This document shows, piece by piece, positions 1 to 64,000 of a stretch of 64,000 nt of DNA. The translations under genes were made by a program, and so were the position numbers. Position 1 is the stretch's first letter, and the number at the start of each line of letters is the position of its first letter. The stretch comes from Cokeromyces recurvatus. Its lineage: Eukaryota; Mucoromycota; Mucoromycetes; Mucorales; Mucoraceae. Below the pieces are notes generated by a model. The model did no database searches. It was not told where the DNA came from and saw only the letters and a program-made list of their open reading frames with translations. The stretch covers positions 310,001 to 374,000 of the forward strand of contig NW_026251399.1 in assembly GCF_025118155.1 (NCBI RefSeq), given 5' to 3'.

Positions 1-763
1 TTCTAGACCAAGCTACTGATCTCTTCATGTTAATATGAAACGCAGCTTCATCTATGAAAACGCAATTGCTGAAATAATCCATATCAGTTTCAAGTATCTT
101 TTTCACCCAGTGGCACCGCTCCTCAATTTTTTCAGGACTATTTCTTTCTATTGAGTGGAAATGAGCTCGTTTAAGGGTGATATTGCATTTCTTGGTTACA
201 AAGTTATGAACTGCTGATTTTTTTATTTCAATACCGGGGAATTGACTAGTGAGACCTTCTATCATTTCTTCCAATGTAGAAGATGACTTTTCGTCAATGA
301 AATTGATCAGAAACTGTTTATGTTTCTCTGTAAGAATAGGAGGTCTACCAGCTTTTCTACCACTTCCAGTTTGTCTCAGACTCATTTCTTCATCCCCAGC
401 AAGCTCTGCTTTCTTTTTCCAAGTTTGTGCCGTACTTTGAGGCACTTTTATTTCCTCAGCAGCGGCACGTACACTCATCCCTTTCTCATAAATAAGGTAA
501 AAAAAGTAGTTTTTGACTTCAGGCTTATAAGTTCGATATGTTCTTTTATTTTCATTGTTATCTTTTTTTTCTTCGTCCTTCGTAACCACTTGTTCAATCT
601 TGGCAGGTTTTTCAGGTGGCTTCAAGTCCAAGTACGTGTCGTAATTAGTAACATCCTCAAGAGGATATTCTAATTCATCAACTTCCATCTCAAGAACTGC
701 AACTGGTTCGCCTTCTTCATTGCGAAGGTTTCCTTTACCATCTTCATGTATAAATTGGTCCAT
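1..763 (-). CDS. Tc1/mariner-like (DDE superfamily) transposase, 5' part, runs off the window
   Basis: An uninterrupted reading frame of 254 codons starts at an ATG (complement of 761-763) and leaves the left edge, so the C-terminal catalytic half is missing. The N-terminus is acidic (about residues 1-60). A helix-turn-helix-like region follows, with the KGMSVRAAAEEIKVPQSTAQ stretch, then a basic GRKAGRPP hook as in Tc1/mariner DNA-binding domains. The frame ends in CVFIDEAAFHINMKRSVAW, which fits the first catalytic Asp of the DDE domain (FIDE). Cut-and-paste transposition is the family role. The frame has no stop, so the copy may be young, but whether it is active cannot be judged from half a gene. 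Short repeats just upstream (785-934) may belong to the transposon end. Confidence 0.85.
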   Translation of the reverse strand, partial: MDQFIHEDGKGNLRNEEGEPVAVLEMEVDELEYPLEDVTNYDTYLDLKPPEKPAKIEQVVTKDEEKKDNNENKRTYRTYKPEVKNYFFYLIYEKGMSVRAAAEEIKVPQSTAQTWKKKAELAGDEEMSLRQTGSGRKAGRPPILTEKHKQFLINFIDEKSSSTLEEMIEGLTSQFPGIEIKKSAVHNFVTKKCNITLKRAHFHSIERNSPEKIEERCHWVKKILETDMDYFSNCVFIDEAAFHINMKRSVAWSR

Positions 764-784
764 TGTTAAAAAAAAATTATTTTC

Positions 785-934
785 AAAAAATGAACGAGAT
801 TATTTCCTGCGAGTAATCAACTTTAAAATCTTTTTGTGAACTATTTTTTAATTTTTTTGTGAACGATTTTTTATTTTTTTTTTAATGCATTTTTTTTTCT
901 TTTGTGAACGAAATTTTTATTTTTTTATGAACGA
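785..934. repeat. Five copies of a T-rich TGAACGA motif upstream of the transposase
   Basis: The motif T(4-7)-(G/A)-TGAACGA or a close variant ends near 797, 841, 866, 911 and 934, between the transposase start and the next gene. Tc1/mariner-like elements often carry transposase-binding repeats near their ends, so these may be subterminal binding sites or part of the right terminal repeat. The other end lies outside the window, so this cannot be confirmed here. Confidence 0.45.
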
Positions 935-1268
935 ATAATTTCCGGAAATAGTGTAATAGAAATTCTTTTCTTTTTTTGTTTGCATAAAGTAAATTTATTA
1001 TCCAATGATATCTAGCACATGCAGCCATAGCGGTGATTTAATTCAGTGTTTACTCAGCAAAAAAAAAAAAAAATAAAATAAAATAAAAAAAAAAAAATGA
1101 AAAATAAAAAAAAAAAATATATAAATATAAATATAAAATGGTATAAACCAAGTTTTCTAATATTACAATTACACTTTTTCCTTTTTCTTTTGTGATTTAT
1201 TATTTTAAAAGGACACAACTACTTTAATCTTTATTTATTTATTTTTTTTGATTCTTTCATTACACAAC
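935..1268. other. Intergenic, A/T homopolymers
   Basis: No gene is seen. The stretch holds A-rich runs (about 1060-1120) and the presumed promoter and 5' UTR of the gene starting at 1269. The right end of the transposon probably lies at its left side, but no clear terminal repeat can be set without the partner end. Confidence 0.5.
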
Positions 1269-2043
1269 ATGAATTATAATAATTTAGTAAACACATTGTC
1301 ACACAATGATTTGGTAGATGAACGTTGGGATGATGACTTTGACTATTATTACTCTGAAGCAAAAGGACCTAAATTAGACGTTTTATTTCAAAATTTAACT
1401 ATGAATCATAACCAACAAACGACCAAAGAGGTACAGAAATGAAAGAATAAATAAAAAAAAAGGAACGATTACATAAGTTGTTGACATTATTTTAACTCAA
1501 CAGGTTTCAGGAGCTGATAAGGAAAAAAAAGAGATGAGTAATGATGATAGTTTAAATACAATATGCTTTAAAGAAGATATAACACCTGATGATGAAGATC
1601 AAGATAAGCAAATTTATTTCAATGATTACCCTACCATTGAAATTAATTTAGCGACTCCATCAACGACACCTTCTATGATTGAAGAAGAAGAAGATTATGA
1701 CTATTTGACAACTACACAAACACAACCTAATAGGACTACTAAAAAGGAAGAAGAAGGAGAAGATTTCTCTATTATTCCATTGAATGAATTTGATAACTAT
1801 GATGAATTAAATGAAGAATTGATGCTTAATGAATGCGTCACTATTAAACCACAAGAAGTCAGCAAAGAAACCAACAAAAAAGACAGAACGCCCTTAAATT
1901 TGTACACATATCACTCAAGTCTTGTTCAATATTATATGGACATTATTTTACATAAAACAGATCCACTTTCTATATCTTCTCAAGTCTCTGAAACGTTACC
2001 TAATTTGTATAAAAATTACATTCAAAAGTTAAGGGACTTATGA
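1269..2043 (+). CDS. Hypothetical acidic protein, 233 aa, one intron
   Basis: Two exons join in phase: 1269-1430 and 1504-2043, with a 73-bp GT-AG intron (GTACAG...CAACAG). The ATG at 1269 is preferred because the upstream in-frame extension has only a TTG. The product is rich in Asp, Glu and Thr (DERWDDDFDYYYSE near the start, an EEEEDYDY tract in the middle) and has no signal peptide, membrane segment or catalytic motif that I recognise. The last 45 residues look more ordered (NLYTYHSSLVQYYMDIIL). The function is unknown. The phased intron and continuous frame support a real gene, probably encoding a largely disordered protein. Confidence 0.6.
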
Positions 2044-3846
2044 TGATGAATAACCTCTATCTTTTTATTTATAAGCATTTAACCATTCCTTTTCTTTTTT
2101 GCAACGATACCCCTTTCTCCTTACTTACTTTTATAATAATCTTTTCATTAATAAAATAACGTTTTTTATTTGTCTAAAACAAGATTTTTTTTCTCTGTCT
2201 GTCAGCAAATTCTTATTATTATTATTAAAAAGAGAGTTATGTAATCAAGCCTATTACTATTTTTAATAGATTTCTTTACATTGTCATTCTTTTACTAAAT
2301 CCATCAAGCCAGATTGATGTGAAATAATATATTTTTCATAAATATGTTTCAATTACTGCAGCATGTTTAACAACGAGTGTGTGTGTGTGTTATCGTTACA
2401 CAATCTTTGTCAGCGCTGTCCCCATTCGACATAGACTTTATGCAACACTGTTTAATTAATTTTTTTTTATACGTGTATATTTATTTAAATTTAGGAAAAG
2501 GATTATTATTGTTTCACTTTAATAGACATGCCATACAGAGAAAGGGAATAAACACAAGGCTTATTCATGTTATGTCTCTAAATGACACAGACAGTGGCTT
2601 TAAAAGACAATCATTATTTTAGGCATTAAATAGACTACTGACGAACAAAATAGGATTGAATAATACAAAGTTTATCCATCTATATAAACCTGTTTTCATA
2701 TGTGAGGTATCCATCATCATCATCACGCCCATTCCATTCGATTAAAGTCACTAATGCAGTAAGGTCCTTTTTCATGTGAAAATACTTGTAATAAAATGCA
2801 TTAAAAACTATCCCCTATTATTTTGTCACAATATCAGAATAGATACAATATGATAGTTGTGACAAATAGGGTAAGGTAACATTAAGCTTCCCTTGCCCAT
2901 CAAGCTTCAATATCATAAAATAGAAGGATATAAATTCTATGAATACCATATTTTAGAGGAATAAATAAAATAGATAGACTGTTACATGAAAGTAAGCTAG
3001 TATTTAAAGATCCTTCTAACGTCGTAAACGCATGAATCTTCTAGACAAATTATGAGAATAATAAAATATTTCAGCATCGTAAATGTATACAGTTGAGCAA
3101 GGGTAATTATAAAAAAGGCGTAGTGTGCTTTTATTTTCATCGTTTGTGCTACAAGTGATTGGATTGATATTCCAAGATGATCATAACTTGACAAGGAAAA
3201 GGCTTTTCTTTTGTAGACAAATCTATGTGACATTTGCATAGAATTTATCTCTTATTAAATTTGTATATTCAAAGTTAATAAGCTTCTATTTTATTCTTGA
3301 TAAAAACAAGCTTAAGAGATATGAAAACTTGTATATATGCTTTTACCTGCAAATATATTAATTTTGTATATTTATACATCATATAAATAAATAAAAAAAG
3401 GAGGGGGCCATTATAATGGAAGATGTAGAAGACACTCGAATAGTGTATGCGAGTCCTTTTTTTTTTATAATTCTCCTTTTCTTGCATGAGTTGGTATTTC
3501 TTTGTTTTGTTTTTTCCTCAATAAATATCTGCTGTATATCACACAGTCATTCTATTCACTATTGATATATATTAATTAAAAATCAACTTACGTTATTATA
3601 TAAATATGCTAAGACAGAAAAAAAAAGAAAAAAAAAATGCCGCAGCCTATTTTTTTTTTTTTTTTTTTACGGCTGCTGCTTTGCTCTTGTGTCCTTAAAA
3701 AGAAAAATAAATATTTTTGTAAATATTTTTGTAAATATTTTTATAAATATTTTTATTTTATTTTATTTTATTTTATTTTTTTTTGTTTTTTTTGTTTTGT
3801 TTTTTTTTTGCAATTACAAACATTACATTAATCTATTTGTTTAATA
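2044..3846. other. Intergenic, no gene recognised
   Basis: The open frames here are short and low-complexity, and none shows a domain or a spliceable extension. The stretch includes an imperfect inverted repeat (2813-2831 against 2857-2871, CCCTATT...TTGTCACAA and its complement) and T-rich, TTTTA-repeat sequence at 3640-3810 just before the next start codon. Confidence 0.5.
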
Positions 3847-5901
3847 ATGACATTACTATTATTACAAGGATCACAGTTTTTATTAATCAATATATCCAGC
3901 ATTATACAATCTCTATTATTGCTTATGGGCTCATTGCTAGTTTTAATACCTATTTACCAAACACTGAATATAAATAAATTAATATCATCCGGAATATCAA
4001 AAAGCAGTCCAAGTAGAATAATACCCTATATCAAGAATGTATATTTGAAATCATCATTAATATCATCATCAACAACAACACCATTATCGATCAATAGATC
4101 TGCATTACCATCCGCTGACATTGTGACTTCCGAGCTTAAACCTATAGATACTCAAGTATGCTTATTACCAGAAATTTCTAGTTCAATGATAGCAGGTCTA
4201 ACTAATACTGGAAATTCATGCTTTTTAAATTCTGTCTTACAGGTAAGAGAATGTATATGCTGATTACATCTATATTATCTTAACTTTATTGAATAGTCTT
4301 TATCTTCTCTACCGAAATTACATGCTTATTTAGATCAAATAAGCAATGATTTGTCAAGTCATAATTTACCTGTATCACGTTCATTACTAAAAACGTTACG
4401 ACTTTTATCTACACCTTCTGATACTGTCTTTCGACCCACAGAGATTATTTCTGCATTATCAGTAAATAATAAGCAAGTTATTAATCAAGAACAACAAGAC
4501 GCTCAAGAATTATATCAATTGATAGTCACTGAATTAGAAAATGAAATTAATCATAAATTAAAGTTTAAACAACAAGGCTTTAAAGATATTTTAACTTTTA
4601 ATTCTAAACAGAACAAAAGTTTATTAGAAAACCCGTTAACTGGTTTATTAGCTTATAGAATTTCTTGTATGCAATGTGGATATTCGGTAATTTATACACG
4701 TCTATGACTGACTGACTGACTGACTAACTAACTAACTAACTAACTTGTTTATTTAGTCTGGTATTCCACTTCAATCATTTAATAATGTTCAACTTACACT
4801 CCCTAATGCTGTAAATATTTTCTTTGTTTTAAAATCATTTCTTCTCCTTATTAATTCTTTTTTTTTTCTTTCTTTCTTTCTTTCCAGGATAACACAACAT
4901 TGGATGACTGTCTTCAACAATTAACAAGTACGGAATATCTTACAGATGTTGAATGTAGTAAATGTTTTTTAATCAATACATTACATGAACTAAATACACA
5001 GATTCATTCGTTACATAATCACCCTAAGAAAGTCGAAAGGATGTGTCAATTAAAAAAGGAGATAGAGCACAGACTTAAGGTCGGAAATATAGAGGATGAT
5101 TTTAAGGGGTGCATAAACATGAATATCAAAAAATCGATTGGAATTAAAAGTAAACAATCTTTGTTTGCTAAACCACCTAAAATTCTTTGTCTTCACTTTG
5201 TTCGATCTGTCTTTTTACCTACAGGTGAAATGGTCAAGAATACGTGTCAAGTTAAATTCCCTTTGATATTAGATCTATCACGCTATTGTACAGATAATGC
5301 TTTAGACATTCAGCCTCGTTTATCTATCTCGACCCCTGATGAAAAAAATACAATAATGAAATATAGACTCATGAGTACTGTGATACATTATGGAGACCAT
5401 TATTCGGGGCATTATATCGCTTATAAACGTCGTCTAATTGCAGAAAAATGTAATTGTGAAAGATGTGGAAAAGAAGAAGGTGGTGAGATGCTTTTGAGAT
5501 CACATGATTCTGAATGGTTTAGAATTTCTGATGATCGAGTTCGTTTATGTGATGCTGAAGAAGTTTTAAAAGAAAATCCCTTCATGTTATTATATGAATT
5601 GATTGAAGATGAAACAACAAAAAGTACACCAACAGATCAATTCCAATTCATTACTCAAACCTCACTTGCCGACAATAGTAAATGTGAACCAAAGGAATCT
5701 GGGATATCAAGCGACGATAATGATGATTTTGAAGAATGGCTTACATCCACTATTCCAGCAGCCCCACCTTCCTCTCCTATATTAAATCCAATACCACTAA
5801 TTAAACCACCACTCAAACGTAAAAATGTCAATAATAATAAGAGACATAGTATATCTCATCTTGGTTTAAACCATCGATCTATCCCTATTCTTACTCAATA
5901 A
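3847..5901 (+). CDS. Membrane-anchored ubiquitin C-terminal hydrolase (USP30/Ubp16 type), 617 aa
   Basis: Four exons (3847-4242, 4297-4686, 4757-4810, 4888-5901) all join in phase 0. The Cys box is GLTNTGNSCFLNSVLQ, with the nucleophile at about residue 125. The His box HYGDHYSGHYIAYK lies at about 445-460. CMQCG and CSKC supply the two halves of the usual USP zinc-binding knuckle. A hydrophobic N-terminus (about 14-38, SIIQSLLLLMGSLLVLIPIY) precedes the catalytic domain, as in human USP30 and yeast Ubp16 of the mitochondrial outer membrane. The role is removal of ubiquitin from membrane-associated substrates. Mitochondrial location is inferred from this architecture only. The C-terminal 90 residues are low-complexity. 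The second intron carries a GACT/AACT microsatellite. Confidence 0.9.
4702..4745. repeat. GACT/AACT tetranucleotide microsatellite in a USP intron
   Basis: Consecutive GACT units change to AACT units inside the second intron of the ubiquitin protease gene. It ends 11 bases before the 3' splice site and gives the intron many CTAAC/CTGAC branch-point-like motifs. Confidence 0.8.
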
Positions 5902-6189
5902 GTTATCATCTACTATTTATCTATCGTTTGCAAATAATATACTTACTATAATATTAATAATAAAAACTATTTATTTATTTATTTATTTATACATGTATAC
6001 ACAATGTAGTGTGGGAAATAATGAGTCTTTCCATATCATATCAACATGAGGGGATTTTCAAATGAATAGTCCTATTTTAAGTTGTGTGTAATTTTACCTT
6101 TTTACATGTGAGTATATATTTGCTACTCTTTAATTTTGCTTTCTCACTCACACACACACTCTCTCTCTTACTTTCTTATATTTACATAA
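5902..6189. other. Short intergenic region with TTTA repeats
   Basis: It holds the 3' UTR of the ubiquitin protease, with TTTA repeats near 5970, and the promoter of the hydratase gene, with CA/CT-rich simple sequence near 6146-6172. No gene is seen. Confidence 0.5.
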
Positions 6190-6895
6190 ATGCCTGAAGG
6201 ATATAAAGTAGATATTTCAAAAGCTGTAGGACATACTTACCCACCAGATATTGTAAGAAGACATATATGTATATTTGTTTATAATTCAAAAAAAAAAAAA
6301 TGCATAACATTCTTTAGGTGGCTTGCACTCGTCGTGATTATTTATTATATGCCTTATCTGTTGGTGTACCTGAAAATGACCTTCAATGGTTATATGAACT
6401 TGGTATAACCCATAACTATAACTATATACATATATATATATATCACAAGAAAGGCTCTAATATTATATATACCAAAATAAAAAAAAATAGATATTAACTT
6501 TGGACCATTACCTACATATCCGCTCTGTTTGCTCTTAAAAGCGGATGATTGGGATGTTAATTCCTTTATCGAAAGATGGTCCTCAGGTGGCCCGTTACCT
6601 GGTGTACCCCCTTATGATTTTAATAAAATTGTGCATGGTGAACAATCATTTGAAGTTATTCAACCTTTTCCAACAGAAGGTGGACGATTTAAACTAATAA
6701 AAAAATGTGTTGGTGTCTATGATAAAGGATCAGGTATGGTGATTGATTCTAGAGTTGATTTGTATGGTGAAGAAGATGATGTTCATTACTGTCGTATGAG
6801 TTCAAAAATGTTTATTAGAGGGTATGGTGGATGGAATGTAAGTGATTCGTATGTATAACATAGTAGAATAACTTGTAATAGTACCTTACACACAT

Positions 6896-6927
<32 letters not shown>

Positions 6928-7463
6928 CAGGGACCAAAAGGCCCTAAACCTGTTATTTATGATCCTCCTCTTCGTGATCCCGATGTAATTGACAGTTTTA
7001 AAACTGCCCCTAATCAAGCTCTTTTATATCGTTTATCTGGGTAATATATATACTTATACATACATATATACATATTTTATTACTCTATTCACTTTTATCG
7101 TCTACTAGTGACTTTAATCCATTACATGCAGATATTCATTTAGCTTCTGCTGTAGGGTTTCATAAACCCATTTTACATGGTTTATGCTCCTATGGTAAAT
7201 GTGCACACTCTATTATCAAGTATTTTGGTGACAATGATCGTACTCGATTTAAATCTATGGAAGCTAGATTCGCTCAGCCTGTTTTCCCTGGTGAAACAAT
7301 AGAGATTTTGATGTGGAAAGTACCTACTACCATCCGTCATAACTCTGCTACTAACTTGGATACCATTATTTTTCAAGCTCGTGTTAAAGAAAGAAATGTT
7401 TTTGTGCTTACAAATGGCTATGCTCTTCTTTATAAAAAAGATAATACCTTTGCCAAAATATAA
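6190..7463 (+). CDS. Peroxisomal enoyl-CoA hydratase 2 (MaoC-like), stand-alone, 319 aa
   Basis: Five exons (6190-6252, 6318-6402, 6491-6837, 6931-7040, 7109-7463) join in phase. The protein has the two-part hot-dog fold layout of hydratase 2. The signature DFNPLHADIHLASAVGF (about residues 203-219) contains the catalytic Asp/His of the (R)-specific hydratase motif, followed by the HGLCSYG segment. Fungal hydratase 2 is usually the C-terminal third of the 900-residue multifunctional enzyme MFE-2. This gene encodes the hydratase alone, like plant ECH2. It ends in Ala-Lys-Ile, a known peroxisomal targeting tripeptide in the Candida tropicalis trifunctional enzyme. The role is hydration of trans-2-enoyl-CoA to (3R)-hydroxyacyl-CoA in beta-oxidation. 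Its 3' end faces a dehydrogenase gene 52 bp away. Confidence 0.9.
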
Positions 7464-7515
7464 TAAAAATAGTTAACTTTTATTTATTTATTTATTTATT
7501 TATTATTCTTTCTAA

Positions 7516-7609
7516 TTATTCTGGGCGACGATAAACGGTCTTTGAATCAGCTTGATTGACAGGGAAAACTAAAGTATGTAAAATATTTAAGTACATTTGC
7601 ATATTTATG

Positions 7610-7657
<48 letters not shown>

Positions 7658-8683
7658 TACCAAGCATATCAGCAATATTAACATGATCAGGACGACCAGC
7701 AGTAAAGACAATAAGTTCAGCTATATCATTTTTTTTTGTTTAAAAAAAAAGGCACATAAATACCAAGAATAATAATATAAATCATGTTTATGTTACCAAT
7801 ATCATCAGCAACAAGAGGCTGTATTCCTTTATAAACATTGTCTGCTTTTTCTTTATCACCACGGAAACGGACTGTAGAAAACTCAGTATTTACTAAACCA
7901 GGGCAAATTTGACTAACACGAATAGGTGTATCTACTAATTCAATAGCCAATGCCTTTGTAATAGCATCTACAGCAAATTTAGTAGCTAAGTAGTTATAAA
8001 AGGATTAGAGATACACTTCTTTTATATTTGTATATATATATATACATTCAAAGAGAAGAGAACTTTACCGCAATAAATACTTCCGCCTCCATAAGCTTGT
8101 TTACCAGCAATAGAACCAATGTTAATTACATGACCTCTACCACGTTCTTTCATACCAGGAACAATGGCCTTTGTCAAGAAGACAAGACCCTTGATATTTG
8201 TTTGTAGCATTTGATCGACCACGTCTTCATCAGCATCAATTAAGGGATCGGTACCAATGACCATACCTGCATTATTCAATAAAACATCGACATTTTTTAC
8301 TTGCTCGGGTAATTCAGCAACAACTTTATTAATTTGTTGTACATTACGAACATCAAGTTGAACAGCATGAATATAAATTCCTGGATGAGTTTTGTTTAAT
8401 TCTGACTTGAGTTTCTCAAGTCTTTCTACACGTCGAGCAGTGATAATCTATTATAAGGATTGAATCTTAGTTTCTTTTATTACACTAGACATGGTTTACG
8501 TATATATTGTCATTTACCAAATTGCAACCTTCGTCAGCAAACTGACGTGCACTTGCTTCACCAATACCTGCTGAAGCACCCGTACTATTCAATGAATATA
8601 AATAATAATATCAAAAAGCTATTCTATACATATATGTGTATATATAATTACATGAAAACTGTCTTTCCCTGGAGTCGACCCAT
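7516..8683 (-). CDS. Short-chain dehydrogenase/reductase, YMR226C-type 3-hydroxy acid dehydrogenase, 259 aa
   Basis: Six exons on the minus strand (8652-8683, 8518-8584, 8069-8447, 7797-7985, 7661-7720, 7516-7568) join in phase. The Rossmann motif is FITGASAGIGEASARQFA at the N-terminus. NNAG follows at mid-length (VDVLLNNAGMV). The catalytic set is Ser in INIGSIAGKQAYG, then Tyr and Lys in YCATK, split by an intron. ICPGLVNTEF matches the PG motif of classical SDRs. The overall pattern resembles yeast YMR226C and bacterial YdfG, NADP-dependent dehydrogenases of beta-hydroxy acids such as serine and 3-hydroxy acids. Exact substrate cannot be told. The fifth intron carries an A44 run (plus strand). 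It is convergent with the hydratase 2 gene. No C-terminal peroxisomal signal is seen. Confidence 0.88.
7612..7655. repeat. A44 homopolymer (T44 in gene sense) inside the SDR gene's fifth intron
   Basis: It lies a few bases downstream of the 5' splice site of the dehydrogenase intron. Runs of this size recur across the window and are prone to length change. Confidence 0.9.
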
Positions 8684-9746
8684 ATTGTATATTTAATTAC
8701 GGGAAAAAAAAATATAAAAATATAACAATAATAATAATAATAATAAATAATCTACTAGATGTATTTTTTTTTTCCGAGTATTACAATCACGTAAATTAAC
8801 AATATTATCCCGGTTTTAGTTGCAAATGCCCACCAACAACTATAGTCTTTTTTTTTTTTTTCATCCATAAAAAGCTAAAGTCTACTACTCATTTAATATT
8901 CATTTTTTGTAGCAAATATCATTTGATACTGTCATTATTGTTATATACATGTATATATATGTATATAGATTATTACGTAATATTTATACTGATCACCAAT
9001 ATTTATGGAAATATAAAAAAGGGTCCTTTTTTTATTATTATTATTTGAGTAAATTGATGAATATGCATATTGACATAAAAATACTATCAAATATATTTGT
9101 CTATTATGTCCAGCGGTATCATCGATCAAGTTATTTGACTTTGGAAGAAGGAAAGAAAAAAAAATTTTTTTTGAGCTAATAATGCGATTGATGAGAGAAA
9201 AAGTATTCCAACCAGCTGATGACGATCCCACACATAAAAAAAAATTGTTACCTCATAAAAGCAAGTCCCCTTCTTCTCCTTGTTGAGTGTGTTAATAGAT
9301 TAAGAATGATACGTTAACTCCGTTTAAAATATAATCTTTTATTATTTTATATATTGTAAAGTCTTAAAGGAAATATTAAAAGAATAAAGGGGAGATCAAA
9401 GTTTATTGATCTCCTTTTTTTTTTTTTTTTTCAAGATTGAAAATATAAAAATTATTTTCTTTTCCTTCTTTTATTTTATTTTATTTCATTTTATTACACA
9501 CAAACAATACATTTTATACGTAATTATTTTAAAATAAAATACATTTAGGTTTCTCTTTTATATTGGTTATGATTTCTTTGCATCTCCAAAAGTGTAATTA
9601 TCGGAGCAGTGCTTGATACTTTTTTTTTATTATTATACTGTATCTTTTTTTCATATAATATCTTTCCCCTCTATCTTATTTAAGTATTTATTTATTTATT
9701 TTTTCATTTATATCATTGATCACACTTATTCACTATAAATATATAA
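8684..9746. other. Intergenic, divergent promoter region
   Basis: It lies between the divergent dehydrogenase and copper-fist genes, so it should hold both promoters. It contains ATA/TAA microsatellites near 8730-8746 and T-rich runs. Open frames in both directions are short, low-complexity and without recognisable domains. No gene is supported. Confidence 0.5.
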
Positions 9747-11409
9747 ATGTACATTAACGGCTTAAAATATGCTTGCTCCACTTGCATTAAGGTAAAGAAA
9801 AAGAAAAAGAAAAAGAAAAGCTTGTAGTACATTATTTAAATCTAAATGAATATATTTTTTTAGGGTCATCGTTCTTCCCATTGTAATCATACCGAACGTC
9901 CTTTATTTGAAATTCGTAAAAAAGGTCGTCCTGTTACTCAATGCGCATACTGTAGAGATCTTCGAAAAACAAAACAAATACATATTAAATGTGCATGCAA
10001 TGATAAAAAAGGTAAATATAAAATAACAATATATGTGTGTGTATGTGTATGTGTATGTGTATATTTATACATATAAAGGTAGCAATATTGAAAATAGTCT
10101 TTCTTCACAATATCCTTTATTAATCAAAAATAATTTATCACAAGCATGTTCTTCTTCGACTCTTGTAAATGACGTATCTCAACAAGATAATACAAAATGT
10201 ACTTGTCCTGCAAATATTCATACAACTAAAGAAATGGAAGCTATTCCCATGATAAGGTCATCATCGTCTGGCTCTGTTCCTCCTACTACGAGTACTCAAC
10301 TAGAAATGCCACAAGATACTTTATTACAACAAGCGCCACTCTGTCCTACAACAAATGAGGAAAATAGACCTTATTCATGGGCGTTGATCACTACGTCTAC
10401 TCCTCCTCCTCCTTCTTCCGCCAATCAGGATGTGAATTTATCTACTACTAATAATCCTGTACCATTTTCACAATCATCCCCATTTACTGGTAACACGACT
10501 GATATGACCTTCAATCATCATGATTACCTTCAGCTCGGGTTCACTTTTCATAAGCCACCCTCTTCCACTCAAAGGTTTCTAGAGGGTAAACCTAGGTTAA
10601 AACGTCGATCTACATCGAATAGTAAACGTCATCAACAATCCATGTCTACTCTTATGATGGCTGCTTGTGGTATACCGATGACGATGGCTAATTTAACGAT
10701 TGATACGAATAGTAGTAGTACTAGTAGTAGTAGTGCTAGTTTAACAACACCTCCTTCATCCACTCTATCTCCTGAAGTACCCTCTTTTAATAATCCAAAT
10801 ATGGACTTGCAATTTGATTATCTTACTCAACAACTTGAAACATTGTCTAGCCATCATCCAGACACTTCATCATTGAATGATGTAGAAGAATTTACAACTA
10901 TCTTGAGCAACATACTTCTTCCTCAAGTCTCTCATCCTACTCCTACTCCTACTCCTACTACACCACCACCACCACCACCACTACTATCACAACAACAACA
11001 ACCTATAAGGTCTCATTGTGGTAGTTTTGTACCTCTTTCAAATTGCTGTCAAGATCTTGGTGTAAATGGAGGTGAGTCTGTTGTCATCACCATCACTCCT
11101 CTACTTACTGATCCATCTAAACAACAAACAAATACAACTACTAGTACTACTACTACTACTACTACTACTCGTATTGTTACATGTTATTGTGGACAGCAAT
11201 GTATTTGTCCTGGTTGTCTTGTACATCCTGGCAATTTTCTTTTAGGAAATGATCCTTATACAGGTTTATTACCTTCTTCTTCCTCTTCTTGTTATTGTTC
11301 TGATGAAGAAGATACGTCAAATAAGACAACGATGATAGTAGAAGCAAATACAAATGATATATTTAATTTAAATAATAACACCAATTATATGTCATTTTCA
11401 CCATCATAA
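9747..11409 (+). CDS. Copper-fist transcription factor, Cuf1/Mac1 type, 507 aa
   Basis: Exons 9747-9791, 9864-10011 and 10079-11409 join in phase. Residues 1-60 form a copper-fist domain: ACSTC and HCNH supply C-x2-C-x8-C-x-H zinc ligands, then KKGRP (the minor-groove R/KGRP motif), TQCAYC and KCAC. The middle is low-complexity (Ser, Thr, Pro). Near residues 432-446 the motif CYCGQQCICPGCLVH (C-x-C-x3-C-x-C-x2-C-x2-H) matches the Cys-rich copper-sensing module of Mac1 and Cuf1. A further Cys pair (KCTC) lies just after the fist. By family knowledge this is a nuclear regulator of copper uptake, and in Cuf1 also of iron genes, switched off when copper binds the C-terminal module. Start choice is firm because the fist begins at residue 1-2 in this family. 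Confidence 0.93.
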
Positions 11410-11973
11410 AAAAAAAACTCGACTAGAGAAAGAGAGGAGAGGAAAGAAGACCTACATGTCACTCACTATTATTTTGGCTCTCTTTCTCTCTTATCCTTTT
11501 TCTTGTTCTTCTTCTTTTTATATACACATCTATAAATTTGTAAATAAATAAAAAATAAACTATCTTCCTTTTAGATATGTATAATGCCTCATTTCTTATT
11601 ACTCTTCCTATAGATGTAAATTATGTCCTTATGATTGGTAAATAATAATAAAAATGCTCATGTGTTTATTATATAAAGTTTAATATGTATCATGTTATTT
11701 ATGAACAAGAGACATGTTAATAATTCAATTATTTACAAGCTTTATTATTATGTCATACTTGTGTTGTTCTCTTATATTAAAACATTCCACATAAAACTCG
11801 TGATGATTAAATAGTATCCATCATTTTATCAAAAACGTGTTTCAATCACAATTGCCTATCAAGCCACTCTTTTTTTTTTATATATAAATATATATAATAA
11901 ATAACAACAAATGAATGAATAAATGAAAAAAAGAAAAAAAAAATTCTAAATAGTTGTAATATGATTTGGAAAT
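11410..11973. other. Convergent intergenic region
   Basis: It holds the 3' UTRs of the copper-fist gene and of the convergent phosphate transporter gene. A CT-rich segment (about 11460-11520) is followed by A-rich sequence. No gene is seen. Confidence 0.5.
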
Positions 11974-14727
11974 TTAAAAACCAATCAAGGCCATTAAACC
12001 ATATCCAATTGTAGTTATACATAGCATTGCAAATATGCTAGAAGGTACACCATTGACTAAGAAATCTTTTGTAGTCAAGTAAGGTTTTCCTAGTTCATCT
12101 TCTTGTGATATGGCATTCATATTGGGGAAACCAGATACAGGGAGTCCCATAGCTGCGGAACAAACGAAAGCAGTACCCTATAATAATTATAAATACACAA
12201 ACTAAAAAAAAATGTATCTTTGTGTAATTACCATAACTAGCATTCTCGGTTGAGGATCTGCTAATTGAGAGCCTACTTCAGCAACGATAGGTAACACGAT
12301 TAAAGCTGCTACAGTATGACTAATAAAAGTGGCAATAAAAAGAACTAAACAACTAAATACAAACAGAACTTCAAAAGCAGAAAGCCCTTGAACCATATTT
12401 TCAATCTGAGAAGCAATTGTCTTTAATAAACCTGAACTTTCAACTGCTTTACCAAGAGCAATTCCACCCATAGCAAGCATAATGACATTCCATAAAAAGT
12501 TATTAAAATCATCTTTAGTCAATAAGCCTGTACCAAAGAAGGCAATAAGAGGAATGATGGCAATAACACCCATATCACCAAAGATATGTTCATAAGAGTG
12601 GGCTAAACACCATAAAATGATCGTAATCAGGGTCACCATGATAACATAGATTTGTGTGCCTGTAATAGGATCTGTATTGGCACGAATCGTATGTATTTGT
12701 GGTGTCTGCTTTTCTGGATTATAGTTATATAATAACCAAAGCCATATAATCAAATTACCAATGATACATAAAGGAATAGAAATAACAAACCATTCTATCC
12801 AAGAGGGTGCAGGTGTCATATTTTGAATAGCAATAATATTTTGTGGTGATGAAATAGGGGATGCCATACCTCCAAGGTTAGATGCAAGTGCAATACCCAT
12901 AATAAGACAAGGGCCAAATTTTGAATCTACTGGTAAAGTACGAAGAATTGGCTATATAACATGAATTCAGTATATCCCATTGCTCTTTTCTCCCTTTTTA
13001 TATATAATAAAATTTACCTGAATTAAGGAAAAACAGAGTACGGGGGCAGCTACATTACTGATCCACATACTTGCAATAGTAGCCACCATCATATTTACAA
13101 ATAAAACATAATTAGGACGAGTTCCTGCCTTTGATAAAACAAAAGTAGCCATTGATTTTGCAATGCCAAATTTACTCAAAGCACCTGCAATAGAAAACCC
13201 ACCTAATAATAACATAATAACTGGAGAAAACATAGCTGAAAATACACGTTTAGTGGCATCAGGAGCATCAAGTCGACTATAATGTCCATCATCAGAACGC
13301 ATTACACGTAATATAATAATCAAAAATGGTACAAGAAGAGCAGTTACAAATAAAGGCATCACCTAATAAATAAAGGTAAATATCATAAAAAGCATTCTCC
13401 CCCCTCTCTCTCTCTCTCTTCCCCCCTTTTTTATTTATTTATTTATTTATTCATCTTACTTCTCCAGCCCATAACATACTAGAAAAAACAAGAATTGCCA
13501 AACAACGGTTTTGTTCAATATTTTCAAATATATGTGCTCGTAGCAATACAGCAAACACAATGATACTAACAATCATATACAGATAATTCATAATTTGTCC
13601 ACGAGTGACATGAAGAGTACCGAAAGGAGTATGTATAAAAGAGGGCTTTGTGTCACTTAATCCAACCGTCTGTGTCTTTCTTTCTTGACTTATCAGATCT
13701 CTCCAAACCGTATTTCTTTCCCAGACAATATGCTCCCGCAAATGTGTCTTTAATTCCTCTACAGCTAAATCCAAATTATTACCTGTAGCCAAAATAGCAT
13801 AAGCTCTTTCTGTCTGCTGTATCTTTTCATTTAACCTTGTCTTTGTCTCTGTCTTGAATGGATAGGCCTTTGTGACATAAGTGGCCATATAATAGCGTTT
13901 CAAATTACCATTTGTAATTTTATCATATTTTTTTAAAATTTTTGCAAATGCGGTCAGATTAAGTGCCACAAAAGATTTCAATTCGGATAATAACACAAAC
14001 AGATCGACAGTGCGCTTCCTTAATTCAACTACATCATACATAGCCTCTCTAGGCCACACTAGACCGGGTCTTTCAGATGTAGACAATAAGGGTGTCTCGT
14101 CTGTCATCATTGGGTCTGTATCTATCACATTCTGAGAAATAATATTAGGAGGCAAGAAAGAATCACCATCTACATTCGATTCTCGTCTTGGCAATTGGTT
14201 TGTATTACTTCTTACTCTTTGCCCTACTACTTCTGCCTCATGTTCTCCTTCAATCAAGGGATTGTCATGATTTATGCTTGATCGACGTAATTGAGAAGCA
14301 ATGTAAGCATCGAAATTATCAAGGTTTTCAAAGTCACCAATGAGTTGACTCATTTCATCATATAGTTCAGTTTCCTTTTTTGCATAAAATTTGATGATCC
14401 TCTCAAGTGCCTTGTTAAGTGCATCAAGAAATTTCTGATTGTCTACTTCAATGGGGCTCTCTGTGATGAGGGCAGTATGTTCTGATGGATGACCTTCAAT
14501 GTCATCCACTGAAGCATTTTTATTAGCGATTCTTTCTTTTTCAAGTAAATAGATTAACTTTTTGAGGTTTGAATAACTATAGAATGCAAATACGAATGTT
14601 TTTTTTTATTATTATGTTATGTTATGTAATGTTTCTATCAATAGGATATTCTATTATCTACTTACGGAAGATAATAGTCGGCCCAATCTGGGACAGCATT
14701 AAATTGTATTTGATGAGAAAATTTCAT
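11974..14727 (-). CDS. SPX-domain low-affinity phosphate transporter (Pho87/Pho90/Pho91 family), 815 aa
   Basis: Five exons (14666-14727, 13460-14576, 13018-13362, 12232-12951, 11974-12177) join in phase. The first exon supplies the SPX start (MKFSHQIQFNAVPDWADYY) and the second opens with YSNLKKLIYLLEKER. The conserved SPX Lys cluster FAKILKKYDKITN follows at about residues 180-200. The SPX domain senses inositol pyrophosphates and phosphate status. From about residue 330 the protein is a multi-span membrane protein of the divalent anion symporter family, with LASNLGGMASPISSPQN as the substrate/sodium signature and GLPVSGFPNMNA near the end. Pho91 is vacuolar and Pho87/90 are at the plasma membrane; the sequence does not separate them. 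A short 5' exon must be included or the SPX domain is cut. Confidence 0.93.
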
Positions 14728-14935
14728 TCTTCAATCCTTATCTTTATTCAATTCTAAGAAAAAGAAGAACAAGAAAGAAAGAAAGAAAGAAAGACGGTGT
14801 ATATAAATATCTGTAAGACTTAAAAAAGAAAAAAGTGTAATTTTGTACATATTCCAGCGTCAATCATCGGCATTTTAAAATGAAGAGTGAAAGATGAAAT
14901 TCAATTTATTAGCGGATTCGTTGTTGCTTTTCAAT

Positions 14936-14976
<41 letters not shown>

Positions 14977-15350
14977 ATACATGCATATACACACATACAA
15001 ATATACATCACCTCCTAAAGCATTCTTAAATATATTAGTTAAAAGCTTAATACAATTTCGACTAAATTTAGAAATGAGTCTGTATTATCCTTAAATCTCC
15101 CATTGTAACCAAAATGATTATATTTGATAGAAAGCCTCATTTTACGGGATTCAATTCTCGATAATAAACTAGAAACATATTCTTAGCCTTCAATCATGGT
15201 TTTATATACAAATATATATTCTTTTTTTTTAAAAGAAAAAAAACTTAAATAGATGTATTATCTATAATAATGCAAATTCATTTTAATTCTGAGAACTTCA
15301 TATAGGCTATTCTGCTGGTAAATAGTACTTTAAGGAGCGGTATTCAATTT

Positions 15351-15381
<31 letters not shown>

Positions 15382-17737
15382 CTTATTAAAAAAGAGACTC
15401 CATACAACAAATAATAACTATAGAAGATATGCGCAAGCACAAAATACAAAACTACATTCGTTGATAATTTTAGTTAGAATTCCAAGAATTAGATGGTCTC
15501 ATGTTTAGTTTATATCAAATGCTGTGACCTATCAGTAGTAAAACTTGTATCAGTCCGAGACTTTTTTGATTTAATTGATACATTGTGGAGTTCTTCCTAT
15601 TTTATTCAGTAGGATGAAATGGAGCCTTCTTTTATGATCAAATTATATGAACTTAGTAGTAGTAAAGGAGCTGATCTTTTCTTCTTTTTTTTCATTTACA
15701 TTCTGAATTGTATATTAAAACAACATAGACTTTAAAATGATCAGATAACTAAATCAAGTTTGTTAATATTGATGAAGATTAGAATCAAAAATATATCTTT
15801 TTTTTTTTCAAAAAAGAAAAATGATTCCTTATTAGGATTTATAACGAGTCTTGTATAGTGGTAACAATCAAAAGCTCTAATTAACCTTCTTGATGTTATT
15901 TTTTCAAAGTGTGATACATCATAGCACTTTTTCTATATCACGTTCGATTTCCAATTCTAGCCTCCCTCAATATTCCCATAGGTCAGAGACCTATTTACAT
16001 TTACTTATAACGACTATTATCTCTGATTAGCTTCTTTTATCTTGCAGTAATTGATGTAATATATAATATCTGAAAGATGTGATAAAAATAAAATAAATAC
16101 ATATATACATGTATATTAAAAGGATACAAATCATGAAACAAGAATGTTTATATTTAACTATACATTTTTCTTCTTTTATATATATATATTTATATATAGA
16201 TGAAGTAATAAGTATGAATTAACATACATGCTTTATTATAGGCGTGTGTGTGTTTAAGTAAATTTATAATATGTGAATGTACATTGTTATGATGACTGAG
16301 ATTTATACTGTTTTATACGATGTATGATCTGAAGTCTTATTTTATATTTGAACACATCTTTTTTTTTTTTTTAGAATCATAAACTGATTTTAATATTTGA
16401 TTAGATTAAAATCGAATCTTTTATATATTTTTGAGAATGAATAACAGTACTAAAACAATATCTCACTCAGTACCATACCCATATCATTTTGAAAGATTTA
16501 TTTACCATCATAACACTGTTATTCTTCATTTAGCATTCTTCACAAACTCTGCCTCACTCTTTGAAAAATAGATAAAAATAGAAACAGTGAGAAAGCCACA
16601 TGGAATGCTGGAGTAATCTTAAAAAAAAAAGAGGGGAGCTGATGACAATGGACGGTTAAGAATATTGTACTTGTGAAGGGGAATTTTTAAAAAAGATACA
16701 ACTACTAATATAATCAATAAAGTGCTAGGGGTGTTTTCTTCTTCTTCTTATAATTAGTGAAATCAGTTCGAAAAACAAGTTAAAAATAAAGGATTCTTAT
16801 TAAAAATTTTATGTAAACAAACGAGATAAAATGTAGAAAATATAAAGATAAACTTGCATTAATACAACAAAGATTTATAACCTATAGGACTACGATATCT
16901 TTAAACCTGGAAAATGATGGACTAAAATAAACTTAATCTGTTCGCAAGTAGTAGAGGAATTTTGAGTAGGTAGTCGAATAATGGGAAGCGGAAAGTAAAA
17001 GATAAAGAAAAAAAAGCCATACTAGACATATATCTATTTACATTATAAATAATCAAAATTTGGTGCTTAATATATTTTTTTTTCAGAGCGTATAGCTAGT
17101 ATATTTCTTTCAGTATTATTATTTGACTAGAGGAAAGTAAAGCATAAGTTAATAATTATCTAAAACTACTTTTTATTATGATTATCCCAAAAAAAAAATG
17201 TACGTGAGCCTGCATATACGATCTACTTCAGAATAGTATATTATATGCACAATACTTTTATTTTTAAATATAAATAAATATATAAAGATAATATGTATGT
17301 TTTTTATATCAGATAAGCATCACGATATAACAACATATATAATACTATGATAGTATTTTACAATTTAAAAAACAAAGGTCTGATTAAGGAGGGATGAAAG
17401 GAAGCTGTGATCATATATCAATTTTTTGACTTAAATTAATAAAGCTTTTTTTTTTTTTTTTTTTTTTTGCATAAAAAGCTCATTATAATTGTAACGGTCG
17501 ATTGTGTTTTTAATATATAGAATACATTCCTATACTACAAAATGTGATATATAAACACATATTATTAGCTTTATATAAATATAGATGTATATCAATGATT
17601 CTGGAAAAAAAAAGGGGGGGGAATAGTAAATTTTACAAGTAGATTGGGCCTTTTATTTCATCTTTTTTTTTTTTTTTGTTCCTTTTTTTTTCTTCCTTTT
17701 CATATTTATACATATACTTTTTAATTTTTTTCTATAC
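14728..17737. other. 3-kb gene-poor stretch
   Basis: No coding region, tRNA or repeat family is recognised. The stretch is AT-rich with long A and T runs (A near 14938-14974, T near 15354-15380 and 17450-17468) and stop codons in all frames. It contains the promoter of the phosphate transporter at its left end. Decayed sequence or a long non-coding transcript cannot be excluded. Confidence 0.5.
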
Positions 17738-18046
17738 ATGAACAATTCCAGAAAAGTTATTTATCAAATAGGAGAACATAGTAATGAAGAAACAATAATA
17801 GCTGATAAATCTGAGCCATCTTTAATAACTAGCATTAGTCTTAGTTCTACTGGTTCAACAAGCAAAAAGGCTAAGCGATTTAAACATTGTTCGCTTGCAT
17901 TCAAAATTATCGGACTCTTTATGATTATTGGTATTGTTCTCATCGTTGCTTTTTTACCAAATTATATTCGAAATAAAAATTTGGAAAAAATGAATAATAA
18001 TAATACAACAGATCCAACAAATGCTCAGTTACCTAAAAATCTGTAA
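17738..18046 (+). CDS. Small single-pass membrane protein, hypothetical, 102 aa
   Basis: A single-exon frame starts at an ATG preceded by a T-rich leader. Residues 1-48 are polar with many Ser and Thr. KKAKRFKH (about 44-51) precedes one strong membrane segment (about 53-76, LAFKIIGLFMIIGIVLIVAF). A short polar Asn-rich tail follows. The basic residues before the segment and the neutral tail suggest a cytosolic N-terminus. The family is not recognised and no intron supports it, so it is a moderate call resting on length, the clear hydrophobic segment and lack of simple-sequence bias. Confidence 0.5.
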   Translation: MNNSRKVIYQIGEHSNEETIIADKSEPSLITSISLSSTGSTSKKAKRFKHCSLAFKIIGLFMIIGIVLIVAFLPNYIRNKNLEKMNNNNTTDPTNAQLPKNL

Positions 18047-18937
18047 GATTTAAAAGAATTACACAGAAAGAGTTTGCCGCACACACATAGATAGACACAC
18101 ACATACACATATATTGTGAGCTTATAGAAAAAAAAAAGTATTATAAATTTAAATAGATTATCTTGTATGTTTAGCCATCTTATAGAAAAACTATATATAC
18201 TACTATTCTCTTATATCAATATATATAGGTACCCTTTTCTCCTTCCCTTCTTTTCTTTATTCAACATTAAAATTGTTTATATATTACATTCTTTTTGTTT
18301 TAAAACATAATACAAATATTTTTTCACCTGCTATTTCTCTCTTTCTCTTTTTTTTATATCTTTAGAAAAAAAAAGAATCATTCTCATTTTGTTCCAATAC
18401 ATGAATCACTGTAACGAATAATATATTCTAATAACAACTTGGATACACCTTTTTTTTTTGTTTCTGAAAAGGGACTCATAATAATATATAGTTTAATAAA
18501 TAAACCAATAAACTCTTTTTTTTTTGTCCCTACTTTATATCTCTAGCTCTTTCAAGTTTATATTGAAACTAAGCATAAATATACTTATATCTCCTAATGT
18601 TTTCTCGGTTGGAAAATCAGAAAAAAAAAAGGGTAATATCTCTTAATTAAAGAACTGACTCATCCAATTTCACATAAAATAAACCTTATTATTAGTTTTC
18701 ATCTTTTATATAATATTTGAAGGGTTAATTACACTAATAAAGTTATTAAAAATAAGTCATTTTATCATATACAACAGTCGCTAAAGGATGTTTTTTTTTC
18801 TACAATTCAATTTATTTATTTGTGTTAAACAAATATAAATAAAACAGAAAAAAAAAAGGCTGATCTTTTTTTTTTTTCCACCCAATTATCTATAAGGTAG
18901 GGGGGGTAGAAAAAGGGGAAAAAAAAAGGTAGCCAAT
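18047..18937. other. Intergenic, nothing recognised
   Basis: AT-rich sequence lies between the small membrane protein gene and the 3' end of the thaumatin-like gene on the other strand. Only short A/T runs and a G run at 18900-18906 stand out. Confidence 0.5.
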
Positions 18938-19624
18938 TTAAGCAGGACAGAAAGTTACAGTATAACCTTTGCTATTGCTACAAGCATACATGGAAGTGCT
19001 ATCATCATAGGCATAAGTGTAAACATCAGGACAGGCATTCTTGACAGGAATAGAATATTTATTAGCCTTACAGACATCAGGAGTGCCGTACTCACCAGTA
19101 CAACAATATTCAGGGGTACCAAAGGCAGTACAGGCGGACTTACAAGCAATGACATTACCTTCAGCATCCTTAGCTTGAAGTTCGGCAGGGCAACTGGGTA
19201 AAGAAGAACAAGTAGGTGCGCCACAGTTATGACCATTACTAGAGACACCATTAGGAGTAATGGAGATAGGTAAGTTAAAACCATCTACAAAGGAGACATC
19301 ATAATAATCTTGGTTATTGGCGCCATTCAAGAGGAGTTCAGCAAGGGATGCAGGAGCACCTGGTTGGCAATCGGTTTGACCAGTACAATTTTTTCTAGCC
19401 CAAATACGGCCACCCCAGTTAGAGGGAACATGAATTGGAGTTGAGCTGCCTGCAGCTAAACTAACAGAGTTTGCATTTGGTCCTTGATTATTTGTCAATT
19501 GATTTACTTGAATTGGATATTCACAATTATTCTTCACTGTGATTGTGACACTTGAAGTGGGTGCAGCCATAGCAGCAGTGCTCATGCCAGCAAGAGCAGC
19601 AACAAGAGTAACGAATTTCACCAT
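18938..19624 (-). CDS. Secreted thaumatin-like protein (PR-5 family), 228 aa
   Basis: An intronless frame. Residues 1-20 form a signal peptide (MVKFVTLVAALAGMSTAAMA) with an Ala-x-Ala type end. The mature protein has the thaumatin core: VTITVKNNCEYPIQVNQ, GRIWARKNCTGQTDC, ELLLNGANNQDYYDVSFVDG with the FVDGFNLP acidic-cleft motif, and the Cys-rich C-terminal half ending FCPA. I count 14 cysteines after the signal; large plant thaumatins usually have 16. Family members act at the cell wall, some binding or cleaving beta-1,3-glucan; no enzyme activity can be claimed here. Coding is less AT-rich and richer in C-ending codons than the neighbours, which fits high expression or a different origin. 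Confidence 0.92.
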   Translation of the reverse strand: MVKFVTLVAALAGMSTAAMAAPTSSVTITVKNNCEYPIQVNQLTNNQGPNANSVSLAAGSSTPIHVPSNWGGRIWARKNCTGQTDCQPGAPASLAELLLNGANNQDYYDVSFVDGFNLPISITPNGVSSNGHNCGAPTCSSLPSCPAELQAKDAEGNVIACKSACTAFGTPEYCCTGEYGTPDVCKANKYSIPVKNACPDVYTYAYDDSTSMYACSNSKGYTVTFCPA

Positions 19625-20291
19625 TATAAATATGTTTAAATTGTAAGTCTATAGATAAAAAGTTCGTATATAATCAATATATACGAATATAATATAATAT
19701 ATTTATATAAAAAGAAAAGTCTATGAATGTATTTTTTTTTTTGAAAGGTGAATAAGTATACCTCTTTATATATTTATCTTCTGAAACATTGACTTTTATA
19801 CTTTTTACTTGTGGATTCTGGACTTTAAGAAAAAAAATTTTCTTAAAGGCGTTTGGATAAAATTGGTTTGCTAAGTTTTTCATCTATATTTGTTTATACA
19901 CGTAAAGAAATTATGTGTGTGTGCGTGTATCATGTATTTTGTATGTACCTGGAACAATTTTATTGATTCCCGACAAAGATGATAGGATATGTCTTATTGT
20001 TTTATCTATAAACATGCTACAAAGATCATACTTGCCAAGTATAAAGCTAATAATGGGGGGGGAGTAGGAGCGACAATCATTTCTAAACATTACAAATTAA
20101 AAGATTTTTTATTTTTTATTTTTTATTTTTGGTGGGATCAAATAACATTGTACCTTAATTTTTTTTTTTTTATTTTAAAAAACAGATTTAAAGCCAAGTG
20201 ATATTTGTTTAACGATAAATTATAAAAATGGTAGTCATGAGACAGCTGTCATATACATACAAATATGTATATGTGTATAAATATACAGATA

Positions 20292-20330
<39 letters not shown>

Positions 20331-20953
20331 TATTTACGGGTCAATCTATATATATATTTTTTTTATATATTTATATACATATATGCCATGTCAAATAAGT
20401 AAATATATTAGAAATATATATTTATATATAATATGTATATACTTTATATGTGTATATTTATAATATACATGCAAATATATATATATTTTTTTTATGAGAG
20501 AAACTTTATTTAACATATTTGAATAATAATGAGGGGAGGAAAATGTAAAATACAAATATAAATAAATTTATTTCCTAATTATATACGATATGTTTCAGAA
20601 TGATGGTGTCTAAAAATTAATATTATTTTATATAGTACATATGCAACCGCTCATAATACATTTATGGCCATGATTTAACTCTGCGTCATTTATCTTACCA
20701 TGTTTTATTGCTTTTATAAACAAAGCTTCACATTGAATATGATTTTTTATGGAATGTACAAAAAAAAAAAAAAAAAAAAAAAAATAAAGTTTTATTTATT
20801 TATTTTAGTCAATCTCCTTTTTTTTTTTTTTATTCTATTCTATACCCCTTTTTATTGTTATTATTGTTATTCTTTCTAATTATTATAAAACATAATTATT
20901 CTTTCTTTCTTTCTTGTGTAATTCACTCTTGATATTTCATTAAACAAACTCAT
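19625..20953. other. Intergenic, divergent promoters, A/T runs
   Basis: It lies between the divergent thaumatin-like and SH3-SAM-PH-CH genes. It holds a T run near 20293-20322, TATATA-rich sequence to 20500 and an A run near 20760-20784. No gene is supported. Short frames here read through simple sequence. Confidence 0.5.
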
Positions 20954-23929
20954 ATGACAGAAACTTTAAAGACAGTTTATGCAATCCATGATTTCAAGGC
21001 AGAAAACGAGGATGAATTAAATTTTCAAAATGGTGAAGCAGTTATTGTTCTTCAGAACGATAGTGGTTTCGATGATGGTTGGTGGAAGGTAATATAGAAT
21101 AAACATAGCAAAAAAAAAAAAAATAAAAAAATAAAAAAAAACTAAATTTGAATGATTATAGGGTCAAAACACAAAAGGTGAAATAGGTTTATTTCCAGTC
21201 AATTTCATTACGTTTCAGAAACCAGTTAATACTCAACAAGTATCAGAACAACAACAACAACAACCTTATACACCTGTATCAGCTTCTGGTGATATATTAA
21301 AACAGGATGTACATTCAATTACAGAGGATCATAAACAGCAACAGCAACAGCAACAGCAACAGAAACATGATTCACTTATTTCTACGCAATTTTCTATTGA
21401 TGATCCTGTTACATCTTATCTAACCGATTCTTCAAGTTGTTCGACATCATCAAGTAGCAGTGCTGTTTCTTTTGATAACACTGTAAATAATAATTGCAAT
21501 ACACTAAGAAGGTTGATAATAGATGCATCTTTTCTACCTGAATTAAGCTCAACATCACCAGAAGATTGGGGTGTGAATCAAGTTGAAGTATGGTTGAAAG
21601 CAATTCATTTTGATAGTATAGCGACCAATTTTAAATGTAATGTTAGGGTGACATAAAAAAGAGAAAGGGGGGGAGAGTGGGGGAGGAAGAAGAAGAAGAA
21701 GAAGAAGAAAAAAAAATGAAGGGTTATATTTCTTGGTTCCTTATTCATATTAATACAATATGTATCCATATACCTATAGTACAAGAAATTACAGGAGATG
21801 TTTTATTAGAATTAAATATGAATTCACTTAAAGAACTAGATGTGCCTACTTATGGAAAGAGATTTAAACTTTTTACTGCTATTAAAACACTTCGAGAAGA
21901 ATATGGTTATCGACCTGCACAACGAATGTCAGATAGCTACTTTATAAATAATCCTCGACGAATTTATCAGAAGAAAGATATCCTTTCAGCATCTACTATT
22001 TCAACTAATCCTTCTCCTTCTAGAAATATGTTATTAAATCATCATTATCATCCCTTAGACGTTTCTCTATCTAATTACTATTACAACTCATCGCCAACAA
22101 AATTTTCTGAAAGACAAAGTAAAAGGAATCAAAATCGTCATCATAGTAAATTCAGGAGGAATATGTATAATGGTATATTATATAATAAATTACATATTAT
22201 TTTAATAATCATATTCAATTTATTTTTACATGCATTATCTTTATGGGCACAGACGAATCTTTTAATAGAATAAACTCTTGTATGTCTCCTATTTCAAATT
22301 ATGACTGTATATCAATAAATAACCAACACGTAAGGAAGAAGAATAAACAGAGAGAGAGAGAGAGAGAGATAACAAATGAAATTAATATTAAATTTCTTAT
22401 AGCATCATAACTTACCAGCATTATCAAATAAAATGTAAGTATAAATGTCAATATAAAGATCAATTTAAATTTTAAATTACATGATATTGTACCCTTCTTT
22501 CCCTTTATACGACTCCCTTAATAATCATATGATTATATATTTATAGACATATAGACTTAACTCATCAATTGCATAACCATCCAACAGATGTACCCATGAT
22601 TAGGGATAGTTCACTGGAATTCTATTTTAATAATCATCAAAAAAACACAGATGTGGCCCCTGACATGGAAGGTTGGCTTTATAAACAAGGATGTAAATAT
22701 AAAAACTGGAATAAGCGTTGGTTTGTGCTAAAAGGTACCAATTTATTTTATTTTAAAAGTCCAACGGTAAATTAAGTTATATTATACACATATAAGTTGA
22801 ATATTATCTCATACATATTTTTTTTTTTTTTATGCATTAACAATATATTAGGATGTCCGTATGAAAGGAATCATCAATTTAAGGGGCTATAAAATTATAG
22901 CAGATGAAACAATCCAGCCTGGCAAATATTCTTTTAAAGCTCAACATGAAAAGGAGCGAACATTTTATTTTTATACCGAAATTGATACCATTATGAAAAC
23001 ATGGGTCAAGTGTCTTATGAAAGCAACAATTTCAAGAGATTTCAATATACCTGTATTAAGTTCTAGTTTAGTTCCTACTGTTTCATTAGACGTTGCTCGT
23101 CGTATGCGACCAAGACCTCCTTCTATTTTACTTTATAACGATACTACTACTCGAAATAGTGACAATAGTGATCTTCCTTCCTCCGACACAGCATCTTCCT
23201 ATATGTCAGTCGTAGAGCATAACTATGAACAAAGTTTCCAAGCTTCTGATAAGAGTTACTCAAATTCTATTGTCAAACCATCAAATGCAGCTGTTTCAGA
23301 TATGAGAACTGTGTCACCAGATTATAGAGACAAACCAAATAATCAGGATTCGGGCTTTCACGATCGTAATAGTACAATAGAACAAGCGCATTTAAATAGA
23401 GTGATAAATGAACAAGAGAATAACGGGGAAGCAAATTTAAACGGACATATAATTAAAAAACAAAGACAAGAAGAAAAATCGACACTACGTACCTCATTTA
23501 CTTCATGGACTGCAGCAGAATATATTCAATGGGTGAATACCATTAGTAACCCTAATAAAATTTCCCAATTGAAGGATTTAAAACAAGGGGATATTTTGAT
23601 CAATTTATTAGAAGAATTGAGTGGTAAACAACTCAAACAATTACCTCCATCATCTACTGGTACTAATAGTATGTTGATGTTGGATAACATGGTGGCTGTT
23701 TTCAAATTTATGAGCATGGAGAACATTGATACAGAGGACCAATTTACAATAAAAGGTAAAAAGAAAAAAAAATGATATTGTATATACGAATATAATATAA
23801 GGAGATTGACTTTTTATATTTATATACATATATATTCATATAGATATCTTGGATGGTAACGAAGAGATGATTATGCTCATGTTACAGGCTATCCTTAAAT
23901 GGTCCATTCGTTCCAACAACGTTGCTTAA
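20954..23929 (+). CDS. SH3-SAM-PH-CH scaffold protein (Boi1/Boi2/Pob1-like with a calponin-homology domain), about 742 aa
   Basis: Proposed exons are 20954-21088, 21162-21636, 21780-22172, 22419-22434, 22547-22766, 22852-23755 and 23844-23929. SH3 occupies about residues 7-62 ([27 protein letters not shown]). A Gln/Ser-rich linker leads to SAM at about 176-240 ([29 protein letters not shown]). PH follows at about 380-475 ([19 protein letters not shown]). CH covers about 629-742 ([32 protein letters not shown]). SH3-SAM-PH is the layout of the Boi polarity scaffolds that bind Cdc42/Bem1 and polarised exocytosis. The terminal CH domain adds possible actin or microtubule contact. The 16-bp micro-exon is uncertain: a GTATAA donor at 22164 joined directly to 22547 also keeps frame. 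Confidence 0.85.
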
Positions 23930-25275
23930 ACATAGCTCCTCTCTTTACACCTTTTTACGCAATAATGTTCCTTCTTTTAATCCTCTTTTGAATACATATT
24001 TTATACAAAAACAAAAAACACCAGAGTTTGACAGACAAATATTATACCTAAAAAATTTAACAAGATAATATAATAATACCTTCATATATGTATATATACA
24101 TATATATAAGAACATATATTGTTATATATAATAAATATATTGTATCTCACACACTAATAGTAAATCATGAATTCCTTCATTTTTATTATATAATGGAATG
24201 AATGTTTATATGTCACAAAAAGAAACGATACAAGAAAATTTGATCTTCATAAAATAATAAATACATATTTCTTTTTTTTTTTCTTTTTCATTTTTATTAT
24301 ACACATATAAATGTTGAGAAGCTACCATCAAACACTACTAATTGACCTTAAAGAGCCACAGTAGCGTTAGCGAATCTTCTCATTTTACGTCTGTCTTTGG
24401 TGACTAGAACTAAATCTTTTTTTCTTATATCTTAAAGATGTAAACATCCCTTAGAAGAAAAAAAAAGAAAAAAAAAGTTCCATGCTACCATTGCCGATAC
24501 AAAATAAGAAAAATAAAACCGAATTTCTGAGTCAAATAAATAATATTAGTCATCAAATTGTGGTATAAGTGTTATTTTATCTTTTTCTTGCAAGGTTTCT
24601 TTATATGTATAAAAAAAAAATACTGGGTTTTTATTTCTTTTCTTAAAAAATAAAATAAAAAGAAAATCAAATAAAGTCAAATGTAGCCTGCCTTCTAGAA
24701 AAAAAAAATAAGCAAATACTATTTTCCTTTTGTTATTGGTTTGTTTTTTTCTCCTTTATCAAGTTTGTGGAATTGTTTTAGTATTGCATTTTAATGAAGC
24801 GCCGATTTTTTCATCTTTAAATTTTTCCAAACTAGCTCATACTAAATGGAATACAATAATCTTCCCCTCTCTCTCTTTTTGGATACGAGAGAAAATGTGT
24901 AAATAAGAAAGGGATTACAAGGAGAGAAGCTATAATCAAATAAGTTAAAATAGAAATATGTCACTGATGTTGGAAGAACATAAAGACTGTTACTATAGTG
25001 TATATGCCCATATCTATCTTGGATAATAATAGAGTTATAAGGTTAACTCATAATATTTGTTTGCAAATAGATCTGAAAAGTGTATTAAGCATGCACATGA
25101 GATAAGGCATTTCATATCTATTCGTATAAGTAGAATTAAGAAGAAGATTGAATGATGTGGATCTTCAATTTATTATAGTGGATAGAATATGGTTCGTATG
25201 GTGTCCTCTTTTAAAAAATACATGTATAATTTCATCTTTTTGACCAAAGCTAGGCCTAATTGATTCTTTCTCTCT

Positions 25276-25318
<43 letters not shown>

Positions 25319-25924
25319 CATGAACTTGGCCAACTTATAAGCCTCTTTAATATGTAAGTTGTCTATGTACTTCTAACTTGAGAGAGAGAGAGTCTTAAAA
25401 ATAGATACATATGTATATACATATGTATATACTTGCTGATAAATATGTATGTCATTACAAAGGAAGGAATTATCACCATCACTTTATAATAAATAAAGCG
25501 AGTGTCACTTATGTTATCTTTTGAACAATAGTAAAAAAAACTAGTTCAAATCCTATAATGTTGACTCCCTCCCATCCTCTCTCGGGCCCAAGTATATAAT
25601 TAATATAAATGACTGGTTGTATCAATTAATATAACAGCTTCTTCTGTGTTATTTTGGATGATTTAGATATGTGATTCATCCTCTAAATATTATATTTTAA
25701 TTTGTTGCAACTGGCCCAGTAATATTAAAAAACTGCATCTGGCGGTATTTTAAAATAATAATAATTTTTATTGCGATTAAAGAAGAATTTTATTTAAAAA
25801 ATTAAAAAATGACCAATCAGCACACAGCATTTATATATGTCCTGGTCAGATCACTATGGAAAAAAAGGAAAGAAAAATCTTTTTGAAAATGTTGAAGTGT
25901 ATGTATAAGTGAATAATTTTTATT
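23930..25924. other. 2-kb gene-poor stretch
   Basis: No gene is supported. It contains a T run (about 25280-25314) after a CT-rich segment, ATATGTATAC-type palindromic sequence near 25406-25432, and a short minus-strand segment (about 24348-24405) with gene-like codon use but no recognisable protein. It ends at the left terminal repeat of the Fanzor element. Confidence 0.45.
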
Positions 25925-26000
25925 ACAGTATTTCTAATTCAAATTCAGAAGACGTTATTATTTTTTTTGGGCGAATCAAAATTTATTTTCAGAAACTTTG
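25925..26000 (+). repeat. Left terminal inverted repeat of Fanzor element 1
   Basis: The arm reads ACAGTATTTCTAATTCAAAT, then AGAAGACGTTATTATT, a T run, GGGCGAATCAAAA and ATTTTCAGA. It pairs with the complement of 28612-28686 and closely matches the left arm of the second element at 37931. Similarity between the two left arms continues past 26000 (TTACCTTTTTTGGA). Confidence 0.8.
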
Positions 26001-26196
26001 ATTACCTTTTTTGGAAGAGGCGAAAATGGAAATCAGACAAAGGAATTCGAGAGACAAAATGTTAGTCGAACTAAAATGCAACTGTAGGCTAACAGGTCAG
26101 CTATTTTTTTTTTATCTCTTACATGGATGCTACTTGCAAACAACCTTAAGAAGGTTTAGCTAACGCATTATAAGAAAAATCCATCTTTTGGTGTTG

Positions 26197-26218
26197 ATTT
26201 AATTGTACAATGGGAAAC
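26197..26218 (+). repeat. Target-site duplication of the LINE insertion, left copy
   Basis: ATTTAATTGTACAATGGGAA plus AC, 22 bp. It is repeated with one T/C change at 26801-26822. The pair flanks the LINE fragment, the hallmark of target-primed reverse transcription. Confidence 0.8.
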
Positions 26219-26800
26219 TGGCTCCCAATGACACGTATGGAGCGTAGTCAGGTACTCCGCTGGCGTCTTGGTTGGCTCCCTGGTGGAAAACCTTGTCCCT
26301 ATCTTTTCCATCCTGCAGTTAACCTTTCTCGTGCCCATGCTACCGAATGTCTGCACATATACCGTCGTTTACAAATGCCCAGGTCCATCAAAGATCCTCT
26401 TTCTTTCTTACTAATAAATGTTTCATCTATCTCTTCCTGGTCTGTACAATGGCCTGAAATTTGCCGGATCCTACATAAATTGGATCATATTTTCCATGGT
26501 GAAGATCTTTCTCCCACTCCAACTGATATCGGTGCTAGTTTGGTGAAATGGTTGCAATGATAAAAATGCTAGTGTTTCTGTCTTGTTTCTAATTTTTTTT
26601 TCCTTTTTATCTATCTTTCTTTCGTTTTACTTTCCTCATTATTTTTTCTTTATTCTTCAATACTTTTTTTCATTTTCCCTTTTGACTCTTAGGAGGTTTT
26701 TTTTTATTAACTCTTAACTTCGCGAACTTATTCAGACAGTGCAGTTATTTAAACTATTGTGCTCATTATGACCACTTTTTTTTCCTTTAATAAATAAATC
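26219..26800 (+). mobile_element. 5'-truncated LINE insertion nested in the Fanzor element
   Basis: A 582-bp insert lies between 22-bp near-identical direct repeats. Its frame (to the TGA at 26558-26560) reads as the C-terminus of a LINE-type reverse-transcriptase protein: LRWRLGWLPGG, then a C..H..H..C zinc-knuckle-like segment (CPYLFHPAVNLSRAHATEC) and HIYRRLQMPRSIKDPLSF. This is the type common in Mucorales. A T-rich 3' UTR ends in TTTAATAAATAAATC, a TAAA-type tail. 5' truncation, tail and target duplication together fit a dead-on-arrival LINE copy. The ATG at 26210 is part of the target site, not a real start. Confidence 0.82.
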
Positions 26801-26822
26801 ATTTAATCGTACAATGGGAAAC
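26801..26822 (+). repeat. Target-site duplication of the LINE insertion, right copy
   Basis: It matches 26197-26218 in 21 of 22 bases and follows directly after the LINE tail. Confidence 0.8.
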
Positions 26823-27249
26823 CAATTTATGACTGTACTGAGCAAATTTAAGGATTTTTTTTCTTCGATTTAGGGGTGGATTCTTAAAAACAGTCAGCTT
26901 CTCGAGCATTCGTACCATTATAGCACTACACGATGTAAGAGTGGGGCTCAAAACTCATTTTCTAATCATACCTATATCAAACCTTAGGAGCCAAAGAAAA
27001 AAAAAGGATTTGAGATCTCTTTGTCTCTTTAAACTGACAAGTTCATTTCTGTATTCAGCCAGTCTAAGAGAAACACAAATAAGTAGATAGTCTGCGCTTG
27101 AATTATATAACTAATAAGCAAGACATCTTTAGTGATAATCTTGTGATGTAATCTTCAATATATCATATCTTAATCCTATTGTATTGGATGCCAGGTCGAT
27201 AATTATGTACAAAATTTTTGCTATTTTTTTATCTTTCTTTTATTAATGA

Positions 27250-28476
27250 CATGTACACCCATATATCCTGAAGTCGAAACACTCATTGCAGCAAAAAAGC
27301 TTGCAAAACAAGAAAGCAGTTTGAAGCTTTGGAAAATTTACTGCAAAAGAACAGGCTATTTTTGAACTCTATATACACAGATGAATACACTTGCAGAGTC
27401 TCATTTTGTCGAAAGACAAGTGAACCTTCTGAAAGTGCTTCTCTTCAGTTAGATAATTTCAATCAAGAAGAGATTAATAAATATTTCAGACCGTGCACTG
27501 TAGACCCCGGCCGTAAAAAATGTATTTGTATCTTATCATGGAAACAATGATATACGAAGTCTTTCTAGTGCATAGTATTACAATATGATGGGAAATATGA
27601 ATAGACTTAAAAAAGAACACAAAAGAAAGCAAGAATTAGGTTTAACTAAAATTGAAACTGATATCCCAACACCAAAAACAGTATCAACAGAAGATTACCT
27701 TCAATATGTGACATACATGATGGAGCATATGAGCCGCTTATTTGAATTTTATGGGTTTAACACTGCAAGATAACGATGGAAAAAACTATGTTGGCTCTCA
27801 AATCGCTATAGAAACAAGCGTCAATATTTTGTTAAATGGAGGTAATAAGAATAATAAGAATAGAAGAAAGAATACGAAGAGAAACAGAAGAAAAAGAAGA
27901 AAAGCCAGAAGGGCTGAAGACAATCAAGAGGAACAAGCAGCTGCTAATTCACAATTGAAAAGGTGTAAGAAGAACAAGAGCTGTTTCGAAGAAGGCGATC
28001 ACAAGAAAATGCCTCTTGTAATCTTTGGTGATGGCCTTCAAAACAAGGATCACATCAAATTCAAAGGTCTTCGACGCGGCGTTTCAAGCAAGATGTATGG
28101 GCAATTAAAGCATAGAGAGAGATTTGGAGAGTTGTTACTTTTAGATATTAATGAGTATAAAACCTCCAAGGTTAGTACAACGATGTTCATATATCACATG
28201 TCCTAAACAGCATCCTTATAGATCTGTAACTCTTGCTTAAAACAAGACCTCAAAGATCTGAAATGTGGGGAAGGTGACGATGTCAAACGAATCCATCAAG
28301 CATTGAAGTGCAACACTTGCAATATTTTTTGGAATCGTGATGTGATGACATTCAAGAATATGTTTCTGATTGCTTCCTCAATTTGGAATGGGAACGATCG
28401 CCCTACTATCTTCACACGACAAAGCGCCACCTACAATGTGGTTGCCACGTCTCACTCCGGTGAGGTGCTGGCTTAA
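27250..28476 (+). pseudogene. Decayed Fanzor (eukaryotic TnpB/OrfB homologue), copy 1
   Basis: Three frames together give a Fanzor RuvC nuclease. RuvC-I is CTVDPGRKKC (about 27500). The conserved middle includes YYNMMG, IETDIPTPKTVS and a YMMEHMSRLFEFYGF helix. A basic NKNRRKNTKRNRRKRRKARR block follows. RuvC-II is LLLDINEYKTSK with its Glu. After a 51-bp GT-AG intron (28171-28221) comes the zinc ribbon ICNSC...LKCNTC, then RuvC-III WNRDVMTFKNM with its Asp. Damage: a frame change after about 27525, a TAG near 27573, and a frame change near 27775 consistent with one extra A in a run. The usual NAAxN after the RuvC-III Asp is altered to MTFKN. Fanzors are RNA-guided DNA endonucleases carried by eukaryotic transposons. 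Codons before 27329 are hard to place. Confidence 0.8.
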
Positions 28477-28611
28477 AGATTTTACAGGTAAGAAGTCTTT
28501 ACGAAAAAAAAATAGCAATTTTTTTTTCTGAATCTCATCTAACGTTCTGTCCCTCCTTTGTCCCATTTTGCATCTGTTTCTGAATTTCCTTTTTTTTATT
28601 CATAAACAAAC

Positions 28612-28686
28612 TATATGAAAATTAATTCTAATTTGTCCAAAAAAAAAAAATACTAACATCGTCTGAATTTGAAGTAGAAATACTGT
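28612..28686 (+). repeat. Right terminal inverted repeat of Fanzor element 1
   Basis: It contains GAAAATTAATTCTAATTTGTCC, an A run, then TACTAACATCGTCTGAATTTG and AAGTAGAAATACTGT. Its complement aligns with 25925-26000, and its direct sequence aligns with the right arm at 39776-39845. Confidence 0.8.
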
Positions 28687-28869
28687 GCGGACACTTTTCA
28701 TCGGATTAATGATATCCGGACAATATTCTTTTTTTGGGGGAGGGAATGAAAAAGTTGGGGGGGGGAGAGGGACGAGAGGAGTCATGGACGCCAAATTTGA
28801 CTGAGTAAAGACTAAACAAGAAAGCAACTTCAATTAGAATCTTTCTCTTTCCGAACAAAACGTAGCGAG

Positions 28870-29562
28870 ATGGTAAGATGATCATTCATCCATTACAATG
28901 AAAGATAATAGATGGATGTTATACGAGTTAGAAATAGATAGAATAAGAAAAAGAAAAGGGATAAATGAATAACGAAAAGAATATGACCATGGATAAATAT
29001 ATTCATATTAATTTTTTACAATTCGCACCTGTCATTGACTTTTTTTTTTCTTTTTTTCTTTCTTCGTTCTTATTTTCCCCTCTCTCTCTGCCTCGACATT
29101 AACACTACTGTTCGATATTATGGATAGGCATTATTGATTATTTCTATTCGTATAGCATTCATCATTGTCAAAATATACAATTCAGTTCATTAATTTATAT
29201 TTTTTAAATGAAATAGCCTAAACAAATCAAGGATATTAAGGAATTCCTCGAAATTGCCCGTAGAAAGGACGCCAAGTGTAAGTTTATTTTTATTTTTTTT
29301 GTTGAAGGAAACAAATCTATTTGTTGAGTGATTCTGATTTTTTTTTTTATAATAGCTGCTCGTGTTAAGAAGAACGCTGACTCTGTCAAGTTCAAGGTTA
29401 GATGTTCTCGCTACCTTTACACTCTTGTTGTTAAGGATAAGTCCAAGGCTAACAAGCTTAGACAATCTCTCCCTCCCTGTAAGTGTTGATTGAATGTTAC
29501 AAATGAGAAAGATTACTAATATTAATTATTTTAATTTAGCTCTCGTTGTCAATGAGATCTAA
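28870..29562 (+). CDS. RPL38: 60S ribosomal protein L38 (eL38), 69 aa
   Basis: Four exons (28870-28872, 29217-29277, 29356-29478, 29540-29562) join in phase. The first exon is only the ATG, with an intron directly after it, a pattern seen in other fungal ribosomal protein genes. The product starts [20 protein letters not shown] and contains [16 protein letters not shown] and a LRQSLPPSL tail, matching eL38 along its full length. Codons are strongly biased to C- and T-ending forms (GCT, AAG, CTC) as in highly expressed genes. The remnant Fanzor element ends about 180 bp upstream, so the core promoter lies between its terminal repeat and the ATG. It is convergent with the GID8-like gene. Confidence 0.96.
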
Positions 29563-29704
29563 ATGGGTTAACAATATGTTCGTTTCAGTATAAATTTTTT
29601 TTGTGCACTTGTAAACCAGACACAATAAAAAACATTTGTATTTGACTGCATATTTTTCCAAAAAAAAAAAAAGAATAAATCATTTTATTATTTACTTTAA
29701 TTGT

Positions 29705-30647
29705 TCATTCGCTTAATTCATATTCTTCTGAAAATGATAACATGTCATTAGTAGCTTCCATTCTAAGTTGATCTTTAACAACATCAATTTGCATTAAAAT
29801 TCTCTCAACACCTGAAGTTAAGGGCATGTTGCGTAAAACCATTAAAACATGATTAACATAAATAGCCAATTGATCACGAGCATCTTGAGTTAATAAGTGA
29901 CTAGATGGAGATTGATAAGGATCTTCATAGGCTATTAAAGGTGTTACTTGGTCCAAATATATTCTGTCTTCATCTGATGCTGGCCTTAAATGTGCTTGTG
30001 CGTAACTAAGAGCTTCTGCAAAAGAAGAAGGTGTTACACATCTAATGATCTCTATAAAATGTTGGCATTTTAGCTGAAATAAAACACTTCGCAAGTGGGG
30101 AATAAATGATGGATGACTAGGTGAAATGGATTCATGCATAGCTAACAATGGAAAATGATTTCTAATTATGTGTAAGGCCATTTCAATATTGCCCTGTTTA
30201 ATAGCATTGCTTACATCTAGGTAATAGCAGGTCATAATGTGAGCATATGACTAATAATAGTATTATTCTATATTTCTTTACGTTGTCTTTGTTCCACCCA
30301 ATTCCAATAAATAGGCCCTTAAAAATAGATACATACAGACATATAAGCATATAATTACTCTATAATAGAATCAAAACGATATTCTCACCTTCATGATAAT
30401 CCGTCTTTACTTTAATAAAGAAAAAATAAAAAAAACATGAGTCAATTACAGAAAAAATACGAGTGATAATAACCTTTCTACTAAATGTGTTACCATATTT
30501 ATGTTCAAATTTGCTAATACTTTTCAGAAAGGCATTTGCTGTATTTCGATATTGTTCATGAAACAGGTATTCCATGACTAAACCATCAGACATTTGCCTT
30601 AAATGGATTTCATCGTGATCTATTATATTAGTAGTAGTGTTATCCAT
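29705..30647 (-). CDS. LisH-CTLH-CRA protein, GID8/RanBPM-like subunit of a GID/CTLH ubiquitin ligase, 245 aa
   Basis: Four exons (30474-30647, 30389-30404, 30282-30317, 29705-30216) join in phase, with micro-exons of 16 and 36 bp. A LisH motif lies at about residues 17-50 (LVMEYLFHEQYRNTANAFL). CTLH begins at RQHVSNAIKQGNIEMALHII, and CRA covers the C-terminal half (FIEIIR, EALSYAQAHLRP, LIAYEDPYQSP). Length and order match GID8/TWA1, the scaffold of the CTLH E3 complex that in yeast degrades gluconeogenic enzymes after glucose return. The wording of the CRA segment also recalls RanBPM, but no SPRY domain is present. The first donor is GTTATT, weaker than its neighbours. Confidence 0.85.
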
Positions 30648-31152
30648 ATTGAATAAAAAAAAAAGGAAACTAATTTAGGAAATATTTCATTTTAGTACAT
30701 ACGAAAAAATTATATGCAGATAATGTAGCAAGTAAAAGATTGAAATAAATAAAATAGACTCAATCAAAATTATACTCTTCAAATCAAATATGATATAACA
30801 ATAATAAAATGTTGTTGTTATGGATACGTATTACTAATAAATGATTGGATAAAAATTAAACTGGAAATACGAATCCAATCAACATTTGAAAGTGTGTACC
30901 TGAATAAGAAAATCCATTTTTTTTTATGAACCCCGCATTTTATACTATTCCAAATAAATTGTAAGCCTTTTTTTTCTCCTTTATTTCTCTTTTTCCATTT
31001 TTTTTTTTTGATTGGAAAATATAAAATTATATTTATTTAAATATTTATATTTAAAAAGCAAGAAAAGTAATATAGAATTATATTTTATTTCTACTTTTTT
31101 GTTTCTATTACAACACAACAAACAGAGTCACAATATATAATAGTAATATACA
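30648..31152. promoter_or_regulatory. Divergent promoter region, GID8-like gene and desaturase
   Basis: 505 bp separate two divergent start codons, so both promoters must lie here. The sequence is AT-rich with T runs (about 30915-30930 and 31000-31010). No specific operator is recognised. Confidence 0.5.
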
Positions 31153-32895
31153 ATGACATTTTCAAGAGGTAAAATAGATGCCAGTTTTTGGGAAAAAAAA
31201 TTTTTTTTATTAATATCTCCTTTTTATTGTGCCACTTCACATTAGAACCCCAACAATTCACTCGGAAACAATTGGAGAAGATGAATCAAGCTGTAAAGGA
31301 TGGTGATAAAGATGCAAGGAAATGTATTATCATTGATAATAAATTATATGATGTGACTGAATTCATTGAAGATCATCCTGGTGGTGAAGCCGTTTTAATG
31401 ACTCATATAGGAAAAGATGCATCAGGTAAGCAAATATTTCTTCTTTCTTTTTAACTAGGAAAAAAAAAGAGTAAGAAGAAAGTATGTACTCACGTTATTT
31501 AATATATATATATATGTATAGATGTCTTTCATGCTATGCATCCAGATACAGCTTATGAAATATTAGCAAATTATTATGCTGGTGACTTACTGCCTGAGGA
31601 GGTAGAGGATGACAGAAAGTTGAATATAGATGAAAATAATAATTCTATCAAGTTTGCCGCTGAAATGCGTGAGTTACGTGATAAGCTTAAAAATGAAGGT
31701 TATTTCCATGCCAGTAAACTTTTCTATGTTTACAAGGTTTTGTCTACTTTGGCTATTTGTGGTGTTGGTTTAGGTCTTTTGTATGCTTATGGACGTACAT
31801 CTACATTGGCTGTGGTAGCTTCTGGCTTTATTATTGGTATATTTTGGCAACAATGTGGTTGGTTGGCACACGATTTTGGTCATCATCAATGTTTTGAAGA
31901 TCGTTCTATGAATGATATATTACTTGTTTTTCTTGGTAACTTTTGTCAAGGCTTTTCATTATCATGGTAAATATATTAAATAGAAGAAGACCTATTATAT
32001 TCATATTCATATTCTTATATATAAATATACTAGGTGGAAAAATAAGCATAATACACATCATGCAAGTACAAATGTTCATGGTCAAGACCCTGATATTGAT
32101 ACTGCGCCTGTTTTATTATGGGATGAGTATGCCTCTGCAGCTTATTATGGATCATTAGATGAAGAACCTAATATGATTTCACGTTTCCTTGCTCAAAGTG
32201 TTTTACCCTATCAAACACGCTATTATTTCTTTGTTCTGGGTTTTGCTCGTATTTCATGGGCTCTTCAATCTTTGCTTTATTCGTTTAATCAAGGTGCCAT
32301 TAATAAGTCTGCTCAAATGAATTTATATGAACGTGGTTGTCTTATTTGTCATTGGATTTTATTTACTTATTGTACAATTGCATGGAATAGTAGTCTTTAT
32401 AATATGGTTCTTTTCTTTTTAATTAGTCAAGCTACAACTGGTTATACTTTGGCACTTGTATTTGCATTAAATCATAATGGTATGCCTATCATTACAGAAG
32501 AGAAAGCAGAAAAGATGGAATTTTTTGAAATTCAAGTTGTAACTGGTCGTGATGTATCCATGTCACCTTTAGGCGATTGGTTTATGGGTGGATTAAATTA
32601 TCAAATTGAGCATCATGTAAGCACTTCTTTCCGCCCCCCTCTCCCCCTTTTCTTTTTTCTTAGTTTTTTTTTTCTTTGTTTCCTTCATTATATACTTAAT
32701 TATTTATAATAATAGGTTTTCCCTAATATGCCACGTCATAACCTTCCTAAAGTAAAACCAATGGTGAAGTCACTTTGTCAACAATACAATATCCATTATC
32801 ATGATACCAGCTTTTTCAAAGGAACATTAGAGGTATTAAAAGCTTTGGATGTCACATCAAATCTTTCCTTACAACTAAGTAAGAAGGCTTTCTAA
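31153..32895 (+). CDS. Cytochrome b5-fused front-end fatty acid desaturase (delta-6 type), 467 aa
   Basis: Five exons (31153-31168, 31246-31425, 31522-31966, 32034-32616, 32716-32895) join in phase. An N-terminal cytochrome b5 domain has DHPGG at about residue 48. The three histidine boxes are HDFGHH (about 181), HNTHH (about 218) and QIEHH (about 403). The Gln in the third box marks front-end desaturases. Two hydrophobic pairs separate the boxes. Length and overall pattern match the delta-6 desaturases of Mucor and Rhizopus, which make gamma-linolenic acid from linoleate in the ER using the fused b5 as electron donor. Regioselectivity is inferred by resemblance; a delta-8 or sphingolipid activity is not excluded. 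An intron falls directly after QIEHH. Confidence 0.92.
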
Positions 32896-33432
32896 AGGAG
32901 GGGAGTTCGAGTCTTTATTTAATATCCATTCGTTTATAACAACAACAATAATAATAATAATAATAATAATAAAAACATAAGTTTTGGTTGAAGTCATTAT
33001 TCATGAAATTAGCCACCAACAACAACAAGTTTAATACATTATTTACCGAGCAGTGAGTTTTTTAATAAAATGACGAAGTAGTCATAGTAATGGTAGTGAT
33101 GGTGATATCTAAATTAAGAACATAAACAAAAATTTTGAATTCCCGATGTTCATTTCTACTGCACCCTTTTTTAAGAAAAAAATAAACAATTACACACAGT
33201 TTTGTAACACTACATTTTACTGGCAGCACATGAAACTACATAATAATAATTAAACGTACTAATAAACACCATCTGTCTATTTACTCAAAATATACATATA
33301 TATATATAAAGAAATTTGACATGTATATTAATACGATTTTTTTTTCTCTCTTTTCTTCCACTTTATACCACCCATTCATTCTATATCCTTTACTACACTC
33401 CTTCTTTTTACACCCTTCAAAAAGAAAAAAAA
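32896..33432. other. Intergenic, AAT microsatellite
   Basis: It holds the 3' UTR of the desaturase, an AAT/CAA repeat (about 32939-32972) and AT-rich sequence up to the next start codon. No gene is seen. Confidence 0.5.
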
Positions 33433-33870
33433 ATGTTTCTACAACAAATACCTTTCATTCGTCATGTTATTCAACATATTACAAACAACTTTACAGACGA
33501 CGACAAGGAATACAACAATGATAAAGACAATAACTATAATGATAACGACGACGACGACGACGACGATGACGACGACGACGATAATGACTCTTTTTTTCGA
33601 TATGCGCCATCCTCTATTTATTCAACAGAAACATTTGATTCTGTTACTACAACAACAGAGACACTTTCAACTCAAGATGATAACAGTTCTTCTATCTTTG
33701 AAAAATCTTATGTTTCATTCCCAGAATTTATTCCCTCATCGGCATCTACTACAACTACTACTATATCAAATAGAGTTTTGTTTACTATGCCTGAAGTCGT
33801 TACCATTACTGCCACACCCTTATTTTGTAATACACCTCATTTCGAGCCTATCTGGAATAGAGCTTATTAG
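33433..33870 (+). CDS. Hypothetical protein with poly-Asp tract, 145 aa
   Basis: A single-exon frame starts at an ATG after an A-rich leader. A GAC/GAT repeat encodes a run of about a dozen aspartates near residues 38-50. The rest is Ser/Thr-rich (SVTTTTETLSTQ, SSASTTTTTIS) with two short aromatic motifs (SFFRYAPSS, FEKSYVSFPEF). No family is recognised. The other two plus frames are also long here because of the simple repeat, so this call rests on the ATG context and the ordered C-terminus. Confidence 0.4.
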   Translation: MFLQQIPFIRHVIQHITNNFTDDDKEYNNDKDNNYNDNDDDDDDDDDDDDNDSFFRYAPSSIYSTETFDSVTTTTETLSTQDDNSSSIFEKSYVSFPEFIPSSASTTTTTISNRVLFTMPEVVTITATPLFCNTPHFEPIWNRAY

Positions 33871-34093
33871 TATAAATCAACCATAATAATTAAAAGAAAA
33901 AAGAGAGGCAGCAAAATATATCAATTGACAATGAACAAATTGTAAAAAAAAAAGAAGAAATTTCTTTTGTGTAAATAATAAATTAATGAGACTGGATTCC
34001 ACTTATATTTTATTATAGTTATTTATAAATAAAATAAAATAAAATAAAAAATAAAAAGAGAGACCGAAAAAAAAAAAGACAATATTAGATTTA
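33871..34093. other. Short convergent intergenic region
   Basis: A-rich 3' flank of the poly-Asp gene and of SHO1 on the other strand. TAAAA repeats occur near 34026-34050. No gene is seen. Confidence 0.4.
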
Positions 34094-35265
34094 TCAAGAG
34101 AACTAAATATAAAATAATTTTAATATATAAATATATATAAAAAGGAGAGATAAAATAGGACTTACATAATTACTAGGGACGATACCAATGTCACCATTTG
34201 TCTTACGTGCATGCCACCAATTTCCTCTTCTATCTACAATATCTAATATTTCTCCTTTTTCAAAGCTTAATTCTTTTGGATCTTCTGGATTTGCTTTATC
34301 TATCAGTCAATCAATTAATTAATAAATAAATAAATAAAAATAAATGAGTAGAGAAATTATCACTTTACATTTATGAATGGCTCGAGCTTTTTCTTTAAAT
34401 TCAAGTACACAAGTAGATAATTTTTGATCTGTTATATTCGACATAAATGAAACAGAGGCATTAGACTGATTAGCACCATCTATTCATAGATCGATAAATA
34501 AATAAATAAAAAAGAATTGTTTAGAGTTCTTCTCTTTTCTTTCTACACACACGCACACATACACTTACAGATTAATTTATTTCCTTCAGAATGCATTGTT
34601 TTATTATTATTATTATTAGAAAGTTGCTGTCTTGATTCGTTTAATTTTTCTTCTGAATAAAATGCGTCATGATCATTAGAGGATATGGATAAACATACAT
34701 TTTGATCTGTGGAAGAATGATATCCAAGTTGACCAAAGAAGGTGGAGGCATCACTTCCAAAGATAAGAATCCAAACATATTGAACTATTAATAAAATGAT
34801 ATAACCACTGACATATGTATTAGCTGGTATCTTGGGTAAACTTTGTCTACTAAATTGCATAACTGCATCTATTTGTACCGTTAATAATGGAATACTTGTA
34901 GCTAAAAATGCCAACATCTATTTTTAAAATTATTTTGATTTTAACTTTATTTGTATTATCCCCTTTTTCTTCTTTTATTTTTATTTTTATTTTTTACCGC
35001 CATTTTATATTTTCGTGCAGTGCCCGATACAAAAATGAAGAGATGTCCAAATGTAATTAAAAATTGATAGGCGACTACCCACCAAGCTCCATTTAAGACT
35101 TTTAAAGCAATCGCTCCTCCAAATGATATACAGCAACCACACTAAGAAAATAAATAAATAAATGTCACGCACAAAAATCATTATAATTATTATTACCACT
35201 GCTAATGTACTTGTAATTAATAAAACTGGTTTTTCTCTCAATTTCCTAAATGAAAATTTTGTCAT
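34094..35265 (-). CDS. SHO1: Osmosensor SHO1: four membrane segments plus SH3 domain, 271 aa
   Basis: Exons 35197-35265, 34998-35141, 34569-34917, 34369-34479, 34166-34299 and 34094-34102 join in phase. Four hydrophobic segments ([11 protein letters not shown] joined to [68 protein letters not shown]) precede a linker. A C-terminal SH3 domain follows ([44 protein letters not shown]). This is the Sho1 layout: a plasma-membrane scaffold of the HOG pathway that binds Pbs2 by its SH3 domain. The final exon is only FS-stop (9 bp), placed by a strong GTAAGT donor after PSNY; reading through instead would add about 20 hydrophobic residues. Confidence 0.92.
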
Positions 35266-35979
35266 TTTTTTTTATTATATAAATATGTATAAATAAGAAG
35301 AAGAATAAAAAAAAAAAAAAAAGAAAAGAGGAATAAAAGATCTTCTTCTTTTTTTATACGTAGATAAGCTTTTTATTTTGGTTAATTGGAATTTATATAA
35401 ACATTAAAAAATACGGAGGGGGGGGGTAAAATCATTCTTTAACTTACGGGAAACTTAAATAAACAAAAAACAAAAAAAAAAAGTCAAAACACATACGAGT
35501 ATTTGAACATAAATGTAATAAATGAAAAAAGTTACCTTTCTTTCTTTCTTTCTTACTTTCATCTTGTATACAGATATATATTTTCGTCGTTGTCTAACAT
35601 CTTCTTCTTTAAAGAGATGCATTGTTCATGTATAAATATGTATGCGCACGGAAGTTATTACGAAAAAAAAAGAGAGGGGTAAGAGAGGAAAAAAAAGGAG
35701 AAGTATATATGCGTGCGCGCGCGTGTGTATGTGTGTGTGTGGAGAGAGAGAGAAAAAAAAAGAGAAAGTAAGTTTATCGAACAAATATCTACATATATAA
35801 CCATATAGCGTTAAATTAAGCGTACATAACTTAAAACGTAAATGTTAATATAAAATTTTATTAATTCATATATGAAATAAGAACGAGAGAATAAATAAAT
35901 AAATGACAAAATGTAGAATGATCAATGGATACAAAAAAAAAAAAAAAAAAAAAGGGAATGATATTATAATTATTTTTTT
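35266..35979. other. Intergenic, simple repeats
   Basis: Promoter side of SHO1 and 3' side of the arrestin gene. It holds GC/GT/GA microsatellites near 35710-35750 and an A run near 35933-35953. No gene is seen. Confidence 0.5.
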
Positions 35980-37302
35980 TTAACTTGATATTTCAACAAT
36001 CTGTACATGGTTATTAGAAGTGGCTCCTTCATGATAATCGGGTGGTAAAACTTCACTATTATAAGCAGGTAAAAACTCTTCTTGTTCTTCTTCTTCTTGA
36101 TTAGGTATGGGACGAAGAAATTGAGGTTTCGAATGGATAGAGGCAAGATTTTCAACAATAGCGGAATAAGATTCTAATTGTCGAGGCGCTCTTGTACCAG
36201 CTGGTAAAGTACCAAAGACAAGAGACATATCGAAAAGTTTTTTCTTTACATGAATAGGCCCATGACGTACCTTAACAGTGATGACAAGTTTATATTCAAT
36301 TTTTAAATGTGGAGAATAAATTAAGGTTGCAGGAAGTTCACGAGGATGTAGATTAGATAAATCTAAATTGATCGTCACAGTACTAGGACACATAGTAGGT
36401 AATTTAGGATAATCATAATCTGCAATGATAGCTGTTTCACTTCTTGAAAACGTTTTATAGTTAATGTTATAATATCTTTTTATATAAGCTCGAAGTTGAG
36501 ATATAGAAAAATACTGTTGCTGTTGCTGTTGATCTATGAATGAATCTGAATGATAAAATTGTATAGTAATCGGAATAGATTGATTTTTATCCAAGACATT
36601 ATAAGCTAAACGAGGAACAGAGACTTGGGCTATGATATGATTTGTGAGTCGATTTTCTTCAATAAAGGCTTGTTGATTCTTTACAGGAAGTGTTTCAATA
36701 ATGGGTTGAAAGTAAACAGGAGCTGGTTTTGAGAGGATAGGGGATGTTTCACCCGCTTTATTAACTGAGACAATCAGTTGAAAGTTAATAGCAATAAGAT
36801 GATGATGAAAGGTAGGAGGAAAATTAATGACAGGCATTTGACAAATAAATGGGAAATGATAGTCTCCTGGTTCCAAGATAGGCCAGTCCTCTATTGGAAT
36901 TTGAAGACCAGAGGGTAATCCCCAAAGGATAGTACGTACTGCAAATAATCGATCATCATGTAAATTTGATTTTTCCCATCCCATAGCGTCATAATTGACT
37001 CTTTCTGTTTTTTTTATTTTTATTTTTATTTTTATTTATTTTTTATTTATTATTATCATTATTATTATCATTATTATTATTATCTTCCTATTAAACGTAC
37101 ATCATCTTAATTTACCAGTTGCTTTAAATACAAGCTTAATATGATGAACCGACATAGGGGCTAATACTTTCATTTGAACAACTCCTTCAAATACTGAACC
37201 AGGATGACAAATGACTCGGCCTTCTTCATTTTGATATTGAGGATAAAACATAATATTAAAGTCAATATTGGAATGTTTTGTCCTCATTAATGAAGCCATC
37301 AT
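35980..37302 (-). CDS. Alpha-arrestin (arrestin-related trafficking adaptor) with PPxY motif, about 403 aa
   Basis: Exons 37116-37302 and 35980-37004 join in phase across a 111-bp intron. The N-terminal arrestin sheet reads NIDFNIMFYPQ, GSVFEGVVQMKV, HHIKLVFKATG; then LEPGDYHFPFICQMP is the typical arrestin core motif. The C-terminal lobe has LIYSPHLKIEYKLVITVKV. Near the C-terminus LPPDYHEG gives a PPxY motif for WW domains of Rsp5/NEDD4 ligases, with LPAYNS just before it. The role is selection of plasma-membrane transporters for ubiquitination and endocytosis. The start is uncertain: the frame stays open upstream of the MMASLMRTKH start used here. An acidic EEEEQEEF tract lies before the PPxY. 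Confidence 0.88.
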
Positions 37303-37930
37303 TTTTTTATTGTTTCTAGGACTACGTTTACTGTAGCCTTCTTCTTTAAATATTAATGATAACAAAAGGAGAACTTTATAAAAAAAAAGATATAAATAGA
37401 CAGAGAATAGGTGATGGCAGAACAATAAAAAGTTCTTACTTCTTTATAATAAATAAATAAATAAATAGATAAATAAATAAATAAAGAGAATAAATATGCA
37501 TAAATTAAATTAAAATAAAATAAGCTAATATTATACTCAGAGAAAGTCAAATGAATCTCACAAGTCACTAAAAAATCTTAAAAATCTTAAAAAGGAAAGA
37601 ACGATATAAATTTAGTAATTTTTGTATTATAGTGTGTGTGTGTGTATGTGTGAGGAGAAAGATAAAGAAAGAGGATAGAGGCAGAGAAATAAGTATAAGC
37701 TATTGTGTCACTATAGATACAAACATGCAGTATTTTTTCATATTTATTATACTACGGTTGTCAAGTGACTTATATTATGGTATACAAACATTATTATCGA
37801 TTCTATGACTAAATATACTATAGCCAATCATATTGAAATGAAGACATCATAAACAGGCCTTCATTATTCATGAAATAGAATTGAATAATACAACTGTTTA
37901 AGAATGTGAATATCAACAATGAAATAATAA
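37303..37930. other. Intergenic, upstream of the arrestin gene
   Basis: TTTA/AATA repeats near 37446-37490 and a GT repeat near 37631-37653 stand out. A frame with an ATG at 37568 could hold a 5' exon of the arrestin gene, but nothing requires it. The region ends at the left terminal repeat of the second Fanzor element. Confidence 0.45.
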
Positions 37931-38003
37931 GCAGTATTTTTACTTCAAATTCAGACGATGTTAGTTTTTTTTTTTGGACGAATCAAAATTTAAATTCAGA
38001 CAA
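37931..38003 (+). repeat. Left terminal inverted repeat of Fanzor element 2
   Basis: The arm reads GCAGTATTTTTACTTCAAAT, CAGACGATGTTAG, a T run, GGACGAATCAAAATTTAAA and TTCAGAC. It matches the left arm at 25925 and the complement of the right arms at 28612 and 39776. Confidence 0.8.
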
Positions 38004-38085
38004 TTTGTTTACCTTTTTTGGATGAAGTAAATACAAAATTTAAACAGATTGAAGCTTATGCTTAGGCATCTTACATGTAAAAATC

Positions 38086-39070
38086 TTAAACCCTAAGAGT
38101 ACCTGTGTTTACTACGGTGATTTTGTTTCTTGTTTGAGGTTTGAAAATCGGTAGTCTTCCTTTTCCTGACCAGATTGATTTAGAAATAACCATCATATTC
38201 CGGGCAGCGTTGACATCTCTCTGCCAAAGTTTGTGGCAGCTTTGGCAAGACACTACACCATCCCCCTTGAAATTGGACGTGCTAACAGTTTTCAAACTAA
38301 GAGAAAGACAGAGGCTGCAAGTTTTGGAGATATTGAATTCGTCAATTGCTACAACAATTAACTGACCTTCAGACTCACGTCTTTTCAATATTTGATATAA
38401 TTTACCGACAACACCACATCTCAAACCTTTCATCTTTGCAAGGTCTTTGCCAAACATTCCAGCTCCGAAGACAACCAGTGGCACCTTCTTTTTGTTTTCA
38501 TCGAACGAAGCTGCTCTCCATTTTTTAGTTCTATTACATGTGTTTAAGCAAATAGTACAGACTAAAATGAAATGTTTCCTTACTTTGTCCTTTCTGGTTT
38601 GCTTACTGTCTTGTCTTTCCTTCTTCTTTGCTTTATTCTTATTTTCGCCTTCTTTTTCTTTTTATCTCTTTTTGAGCGATTATATTTGGCAGTACCATGT
38701 GTCAGCATATTCGCCATTTGTTGAGGGGTCCTCTGTAGATCTTGATATAAAGAAAAGCGATCTCTGGCATCACCTACACTATAAAAGTTGAGCAAAGCAA
38801 AGCATCTAGATTTTCAAACATATATTCTACATGATTTTGGTATGTGGTAAATAGAGAAGTCTTTGGTGAAGGAATATTGCTTTTAATTAAACTAATGCCA
38901 GAGAGTGCTTTCTTGTTATTCAATTGCTTTGTATATCTTATGGAACCAGTCATATGGTAGTATTCTTTTAACCATTTCCTAGTCTAGAAATCAATATATA
39001 CTAACTATGTATGACCCTTCACAAGTCTATTATTTGATAGCTGGATTGTAGATAATACTCTGGAAGACTG
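38086..39070 (-). pseudogene. Decayed Fanzor, copy 2
   Basis: The C-terminal part is intact on 38086-38530: VPLVVFGAGMFGKDL, RuvC-II AIDEFNISKTC with its Glu, zinc ribbon CSLC...SCQSC, RuvC-III LWQRDVNAARNM with its Asp, and tail SIWSGKGRLPIFKP. A 53-bp GT-AG intron (38531-38583) joins in phase to 38584-38795, which holds FYSVGDARDRFSLYQ and a basic KYNRSKRDKKKKKAK block. Upstream, EYYHMTGS and SNIPSPKTS continue the same protein, but a tandem 5-bp repeat (CAAAG twice, 38793-38802) breaks the frame, and stops near 39040 interrupt the expected RuvC-I segment. The start is not defined. Compared with copy 1, the RuvC-III and zinc-ribbon residues are better kept. Confidence 0.8.
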
Positions 39071-39192
39071 TCAAGCAGACTAATACTTACTTGGGCAAAA
39101 GAAGTTTTGATCTGTCTGAAATAGAAATTGATTATATTCTAAGAAAATAGAAAAATTCTGAAAACCGTTTTTTTTTTTTTTTTTTTTTTTTT

Positions 39193-39663
39193 TTGAAAAG
39201 ATTGAACAAATGGAGACCCCATGTTTATAAAGAAGACAAAACAAAAGTTCCGCTAGTCGTCCTCGATAACGGTATGTTCGGAAAAGATCTTGTCAAGCTA
39301 AAAGGGAACTGGTGCGGGGCGGTAGGCAAGCTATTCAAGACGTTGAAAAAGCGAGAGACTGAAGGTCAACTGATCGTCACAACGATCAATGAATTTAAAA
39401 CCTCTATTACATGCAGTCATTGTTTTTTCGATAAGCAAGAAGTCATAAACATTTCCGGTTTCAAGGGCTGTGGTGTTCTCAGTTGTCCAGAATGCGGAAA
39501 AGTATGGCAACGGGATGTAAATGCTGCTTTAAACATGAAGACAATCTCGAAGGCAGTTTGGTCAGGCCAAGGAAGACCAGACATTTTTAAGCCAAAGAAG
39601 AATACTACCAATTTATCTGAAAGACGTTTGTGCCTAAACCCCCCCCTCGTATCGCCGTATTAA
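39193..39663 (+). pseudogene. Fanzor, copy 3, 5'-truncated
   Basis: The frame carries only the C-terminal part: KVPLVVLDNGMFGKDLVKLK, RuvC-II TTINEFKTSITC with its Glu, zinc ribbon CSHC...SCPEC, RuvC-III VWQRDVNAALNM with its Asp, and AVWSGQGRPDIFKP. It starts just after a T30-like tract ending in GAAAAG, at the position where copy 2 has its intron 3' splice site. The truncation may therefore lie within that intron. RuvC-I and the recognition half are absent, so it cannot encode a full nuclease. The reading frame is undamaged over 150 codons. Confidence 0.8.
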
Positions 39664-39775
39664 AAACGGTTTCCTTTTCTCAAAGGATTAAGATCATTAC
39701 AGGTAAAAAAGTTCAAACATAAATCTCAATTCGTCTGAAAACTAATTCTTTTTTGTCTCAATTTCATTTCTTATT

Positions 39776-39845
39776 CTTCTGAAAATTAATTTTGATTTGT
39801 CCAAAAAAATACTAATATTTTCTGAATTTGAAGTAGAAATTCTGC
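39776..39845 (+). repeat. Right terminal inverted repeat of Fanzor element 2
   Basis: It contains TCTGAAAATTAATTTTGATT, TGTCC, an A run, TACTAATATTTTCTGAATTTG and AAGTAGAAATTCTGC. It matches the right arm at 28612-28686 directly and the left arms in complement. Confidence 0.8.
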
Positions 39846-40417
39846 AAGCAGTAAAAAAAGGAAGGGCGCCAGGTTAAAGAGGAACAGAACCCAAAAAAAA
39901 AATTAAAATTAAGCTTCAGCCAATAAAATAAAAAGCATATGCTAAGCATTTACTACAAATAAAAATATCATTCTATTTCAACTACTAGTTACATGTCGCT
40001 CTATTACGTAATCCTTCATACTACTGCAATAAACATATGATCGTACTGCTTTCTCCTTCCTTTCGTCTCTCTCTTTCACCACCAAATATGTATACATATA
40101 TTATGGAGCCATGACGTGATAACGTATATTATACAAAATATTCCAGTTTCGGTTATATAGCTTTAATTCCTGTCAAATAGTTAGTTTATAATAATCAATT
40201 ATATGCATATAGATATATAAATGAATTTATATAACCTGTTTCATAGTTGTTATATAACGAATCATTTTAACCCATTTCACCCCAAAAAGAACATAAAATA
40301 GTGTATTTTAGAATTAAATAAGAGGAATACTTTAATTATATTCTAGTCTTGCTTAAAATGTGTCACAATATTAAGAATACATCAAAAAAAAAACTCGTTC
40401 TTTAAATAATTTTTGAT

Positions 40418-40478
<61 letters not shown>

Positions 40479-40566
40479 ATTTTTCTTTTCTCTCCCTTTC
40501 TCTCTCTCTCTCTCTTCTTTCTATTATCATTATTGTTTAATTTACTATTTTTTTTTTTTTTGTAAG
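39846..40566. other. Intergenic with a T54 run before the ArfGAP gene
   Basis: No gene is seen. A run of 54 T (40420-40473) and a following CT repeat (about 40488-40520) lie just upstream of the ArfGAP start codon. They would be in its promoter or 5' UTR. Confidence 0.6.
40420..40473. repeat. T54 homopolymer
   Basis: An uninterrupted T run about 95 bp upstream of the ArfGAP ATG. Poly(dA:dT) tracts exclude nucleosomes and may act as promoter elements. Confidence 0.9.
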
Positions 40567-43500
40567 ATGTTGGTAGATAATATCAGTACTTCTGCATCTA
40601 TTCCGAAATCTCCACTTTTAAAAGATATTTTTTTAATACAAGATGGTCCTTTGTTTCGAGCTACTTTAAAGCAACTTGAGGATCGTACTAGCCATTTAAA
40701 AGTTTCATTAAAAGGAATTATTAAAGCAGCCACAGTAGCTCTTCAATTGCGTCGTCAAGTGTATCAAGCAGATGAAAATTATGTAAAAGCTTTAAGGAAT
40801 ACACCCTGCATTGAACCGTTAATGAATTCTTATTTAAATACAACTTGGGGTATCATTCAAAAGGAACGTCAAAAATTGGATCAGTCTCTTTCCAATCAAA
40901 TGTTAGAACCCGTTAAACGTTTATATGAAGATAGTATCAAAATAGCTGAATTGAAACGAAAACAGTTTGAAGAAGAGAGTAAAGATTATTATACTTCCCT
41001 TGCAAAATACTTGAAAACGAGTAGACGAGAAGAAGAAGAAGAATGGAAAAAGAAAGAGATTCAGATTACTCAAAAGAAATCAAAATTTGACTTGGCTAGA
41101 TTTGACTATCTTTCTTTCTTATTGGATATGCATGATGGTGGTAAAAAGGAAAACGAACTCCTGTTCTGTATTGTGGATCATATTATTAGAGATGTTAGTT
41201 ATTTTGAATCAGTGGCTACCAAGATTGAAAGTGAAAGACCGGCTTTAAATGAATTAGTTGCTTTAATAACCGAGAATTCAAAGGAACAAGAAATAAACGA
41301 TCATAACAGATTAAATAAACGCAATGAATTAGTTGAGTTGTGTAACAATAGTAACGTCCTGTTGGATCAATTGTCAAAAGAAAAGACGGCTTCTGCTGTA
41401 AACCTCAACTATGAAGAACAAAGTGATATTCATGATTTACAAGAGCAACATCGACTTTTTCCTTTGGTTAGTCGTAAAAAGGAAGGCTTTTTATATTCAA
41501 CTTCTAAACCGTCTAAAAGCACGGGTGGATTCGATGTTATTAGTTCTTCATCAACTACTGCAACATGGCACAAGTAAGAAAGAAGAAAAAAAAAAAAAAA
41601 AAAAAAAAGAGTTTTTTTTTTCTGTCACACACACAGAATGAAAAATTCATTATTCATCTATTTTTATAGATATTGGTGCGTATTAAGTAATGGACAATTA
41701 CATGAGTATTCAAATTGGAAACGTCATTTAGAACCTCATCTTGAACCTATCCATTTAAGGTTTGCCACTGTTCGTGAGGCACGTAATAGTGAACGTCGAT
41801 TCTGTTTTGAAGTCATTACACCTTCAATAAGACGCGTTTATCAGGCAACTTCACAAGAAGAAGCACAAATTTGGATAGAAACTATACAAAATTCAATTCA
41901 AAGTGTATTAAAAGGTACAAGCAGTTCTGTTTATTTACTTGATATAGAAGAAGAGGATTCTATGACAATACTATCATCTAATAGTAGAAAAAATAATGGT
42001 AATAAAAAAGGGCAACAAAAACAACAACATACTAGATCATTAAGTGATGCCCTCAAGCCAAGTACCACAGCAACGACAACAGATTCTGAAACTTTAATGA
42101 CTTCAAGTCTTTCAGCTTCTAGTCTTAAAGATCGTAAAAGACAATCTATGAATAACCCACCTATGATGATATCTAGTACTAACAAATCCATTTTCAATGC
42201 AAGTACAGCAACATCAAATTCTGCCTTTAAGCCATCTGAAGCAGGTGAATTATTAGTATCTGCATCCATGTCTTCTACACATACAAAAAATGATAGATTT
42301 AGATTATCTGGATTTAACTTTAAATATCAATCTAAAAGTACACCCAGCATTAGAATTACTCCACTACCTGAAGATGACGTTATACCGGATGAAAATTTTG
42401 TCTTTTTAGACCTGGCGAAATCCGTAACCCATTTACAGCTTCTATCTATCTTAAGACAAGACCCTTCTAATCATTATTGTGCTGATTGTGGAACTGAAAA
42501 TCCAGAATGGTGTTCATTAAATTTGGGTGTTTTAGTTTGCATAGAATGTTCTGGTATTCATCGTGGTTTAGGAACTCATATCTCTAAAATCCGTTCTTTG
42601 ACATTAGATAGTACTGTATATACACCTGAGATCATTGAAGTATTAAAGTTGATTGGTAATGCAAAATCAAACACGATATGGGATCCTCTACAAACAAATA
42701 AACCAGGTCCAACTGATACCCGAGCTACAAAGTTATCTTACATTCAAGCCAAATATGTAAACCGTAGATATATAAATAGAGAATACATAACATCCCATGA
42801 CCCTAACTTGATCCTATTCGAGGCCATTCGAAATAATGATATTGTTAAAGCACTTTATGCAATAGTTGTAGGAGCAAATGTCAATGCTGCATTTAAAGTC
42901 GCCAACATAAGGCAGACATCTTTAAAAAAGGCAAAGGATTTACCCTCTATTCAAACTAGTTTTACAGAGACTAGCGACGACGATAGCAACAATAACAACA
43001 ATAACAAGAGCAAGACCAACGACAATGCAGTATCAGTTATACAACCCTCTCCATGTATACCCTTTTTACCTATGAATGATAAGTACAAGAATAATAATGT
43101 TAAAAAAGAAAATGTTTCTTCTCTAGTCACACTCTATGCTTTACATTATGCATTACTTAATGGTCGCCAATTAAATCAAAAAAAGTCAACAGAACTTCAT
43201 AATAAAAACAAAAGTCGATTATTATTATCAAATGCTGATAATGGAACTGGAACTGGAACTGGAAATGGAACTGGAAATGGAACTGGAAATGGAGATGGAA
43301 ATGGAAATAAAGATGAAGATTTAGTTATCACTTCTGTAACCTCTTCTTCCTCTACTTCCTCCTCCTCCTCCTCCTCCCCCTCTTCTTCTTCTTCTTATTT
43401 AACATCACCATTATCACCAGTCACCATTAGTAATATGCTATCACTGTGTCCTACTAACAAAGCAACTACCATCAAAAGAAAACTTATCTTTCCAATTGCA

Positions 43501-43668
43501 GAGCTTTTATTACAGAATGGAGCTGATATGAATATAATAGATCCTAAAACAGGCTTAAGTTTATTACATCTTATATGCATAGATTCTGAACTTGATGATG
43601 ATGCAATAGATTATATTAATATAAAGAATAATGCAAGAGGGCAACCAAGTATTACTCGATTTATTTAA
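40567..43668 (+). CDS. BAR-PH-ArfGAP-ankyrin protein (ACAP/centaurin-beta type), 1001 aa
   Basis: Exons 40567-41573 and 41670-43668 join in phase. A BAR-like helical domain covers about residues 25-260. A PH domain (about 305-430) is split by the intron: KKEGFLYS before, YWCVLSNGQLHEY after, and the closing Trp in AQIWIETIQ. The ArfGAP zinc finger is CADCGTENPEWCSLNLGVLV then CIEC (C-x2-C-x16-C-x2-C, about 605-628), with GIHRGLGTHISKIRS carrying the arginine finger. Ankyrin-type repeats follow (FEAIRNNDIVKALYAIVVGANVN; LLLQNGADMNIIDP). The role is hydrolysis of GTP on Arf GTPases at curved membranes during vesicle traffic. Low-complexity insertions (a GTGN repeat and a Ser run, about 870-930) lie inside the ankyrin region. 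Confidence 0.93.
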
Positions 43669-43873
43669 AAAAAAAAAAAGATACGGTTTTATTTTACATG
43701 ACTTTATAATTAATTAAACTATTTCTACGTTAAAAGAGAAAAAAAAAAAAGGGGGGGGGATTTTGATTTAAATACATATTTTCTTGACAAAGTTTCAAAT
43801 AGCGTAACAATAGATTTTACTGTATTTTATTCATTTCTTTCTTTATACGTATACATTTATTTATAAGATAAGC
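43669..43873. promoter_or_regulatory. Short spacer between ArfGAP and UFL1
   Basis: About 205 bp separate two genes in the same direction. It must hold the ArfGAP terminator signals and the UFL1 promoter. An A/G run (about 43740-43760) is the only notable feature. Confidence 0.4.
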
Positions 43874-44321
43874 ATGACAACAATACCAGCCAATTTATTC
43901 ATTCAATTCATTCAACAAGGAATTAACAAAGGGTTCATTCATCAAATTACAAAAACATTAGATGGCGAACATTATCTTGATGAACGTTATATACAAGAAA
44001 CCATTTCAGAATTGATTGAAAAAAATGGTATATACAACTTATTCCAATAGTCAAATCTAAAACTCATTTTTATAAATGAATATATAACCCTATTGTATAT
44101 ATATGTATATGTATTTGTATGTGTGTGTTGGGGAATATGATAGGAAGAATAACCGTAGAACATTTAGCAGAAAATCTTTGTATTGAGCAAACCAGTGTTG
44201 AGAACGCGTTAAAAACTTTAACAACTACAACAACAAGTCATTGGACCATTATTGATGATTTAGTATTGACATTGTAAAGAGATAACTAATATTATTATTG
44301 CAAATTGCCTTCAATTTATAC

Positions 44322-44396
<75 letters not shown>

Positions 44397-46680
44397 AAAC
44401 ACCATGTTATTATTATGCATAGGGATTACATAAATCAAATCTCAAAGGAAGTTGAAGATGAAATTAATAGATCTGAATATATATCAATAGTGACTCAAGC
44501 ACAACATATGAAACTGCCTTACAGTTTATTGAAATCTGTAATCTATTTATTATATTCAAATATACATGTTTATTTATTAAATTCTTTGTATTATAGATTA
44601 TAATCTCTTTAGCTGAGAAGGATGAATATATTTATTATATGGAAATACCTGATGTTATTTCAACAACAAACTACATCAATAACTGTAAATCCACAATAAT
44701 GGATGAATTAAAATCGTTGGATGAGTAAAATATCATCTGAATGATTTTATTGAATGATAAATAACACTATTTGAATTAGATATTCACCCATATTTAAGCT
44801 CCAAAAATCAACACATATTCCAGAAGATTTATTTTATTGTATATATTTATATATATTATTTCTTAACCGTCCTTTAATATTTCTCTTGAATACATAGTGT
44901 TATTAGAACAAATCGTAAAAGAGAAGGATTTTGATTTAGGTATTTTAAGAGGAAAAAGAAGTAGAGCAACGTTTGAACCAAAAAGCTATAAAGAAAGACA
45001 GTTGATATTAATTAAATCTATCTTTGATTCTAATGAATGTATTAGTAAAGTTGAAGCCCTGAGCAAATCAATACCTAAGGAATTTACTGACTTTTTTATA
45101 AATAGGCTTTAACACAATTGAAAACCAATATCCGTTTTGTAATCCTATTGATTTAATTGAAAATAATTATGACAAGAATTCATATATAAAACTAAACTCT
45201 TGTATCATCAAGACAACCGTAAAAGATAAAGCGAAAGCAACAGTTGAATGTATCAAAGATTACTGTGACGTCAATGTAAGTGTATGAGGGGGAATTCCCT
45301 TTTATGTATAGCCACTTTCTTTACACGCTGCGTGTATTATGATAGGATTTATTACCAGCAGGCTTAACTTTTGAGGATGTCAATAAAGTCATTGATAGTA
45401 TTATGTCAGAGATAAATAATAAGAACTTTGTTTCATTGGATGGAGGATATATAGCAACAATGGATTATATTCATACACTAGTAGCAGAATCTCATCATTA
45501 TTTAAGAAATCTTTCACGTACCTGGAAACAAAAGATGAACAAAAACCAGTCACTTCATATTCACCTTTCTGATAAAGACGTACATGATATATTTAAGTGT
45601 CTCCTATAACAATAGACTACATTACTTACGTTATTATTGTTATTATTAGATTATTAAAGCGTTTGAAAGTATTGGATGTCCTCATGTTATTGCTGAGAAA
45701 GTATTACGATTGACAAGACATTCTATGATGAATCAATTTACGGACTTTTTACAAACTCCATATCTTGAGACAGATGCAATTGTTTCTGGTGATAAATGGA
45801 TTATAGAACATAAAACACGCGAACTTAAGAAACTTTGTAATCTTCGTCAAACAATTTATTTCAACTATAAGGCCATGCAACTCTTTGAAGGTAAATTAAA
45901 GTAAGTTAAAATGAGAGTAGAGAAAAGGGTACTTAATTTTTGTTTGGTTATAAAAAGATCCTGTTACGCAAAAGAGTCTAGAAAAATACATCTTAAAAAA
46001 TCAGTGTGTAGAGTACGCTTTCCATTTTGTAATTTACTTGGTCTTGGATCAATCATATAACAAATCTGAAGTTAGCCAATCTACTTCACTTTGTATATCA
46101 CTTGAAGATATTGAGAATGAACGTATTATAGATTCAAAACAACAAAAGTATGTTGTTTCTTATTTTATTAGGGAAAATGATCACAAGTACGATAACACCT
46201 CTGTCATTGAAATTGAAGATTTATTAAAGAAAAAGGTAATAATAATAATAATAGAAGGAGTGAACTATATTAATAATGTGTTATTAGCAACTTGACAAGT
46301 TTGTTACAAATATCTTAATAAATGATAAACAAGGCTTATTTAAGGGTCAAGCATTGAATTATGATCAAGCCAATAAAATCATTCAACAGCAATTACACAG
46401 TCAGTTAGAACAATTGCCTGTATCTACTTCAACTGTACCACATCTATTACATATCGTCTCCCTCCTTATCTTTCAAAAATTATTTAAAATTCCTCTTTAT
46501 GTATCTGGTAAATTTGTTCCTGTTATTTTAAACAAGATAAGATCATTACTTCCAAAAGATATACAAGACTTGTTGGATAATGCACATTTATCCATTATTA
46601 ATAATGACCGAGAAGAACATATTGAAGATTATGAAAAGCTTAAAAGGATTGGATTAAGTTATGATAATGCATCTTTGTAA
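43874..46680 (+). CDS. UFL1: UFL1, E3 ligase of the UFM1 conjugation pathway, 682 aa
   Basis: Eleven proposed exons (43874-44027, 44144-44273, 44423-44537, 44597-44724, 44780-44838, 44898-45044, 45106-45275, 45346-45579, 45650-45890, 45958-46235, 46288-46680) join in phase to one stop. The N-terminus matches the UFL1 winged-helix array: TLDGEHYLDERYIQETISEL, NGRITVEHLAENL, then LDYINQISKEVEDEI. IPEDLFYLLLEQ, DLLPAGLTFEDVN and KAMQLFEDPVTQKSLEKYIL follow UFL1 in order. Human UFL1 is 794 aa; the shortfall fits a shorter disordered middle. UFL1 is the scaffold E3 that with DDRGK1 moves UFM1 to ribosomal protein uL24 at the ER. The exon 8/9 join uses a GTACAT donor and is the weakest. Most studied fungi lack this pathway. 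Confidence 0.87.
44323..44389. repeat. T67 homopolymer in UFL1 intron 2
   Basis: 67 uninterrupted T are followed directly by ten A, inside the second UFL1 intron, about 33 bp before its 3' splice site. It is the longest homopolymer in the window. Assembly length may be inexact. Confidence 0.9.
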
Positions 46681-46935
46681 AGAAGACGATGTCTACTATA
46701 ATAATAAAATACTCTTTTTGTATTAACAACATAGTAATAGTAATTTTAGTTTAAATAGATATGGTTTAACCGATTACTCTTACTTAACGTCATCATTCAA
46801 TCTAATATTATGTTTTCAATTGTTACTACTGGACATGAAATGATAACAGCAAAGAGAATACTCTATAGTCGTGATATTTGTCTTGCTTGAATTAAACACA
46901 TATATACATGTACATACATACGTATACACACACGC

Positions 46936-46997
<62 letters not shown>

Positions 46998-47066
46998 GTA
47001 CATACATTCTACTGTTTCAACCAAGTAGTGTTGTCTATAACAGACGAAATAATTTTATTCATTCAT
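46681..47066. repeat. Convergent intergenic region with ACACAT microsatellite
   Basis: It lies between the 3' ends of UFL1 and the phosphodiesterase gene. From about 46937 to 46994 it is ACACAT repeats, which keep several frames open on both strands. Those frames are not genes. Confidence 0.85.
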
Positions 47067-48200
47067 TTAGACACCAATTATTTTCCAGCTGACAAATTGC
47101 ATAATTTTAGCAAGAATATAGTAATATAACCTTCTTCTCTTTGAAATAAGAAAGTGGTCTGTATTGATAAAGACTTGGTAATCATCGAGACTGACAATTG
47201 ACTTTGGTATCCTCTGTACGTTCTCTATGAGGGTAGTCACGTTATCACCAATGATACCGTCAATCTTCCAGAGAACACAAGTTTTCATCTGATCAGGGTC
47301 ATTGATTGTCCAACTGAAGACCTTCTTTTTTCGTGTATGAGCTTCCTTTATGAATAATTGACCATCCTCATTTGCTAGAGCAGCAAAAGGTAAACTAAGA
47401 CAGTCGACTGATTCGATAAAATGAGTACGAGCAGCAGAGATAGAGAGACCGATGAAACAGAGTTTAAATTGAGGAAACAAGATCTTTGCTCTTTCCAAGA
47501 ATTCAAGACTCCAAATACCAATAATCAATTGATGTGTTAATTGAGGATATTCCTTAACATAGTCCTCATTTAATAGATTTGAAAGCACATTTAATATTTC
47601 AATAGGATTATCGTACTATAGAATGACTAAGTAAGTACTTTACATATTTTTATGGCTTTATTATTACTTACTTTAATATCCACAATCATGTAGAGTTTAT
47701 CATTTGTAGTTGTCAATAACAGATCTAGTACATCGTTTAATCTTGGAATAGGCTGTGGTGGGTTTGTTTTAGTTGTTAACTTGTCTATGTATCCATACCA
47801 GTCTTGATCATGCACTGCTCCAGTTCCTGTAGTCGTTCTATTCAAAGTCAAATCATGCATCATGACAATTTCCTTATCTTTACTTAGGCGAATATCTAAG
47901 TGTAAATCATATATTATGTAAATAATACTTGAAGGAGAATGTGTTGTAGTGCAGTCATCTTATCTCTTACCTCCTTCTAATGCACTTGTACCTGCTTCAA
48001 TAGCATTTTTATATGAAATAAGCGTATTCTCAGGATTTTTGGCAGAAAATCCACGATGTGCTATAACATCAGGAATATCTTTTATAGTTATTATTAGTCT
48101 ATTATTATTACTATTATGATTATTTTATTATATGCATACGAATTTCAAATGGAAGTTGCTTGTCATCGTCTCTATTCATAGTAGTCTCTTCAATAGTCAT
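47067..48200 (-). CDS. Glycerophosphodiester phosphodiesterase family, Pgc1-like phosphatidylglycerol phospholipase C, 313 aa
   Basis: Exons 48140-48200, 47971-48078, 47672-47895 and 47067-47615 join in phase. The GDPD signature is complete: AHRGFSAKNPENTLISY (HRG and E-N), LEGDIRLSKD (E-x-D) and MMHDLTLNRTTTGTG (catalytic HD). KKVFSWTINDPDQM is the typical late strand motif. The protein ends in a basic then hydrophobic helix (RRRLYYYILAKIMQFVSW), as in yeast Pgc1, which degrades phosphatidylglycerol at lipid droplets and mitochondria through a C-terminal hydrophobic anchor. Length (Pgc1 is 321 aa) supports this over long glycerophosphodiesterases with SPX/ankyrin domains. Substrate remains inferred. 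Confidence 0.88.
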
Positions 48201-48371
48201 GATAATTTATTTTAAAAAGAAAAGAAAATTATTTACAACAAAAAAAAAAAAAAAAATATTTGTATAGACTAAATAAATTGTTGCCTTTTTATAGATTCTT
48301 CATCATATCAGGGTTCAAAGCTGAGATTTAAAAAAAAAAAAAACGATGATAATAAATAATAATCTCAGAGA

Positions 48372-49839
48372 TTAAGACATTTGGCTTAAAGTATAAGGTG
48401 GATATTTGGTTTGTGCAAAGGTCATTAAACGTTTTACAGATTGAATCCATTTTCTTGAAGTTTCATCATTAAGAACATGAGCTACTTGGGAAGATGAAAT
48501 CTTTTCACGCGCAGAACGTTCATGAATACTATATAACATAAATGTTTATATTTATATTCTACTAGTGGAGTTCTATTATGTAATGTACAGATGACTTACC
48601 CAACCATAGTAACACCAATAGGCCAAGGTGCATTACCAATTGATAATTGAAGATAAGCATCTTGAGCATCCCTATAAAGTCTATTTTGCATTCTTTGAGC
48701 AATTTCAGATACACGAGCAAGGACGTCAGGTTCTAGTGTCTTTTTCTTTAATTGACGCATTAATGGTTTAATGTATTCTGTTGCTTGTCTCTGTAAAACT
48801 GCTGCTCTTTTACCAGGTCCACTTCTCTTTTCTTCTTCTGGTCGTGCCTGCATGAATTCTTCCCATTCTTCTAATGTATGCTAAAATAGATAATCTATTA
48901 ATATATATCTACTGATATCTCTATTTATACTATACAGCAAAATAAGTGTAAATTTGATAATAAAGTCGGTCTATATCTTTGCTGATCAATTCCAATTGAA
49001 TAGGCTCTACTACATAGGTTGTTTTTTTTGTCTTTTTCTTATCATCATTCACTACACCACCTTTCTGTTTTAGTTCTTCTAAACGCATATTGGCTTCCAT
49101 TTCTTCTAATGTTTTCATAAATTCATTTCGACCTTGATTCTTTATACAACATGAGTGGATTGAAACAAACATAAACTTTTAATCTATATTCAACTTACTC
49201 CTGATTCTTCATTCATGATCTCTAAAGCACGAAGACGAACTTTACATTGTTTATCTGATTCTCCGAATAATCGAATAGGCTGTCCCATCGCTCTTAAACG
49301 ACGAATCACTTCTTCTCTTGAAATATTGAAGGCTGCAATCTCTTCTTCCTATTATCTATCCATTAATATCATAAATCTAAATGTAATTTACTTTTTTTTT
49401 TTCATTTAATAATACAGTTTGGTCATCTTTTGATTTTTCTTCAATGTCCAACTTTTGTTTTTCAATTGCTTTGCGTTTTGCCTATAATGATGATTAAAGG
49501 AACAAATCATTATTATTATTATTATATACTTTATAGTTTATGAATGGGTCAATGTACCTCTTCTTCTTCTAAACGAGCTTTTCTCTAAAATATATAAATA
49601 TATACTTTAGTGTGTGTGCGTGTTTTTGTTAAATTTGTTTTGATTCCCATTCTTACTTGTCTTTCTTTTTCTTCTCTTTCCTGTTCTTTCCGTCTATATT
49701 CTTCTTCACGAATTCGTTCTAATTCAGCTCGACTAATGTATTTCAACTTTTTATCAACTCCCTTTTCTTTTTCTACTGTCTCCAATATTTTACGTTTTTT
49801 AGAAACTTCTTCTTTAATAAAACTGTCCAAGAAACTCAT
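48372..49839 (-). CDS. PRP18: Pre-mRNA splicing factor PRP18, 363 aa
   Basis: Seven exons (49657-49839, 49558-49584, 49392-49481, 49199-49348, 48936-49139, 48600-48880, 48372-48528) join in phase. The N-terminus is [19 protein letters not shown], followed by a charged coiled coil. The central motif [19 protein letters not shown] is the SFM (splicing factor motif) shared with Prp4. The C-terminal Prp18 domain includes RRLRAxG-distal [32 protein letters not shown] (the conserved loop that contacts the 3' splice site reaction) and the final [19 protein letters not shown]. It acts with Slu7 in the second step of splicing in the nucleus. It lies in tandem 170 bp upstream of the phosphodiesterase gene. 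Confidence 0.95.
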
Positions 49840-50251
49840 AATGTTGAAATTGAAAAGAAAAAAATTAAAAAAAAAACAAAAAAAATTTAAAAGACTTTGC
49901 TACAGCCCGTAGAAAAAAAAAAAAGAAAAGTTAACCAATCAAATTTTTAATGCAATTTTAACGACTTGATACACCACCTTTTTTTTTTTTTTTCATTCTA
50001 TTTTCCCTCTTGTTTCCATATTCATATATTATGTAATAATCCAGCTTTATTTTCACTGCATATAAAATAAATATATGCATAAAATTATATACAAGTAATA
50101 ATACGCAAAATGAGGGAGTCATATATATAATATAGTATAGTATATATGTATATATTGAGGGAGTAATAGTAGTATTATAATATAATATGTATTTAAAAGG
50201 ATAGAAGGGAGGGGTATACGTAGTGCTTTGATAATATACACACCAGCTTTG
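49840..50251. other. Intergenic, nothing recognised
   Basis: Promoter side of PRP18 and 3' side of the next minus-strand gene. A/T-rich with a T run near 49980-49994 and TATAGTA repeats near 50130. No gene is seen. Confidence 0.5.
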
Positions 50252-50881
50252 TTAAATCATAGAGCCATCGATTTCATATGTACCGACAATTTTTCTATTT
50301 GTATCACGAATACGAACCATCCAGTTCCCATTAGGTAACTTGATATAGAAATTGGAATATCCTTTATCATGAGAATAATCTGTTAAAGTTGTTTTTGATA
50401 ACGTATTAAAAGTAAGAGGAGGCGGTATTGTAACAGCCGTTTCAAGATTGACCGAACGTAATGATTCTTCTGATATATCACTTTCATTATCATCGTCATC
50501 ATGACTATGACTACTCATTATTGTAGGCGTCTTGAGATTATCTTCTTCGTCTGTAGATGAACATGTCATGAATGAATAACTCTTTTCTAGTCCCACAACG
50601 ACTGTTGTAGAAGATCTCTTTCGTACATTAAAAGGAATTAAAACCTTAAGTTCAGCTTTATGACCACCATAGACTGCCTTTTGTTCTTTACCATAAAGTC
50701 CATCCAAAAGCTGTCTTAACTTGCTCTGACTACGACCCATTCTTGACCTTTTCTTTTGTAGTAATAATGCAGAAAAGGAGAGTCTTCTTGATGGCTTTTG
50801 TTCAATTACCAAATTATGAAAAGCAAAATGTTCAATATTTAAGCTATTATCATACTGTTGATATAAAATGGATTCTGCCAT
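50252..50881 (-). CDS. Hypothetical Ser-rich protein, 209 aa, intronless
   Basis: A single frame starts at an ATG (complement of 50879-50881). Residues 1-70 are mixed charged and hydrophobic, with a basic segment KKRSRMGRSQSKLRQLL that could be a nuclear signal. The middle is acidic and Ser-rich (CSSTDEEDN, SHSHDDDDNESDISEESL). The last 35 residues look folded: GYSNFYIKLPNGNWMVRIRD followed by VGTYEID. No family is recognised. The length, ATG context and ordered C-terminus make a real gene likely. It may be a regulatory or phosphorylated protein, but there is no direct evidence. Confidence 0.6.
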   Translation of the reverse strand: MAESILYQQYDNSLNIEHFAFHNLVIEQKPSRRLSFSALLLQKKRSRMGRSQSKLRQLLDGLYGKEQKAVYGGHKAELKVLIPFNVRKRSSTTVVVGLEKSYSFMTCSSTDEEDNLKTPTIMSSHSHDDDDNESDISEESLRSVNLETAVTIPPPLTFNTLSKTTLTDYSHDKGYSNFYIKLPNGNWMVRIRDTNRKIVGTYEIDGSMI

Positions 50882-51217
50882 TGTTCTCTTGATTTGATAA
50901 TGAAGTAAAAAGAAAAAGAAAGAAAAAGAAAGAAAAAGAAAGAAAAAGAAAAGAAAAGAGGGGGAGTTTTCTTATATTAAAAAATGAACCCATTATTATA
51001 TGTATAATATATGCGTTTTAAAATGAATGAAACTTAAAATCAGGGAAATGCTGCGGAAGTCTTTTATGTTTGTTGCACTTGTGTTCAATCATTATGAACG
51101 TGGCGCTAAGCCTACAAAACTAAGAATGTGTCGGTTATTCTTCTTTATCTTGTTTGAAAGCGTATTTGATTTATACCTTAATGTAATTGATTTTTAGTGA
51201 AATACTTTCATCGATCT

Positions 51218-51265
<48 letters not shown>

Positions 51266-52603
51266 CTAAAATGATGATCCATTCTTTTTTGGGGTCCATT
51301 GTACATATTAAATAGCTTAGCAGTATTCTTTATATAATAAACAACTGCTGCTGTCTCTAAAGTGTAACATACTATTTTAAGTAGCTTTATTGATTACCAT
51401 TTGTAGACGCGGTCCGTATGTCCGGTTCTTGTATGCTTTATCTTGTTTGTTGATTTGCCACTATTTCTCTTTTTATTTTAATATACAAGAAAACAAAAAT
51501 AAAGTAATATAAAGTAAAGGAGTAAAAAAAAAAAAAAAAGAAAAAAGAAAAAAGAAAAAAAAGAAAAGAAAAAAAGGGAGAAGGAAACGTTAGAAAAGAC
51601 TTTAAATATTCTGTTAGGGACATGCACCTTTTTATTTAAAAAATAAATAAATAAATGTATACATATTCTTATTCTATTTACTACGCATACAGATTTATTT
51701 TAATTAAATTATACGCATAATAATGACCCTGTTGTCTCCTTTTATAGTCATTCATTTGGAAACAAGCAAATAATTATTGTGTCTAATACACGGAAATTAT
51801 GCGTGGTGGTATGATGACTGCGCCCCAAATAGTGGCCATTCAATATTTGTATTCGTATCCATACTTGCCACTACAACTACACACTATTCAACTTAAATAT
51901 AATATATGCATATAAACTACTTATTTGTTTTCCCTTTCGGCTATTCTAACTTTATTCATTGCTGCTACTCTATAAAAAAATTATTATGTAATATCAAGTA
52001 AAATATGTGCATATTCTATGCAAATATATGTAAAAGTGCTCAGGGAGGAAATGTAAAATACTTGATAGAATATAACATAATACCCTTTCCCTCGCCTCGT
52101 CTCATCTAAAAAAAAAATGGGTTCAAATTATTATGATGATGCATAATTTAAGGTATAAAAGACCTAATTTTATAGCTTTTATATCTAATAATAGCAAAAC
52201 TATCCTTTTTATTTTTTGATGGATTATAACATAAAAAAAGAGACCTCATAATTTAATATAGCTTTCCGTTAATAATAGTCTTTCCTTCTCTTTCAAGAAA
52301 TAATTTTATTTTATTCGTAATTTTGAAGATTGATTCAAATGAGAGGCCCATTTATAAAATTATTCATTTTTAATAATTTACCAAAAGAAATAAAATAAAA
52401 AAAAATTTTTTTTTTTTCAAACATTCTCAAACTGAAGAAAAGTTGTTAGCCTTTTTCTTTTCACCATCCTATTTCCATATAAATATATTGTTTCTAATAG
52501 CAGCAGCGCTTTAATATATATCCAAGTTATTTATTAACTATTCTCCATCATAGCATCTTTTTATTTTACACTAAAACAGATCTTTAAATAACACAAACAA
52601 ACA

Positions 52604-52634
<31 letters not shown>

Positions 52635-52727
52635 GATCATTTACTTCTTTATTTAAAACAACTCTTTATTATTATTATTATTTTTTCCCTTTGTATGTGA
52701 ATTATATATTCAACTTGAAGATCAAGA
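50882..52727. other. 1.8-kb gene-poor stretch
   Basis: No gene is supported. It contains an AAAGAAAG/AAAAAGAA purine repeat (about 50908-50955), an A run (about 51221-51260), another purine-rich run (about 51520-51590) and an A run before EXO1 (about 52609-52634). Confidence 0.5.
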
Positions 52728-54574
52728 ATGGGAATTAATGGATTATTACCTTTTTTCGAGTCTATTCAAAAACCTGTAAATATTTCAAAATATAAAGGAA
52801 AAACAATTGCCATTGATGGTCATTGTATTCTTCATCGTGGATGTTTTGGTGCTGCAACTGCTCTTGCCCTTAACGATTCTACTGATACGTAAGTAACTCT
52901 AATATCTATATGAGATGGTTTTTTATTTATTTATTTATTTTTTTCTCTAATTTCATATTCATGTATTGTTTAGATACATTAAACATTTTATGCATTATAT
53001 TGGTTTATTTAAACATCATGGTGTCATTCCCCTTGTCGTCTTTGATGGCTTACCCTTACCTCTTAAAAAAATTACAACAGATGATAGATCTCAGTGAGTA
53101 TTTTTTTTTTAGATGTGTATGTAAATGCTAATATTAAAATGGTATTTAGGAAACGTCAATCTGCCTACGCAAAAGGTCTTTCTTATTTTTCACAAGGAAT
53201 GTATAATGAAGCTAAAAAACACTTTCAGCAATCTGTCACGATTACACCTGACATTATCAGAAATGTCATCTTGGTAAGTAACATATTGCTTTTGAACCCA
53301 TTTTACATATATGCAAATGTATCTTATTTTTATTTATTTATTTAGAAATTAAAGGAGAATAAAGTGGAATGTATTGTGGCACCTTATGAAGCTGATGCTC
53401 AACTCGCCTATCTTCTTAAAACCAAGAAAGTGAATGCTATTGTATCCGAGGATTCTGATCTTTTAGCGTATGGTTGCTCTAAAGTAATTTATAAAATTGA
53501 TCGTGCTGGTTCAGGTCTTGAAATAAATTATGAAGACATATTTAAAAGCCCCAAATTACACATGCAAAATTTTACGCAAGAAAGAATGAGGCATATGTGT
53601 ATTTTATCTGGCTGTGATTATTTACCTTCTGTTAAAGGGGTGGGTATAAAAACTTCCTTTGAATGGTTTTATGAATTAAAGACTTTCGACGCTGTAAGTA
53701 GATTTCATAAATAGAATAGAATAGAATACAATACATTTACTTACAATTTTTTTTTTTGGTTTCAGGTCTATCGTCGCCTTCAGCATAGAAAACCACATTT
53801 ATTACCAAAAGGATATGGTGAACAATTCAAAAAAGCAAACTTGGCTTTTCTTCATCAATGGGTTTATGATATAGACGAAAAAGATTATGTTCGTTTTTCA
53901 CCTCTTCCTTTTGATTGTAGTCAAGAGGAAATTAGTAGTCTTGGAAAGAAACCCACTCCTCTTGATCTTAGTCTATTGAGGGTGAATAAGATTATTCCTA
54001 AAAAGAAGACTTGTTTACTTACTCCACCTTCTACTCAAGATAGCATTACAAATGAAGAGATTACTACCACCCAAGATACCCTTACCACTACCACTACCAC
54101 TACCACTACTGCTACTGCTAGTGCTACAAAAGATACCCCAACTACTACAACTACTAGTCATACCAAGACTATTGCAGTTACCAATACTACTACTACTACA
54201 AAACCTGTCTGTGTCCAAACAGAGTTTTTTTCTTTTATGGAATCCATCAAAGAAAATATTCCTGTATGTATATGATAGTATAAAAATATATGTAAACATC
54301 CTGTACTCACTGTTTTTTGTTTTATTCACTATGGATATAGCCTATTGATAAAAAGAATTGTTTAAAGAATCAACAGGTCGATCAGAAAGGATCATCGTCC
54401 ACCATTGTTGCTTTCAAGGATAATTCTAATATCAACACAACACCTTCCACGCAAAAACTGTCGACATTGGAACGATTCTTTAAACGAACTCGACCAAATC
54501 AGAAAAGGTCAAGGGAGACAATAGAAAACAAGGACTCGGAACCAGTCAGTAATATAAAGAAAACCAGAGTATAA
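52728..54574 (+). CDS. EXO1: Exonuclease 1 (Rad2/XPG family), 494 aa
   Basis: Six exons (52728-52888, 52974-53093, 53150-53273, 53346-53693, 53766-54263, 54341-54574) join in phase. The N-domain reads MGINGLLPFFESI and IAIDGHCILHRG, with catalytic Asp at residue 30; PLVVFDGLPLPLK supplies the next Asp. The I-domain has IVAPYEADAQLAYL and IVSEDSDLLAYGC. Helix-hairpin-helix follows in ILSGCDYLPSVKGVGI. The GC-rich DNA-loop wording and the HGV/KHFMHYI spacing match EXO1 more than FEN1, which has a longer cap and a canonical PIP box. It is a 5'-3' exonuclease of mismatch repair and end resection in the nucleus. The tail is Thr-rich low complexity and ends LSTLERFFKRTR, a PIP-like motif without the leading Gln. 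Confidence 0.93.
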
Positions 54575-54842
54575 GCAAGCAAAAAAAAAAAAATGCTCTG
54601 GTTTGTGTTTAATAAAAATAGGACAATGATTTATTATCAAGTCTAAATAAGCTTCTTTAATGTTTCATTGAATGATGATATCATATATAGTATAAATAAA
54701 CTTGTATATAAGGTTGGATTTTCTAGAAAATAGATAATCAACTTTGTTTGCTCGATGATACTATTTTATCTTGGAAAGAAAATCCTTCTCCCCCTCGCGT
54801 AATCTGTAGATCTCAGGGAGAAAGATCATGATGACGAATATT

Positions 54843-55315
54843 TTAAACTGTTTCCATATTGGAAAAGTGATCATTCAGTTCTTCTTCTTCGTTTACTGAT
54901 GAAGAAGAGTGGCACCAGTGATTTTTAACTATTGAATTGATATCTAATGAATCTTGAATATCATTTAAATCCTTTATTGCAGCTAAAATAGTTAATTTTC
55001 TATTTAAATGGTTAAAACAAAACTTAGTTATCACTAAAAAAAAAAAAGCTCATACTTTTCTAATAATTCGTCTAATATCTGGCTTGTCTTTTCTATTGAA
55101 TTCCTTGTATTCTTAGATAAAGAATCTACTTGAGTAAATAGTTTAGCAGTCTTTCGTGTTTCTTTATGACTTTGAAAGGATACTGCTTTCAACGTTTGTT
55201 TCCAATCATCAAATGCATTTTCTGTCTTTAAATGGCATTCTTCTTTTGAAGCAGACAACTGTTCTTGAATTAGATTATTGGTTATTAATGACCATTGATT
55301 ATTCGGTTGCATCAT
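54843..55315 (-). CDS. Small coiled-coil protein, hypothetical, 138 aa
   Basis: Exons 55056-55315 and 54843-54999 join in phase across a 56-bp intron (GTATGA...AAATAG). Nearly the whole protein is predicted helical by eye: WSLITNNLIQEQLSASKEE, KLFTQVDSLSKNTRNSIEK, ILDELLEKKLTILAAIKDLN, with heptad spacing of Leu and Ile, then an acidic tail (NEEEELNDHF). It has no signal peptide or membrane segment. Size and pattern resemble small subunits of tethering, BLOC-1-like or kinetochore complexes, but I cannot assign one. It is convergent with EXO1 and 268 bp away. Confidence 0.6.
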
Positions 55316-56181
55316 TTATTATCTTTTTTTTTTCCTGTATTTTCTTACAAAAAAAAAAAAAAAAAAAAAAATTAAATAAAGTTGATTTATTATGCATTTA
55401 ATATCATATGCTGTATTCTTTACTAAAAATACATTTATACATCATTATTTCTTGTTATTTTCATAATAGTAGTAATAAAGGCATTTATGAATGTAAACTT
55501 ATTCGATAAGCAGACTATGATTTTGTTTAATGATGGTATGTTTTTATAAATAACTGAGGGTACAATTCTACTATGTAAGATGGAAATAATATTACCAAAT
55601 ATAAAATAGTTAGTTATAAAAGCCCTTTTTACTACCAATAACATAATCAGCAAAATTTAAAAAAAAAAAAAAACCGGACTTTTTTTTAAGGAAATAATGA
55701 CTCACACACCTTATTTGAAACAATAAACTTACTAGTGTGGATGAAGAAAGGCCGATTTAATATGATAATTTTTTTTAACTCTTTTTTTTTTTTTTTTTTT
55801 CTTCTTTTTTTCCTTTATTAATCAAAAAGGAAAGAGGAGACAGAAAATTGGATTTGTCATAAATACATCGTTTTTTTTTTTTTTTTTTTTTTTCTTCCTT
55901 TTTATTAGTAATTCTTTTTTTTTTTTTTATATCTATTTCCTTCATAAACAAAAAAAAAAAAGACCTCCTTGTCTCGATACACATATCCCTTTTAAAAGGA
56001 AAAAGTTTATACTTTACACTTATTATGTTTTTTCAATTGATTTTAATTATATAAAAGTTATTTATACGATATACATATATATTTTTTTTTGTATACTTTT
56101 TTTCTTCTTCTTCTTCTTCTTTTATTATTTTTATTTTTATTTTTATTATTAAAGTATTACAAGAAGAACGAAATAGAGAAA
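55316..56181. other. Intergenic, divergent promoters, multiple A/T runs
   Basis: It lies between the small coiled-coil gene and the divergent W2-domain gene. Several A and T runs of 10-22 bp occur (55350-55370, 55783-55800, 55871-55892). No gene is supported. Confidence 0.5.
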
Positions 56182-58199
56182 ATGGATCCTTTCTCTTCGA
56201 TTCAAGATTATCCAGAATTTACAAATATGAATCAAAATATGATTGATTTTGTTGTACCGAAGGGTATAGAATATTACTTGAATATTAGAAATTTAACACC
56301 TTTACGAAAATTCCCCGTTTGTATAGCAGCTTCTGTTTATCGAATGTCTGCTGGGAACAGTATGTCAGGTATTTATATATTTTATTTAATATATCATCAA
56401 TTATTTTATATTTACAAATGATTTTTTTTCTTTTTTTTTTTCCAGTTAATCAAGATCAAAGAAGTGAATCTCCCTGGGAGACAATTCGACATCGTCAAAA
56501 AATGACGGAAGACCTAAATAATAATCATATAATGAGTAGTAGTAGTACTAGTAGTAATAGCAGTAGTAGTAGTAGCAGCAGCAGCAGCAATGAAAGTATA
56601 AATGGTAGCACTTGTTCGGCTTTAAATTCCTCTTGTTCTTCACGTGCCATTTCTCCTGACCCTAAGCTTTCATCCTCATCGTATCATCGTCACTCTAAAA
56701 AACGATCTTATCATTTACTTTTACGAGAAATTAAACGTTTACGTGGTGAAAATAATGCTTTACGTTGCAATGTGGCTTTACTGAAGAATGATCTTCGTGA
56801 TATTACTTTATCTCGACAGGATTCTGACGCCTCTCATAAAAAATTTTATGATGAATATGTGGATAAAAATACTCAACTTGAAATTGACCTTATGGATCGT
56901 GACGATGAAATTCGGTTACTCAAAGAACAAATAGAGGAACTCAAACTCGCTCTCTTTGATTCTCAAGAAGAAAAGAGTAAAAAGTCATCCTTTTCTAATT
57001 CAACTAGAGAATTGAAAAATTCTGTTTCAAATAGTATTTTCAGTTGTTATGAAGAAGAAAGGGATCATGATGATGATCATCTTTTAACATGCCAACCTCT
57101 GGCTCATGAATCTACTTTACCCGATTTTAATATAAAATTGAATGAAGATGACGCTTGTAAAGATTATTTACGAAGACGATTTTTAGAAGGCAATGATGAA
57201 AGAGAAGAGAATGAAGATGAAGAAGAAGATGAAGAAGAAGAGGATGAAGATGAACAACTTACATTTGAACATGTTGCAACCTCTTATATCCATCAAGCCA
57301 TTCTTTCAAAATTATCAAGTGCACGCGTTCGTCTGGAATTAGATGACCTCATTCTGAAGTATGAACCTAGTGCAGAGAATGTGGTACACGTTTTAGCGGA
57401 CTCCTTTGTGAAATGGATCTGTAGTCTACTCACAAAATGGATCGATAAATCTTCTTCTTCCTCTCATCCTACAACAGCGACTAAAGTCTTTACATCCAAG
57501 ATCCAGTCTGGTATTATAGAATTCTGGCAATCTATTCTTCAATACTATACAACCGAAGATGAGAATCAGCATCATCTACTGAATTATATAGAAACGGCCC
57601 TTGAACTTGTTTCATCGCCGGGAACGGCTATCGTGGATCACTTTGATCGTTTAATTGTGATGTTGTACAAGTATCATGTGGTAGATGATGATGCTGTCCT
57701 TGAATGGTGGGAACATCCTTTTAATACGGATATCTCGAGAAAGATTCGAAAAATAACATCTCGATTTATTGAATGGGTTCAAGCAGACGATGAAAGTGAT
57801 GTAAACAGTGATGACAGCTATGAAAGTAATGAAGAAGAGAGTGATAATGACAATGACAATGATATTAATTTTGGTTACGATGATGATGATGATGATGATG
57901 AAATCGAGTTTAGTTTTGCTGAATCCCCTTTCTCGGAAGAAACCCAACAAATTGAAGATGATGGATCTGATGTTGATTTACATTTAAATAGCTTTCCCGA
58001 GAGTTCTATAGATGAATTAATAAACGCCAATGAGCGTGAAATATGTGCATGCCAATTAGACAAAGACACGATACCTTCCTCCTCCTCCTCCTCCTCTAAA
58101 AAGCAAGAACCATTCGAATGCTCATGCAATATATATAATAGTAATAGTACCTCTCACACAACAGAAAAGAAAAAGAAATCTGTTCGTATCGCTTTGTAA
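56182..58199 (+). CDS. Coiled-coil protein with C-terminal W2 (eIF5C-type) domain, 646 aa
   Basis: Exons 56182-56368 and 56446-58199 join in phase. Order: a short N-terminal conserved-looking segment (PEFTNMNQNMIDFVVPKG), a Ser run, a coiled coil (about residues 165-245, LLREIKRLRGENNALRCNVALL, IRLLKEQIEELKLAL), an acidic EEDEEEE tract, then a helical region. This includes ARVRLELDDLILKYEPSAEN and ends in two aromatic-acidic boxes: DDDAVLEWWEHP and FIEWVQADDESD. Such boxes define the W2 domain of eIF2B-epsilon, eIF5 and eIF4G. The nucleotidyltransferase part of eIF2B-epsilon is absent, so this is a separate protein, perhaps a translation or trafficking regulator. The acidic tail is very long and low in complexity. 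Confidence 0.75.
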
Positions 58200-58747
58200 A
58201 TAATTTCCCCTTTATCTTTCCTCCTTCCCTTCCTCTTTTTTTTTTTTTTTTTTTTCTTAGTAAATAGTAATAATAGTACACATGTAATAATTTTTCTTTT
58301 TTTATAAATATACAAATATAAACTTTTTGAGCTTTATAATTTTTTTTTTCAGGTACAAATGAAAGATGGTGCTATAAACAGCTGTGTCTTCTTATATTTA
58401 TGATTGTTATAGTTGTTTTCATATTTTGAAATCATCGTCGTCATCATTCATTTATCATGCTAACTAAAGAAAAGAAGGAAGCTTTATCATTTAAGAAAAG
58501 AAATTTACATCACTTATTCCAACTTGTTGTAAATATAAGCATCACAAATGCTCAAGAAAAAAAAAAAAAAAGATATACTATCATAATATATCTAAATTTA
58601 TCGATATGGCTGAAACAAAAAGTTTTTTTTTTTTTTTTTTTTTTTTTTTTCTTTTTCAGTATTTATGTATATACATTTGTTACTATTACATAATCAGTAA
58701 CAACTAATAAGAATTACTTTTAAATCCTCTTTCATCATCATACATTT
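58200..58747. other. Convergent intergenic region
   Basis: It holds the 3' flanks of the W2-domain gene and the large coiled-coil gene. T runs occur at about 58237-58255 and 58622-58650. No gene is seen. Confidence 0.5.
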
Positions 58748-61700
58748 CTACAAGCTATTTATAAATTTCATGGCAGGTTTAGCATATTCTATGTACTTTT
58801 GATTTGAATTTGCTACAAGAGATAGTAATGCTTTACATGCTGCAAACTGTAAACGTTTATCCTCTATTAAAAAAATAAAATTATAAATTTTATACTTCAT
58901 TTTAAAATAAACACATAAGCCTATTTTACCTAGTTCGATTGAGGCACCCATTTCAATGATTTGAACTAAAGTGTTAATAAGTATTAAAACTCCTGGTTCA
59001 TCTTTCTTGTTTTTCTCTTTAGAGACACCTAAAGATCCTAACACACCTATACATTTATTATACACATATTAGATATATATATATGTATATAAAAAAGACG
59101 GATAGAAAAAGAGAGAAAAACAACAACAACAATACCTAATAATTCTATACAAATAGCATCTGCAACCTTCACACGCAAGAGTGGCCAGAGTTTAGTTCTA
59201 ATAAAGATATCGTATGTTTCTTGCCAGCTACCAATTGTCACAAATGTTATTTCAAGAGACTTTATTAAATTGTATTTAAAGTGCTCAAAAGTAACTAAAG
59301 TAAAAAAAATAAAAAAAAAAGAAATCCTTTAGTCAATTTATTGCTCTCTTTTTTCTTATTATAAAGTGCATTTTATTTATTTATTAATACCTTTATCTAA
59401 CTCATACATCCTCACTACATCTTCTTTCGATAAAAGTTCTAAACTTCTATCCAAAATTTCATTCACTTTAGGAGGAATAGACTTCCATTCGAATAGGCTA
59501 ACAATTTTTTCATATAATTCTTTAACCTATAGAAAAACTCAAAAGATTAGAAATAGTGAACGTGTGTACTTTTCTTTTACGTGTATATAAATTGAATAAA
59601 TAACATAATGGATGCTTACTTGATTGTTCGTATAATACTTTTGCACGACTGTGATTAAACAAGCTTGGAAAGCATCTTCCCAAAGTTTAAAAGAAACAGT
59701 TACCATTTCATTCTCTTGTATCAAAAATACTTCCTTCCATACATATCCCACGTTAACTAAAGCACCAAGTATGTTACTTTGTGGAATTTTCGACTTTAAT
59801 AACTCTGTGATAATTAATCGAAGTTGCTCAGCATCACAATTAACAGATTTGATAATAATAGTTGCAAGTCGAATGTATCGTCTATTATTTAATAAAATAT
59901 GAGCTTTTACGTGCTTTGTTACTATTTAAAAATAAAAACTCTTACAATAAATGACTATCAAGTACTTCGGTTGTTTCATAGTTAAGAATCATATGTGTTA
60001 GTATTTTCATAAATTTTATGTATTCTGAAAACTAGAACAAAAGTAAATCAATAAAAACCAAAACCGAATTATTTTTTTTTATTTCAAGTCCTTCTATCCT
60101 ACTTACATTTACATGACCCATTCTTACAACTAAAAGAGCAAACAACTTTTCATATGAATTCATTCCTGTAAAGACCTCTATAGTCAAGACATCTTCAACG
60201 CCAAATTGTTCAAACTGTACAATTTCAAAATATGGATCAGAACTACAGTTTTTTTGGAAGGTGACTAATTCATTCATAATAGGTTCCGCTTTGTCATTAA
60301 AAAATGAAGCTTCTGGTAATTTTCGCTGATCAAAGCACATGTGTTGAAAATCATACATAATGGGAAAATCAGCTTTTTGTCTCTTGTGCATCGCTTCTTG
60401 AGCAGCAATAACAGAATTTGTAATTTGCGAACTATCACGTTTTTTAGAGGTTTGTCCAGTCTTTTTCGAAGCTACTTCTCTTTTTTGACTAAGGAATTTA
60501 GCTGGATCCCTTGAATTTACAAATTTCATTAATCTGCTCTCTTTACGTTTACCAGCTGCTGCCATTTTACGGCTTGTCGTTGCCGCTGGTAGTGGTGCAT
60601 TTACTGTTGCTATAGAGCGTACTGCAGTTACTGGAGGAGTAGAGGTGTTTGATAAAGACATGGGAATGGAAGTCATAGCTTTACCTCTTTGAGCCCGTTT
60701 ATTAAATTGTTTGCCTGATTCTGTGTTATTGAGAGTAGAAAGTTTAGGCATAATGGCATCAAGTGGTGTTATGGATGCTGTATTGATATTAGGATTAAGT
60801 TGTGAAACAGACATATTTACAGGAGTCTTTTTAGTATCAACATTTGGTATACTACTAGTTGTTTTTGCTGCTGATGGTATAGGTTTTATCGCTTCTGAAG
60901 AGGTGGCATTTGATAGTGCTACTGGTGAACCTATTTGCTTAGGGGAGCTTACAAGTGATGTGTTTGCTGATATAGAACTTTGTACGGCCAATTCCGTAGA
61001 TGCGGTGGCTTCTGCTCTTTCAGTGTCTAATACATGAGTTGGCTCTGATAAAGGAGGAAAAAGTTGTGCTGCAGCATTCTCTAAAGGGCTAGAAATGACA
61101 ATGGAATCATCATCCATATTATTAAGAGATGAAATATACATTGGTGAACCTTCAAGACCATAAGCAGAATCTACAGAGGCTGTATTCATTTTAGCTGCTT
61201 CTAATTCAATATGTAACTTCATCAATTCGTCTCTTAGATGAGCATTTTCTTTTTTGTAATACTTGGCTTCGCCTTGTAATTTGCATAGACGCTGTACGAT
61301 GTCTGCGTTTATAGTAGGAGGAGTTGACTTTACAGATTTTGTTATAGAAGGAGATTTACGAGTTTGAGATGTGATTATTTTGGCTCTAAGTTGTACACAT
61401 TCTTGCTTGACCTTCTCCAATTCTTCATTTATGTTGGCTGTCTCAGTTCGTGCTTGTTGTAGTTGAGCATCTAACTCTTCATTCTTTTTTTCTTTTTCAA
61501 TTTCTAATTGCCGTAATTGCTTCTTTAACTTATTATTTTCAGAATACAATGTATTTTCAGAACTAAGACGTGACTTGAGTTCTGAAATTTGTTTCATATA
61601 TTTATCAATTGCTTGATTCTGGTAGATATCTTTTTGTTTGTTATTCTCTGTTAATAATCGAAGTGAATCTTTAAGATTAGCAATTTCATTTGTTTTATCT

Positions 61701-62550
61701 TGAAGTTTCGATTTTAATTCTTCATTGTCTTCATAAAGCTTATTATTTTGTAATTTCTGTTTTAATTCATCGATTTCTTCTTGTTGTGATTGAGCGTTCA
61801 TGTCATTATTAATGTTGATCTCCATAATGTCTTCTTCTAATTGTTCTTTGGCTGCCTTGGTTTCATTAAGTTCTGATTTTACAACATTTAATTCATTGGT
61901 AAGAGCAACAATTCGTTTATTAAGAGCACTAAGTTCTTCGTTCTTTTTCTTTAAACCTGTATCTGGCTTTCCAGAAAGGGATGAAGCACCCTCTTGATTT
62001 TTCTGAAATTTTACTAATTTTGCTTCAAGTTGATTTATATATGACTGGAAAAAAAAAAAGAGAGAGAAAGAGAAAGAAAAATAATTAGTGTGCATAATGT
62101 AATACATGTATATAAAGGTGCTATATACATGTATATTTTAGTTTTGTATTACTATAGTTACAGTTTTGTTATACAAAGTCTTATTTTTTGCAGCAACGTC
62201 TGCTTTTAATTGTTCAATAAGGGCTTTATCTGATGGTAAAGTTTCACTTGTTTCTGCTTTTTGTTTCCAATAGTCAATTTCTTTCAGAGAGTTGTTATAT
62301 TTAATTTCGTTAGCCTGTGATTGTTGTGTAATCTGTTGCAAATTGGTGTTTAGTGTGTTAATCGTTGTTTTATGTTTTTCCAATTCTAATCGATTTAGCT
62401 TAGATCAAAAGATCCACTTTTAAAAATATATATGTTTGTATACATATATTTTACTTTACCTTCATTAGCTACTTTTAAGCTTTGAAGTATTGTATTAGTT
62501 GCAATTATTCGCTTCTTTAAAGCTTCAATAGTATCTTTATTGAGTTCCAT
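58748..62550 (-). CDS. Large coiled-coil protein with C-terminal helical repeats, 1042 aa, family unassigned
   Basis: Nine exons (62460-62550, 62162-62385, 60107-62044, 59946-60031, 59620-59881, 59391-59526, 59136-59294, 58930-59046, 58748-58863) join in phase. Residues 1-400 are coiled coil (QLEAKLVKFQKN, LKKQLRQLEIEKEKKNEELD). Residues about 400-640 are Ser/Thr/Pro-rich with basic clusters (KRKESRLMKF, SKKTGQTSKKRD), likely disordered and nuclear. The C-terminal 380 residues are alpha-helical with repeat-like pairs (SIPPKVNEILDRSLELLSKED; WPLLRVKVADAICIELLG; RLQFAACKALLSLVANSN). The end is loosely reminiscent of the C-terminal domain of little elongation complex subunit 1 (ICE1), but that is a recalled impression, not a demonstrated match. 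It could be another coiled-coil/ARM-type nuclear protein. Confidence 0.75.
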
Positions 62551-62646
62551 TCTTGTGGGTAAAAATATAACAGGGTTATATATGGTATCTTGTGTTTGAT
62601 GGAGACTCAGCTAAAAGGTAGTTGAAACAAAATTATTCTTAACAGC

Positions 62647-62688
<42 letters not shown>

Positions 62689-64000
62689 ACATATAATCTT
62701 GTCCAATCAAAATGCTTTATGCTAAAAAATATTGTACAGATCAAAGCAACAACAACACTAGTGGATGTAATATATTCCTATCTAATTAATAAAGTTTAAA
62801 GGATTTTCACCCAATATAATCTAGTGTATAAAAAAAAAAGGAAACTCTTTGAAGATCATTACGTGTAATTAACCCTAATAGGATACAAAGAAGAGAGTGA
62901 GCCAGTAAATAAATTAAATATTTACTTTGTGAAAAGAACAAGTTTTACATATAAGCGCTCTATTAAGAAGAGATGCATAAAGATATATGACATTTTTAGA
63001 CCTTTGTAACTGATCATATGGCTTTTATATGTATTCTATTTTATTATGTTGAGTAGAGTGTTACAGTTAATGATATATATATATTTATATATATATATAT
63101 AGAGAGAGAGAGAGAAAAAGAAAGCAACCAACAAGTGAGCATTTGTATTGGCAAGCAAATAGATCTAATACATTCTAGAAATAGTATACAATTCACGTAT
63201 TTATTATATAATGATTAACCTCTTTTGAATGATAGCATACATGCATCTTTAATAATTATGAATTCACAAGTTATTACTTTGCAAGCATATTTTCATACTT
63301 TCAGTAGTATATACAATAAGGCCCTTATACCTTGTATATCACGATTTCAATCTTGCTTTTTTAGCCAAATTTTCTATCGATCTCATAACGAATAATGTAT
63401 ATATTTATCTGACTTAATATGACGACTGCATTGCTTTTATTTTAATTAACTATCTTTTAATTTTACTTTTTTTTATATACTGATAAAGTTAACTTGTATA
63501 TATCACTTTGCTTATTATATTATCTTTTACTGCCCTTGTATTTAGAACACAAATAGATATATCAATCATGCTTACAATGTATATAAAATTGAAGTATACA
63601 TGTGCTCATATATGAAGAGTATAAAAGAATGGAAAGAGGTCAATCATTTAAATGATTCTTAAATAACAAGGAAAGTTTATCCAACACTACCTTCACATAT
63701 TTAATGCATGGCTGATATATGCATTTCTTTTAGAATACCACCTTATTTATTCTTAATTTATCAGGTACCATCTGTACAAAATAAAATTAAAATTTAGACT
63801 GAATCAGGTAATCATTTAATTGGATGAACCAAGAAAAGCTCTCTTTGTGACATTTATGGAAATAAGGGATTCCAGAAAAAAAGGATGTAGCCATCTTTGT
63901 CATACCTTTCCAGAACCTTAAAAAATAAAATAATTATCAATCTACTTGGACCAATTTGGAATGTGAATATAAATAGATATTAAGAGAGAAAAGACTAAAG
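62551..64000. other. Intergenic to the window end, no gene recognised
   Basis: It holds the promoter of the large coiled-coil gene at its left. An A run (about 62649-62685), a TA/GA microsatellite (about 63073-63115) and otherwise featureless AT-rich sequence follow. Stops occur in all frames. Confidence 0.5.

Follow-up and report, generated by a model that had tools for sequence, protein, structure and literature searches.

Decayed Fanzor1 transposons in Cokeromyces recurvatus with a predicted omegaRNA scaffold and a one-sided flank motif

A 64,000 nt stretch of the Cokeromyces recurvatus genome (contig NW_026251399.1; hereafter the window) carries broken Fanzor (Fz) nuclease genes enclosed by inverted repeats, raising the question of what kind of transposon holds these genes and what the nuclease does for it. 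The original prediction, made from the letters alone, placed two elements with common ends at 25925-28686 and 37931-39845. The common ends are borne out, as a terminal inverted repeat (TIR) profile and the inverted arms show all four to be copies of one repeat, and the limits were approximately right, requiring correction to 25926-28685 (element 1) and 37932-39844 (element 2). Both are decayed Fanzor1 elements. As an overall explanation, we consider it probable that Fanzor1 rides on a Tc1/mariner-type chassis with a 3′ omegaRNA scaffold, a flank-derived guide and TAM-dependent retention, and that the window copies have decayed. Three features are new: a covarying two-hairpin RNA behind Fz, a TAM-like asymmetry of the flanks, and a splice-donor-like ACAG|GT at the scaffold end.

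The features of element 1 are as follows.

25926..28685, + strand: element 1, with a group A Fz, from left end CAGT to right end ACTG (sequence, TIR profile)
25924-25925 and 28686-28687: flanking dinucleotides, TA and TG respectively (sequence)
25925..26017, + strand: left TIR, the Fz-distal end (nhmmer E=2e-19)
26219..26822, approximate limits, + strand: putative LINE 3′ fragment (RWRLGWLPGG...) inserted in the element (sequence; related tails at other loci)
27272..27550, + strand: Fz remnant with RuvC-I (VDPGRK) (60-93% identity to sibling copies; DPG motif)
27733..28206, + strand: Fz remnant with basic block and RuvC-II (INEYKTS) (sibling copies, motifs)
28222..28476, + strand: Fz remnant with zinc ribbon and RuvC-III (NRDV), stop codon at 28474-28476 (sibling copies, motifs)
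28421..28490, + strand: predicted omegaRNA scaffold, two hairpins and TTAAAGATTTTACAG|GTA, overlapping the Fz 3′ end (covariance model R1, E=1.1e-3)
28488..28493, + strand: candidate 5′ splice site GTAAGA, directly after ...ACAG (sequence)
28603..28686, - strand: right TIR (nhmmer E=9.7e-16)

Element 1 is bounded by two TIRs, as predicted. Its insert, flanked by a target duplication of ~22 bp (26197-26218 and 26801-26822), is LINE-like by our own reading. The right TIR holds TACTAAC and GAAG/GTAG, with candidate acceptors ending at 28674 and 28677.

Element 2 departs from the predicted plan in having two right ends and no left end. Its features are listed below.

37932..39844, no strand assigned: element 2, a composite of two right ends and two divergent Fz (sequence; blastn)
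37932..38024, + strand: left-side TIR, a right-type end (nhmmer E=2.7e-22)
38072..38123, - strand: predicted omegaRNA scaffold of the leftward Fz, with ...ACAT|GTAAG at 38075|38074 (R1 E=7.8e-14, sequence in training set)
38086..38661, - strand: Fz C-terminal remnant with RuvC-II, zinc ribbon and RuvC-III (PF07282 E=1.9e-9, frame 38089-38661)
39151..39663, + strand: Fz C-terminal remnant of a second subfamily (PF07282 E=2.7e-11, frame 39151-39660)
39649..39705, + strand: predicted omegaRNA scaffold of the rightward Fz, with ...ACAG|GTAAA at 39702|39703 (R1 E=1e-14, sequence in training set)
39776..39845, - strand: right-side TIR, a right-type end (nhmmer E=9e-13)

Each right end of element 2 thus has its own Fz and its own predicted scaffold. 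The flanks are AG and CA, without a TA duplication. Judged from its sequence, element 2 is related to C1:1147958-1152160 and has lost internal sequence (blastn, inverted, identities of 96% over 1255 bp and 94% over 681 bp), and the flanks of the two have only short low-complexity matches in common. Among the loci examined, the two-Fz arrangement is common only to this pair; C4:615797 and C1:2234304 looked alike at first and were read as separate elements. The idea that a two-Fz element is a designed twin was accordingly dropped.

The three frames had been predicted to encode the RuvC and zinc-ribbon part of Fz. This identity holds, and all three frames are broken. The RuvC-II glutamate, the RuvC-III aspartate (RDV) and C-x2-C pairs can be seen directly in each, along with [DN]E[FY]. 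Profile searches gave significant matches for two of the three (PF07282), whereas a Pfam search of the element 1 pieces (27272-28473) found no Fz match; these pieces are 59-93% identical to sibling Fz copies (80-93% for the closest). The window proteins therefore carry the mark of Fanzor1, described in PMC3627910 as a C-terminal D...[TS][TS]xx-C4 zinc finger-RD motif. DPG at RuvC-I, which denotes Fanzor rather than TnpB according to PMC10711439, is present in element 1 (27272-27550) and in the sibling C9:296166-299580; the element 2 remnants lack that part of the protein. The C9 sibling can be read as a gene with six exons and 788 codons, interrupted by one in-frame stop, and its five introns keep the frame. 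It shares 49% identity over 92% with a Mucor flavus protein of 720 aa (P0001). A structure model of this Mucor flavus relative had no match other than Fanzors at E<=0.001 (7 chains, that of Parasitella on top at 13% identity), consistent with a Fanzor fold; with a mean pLDDT of 58.5, a low RuvC half and TM about 0.3-0.4, it was used only for family assignment. Genome-wide there are 70 Fz matches, 60 of them above the cut-off.

What chassis carries these genes? The TIRs of the window family (TA|CAGTWTTTMYACTTYAAATTY) exceed the ~70 bp predicted for them, the profile running to ~95 positions (~95 nt). With up to 2 mismatches, the 21 nt terminal pattern of this family has 120 genome matches, far more than chance allows, since its reversal has 2. 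Fz is also carried by a second TIR family (TACAGTCNNNGAAACTAGGTTGGGCC), for which the two counts are 127 and 0. The outer inverted arms measure 44 nt (91% complementary) in element 1 and 43 nt (86%) in element 2. A TIR lies within 700 nt of the Fz C-terminus in 28 of the 34 Fz places examined, both of element 2 included, as counted with a profile iterated on the same loci. The repeats accordingly accompany Fz elsewhere, rather than being an unrelated dispersed repeat, and the predicted TIR-bounded Fanzor family without a visible transposase is supported.

Of 30 scored ends, 21 have TA before CAGT, 6 have TG or CA and 3 have another dinucleotide, and no longer target duplication was seen at paired ends when the flanks were read by eye. 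Together, these termini suggest a Tc1/mariner type and point away from MuDR, whose duplications are 9 bp. The termini had been thought to leave the transposase superfamily unapparent; they narrow it in this direction, and a partner transposase was not found. Specifically, none of the matches listed by a DDE_3 genome search (150 of 403 candidates scored, coordinates read by eye) was located between two paired TIRs. The TIR profile did not match any of five Tc1-type loci, four of them having clear TIRs of another kind and one having none. Seven TIR loci without an annotated Fz yielded no transposase by ORFs and tblastn with two Tc1 proteins, and one of the seven held a divergent Fz. At one locus a DDE_3 match lay close to a TIR of the second family, and there the other end was not found and the ends were unmatched. 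Because no transposase with these ends emerged from a non-exhaustive search, we do not file Tc1/mariner as a proven membership; the elements would owe their movement to a transposase acting in trans from another locus. That they are instead MuDR-type Fanzor elements, as in Rhizopus, Phycomyces and Mucor, would suit the shared fungal order and the long TIRs with subterminal repeats, but TA at most scored ends and the failure to see 9-bp duplications by eye at paired ends make this very improbable. LINE tails adjoin several elements, which we considered as a target preference.

Behind each Fz, on its strand and at or overlapping its stop codon, lies a predicted, covarying RNA of ~50 nt with two hairpins followed by the linker TTWAGATTNTTACAG. 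A conserved structured RNA in this position, at the 3′ end of a nuclease gene and on the same strand, is what characterizes omegaRNAs, and the two-hairpin RNA is probably the omegaRNA scaffold. The covariance model R1 was built from 15 scaffolds, two from element 2 and none from group A, to which element 1 belongs. At E<=1 its only matches in the window fall behind the three Fz, that of element 1 being untrained. Elsewhere, R1 matches in the untrained groups A and C, and it has no match in groups E and F. On ten group A right ends it found 7 in place (3 at E<0.01, 4 at 0.09-0.21) and missed 3. Paired cells make up 91.2% of the scaffold alignment, and 19 cells are changed on both sides compared with 6.0 in shuffled alignments (0/500) and 0-3 in slid controls. 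Two of five covariation measures were not above shuffles, namely pairs changed on both sides (5 vs 3.6, 82/500) and further pair types (13 vs 12.4, 232/500). An Rfam search of 25800-40000 at E<=1 returned no match. A complete element would consist, in order, of the left TIR, a multi-exon Fz gene, the ~50 nt scaffold, 71-200 nt that include the right TIR, and the flank, from which the RNA would carry its guide sequence. A published PpFz target oligo seemed to resemble these loci; we rejected the likeness because 8 of 100 shuffled oligos reached its score or exceeded it.

The scaffold ends with a motif resembling a 5′ splice site, ACAG|GT, which recurs behind Fz in four groups of elements and lies 71-200 nt before the element end in the window family. 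Exact CAGGTA, pointing outward 74-230 nt from the end, occurs at 32 of the 39 Fz-proximal ends, in one case as a copy other than the donor, compared with 1 of 32 other ends. Three further groups show donor-like GTATGC, GTAAGT and GTACGT; conservation at donor +1 to +3 is partly selected, because the fuzzy search motif contained GTA. Since the scaffold ends well inside the element, we propose, tentatively and at clearly less than even odds, that the spliceosome assembles the guide RNA. An intron would run from the scaffold 3′ end across the TIR to the element edge or close to it. Its donor would be ACAG|GT, its branch point a CTAAC resembling such a site, and its acceptor an AG lying 0-12 nt from where the element ends, and its removal would join the scaffold to a guide from the host flank. 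Depletion of AG before the candidate acceptor exceeds that in shuffles for the window family and some copies of other groups. We nevertheless rejected it as evidence of splicing and regard it as a property of the TIR, because right and other ends are nearly alike (medians 51.5 and 33.5 nt, p=0.06; observed/expected AG 0.73 and 0.67). Counting against splicing, the left TIR mirrors the CTAAC found in the right one. Also, in all groups but F, 4-12 nt of element follow the last AG and would come to lie between scaffold and flank, which would not match an uninterrupted empty site. We found no spliced Fanzor RNA in the literature, mostly open-access texts without supplements.

It is quite possible, if somewhat short of an even chance, that the omegaRNA is contiguous, as in Spizellomyces, with the scaffold continuing from the two hairpins through the TIR to the element edge and ACAGGTA a conserved, single-stranded part of an unspliced RNA. 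Published work describes a SpuFz1 scaffold that spans the inverted repeat (IR), with the guide directly after it (PMC10432273), and a GtFz1 omegaRNA of 150 nt with extra stem-loops (PMC11423790), and neither the AG nor the branch-point comparison gave a signal specific to right ends. Against this, the predicted scaffold here stops 71 to 200 nt before the edge, a variable stretch that is largely TIR; the GT(N)NG pattern is found in four groups that differ at +4; and the Parasitella Fanzor has a short scaffold, SL1 and a 4-bp SL2, before the guide (PMC11423790). A third reading, which we hold to be distinctly unlikely, is a 3′ exon trap unrelated to the guide, wherein Fz mRNA lacks a terminator and becomes polyadenylated by splicing to host exons further downstream. 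The donor-like site just after the stop codon would fit such a trap, as would a Fz gene that is itself spliced in our reading, whereas a site that coincides exactly with the end of the covarying scaffold, and AGs close to the element end in all four groups, would not.

The flanks bear on what Fz does for the element. In the window family, A at -4 is found in 14 of 17 Fz-distal and 6 of 32 Fz-proximal flanks (Fisher p=3e-5); in the second family, T at -3 is found in 29 of 30 and 16 of 33, respectively (p=1.5e-5). A TAM-like motif, ANTA or ATTA, is thus enriched at Fz-distal and not at Fz-proximal flanks, and this one-sidedness indicates that Fz probably shaped which insertions persist. Given a left-flank TAM (ATTA or ANTA), Fz would cut the same locus when the element is missing, and repair from an occupied copy would restore it, making Fz a device for both retention and spreading. 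We think it unlikely that the left motif instead reflects the target preference of an asymmetric transposase, with Fz a passenger. Left and right TIRs do differ slightly (CAGTCAA is common at left and CAGTCGA at right ends), and four short elements with these ends show AT|TA at both ends in one, one end in two and neither in one. However, TA-targeting elements are not expected to tell sides apart, and two TIR families with different left motifs (ANTA and ATTA) have the same side relation to Fz. Found in two TIR families, this one-sided motif is evidence, at the scale of a eukaryotic genome, that Fanzor activity influences where its transposon persists.

Fanzor1-only Tc1/mariner elements such as PUl-4 (Bao and Jurka 2013, PMC3627910) are alike in having Fanzor1 as the only gene and Mariner-type TIRs, and their TA duplications would correspond to the TA seen here at most scored ends; here no Mariner with the same TIR was found, there are two TIR families of >100 matches each, and a predicted omegaRNA scaffold and a TAM-like flank signature are described. 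The mucoralean ROr-4, PBl-3 and MCi-4 (MuDR type, 9-bp duplications) and the unclassified MCi-2 and MCi-5 are likewise Fanzor1 of Mucorales (PMC3627910), but have duplications of 9 bp, 11-12 bp or 6 bp where ours have TA at most scored ends, and MCi-2 and MCi-5 lack recognizable TIRs where ours are long. SpuFz1 of Spizellomyces punctatus (PMC10432273) is also an IR-bounded Fz1 present in tens of copies; conserved bases precede its left IR, and many of its elements lack the gene. The order of SL1, short SL2 and guide agrees with the SpuFz1 and PpFz1 omegaRNAs (PMC11423790). PpFz1 of Parasitella parasitica, a mucoralean Fz1 with SL1 and a very short SL2 before the guide, has a TAM, ATN, that resembles ATT(A) here, and an SL1 of seven base pairs compared with five or fewer here (PMC11423790).

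A large natural family with defined ends, a ~50 nt predicted scaffold, predicted TAMs and a splicing hypothesis makes the role of Fanzor for eukaryotic transposons testable. If true, splicing would allow long transposase-binding ends to coexist with an omegaRNA whose guide has to follow directly, and it would offer a reason why transposons whose ends differ widely were able to capture Fanzors. As a minor observation, the Fz here has zinc-knuckle-like motifs at the N-terminus, a feature that sets it against PpFz1, for which a Fanzor RuvC insertion domain is reported (PMC11423790).

The Fanzor1 (Fz) RNA-guided nuclease genes of this window belong to a large and informative family that represents a new variant of known Fanzor1 elements, apparently on a Tc1/mariner-type chassis. 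The HMM profile PF07282 gave 70 matches at E≤0.001, 60 of these above the cut-off, across the genome (28.05 Mb, 64 contigs, with the window at C5:310001-374000). The Fz remnant at 38086-38661, used as query, found at least 159 genome matches (best 150 of 209 candidates scored). At C9:296166-299580, a 3415-bp sibling with TA ahead of CAGT at both ends can be read as an Fz gene of six exons and 788 codons with one in-frame stop. Its five introns, placed by eye, preserve the frame (donors GTCAGA, GTACGG, GTAAGT, GTGAGT and GTATAA; acceptors ATAG, ATAG, ATAG, GTAG and TTAG). The encoded protein has 12 relatives at 38-54% identity, 11 of them named Mucor, Rhizopus or Helicostylum, which makes a mucoralean host very likely. 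The predicted structure of the Mucor flavus relative matches seven chains at E≤0.001, exclusively PpFz, SpuFz and GtFz. The Fz identity of the family is robust.

Two decayed elements are present, and every Fz copy in the window is broken:

25926 (CAGT) to 28685 (ACTG): element 1, flanks TA and TG
26197-26822: 5′-truncated LINE-like tail (RWRLGWLPGG...) within element 1; its ~22-bp duplication occupies 26197-26218 and 26801-26822
27272-27550, 27733-28206 and 28222-28476: three pieces of the element 1 Fz
37932-39844: element 2, flanks AG and CA

Element 1 exceeds its 2.2-kb siblings (C9, C38) in length because the LINE-like fragment inserted. A tail 85% identical to this fragment lies inside an element remnant at C6:556420-556737, and several further Fz elements have similar tails adjoining. 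Element 2 carries two C-terminal Fz remnants of different subfamilies, both outward-pointing. Its 4.2-kb relative (C1:1147958-1152160) shares inversely ordered segments with it, one 96% identical across 1255 bp and another 94% across 681 bp, and only short repeat-like matches are common to the flanks. The composite with two right (Fz-proximal) ends thus probably moved as one unit, and element 2 has probably lost its middle, although a TA duplication is absent from both copies.

The ends of elements 1 and 2 match one terminal inverted repeat (TIR) profile of ~95 positions, as expected from the claim that one terminal repeat is common to both. The proposed genome search with this repeat gave 120 matches to CAGTWTTTMYACTTYAAATTY (≤2 mismatches) versus 2 for the reversed pattern. 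A second TIR family, TACAGTCNNNGAAACTAGGTTGGGCC, which bears further Fz groups, gave 127 versus 0 (≤3 mismatches). Among 34 Fz places collected by protein or family rather than by TIR (two being element 2), 28 have a TIR ≤700 nt behind the Fz C-terminus, and four of the other six are from other Fz groups. The predicted tie between these repeats and Fz at other loci thus holds, and the TIR family is robust. A third, divergent Fz lineage (FIDPGRRGMLF) occurs next to a window-family TIR at locus L085 (C53:6100-9000), on the minus strand at ~834-1301, and therefore one chassis bears distant Fanzors.

Of the 30 ends scored, 21 have TA ahead of CAGT, 6 have TG or CA and 3 have other bases, and no duplication longer than TA was seen by eye at paired ends. 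TA ahead of the ends without a longer duplication is a hallmark of Tc1/mariner elements. In keeping with the original report of no visible transposase, none with either family's TIR was found among the DDE_3 matches listed (best 150 of 403 candidates scored). The Tc1/mariner-type chassis is thus inferred from the ends, and the elements are probably mobilised in trans. Tc1/mariner elements with Fanzor1 as sole gene are described in an earlier study (PMC3627910). The two families seem to exchange ends, given that C1:2223407-2225660 and C3:17222-20867 have one end of each. As at these places, C49:4276-5925 has one end of CAGTWTTT type, and its other end, or outermost part, is of CAGTC...GGTTGGG type.

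A unit of ~50 nt that overlaps the Fz stop codon or lies just past it (hairpin 1, hairpin 2, TTWAGATTNTTACAG) is predicted to be the omegaRNA scaffold. Compared across 15 representative scaffolds from seven labelled types (B1-B6 and D), the two stems have 91.2% of their cells paired. Cells changed on both sides number 19 versus 6.0 in shuffles, and the covariation score is 0.469 versus 0.225 (each 0/500 shuffles as high), while pairs changed on both sides (82/500) and further pair types (232/500) are not above shuffles in these 15. Slid control versions of the stems give just 0-3 changed cells, and we consider the covariation robust. When the upstream regions of 11 representatives were base-shuffled, none of 2000 shuffles attained the summed hairpin 2 length and 0.1% attained that of hairpin 1.

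A covariance model trained on the 15 scaffolds, two of which are element 2's own, finds only three matches in the 64-kb window at E≤1, one per Fz, each behind the gene and on its strand. That of element 1 (28421-28490, E=1.1e-3) belongs to an Fz group (A) outside the training set. Applied to 85 loci, the model yields 36 hits at E≤0.1; these extend to groups A and C, neither of them used in training, and include none in groups E (L006, L008, L101, L103) and F (L001, L005, L102). Seven of ten group A right ends match where expected, with E<0.01 in three and 0.09-0.21 in four, and three are missed. Published Fz1 omegaRNAs (PMC11423790) are alike in order (SL1, a single SL2 in SpuFz1 and PpFz1, guide), but have seven SL1 pairs where the scaffold has five or fewer.

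Classing ends by Fz orientation (Fz places from the PF07282 and Fz-remnant searches) revealed a robust one-sided flank motif. In the window family (93 used among 100 places listed: 33 right, 18 left, 42 unclassed), A is at -4 (ANTA/CAGT) in 14/17 distinct left (Fz-distal) flanks versus, mirrored, 6/32 distinct right flanks (Fisher p=3e-5). In the second family (all 100 places listed: 33 right, 30 left, 37 unclassed), T is at -3 in 29/30 left versus 16/33 right flanks (p=1.5e-5), and A is at -4 in 22/30 versus 8/33 (p=1.3e-4). A transposase that targets TA and acts on similar ends has no cause to treat the two sides differently, whereas a nuclease with a target-adjacent motif (TAM) on the left and a right-derived guide does. 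This pattern points to Fz-driven homing or retention of the elements. The CA ahead of the left IR of SpuFz1 elements, noted in PMC10432273, is a rule of the same kind, and ATTA includes ATT, compatible, as a resemblance only, with the published PpFz1 TAM ATN.

The scaffold end resembles a splice site. At 37 ends from a fuzzy motif search (two not behind Fz), ACAG/GTA sits 71-200 nt ahead of the element end, followed after ACAG by G in 34, T in 37, A in 37, A in 30 and G in 22 (+1 to +5; GTA is part of the search motif). Exact CAGGTA lies 74-230 nt from 32/39 Fz-proximal ends versus, in outward orientation, 1/32 other ends; among the 32, the CAGGTA of element 2's left side is not the donor-like copy. 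AG occurs 0-12 nt from the element end in every group.

Donor-like bases and AG near the element end
Window family: GAAG/GTAG in most
Group D: GTATGC 9/11, ATATGC 2/11; CCTAG and mostly CCCAG
Group E: GTAAGT 4/4; CCTAG or TCTAG
Group F: GTACGT 2/3, GTTTGT 1/3; TACAG at very end

Because of this scaffold end, the AG near the edge and the one-sided flanks, we propose an intron that would span the TIR from the donor-like site to this AG. Such splicing of the omegaRNA is speculative and rather doubtful: AG depletion ahead of the candidate acceptor is not specific to right ends, the branch-point-like CTAAC has a mirror in the left TIR, and the acceptor is exactly at the element edge in group F only.

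Three group F copies (L001, L005 and L102, on C14, C28 and C45:1132450) diverge just past ...GAAAAATACAG/TA, so that the acceptor-like AG would form the element's last bases; AACAG/GT(A or T)(C or T)GT lies ~140-170 nt upstream. The four group E loci have an apparent extra intron-like stretch (GGGTAAGC...CAG) just ahead of TTTACAG/GTAAGT, which would leave a ~21-nt micro-exon.

Just outside the left edge of the window, a match to Tc1/mariner-like transposases (C5:309570-309779) comes with an open frame of 450 aa; an equal-scoring copy (L081) differs from the Fz elements in its TIRs, which start TACACTATTTC. Some elements or ends on separate contigs have identical flanks (C21:282948-286457/C43:158694-162101, C18:85343/C27:313631 and C10:179692/C15:163913) and are read as leftover haplotypes or segmental duplications within the assembly. 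The second family also includes very short TIR pairs (~110-350 bp), MITE-like or ghost elements, at C30:24886-25236, C23:982949-983086, C53:14412-14523 and C23:337058-337226.
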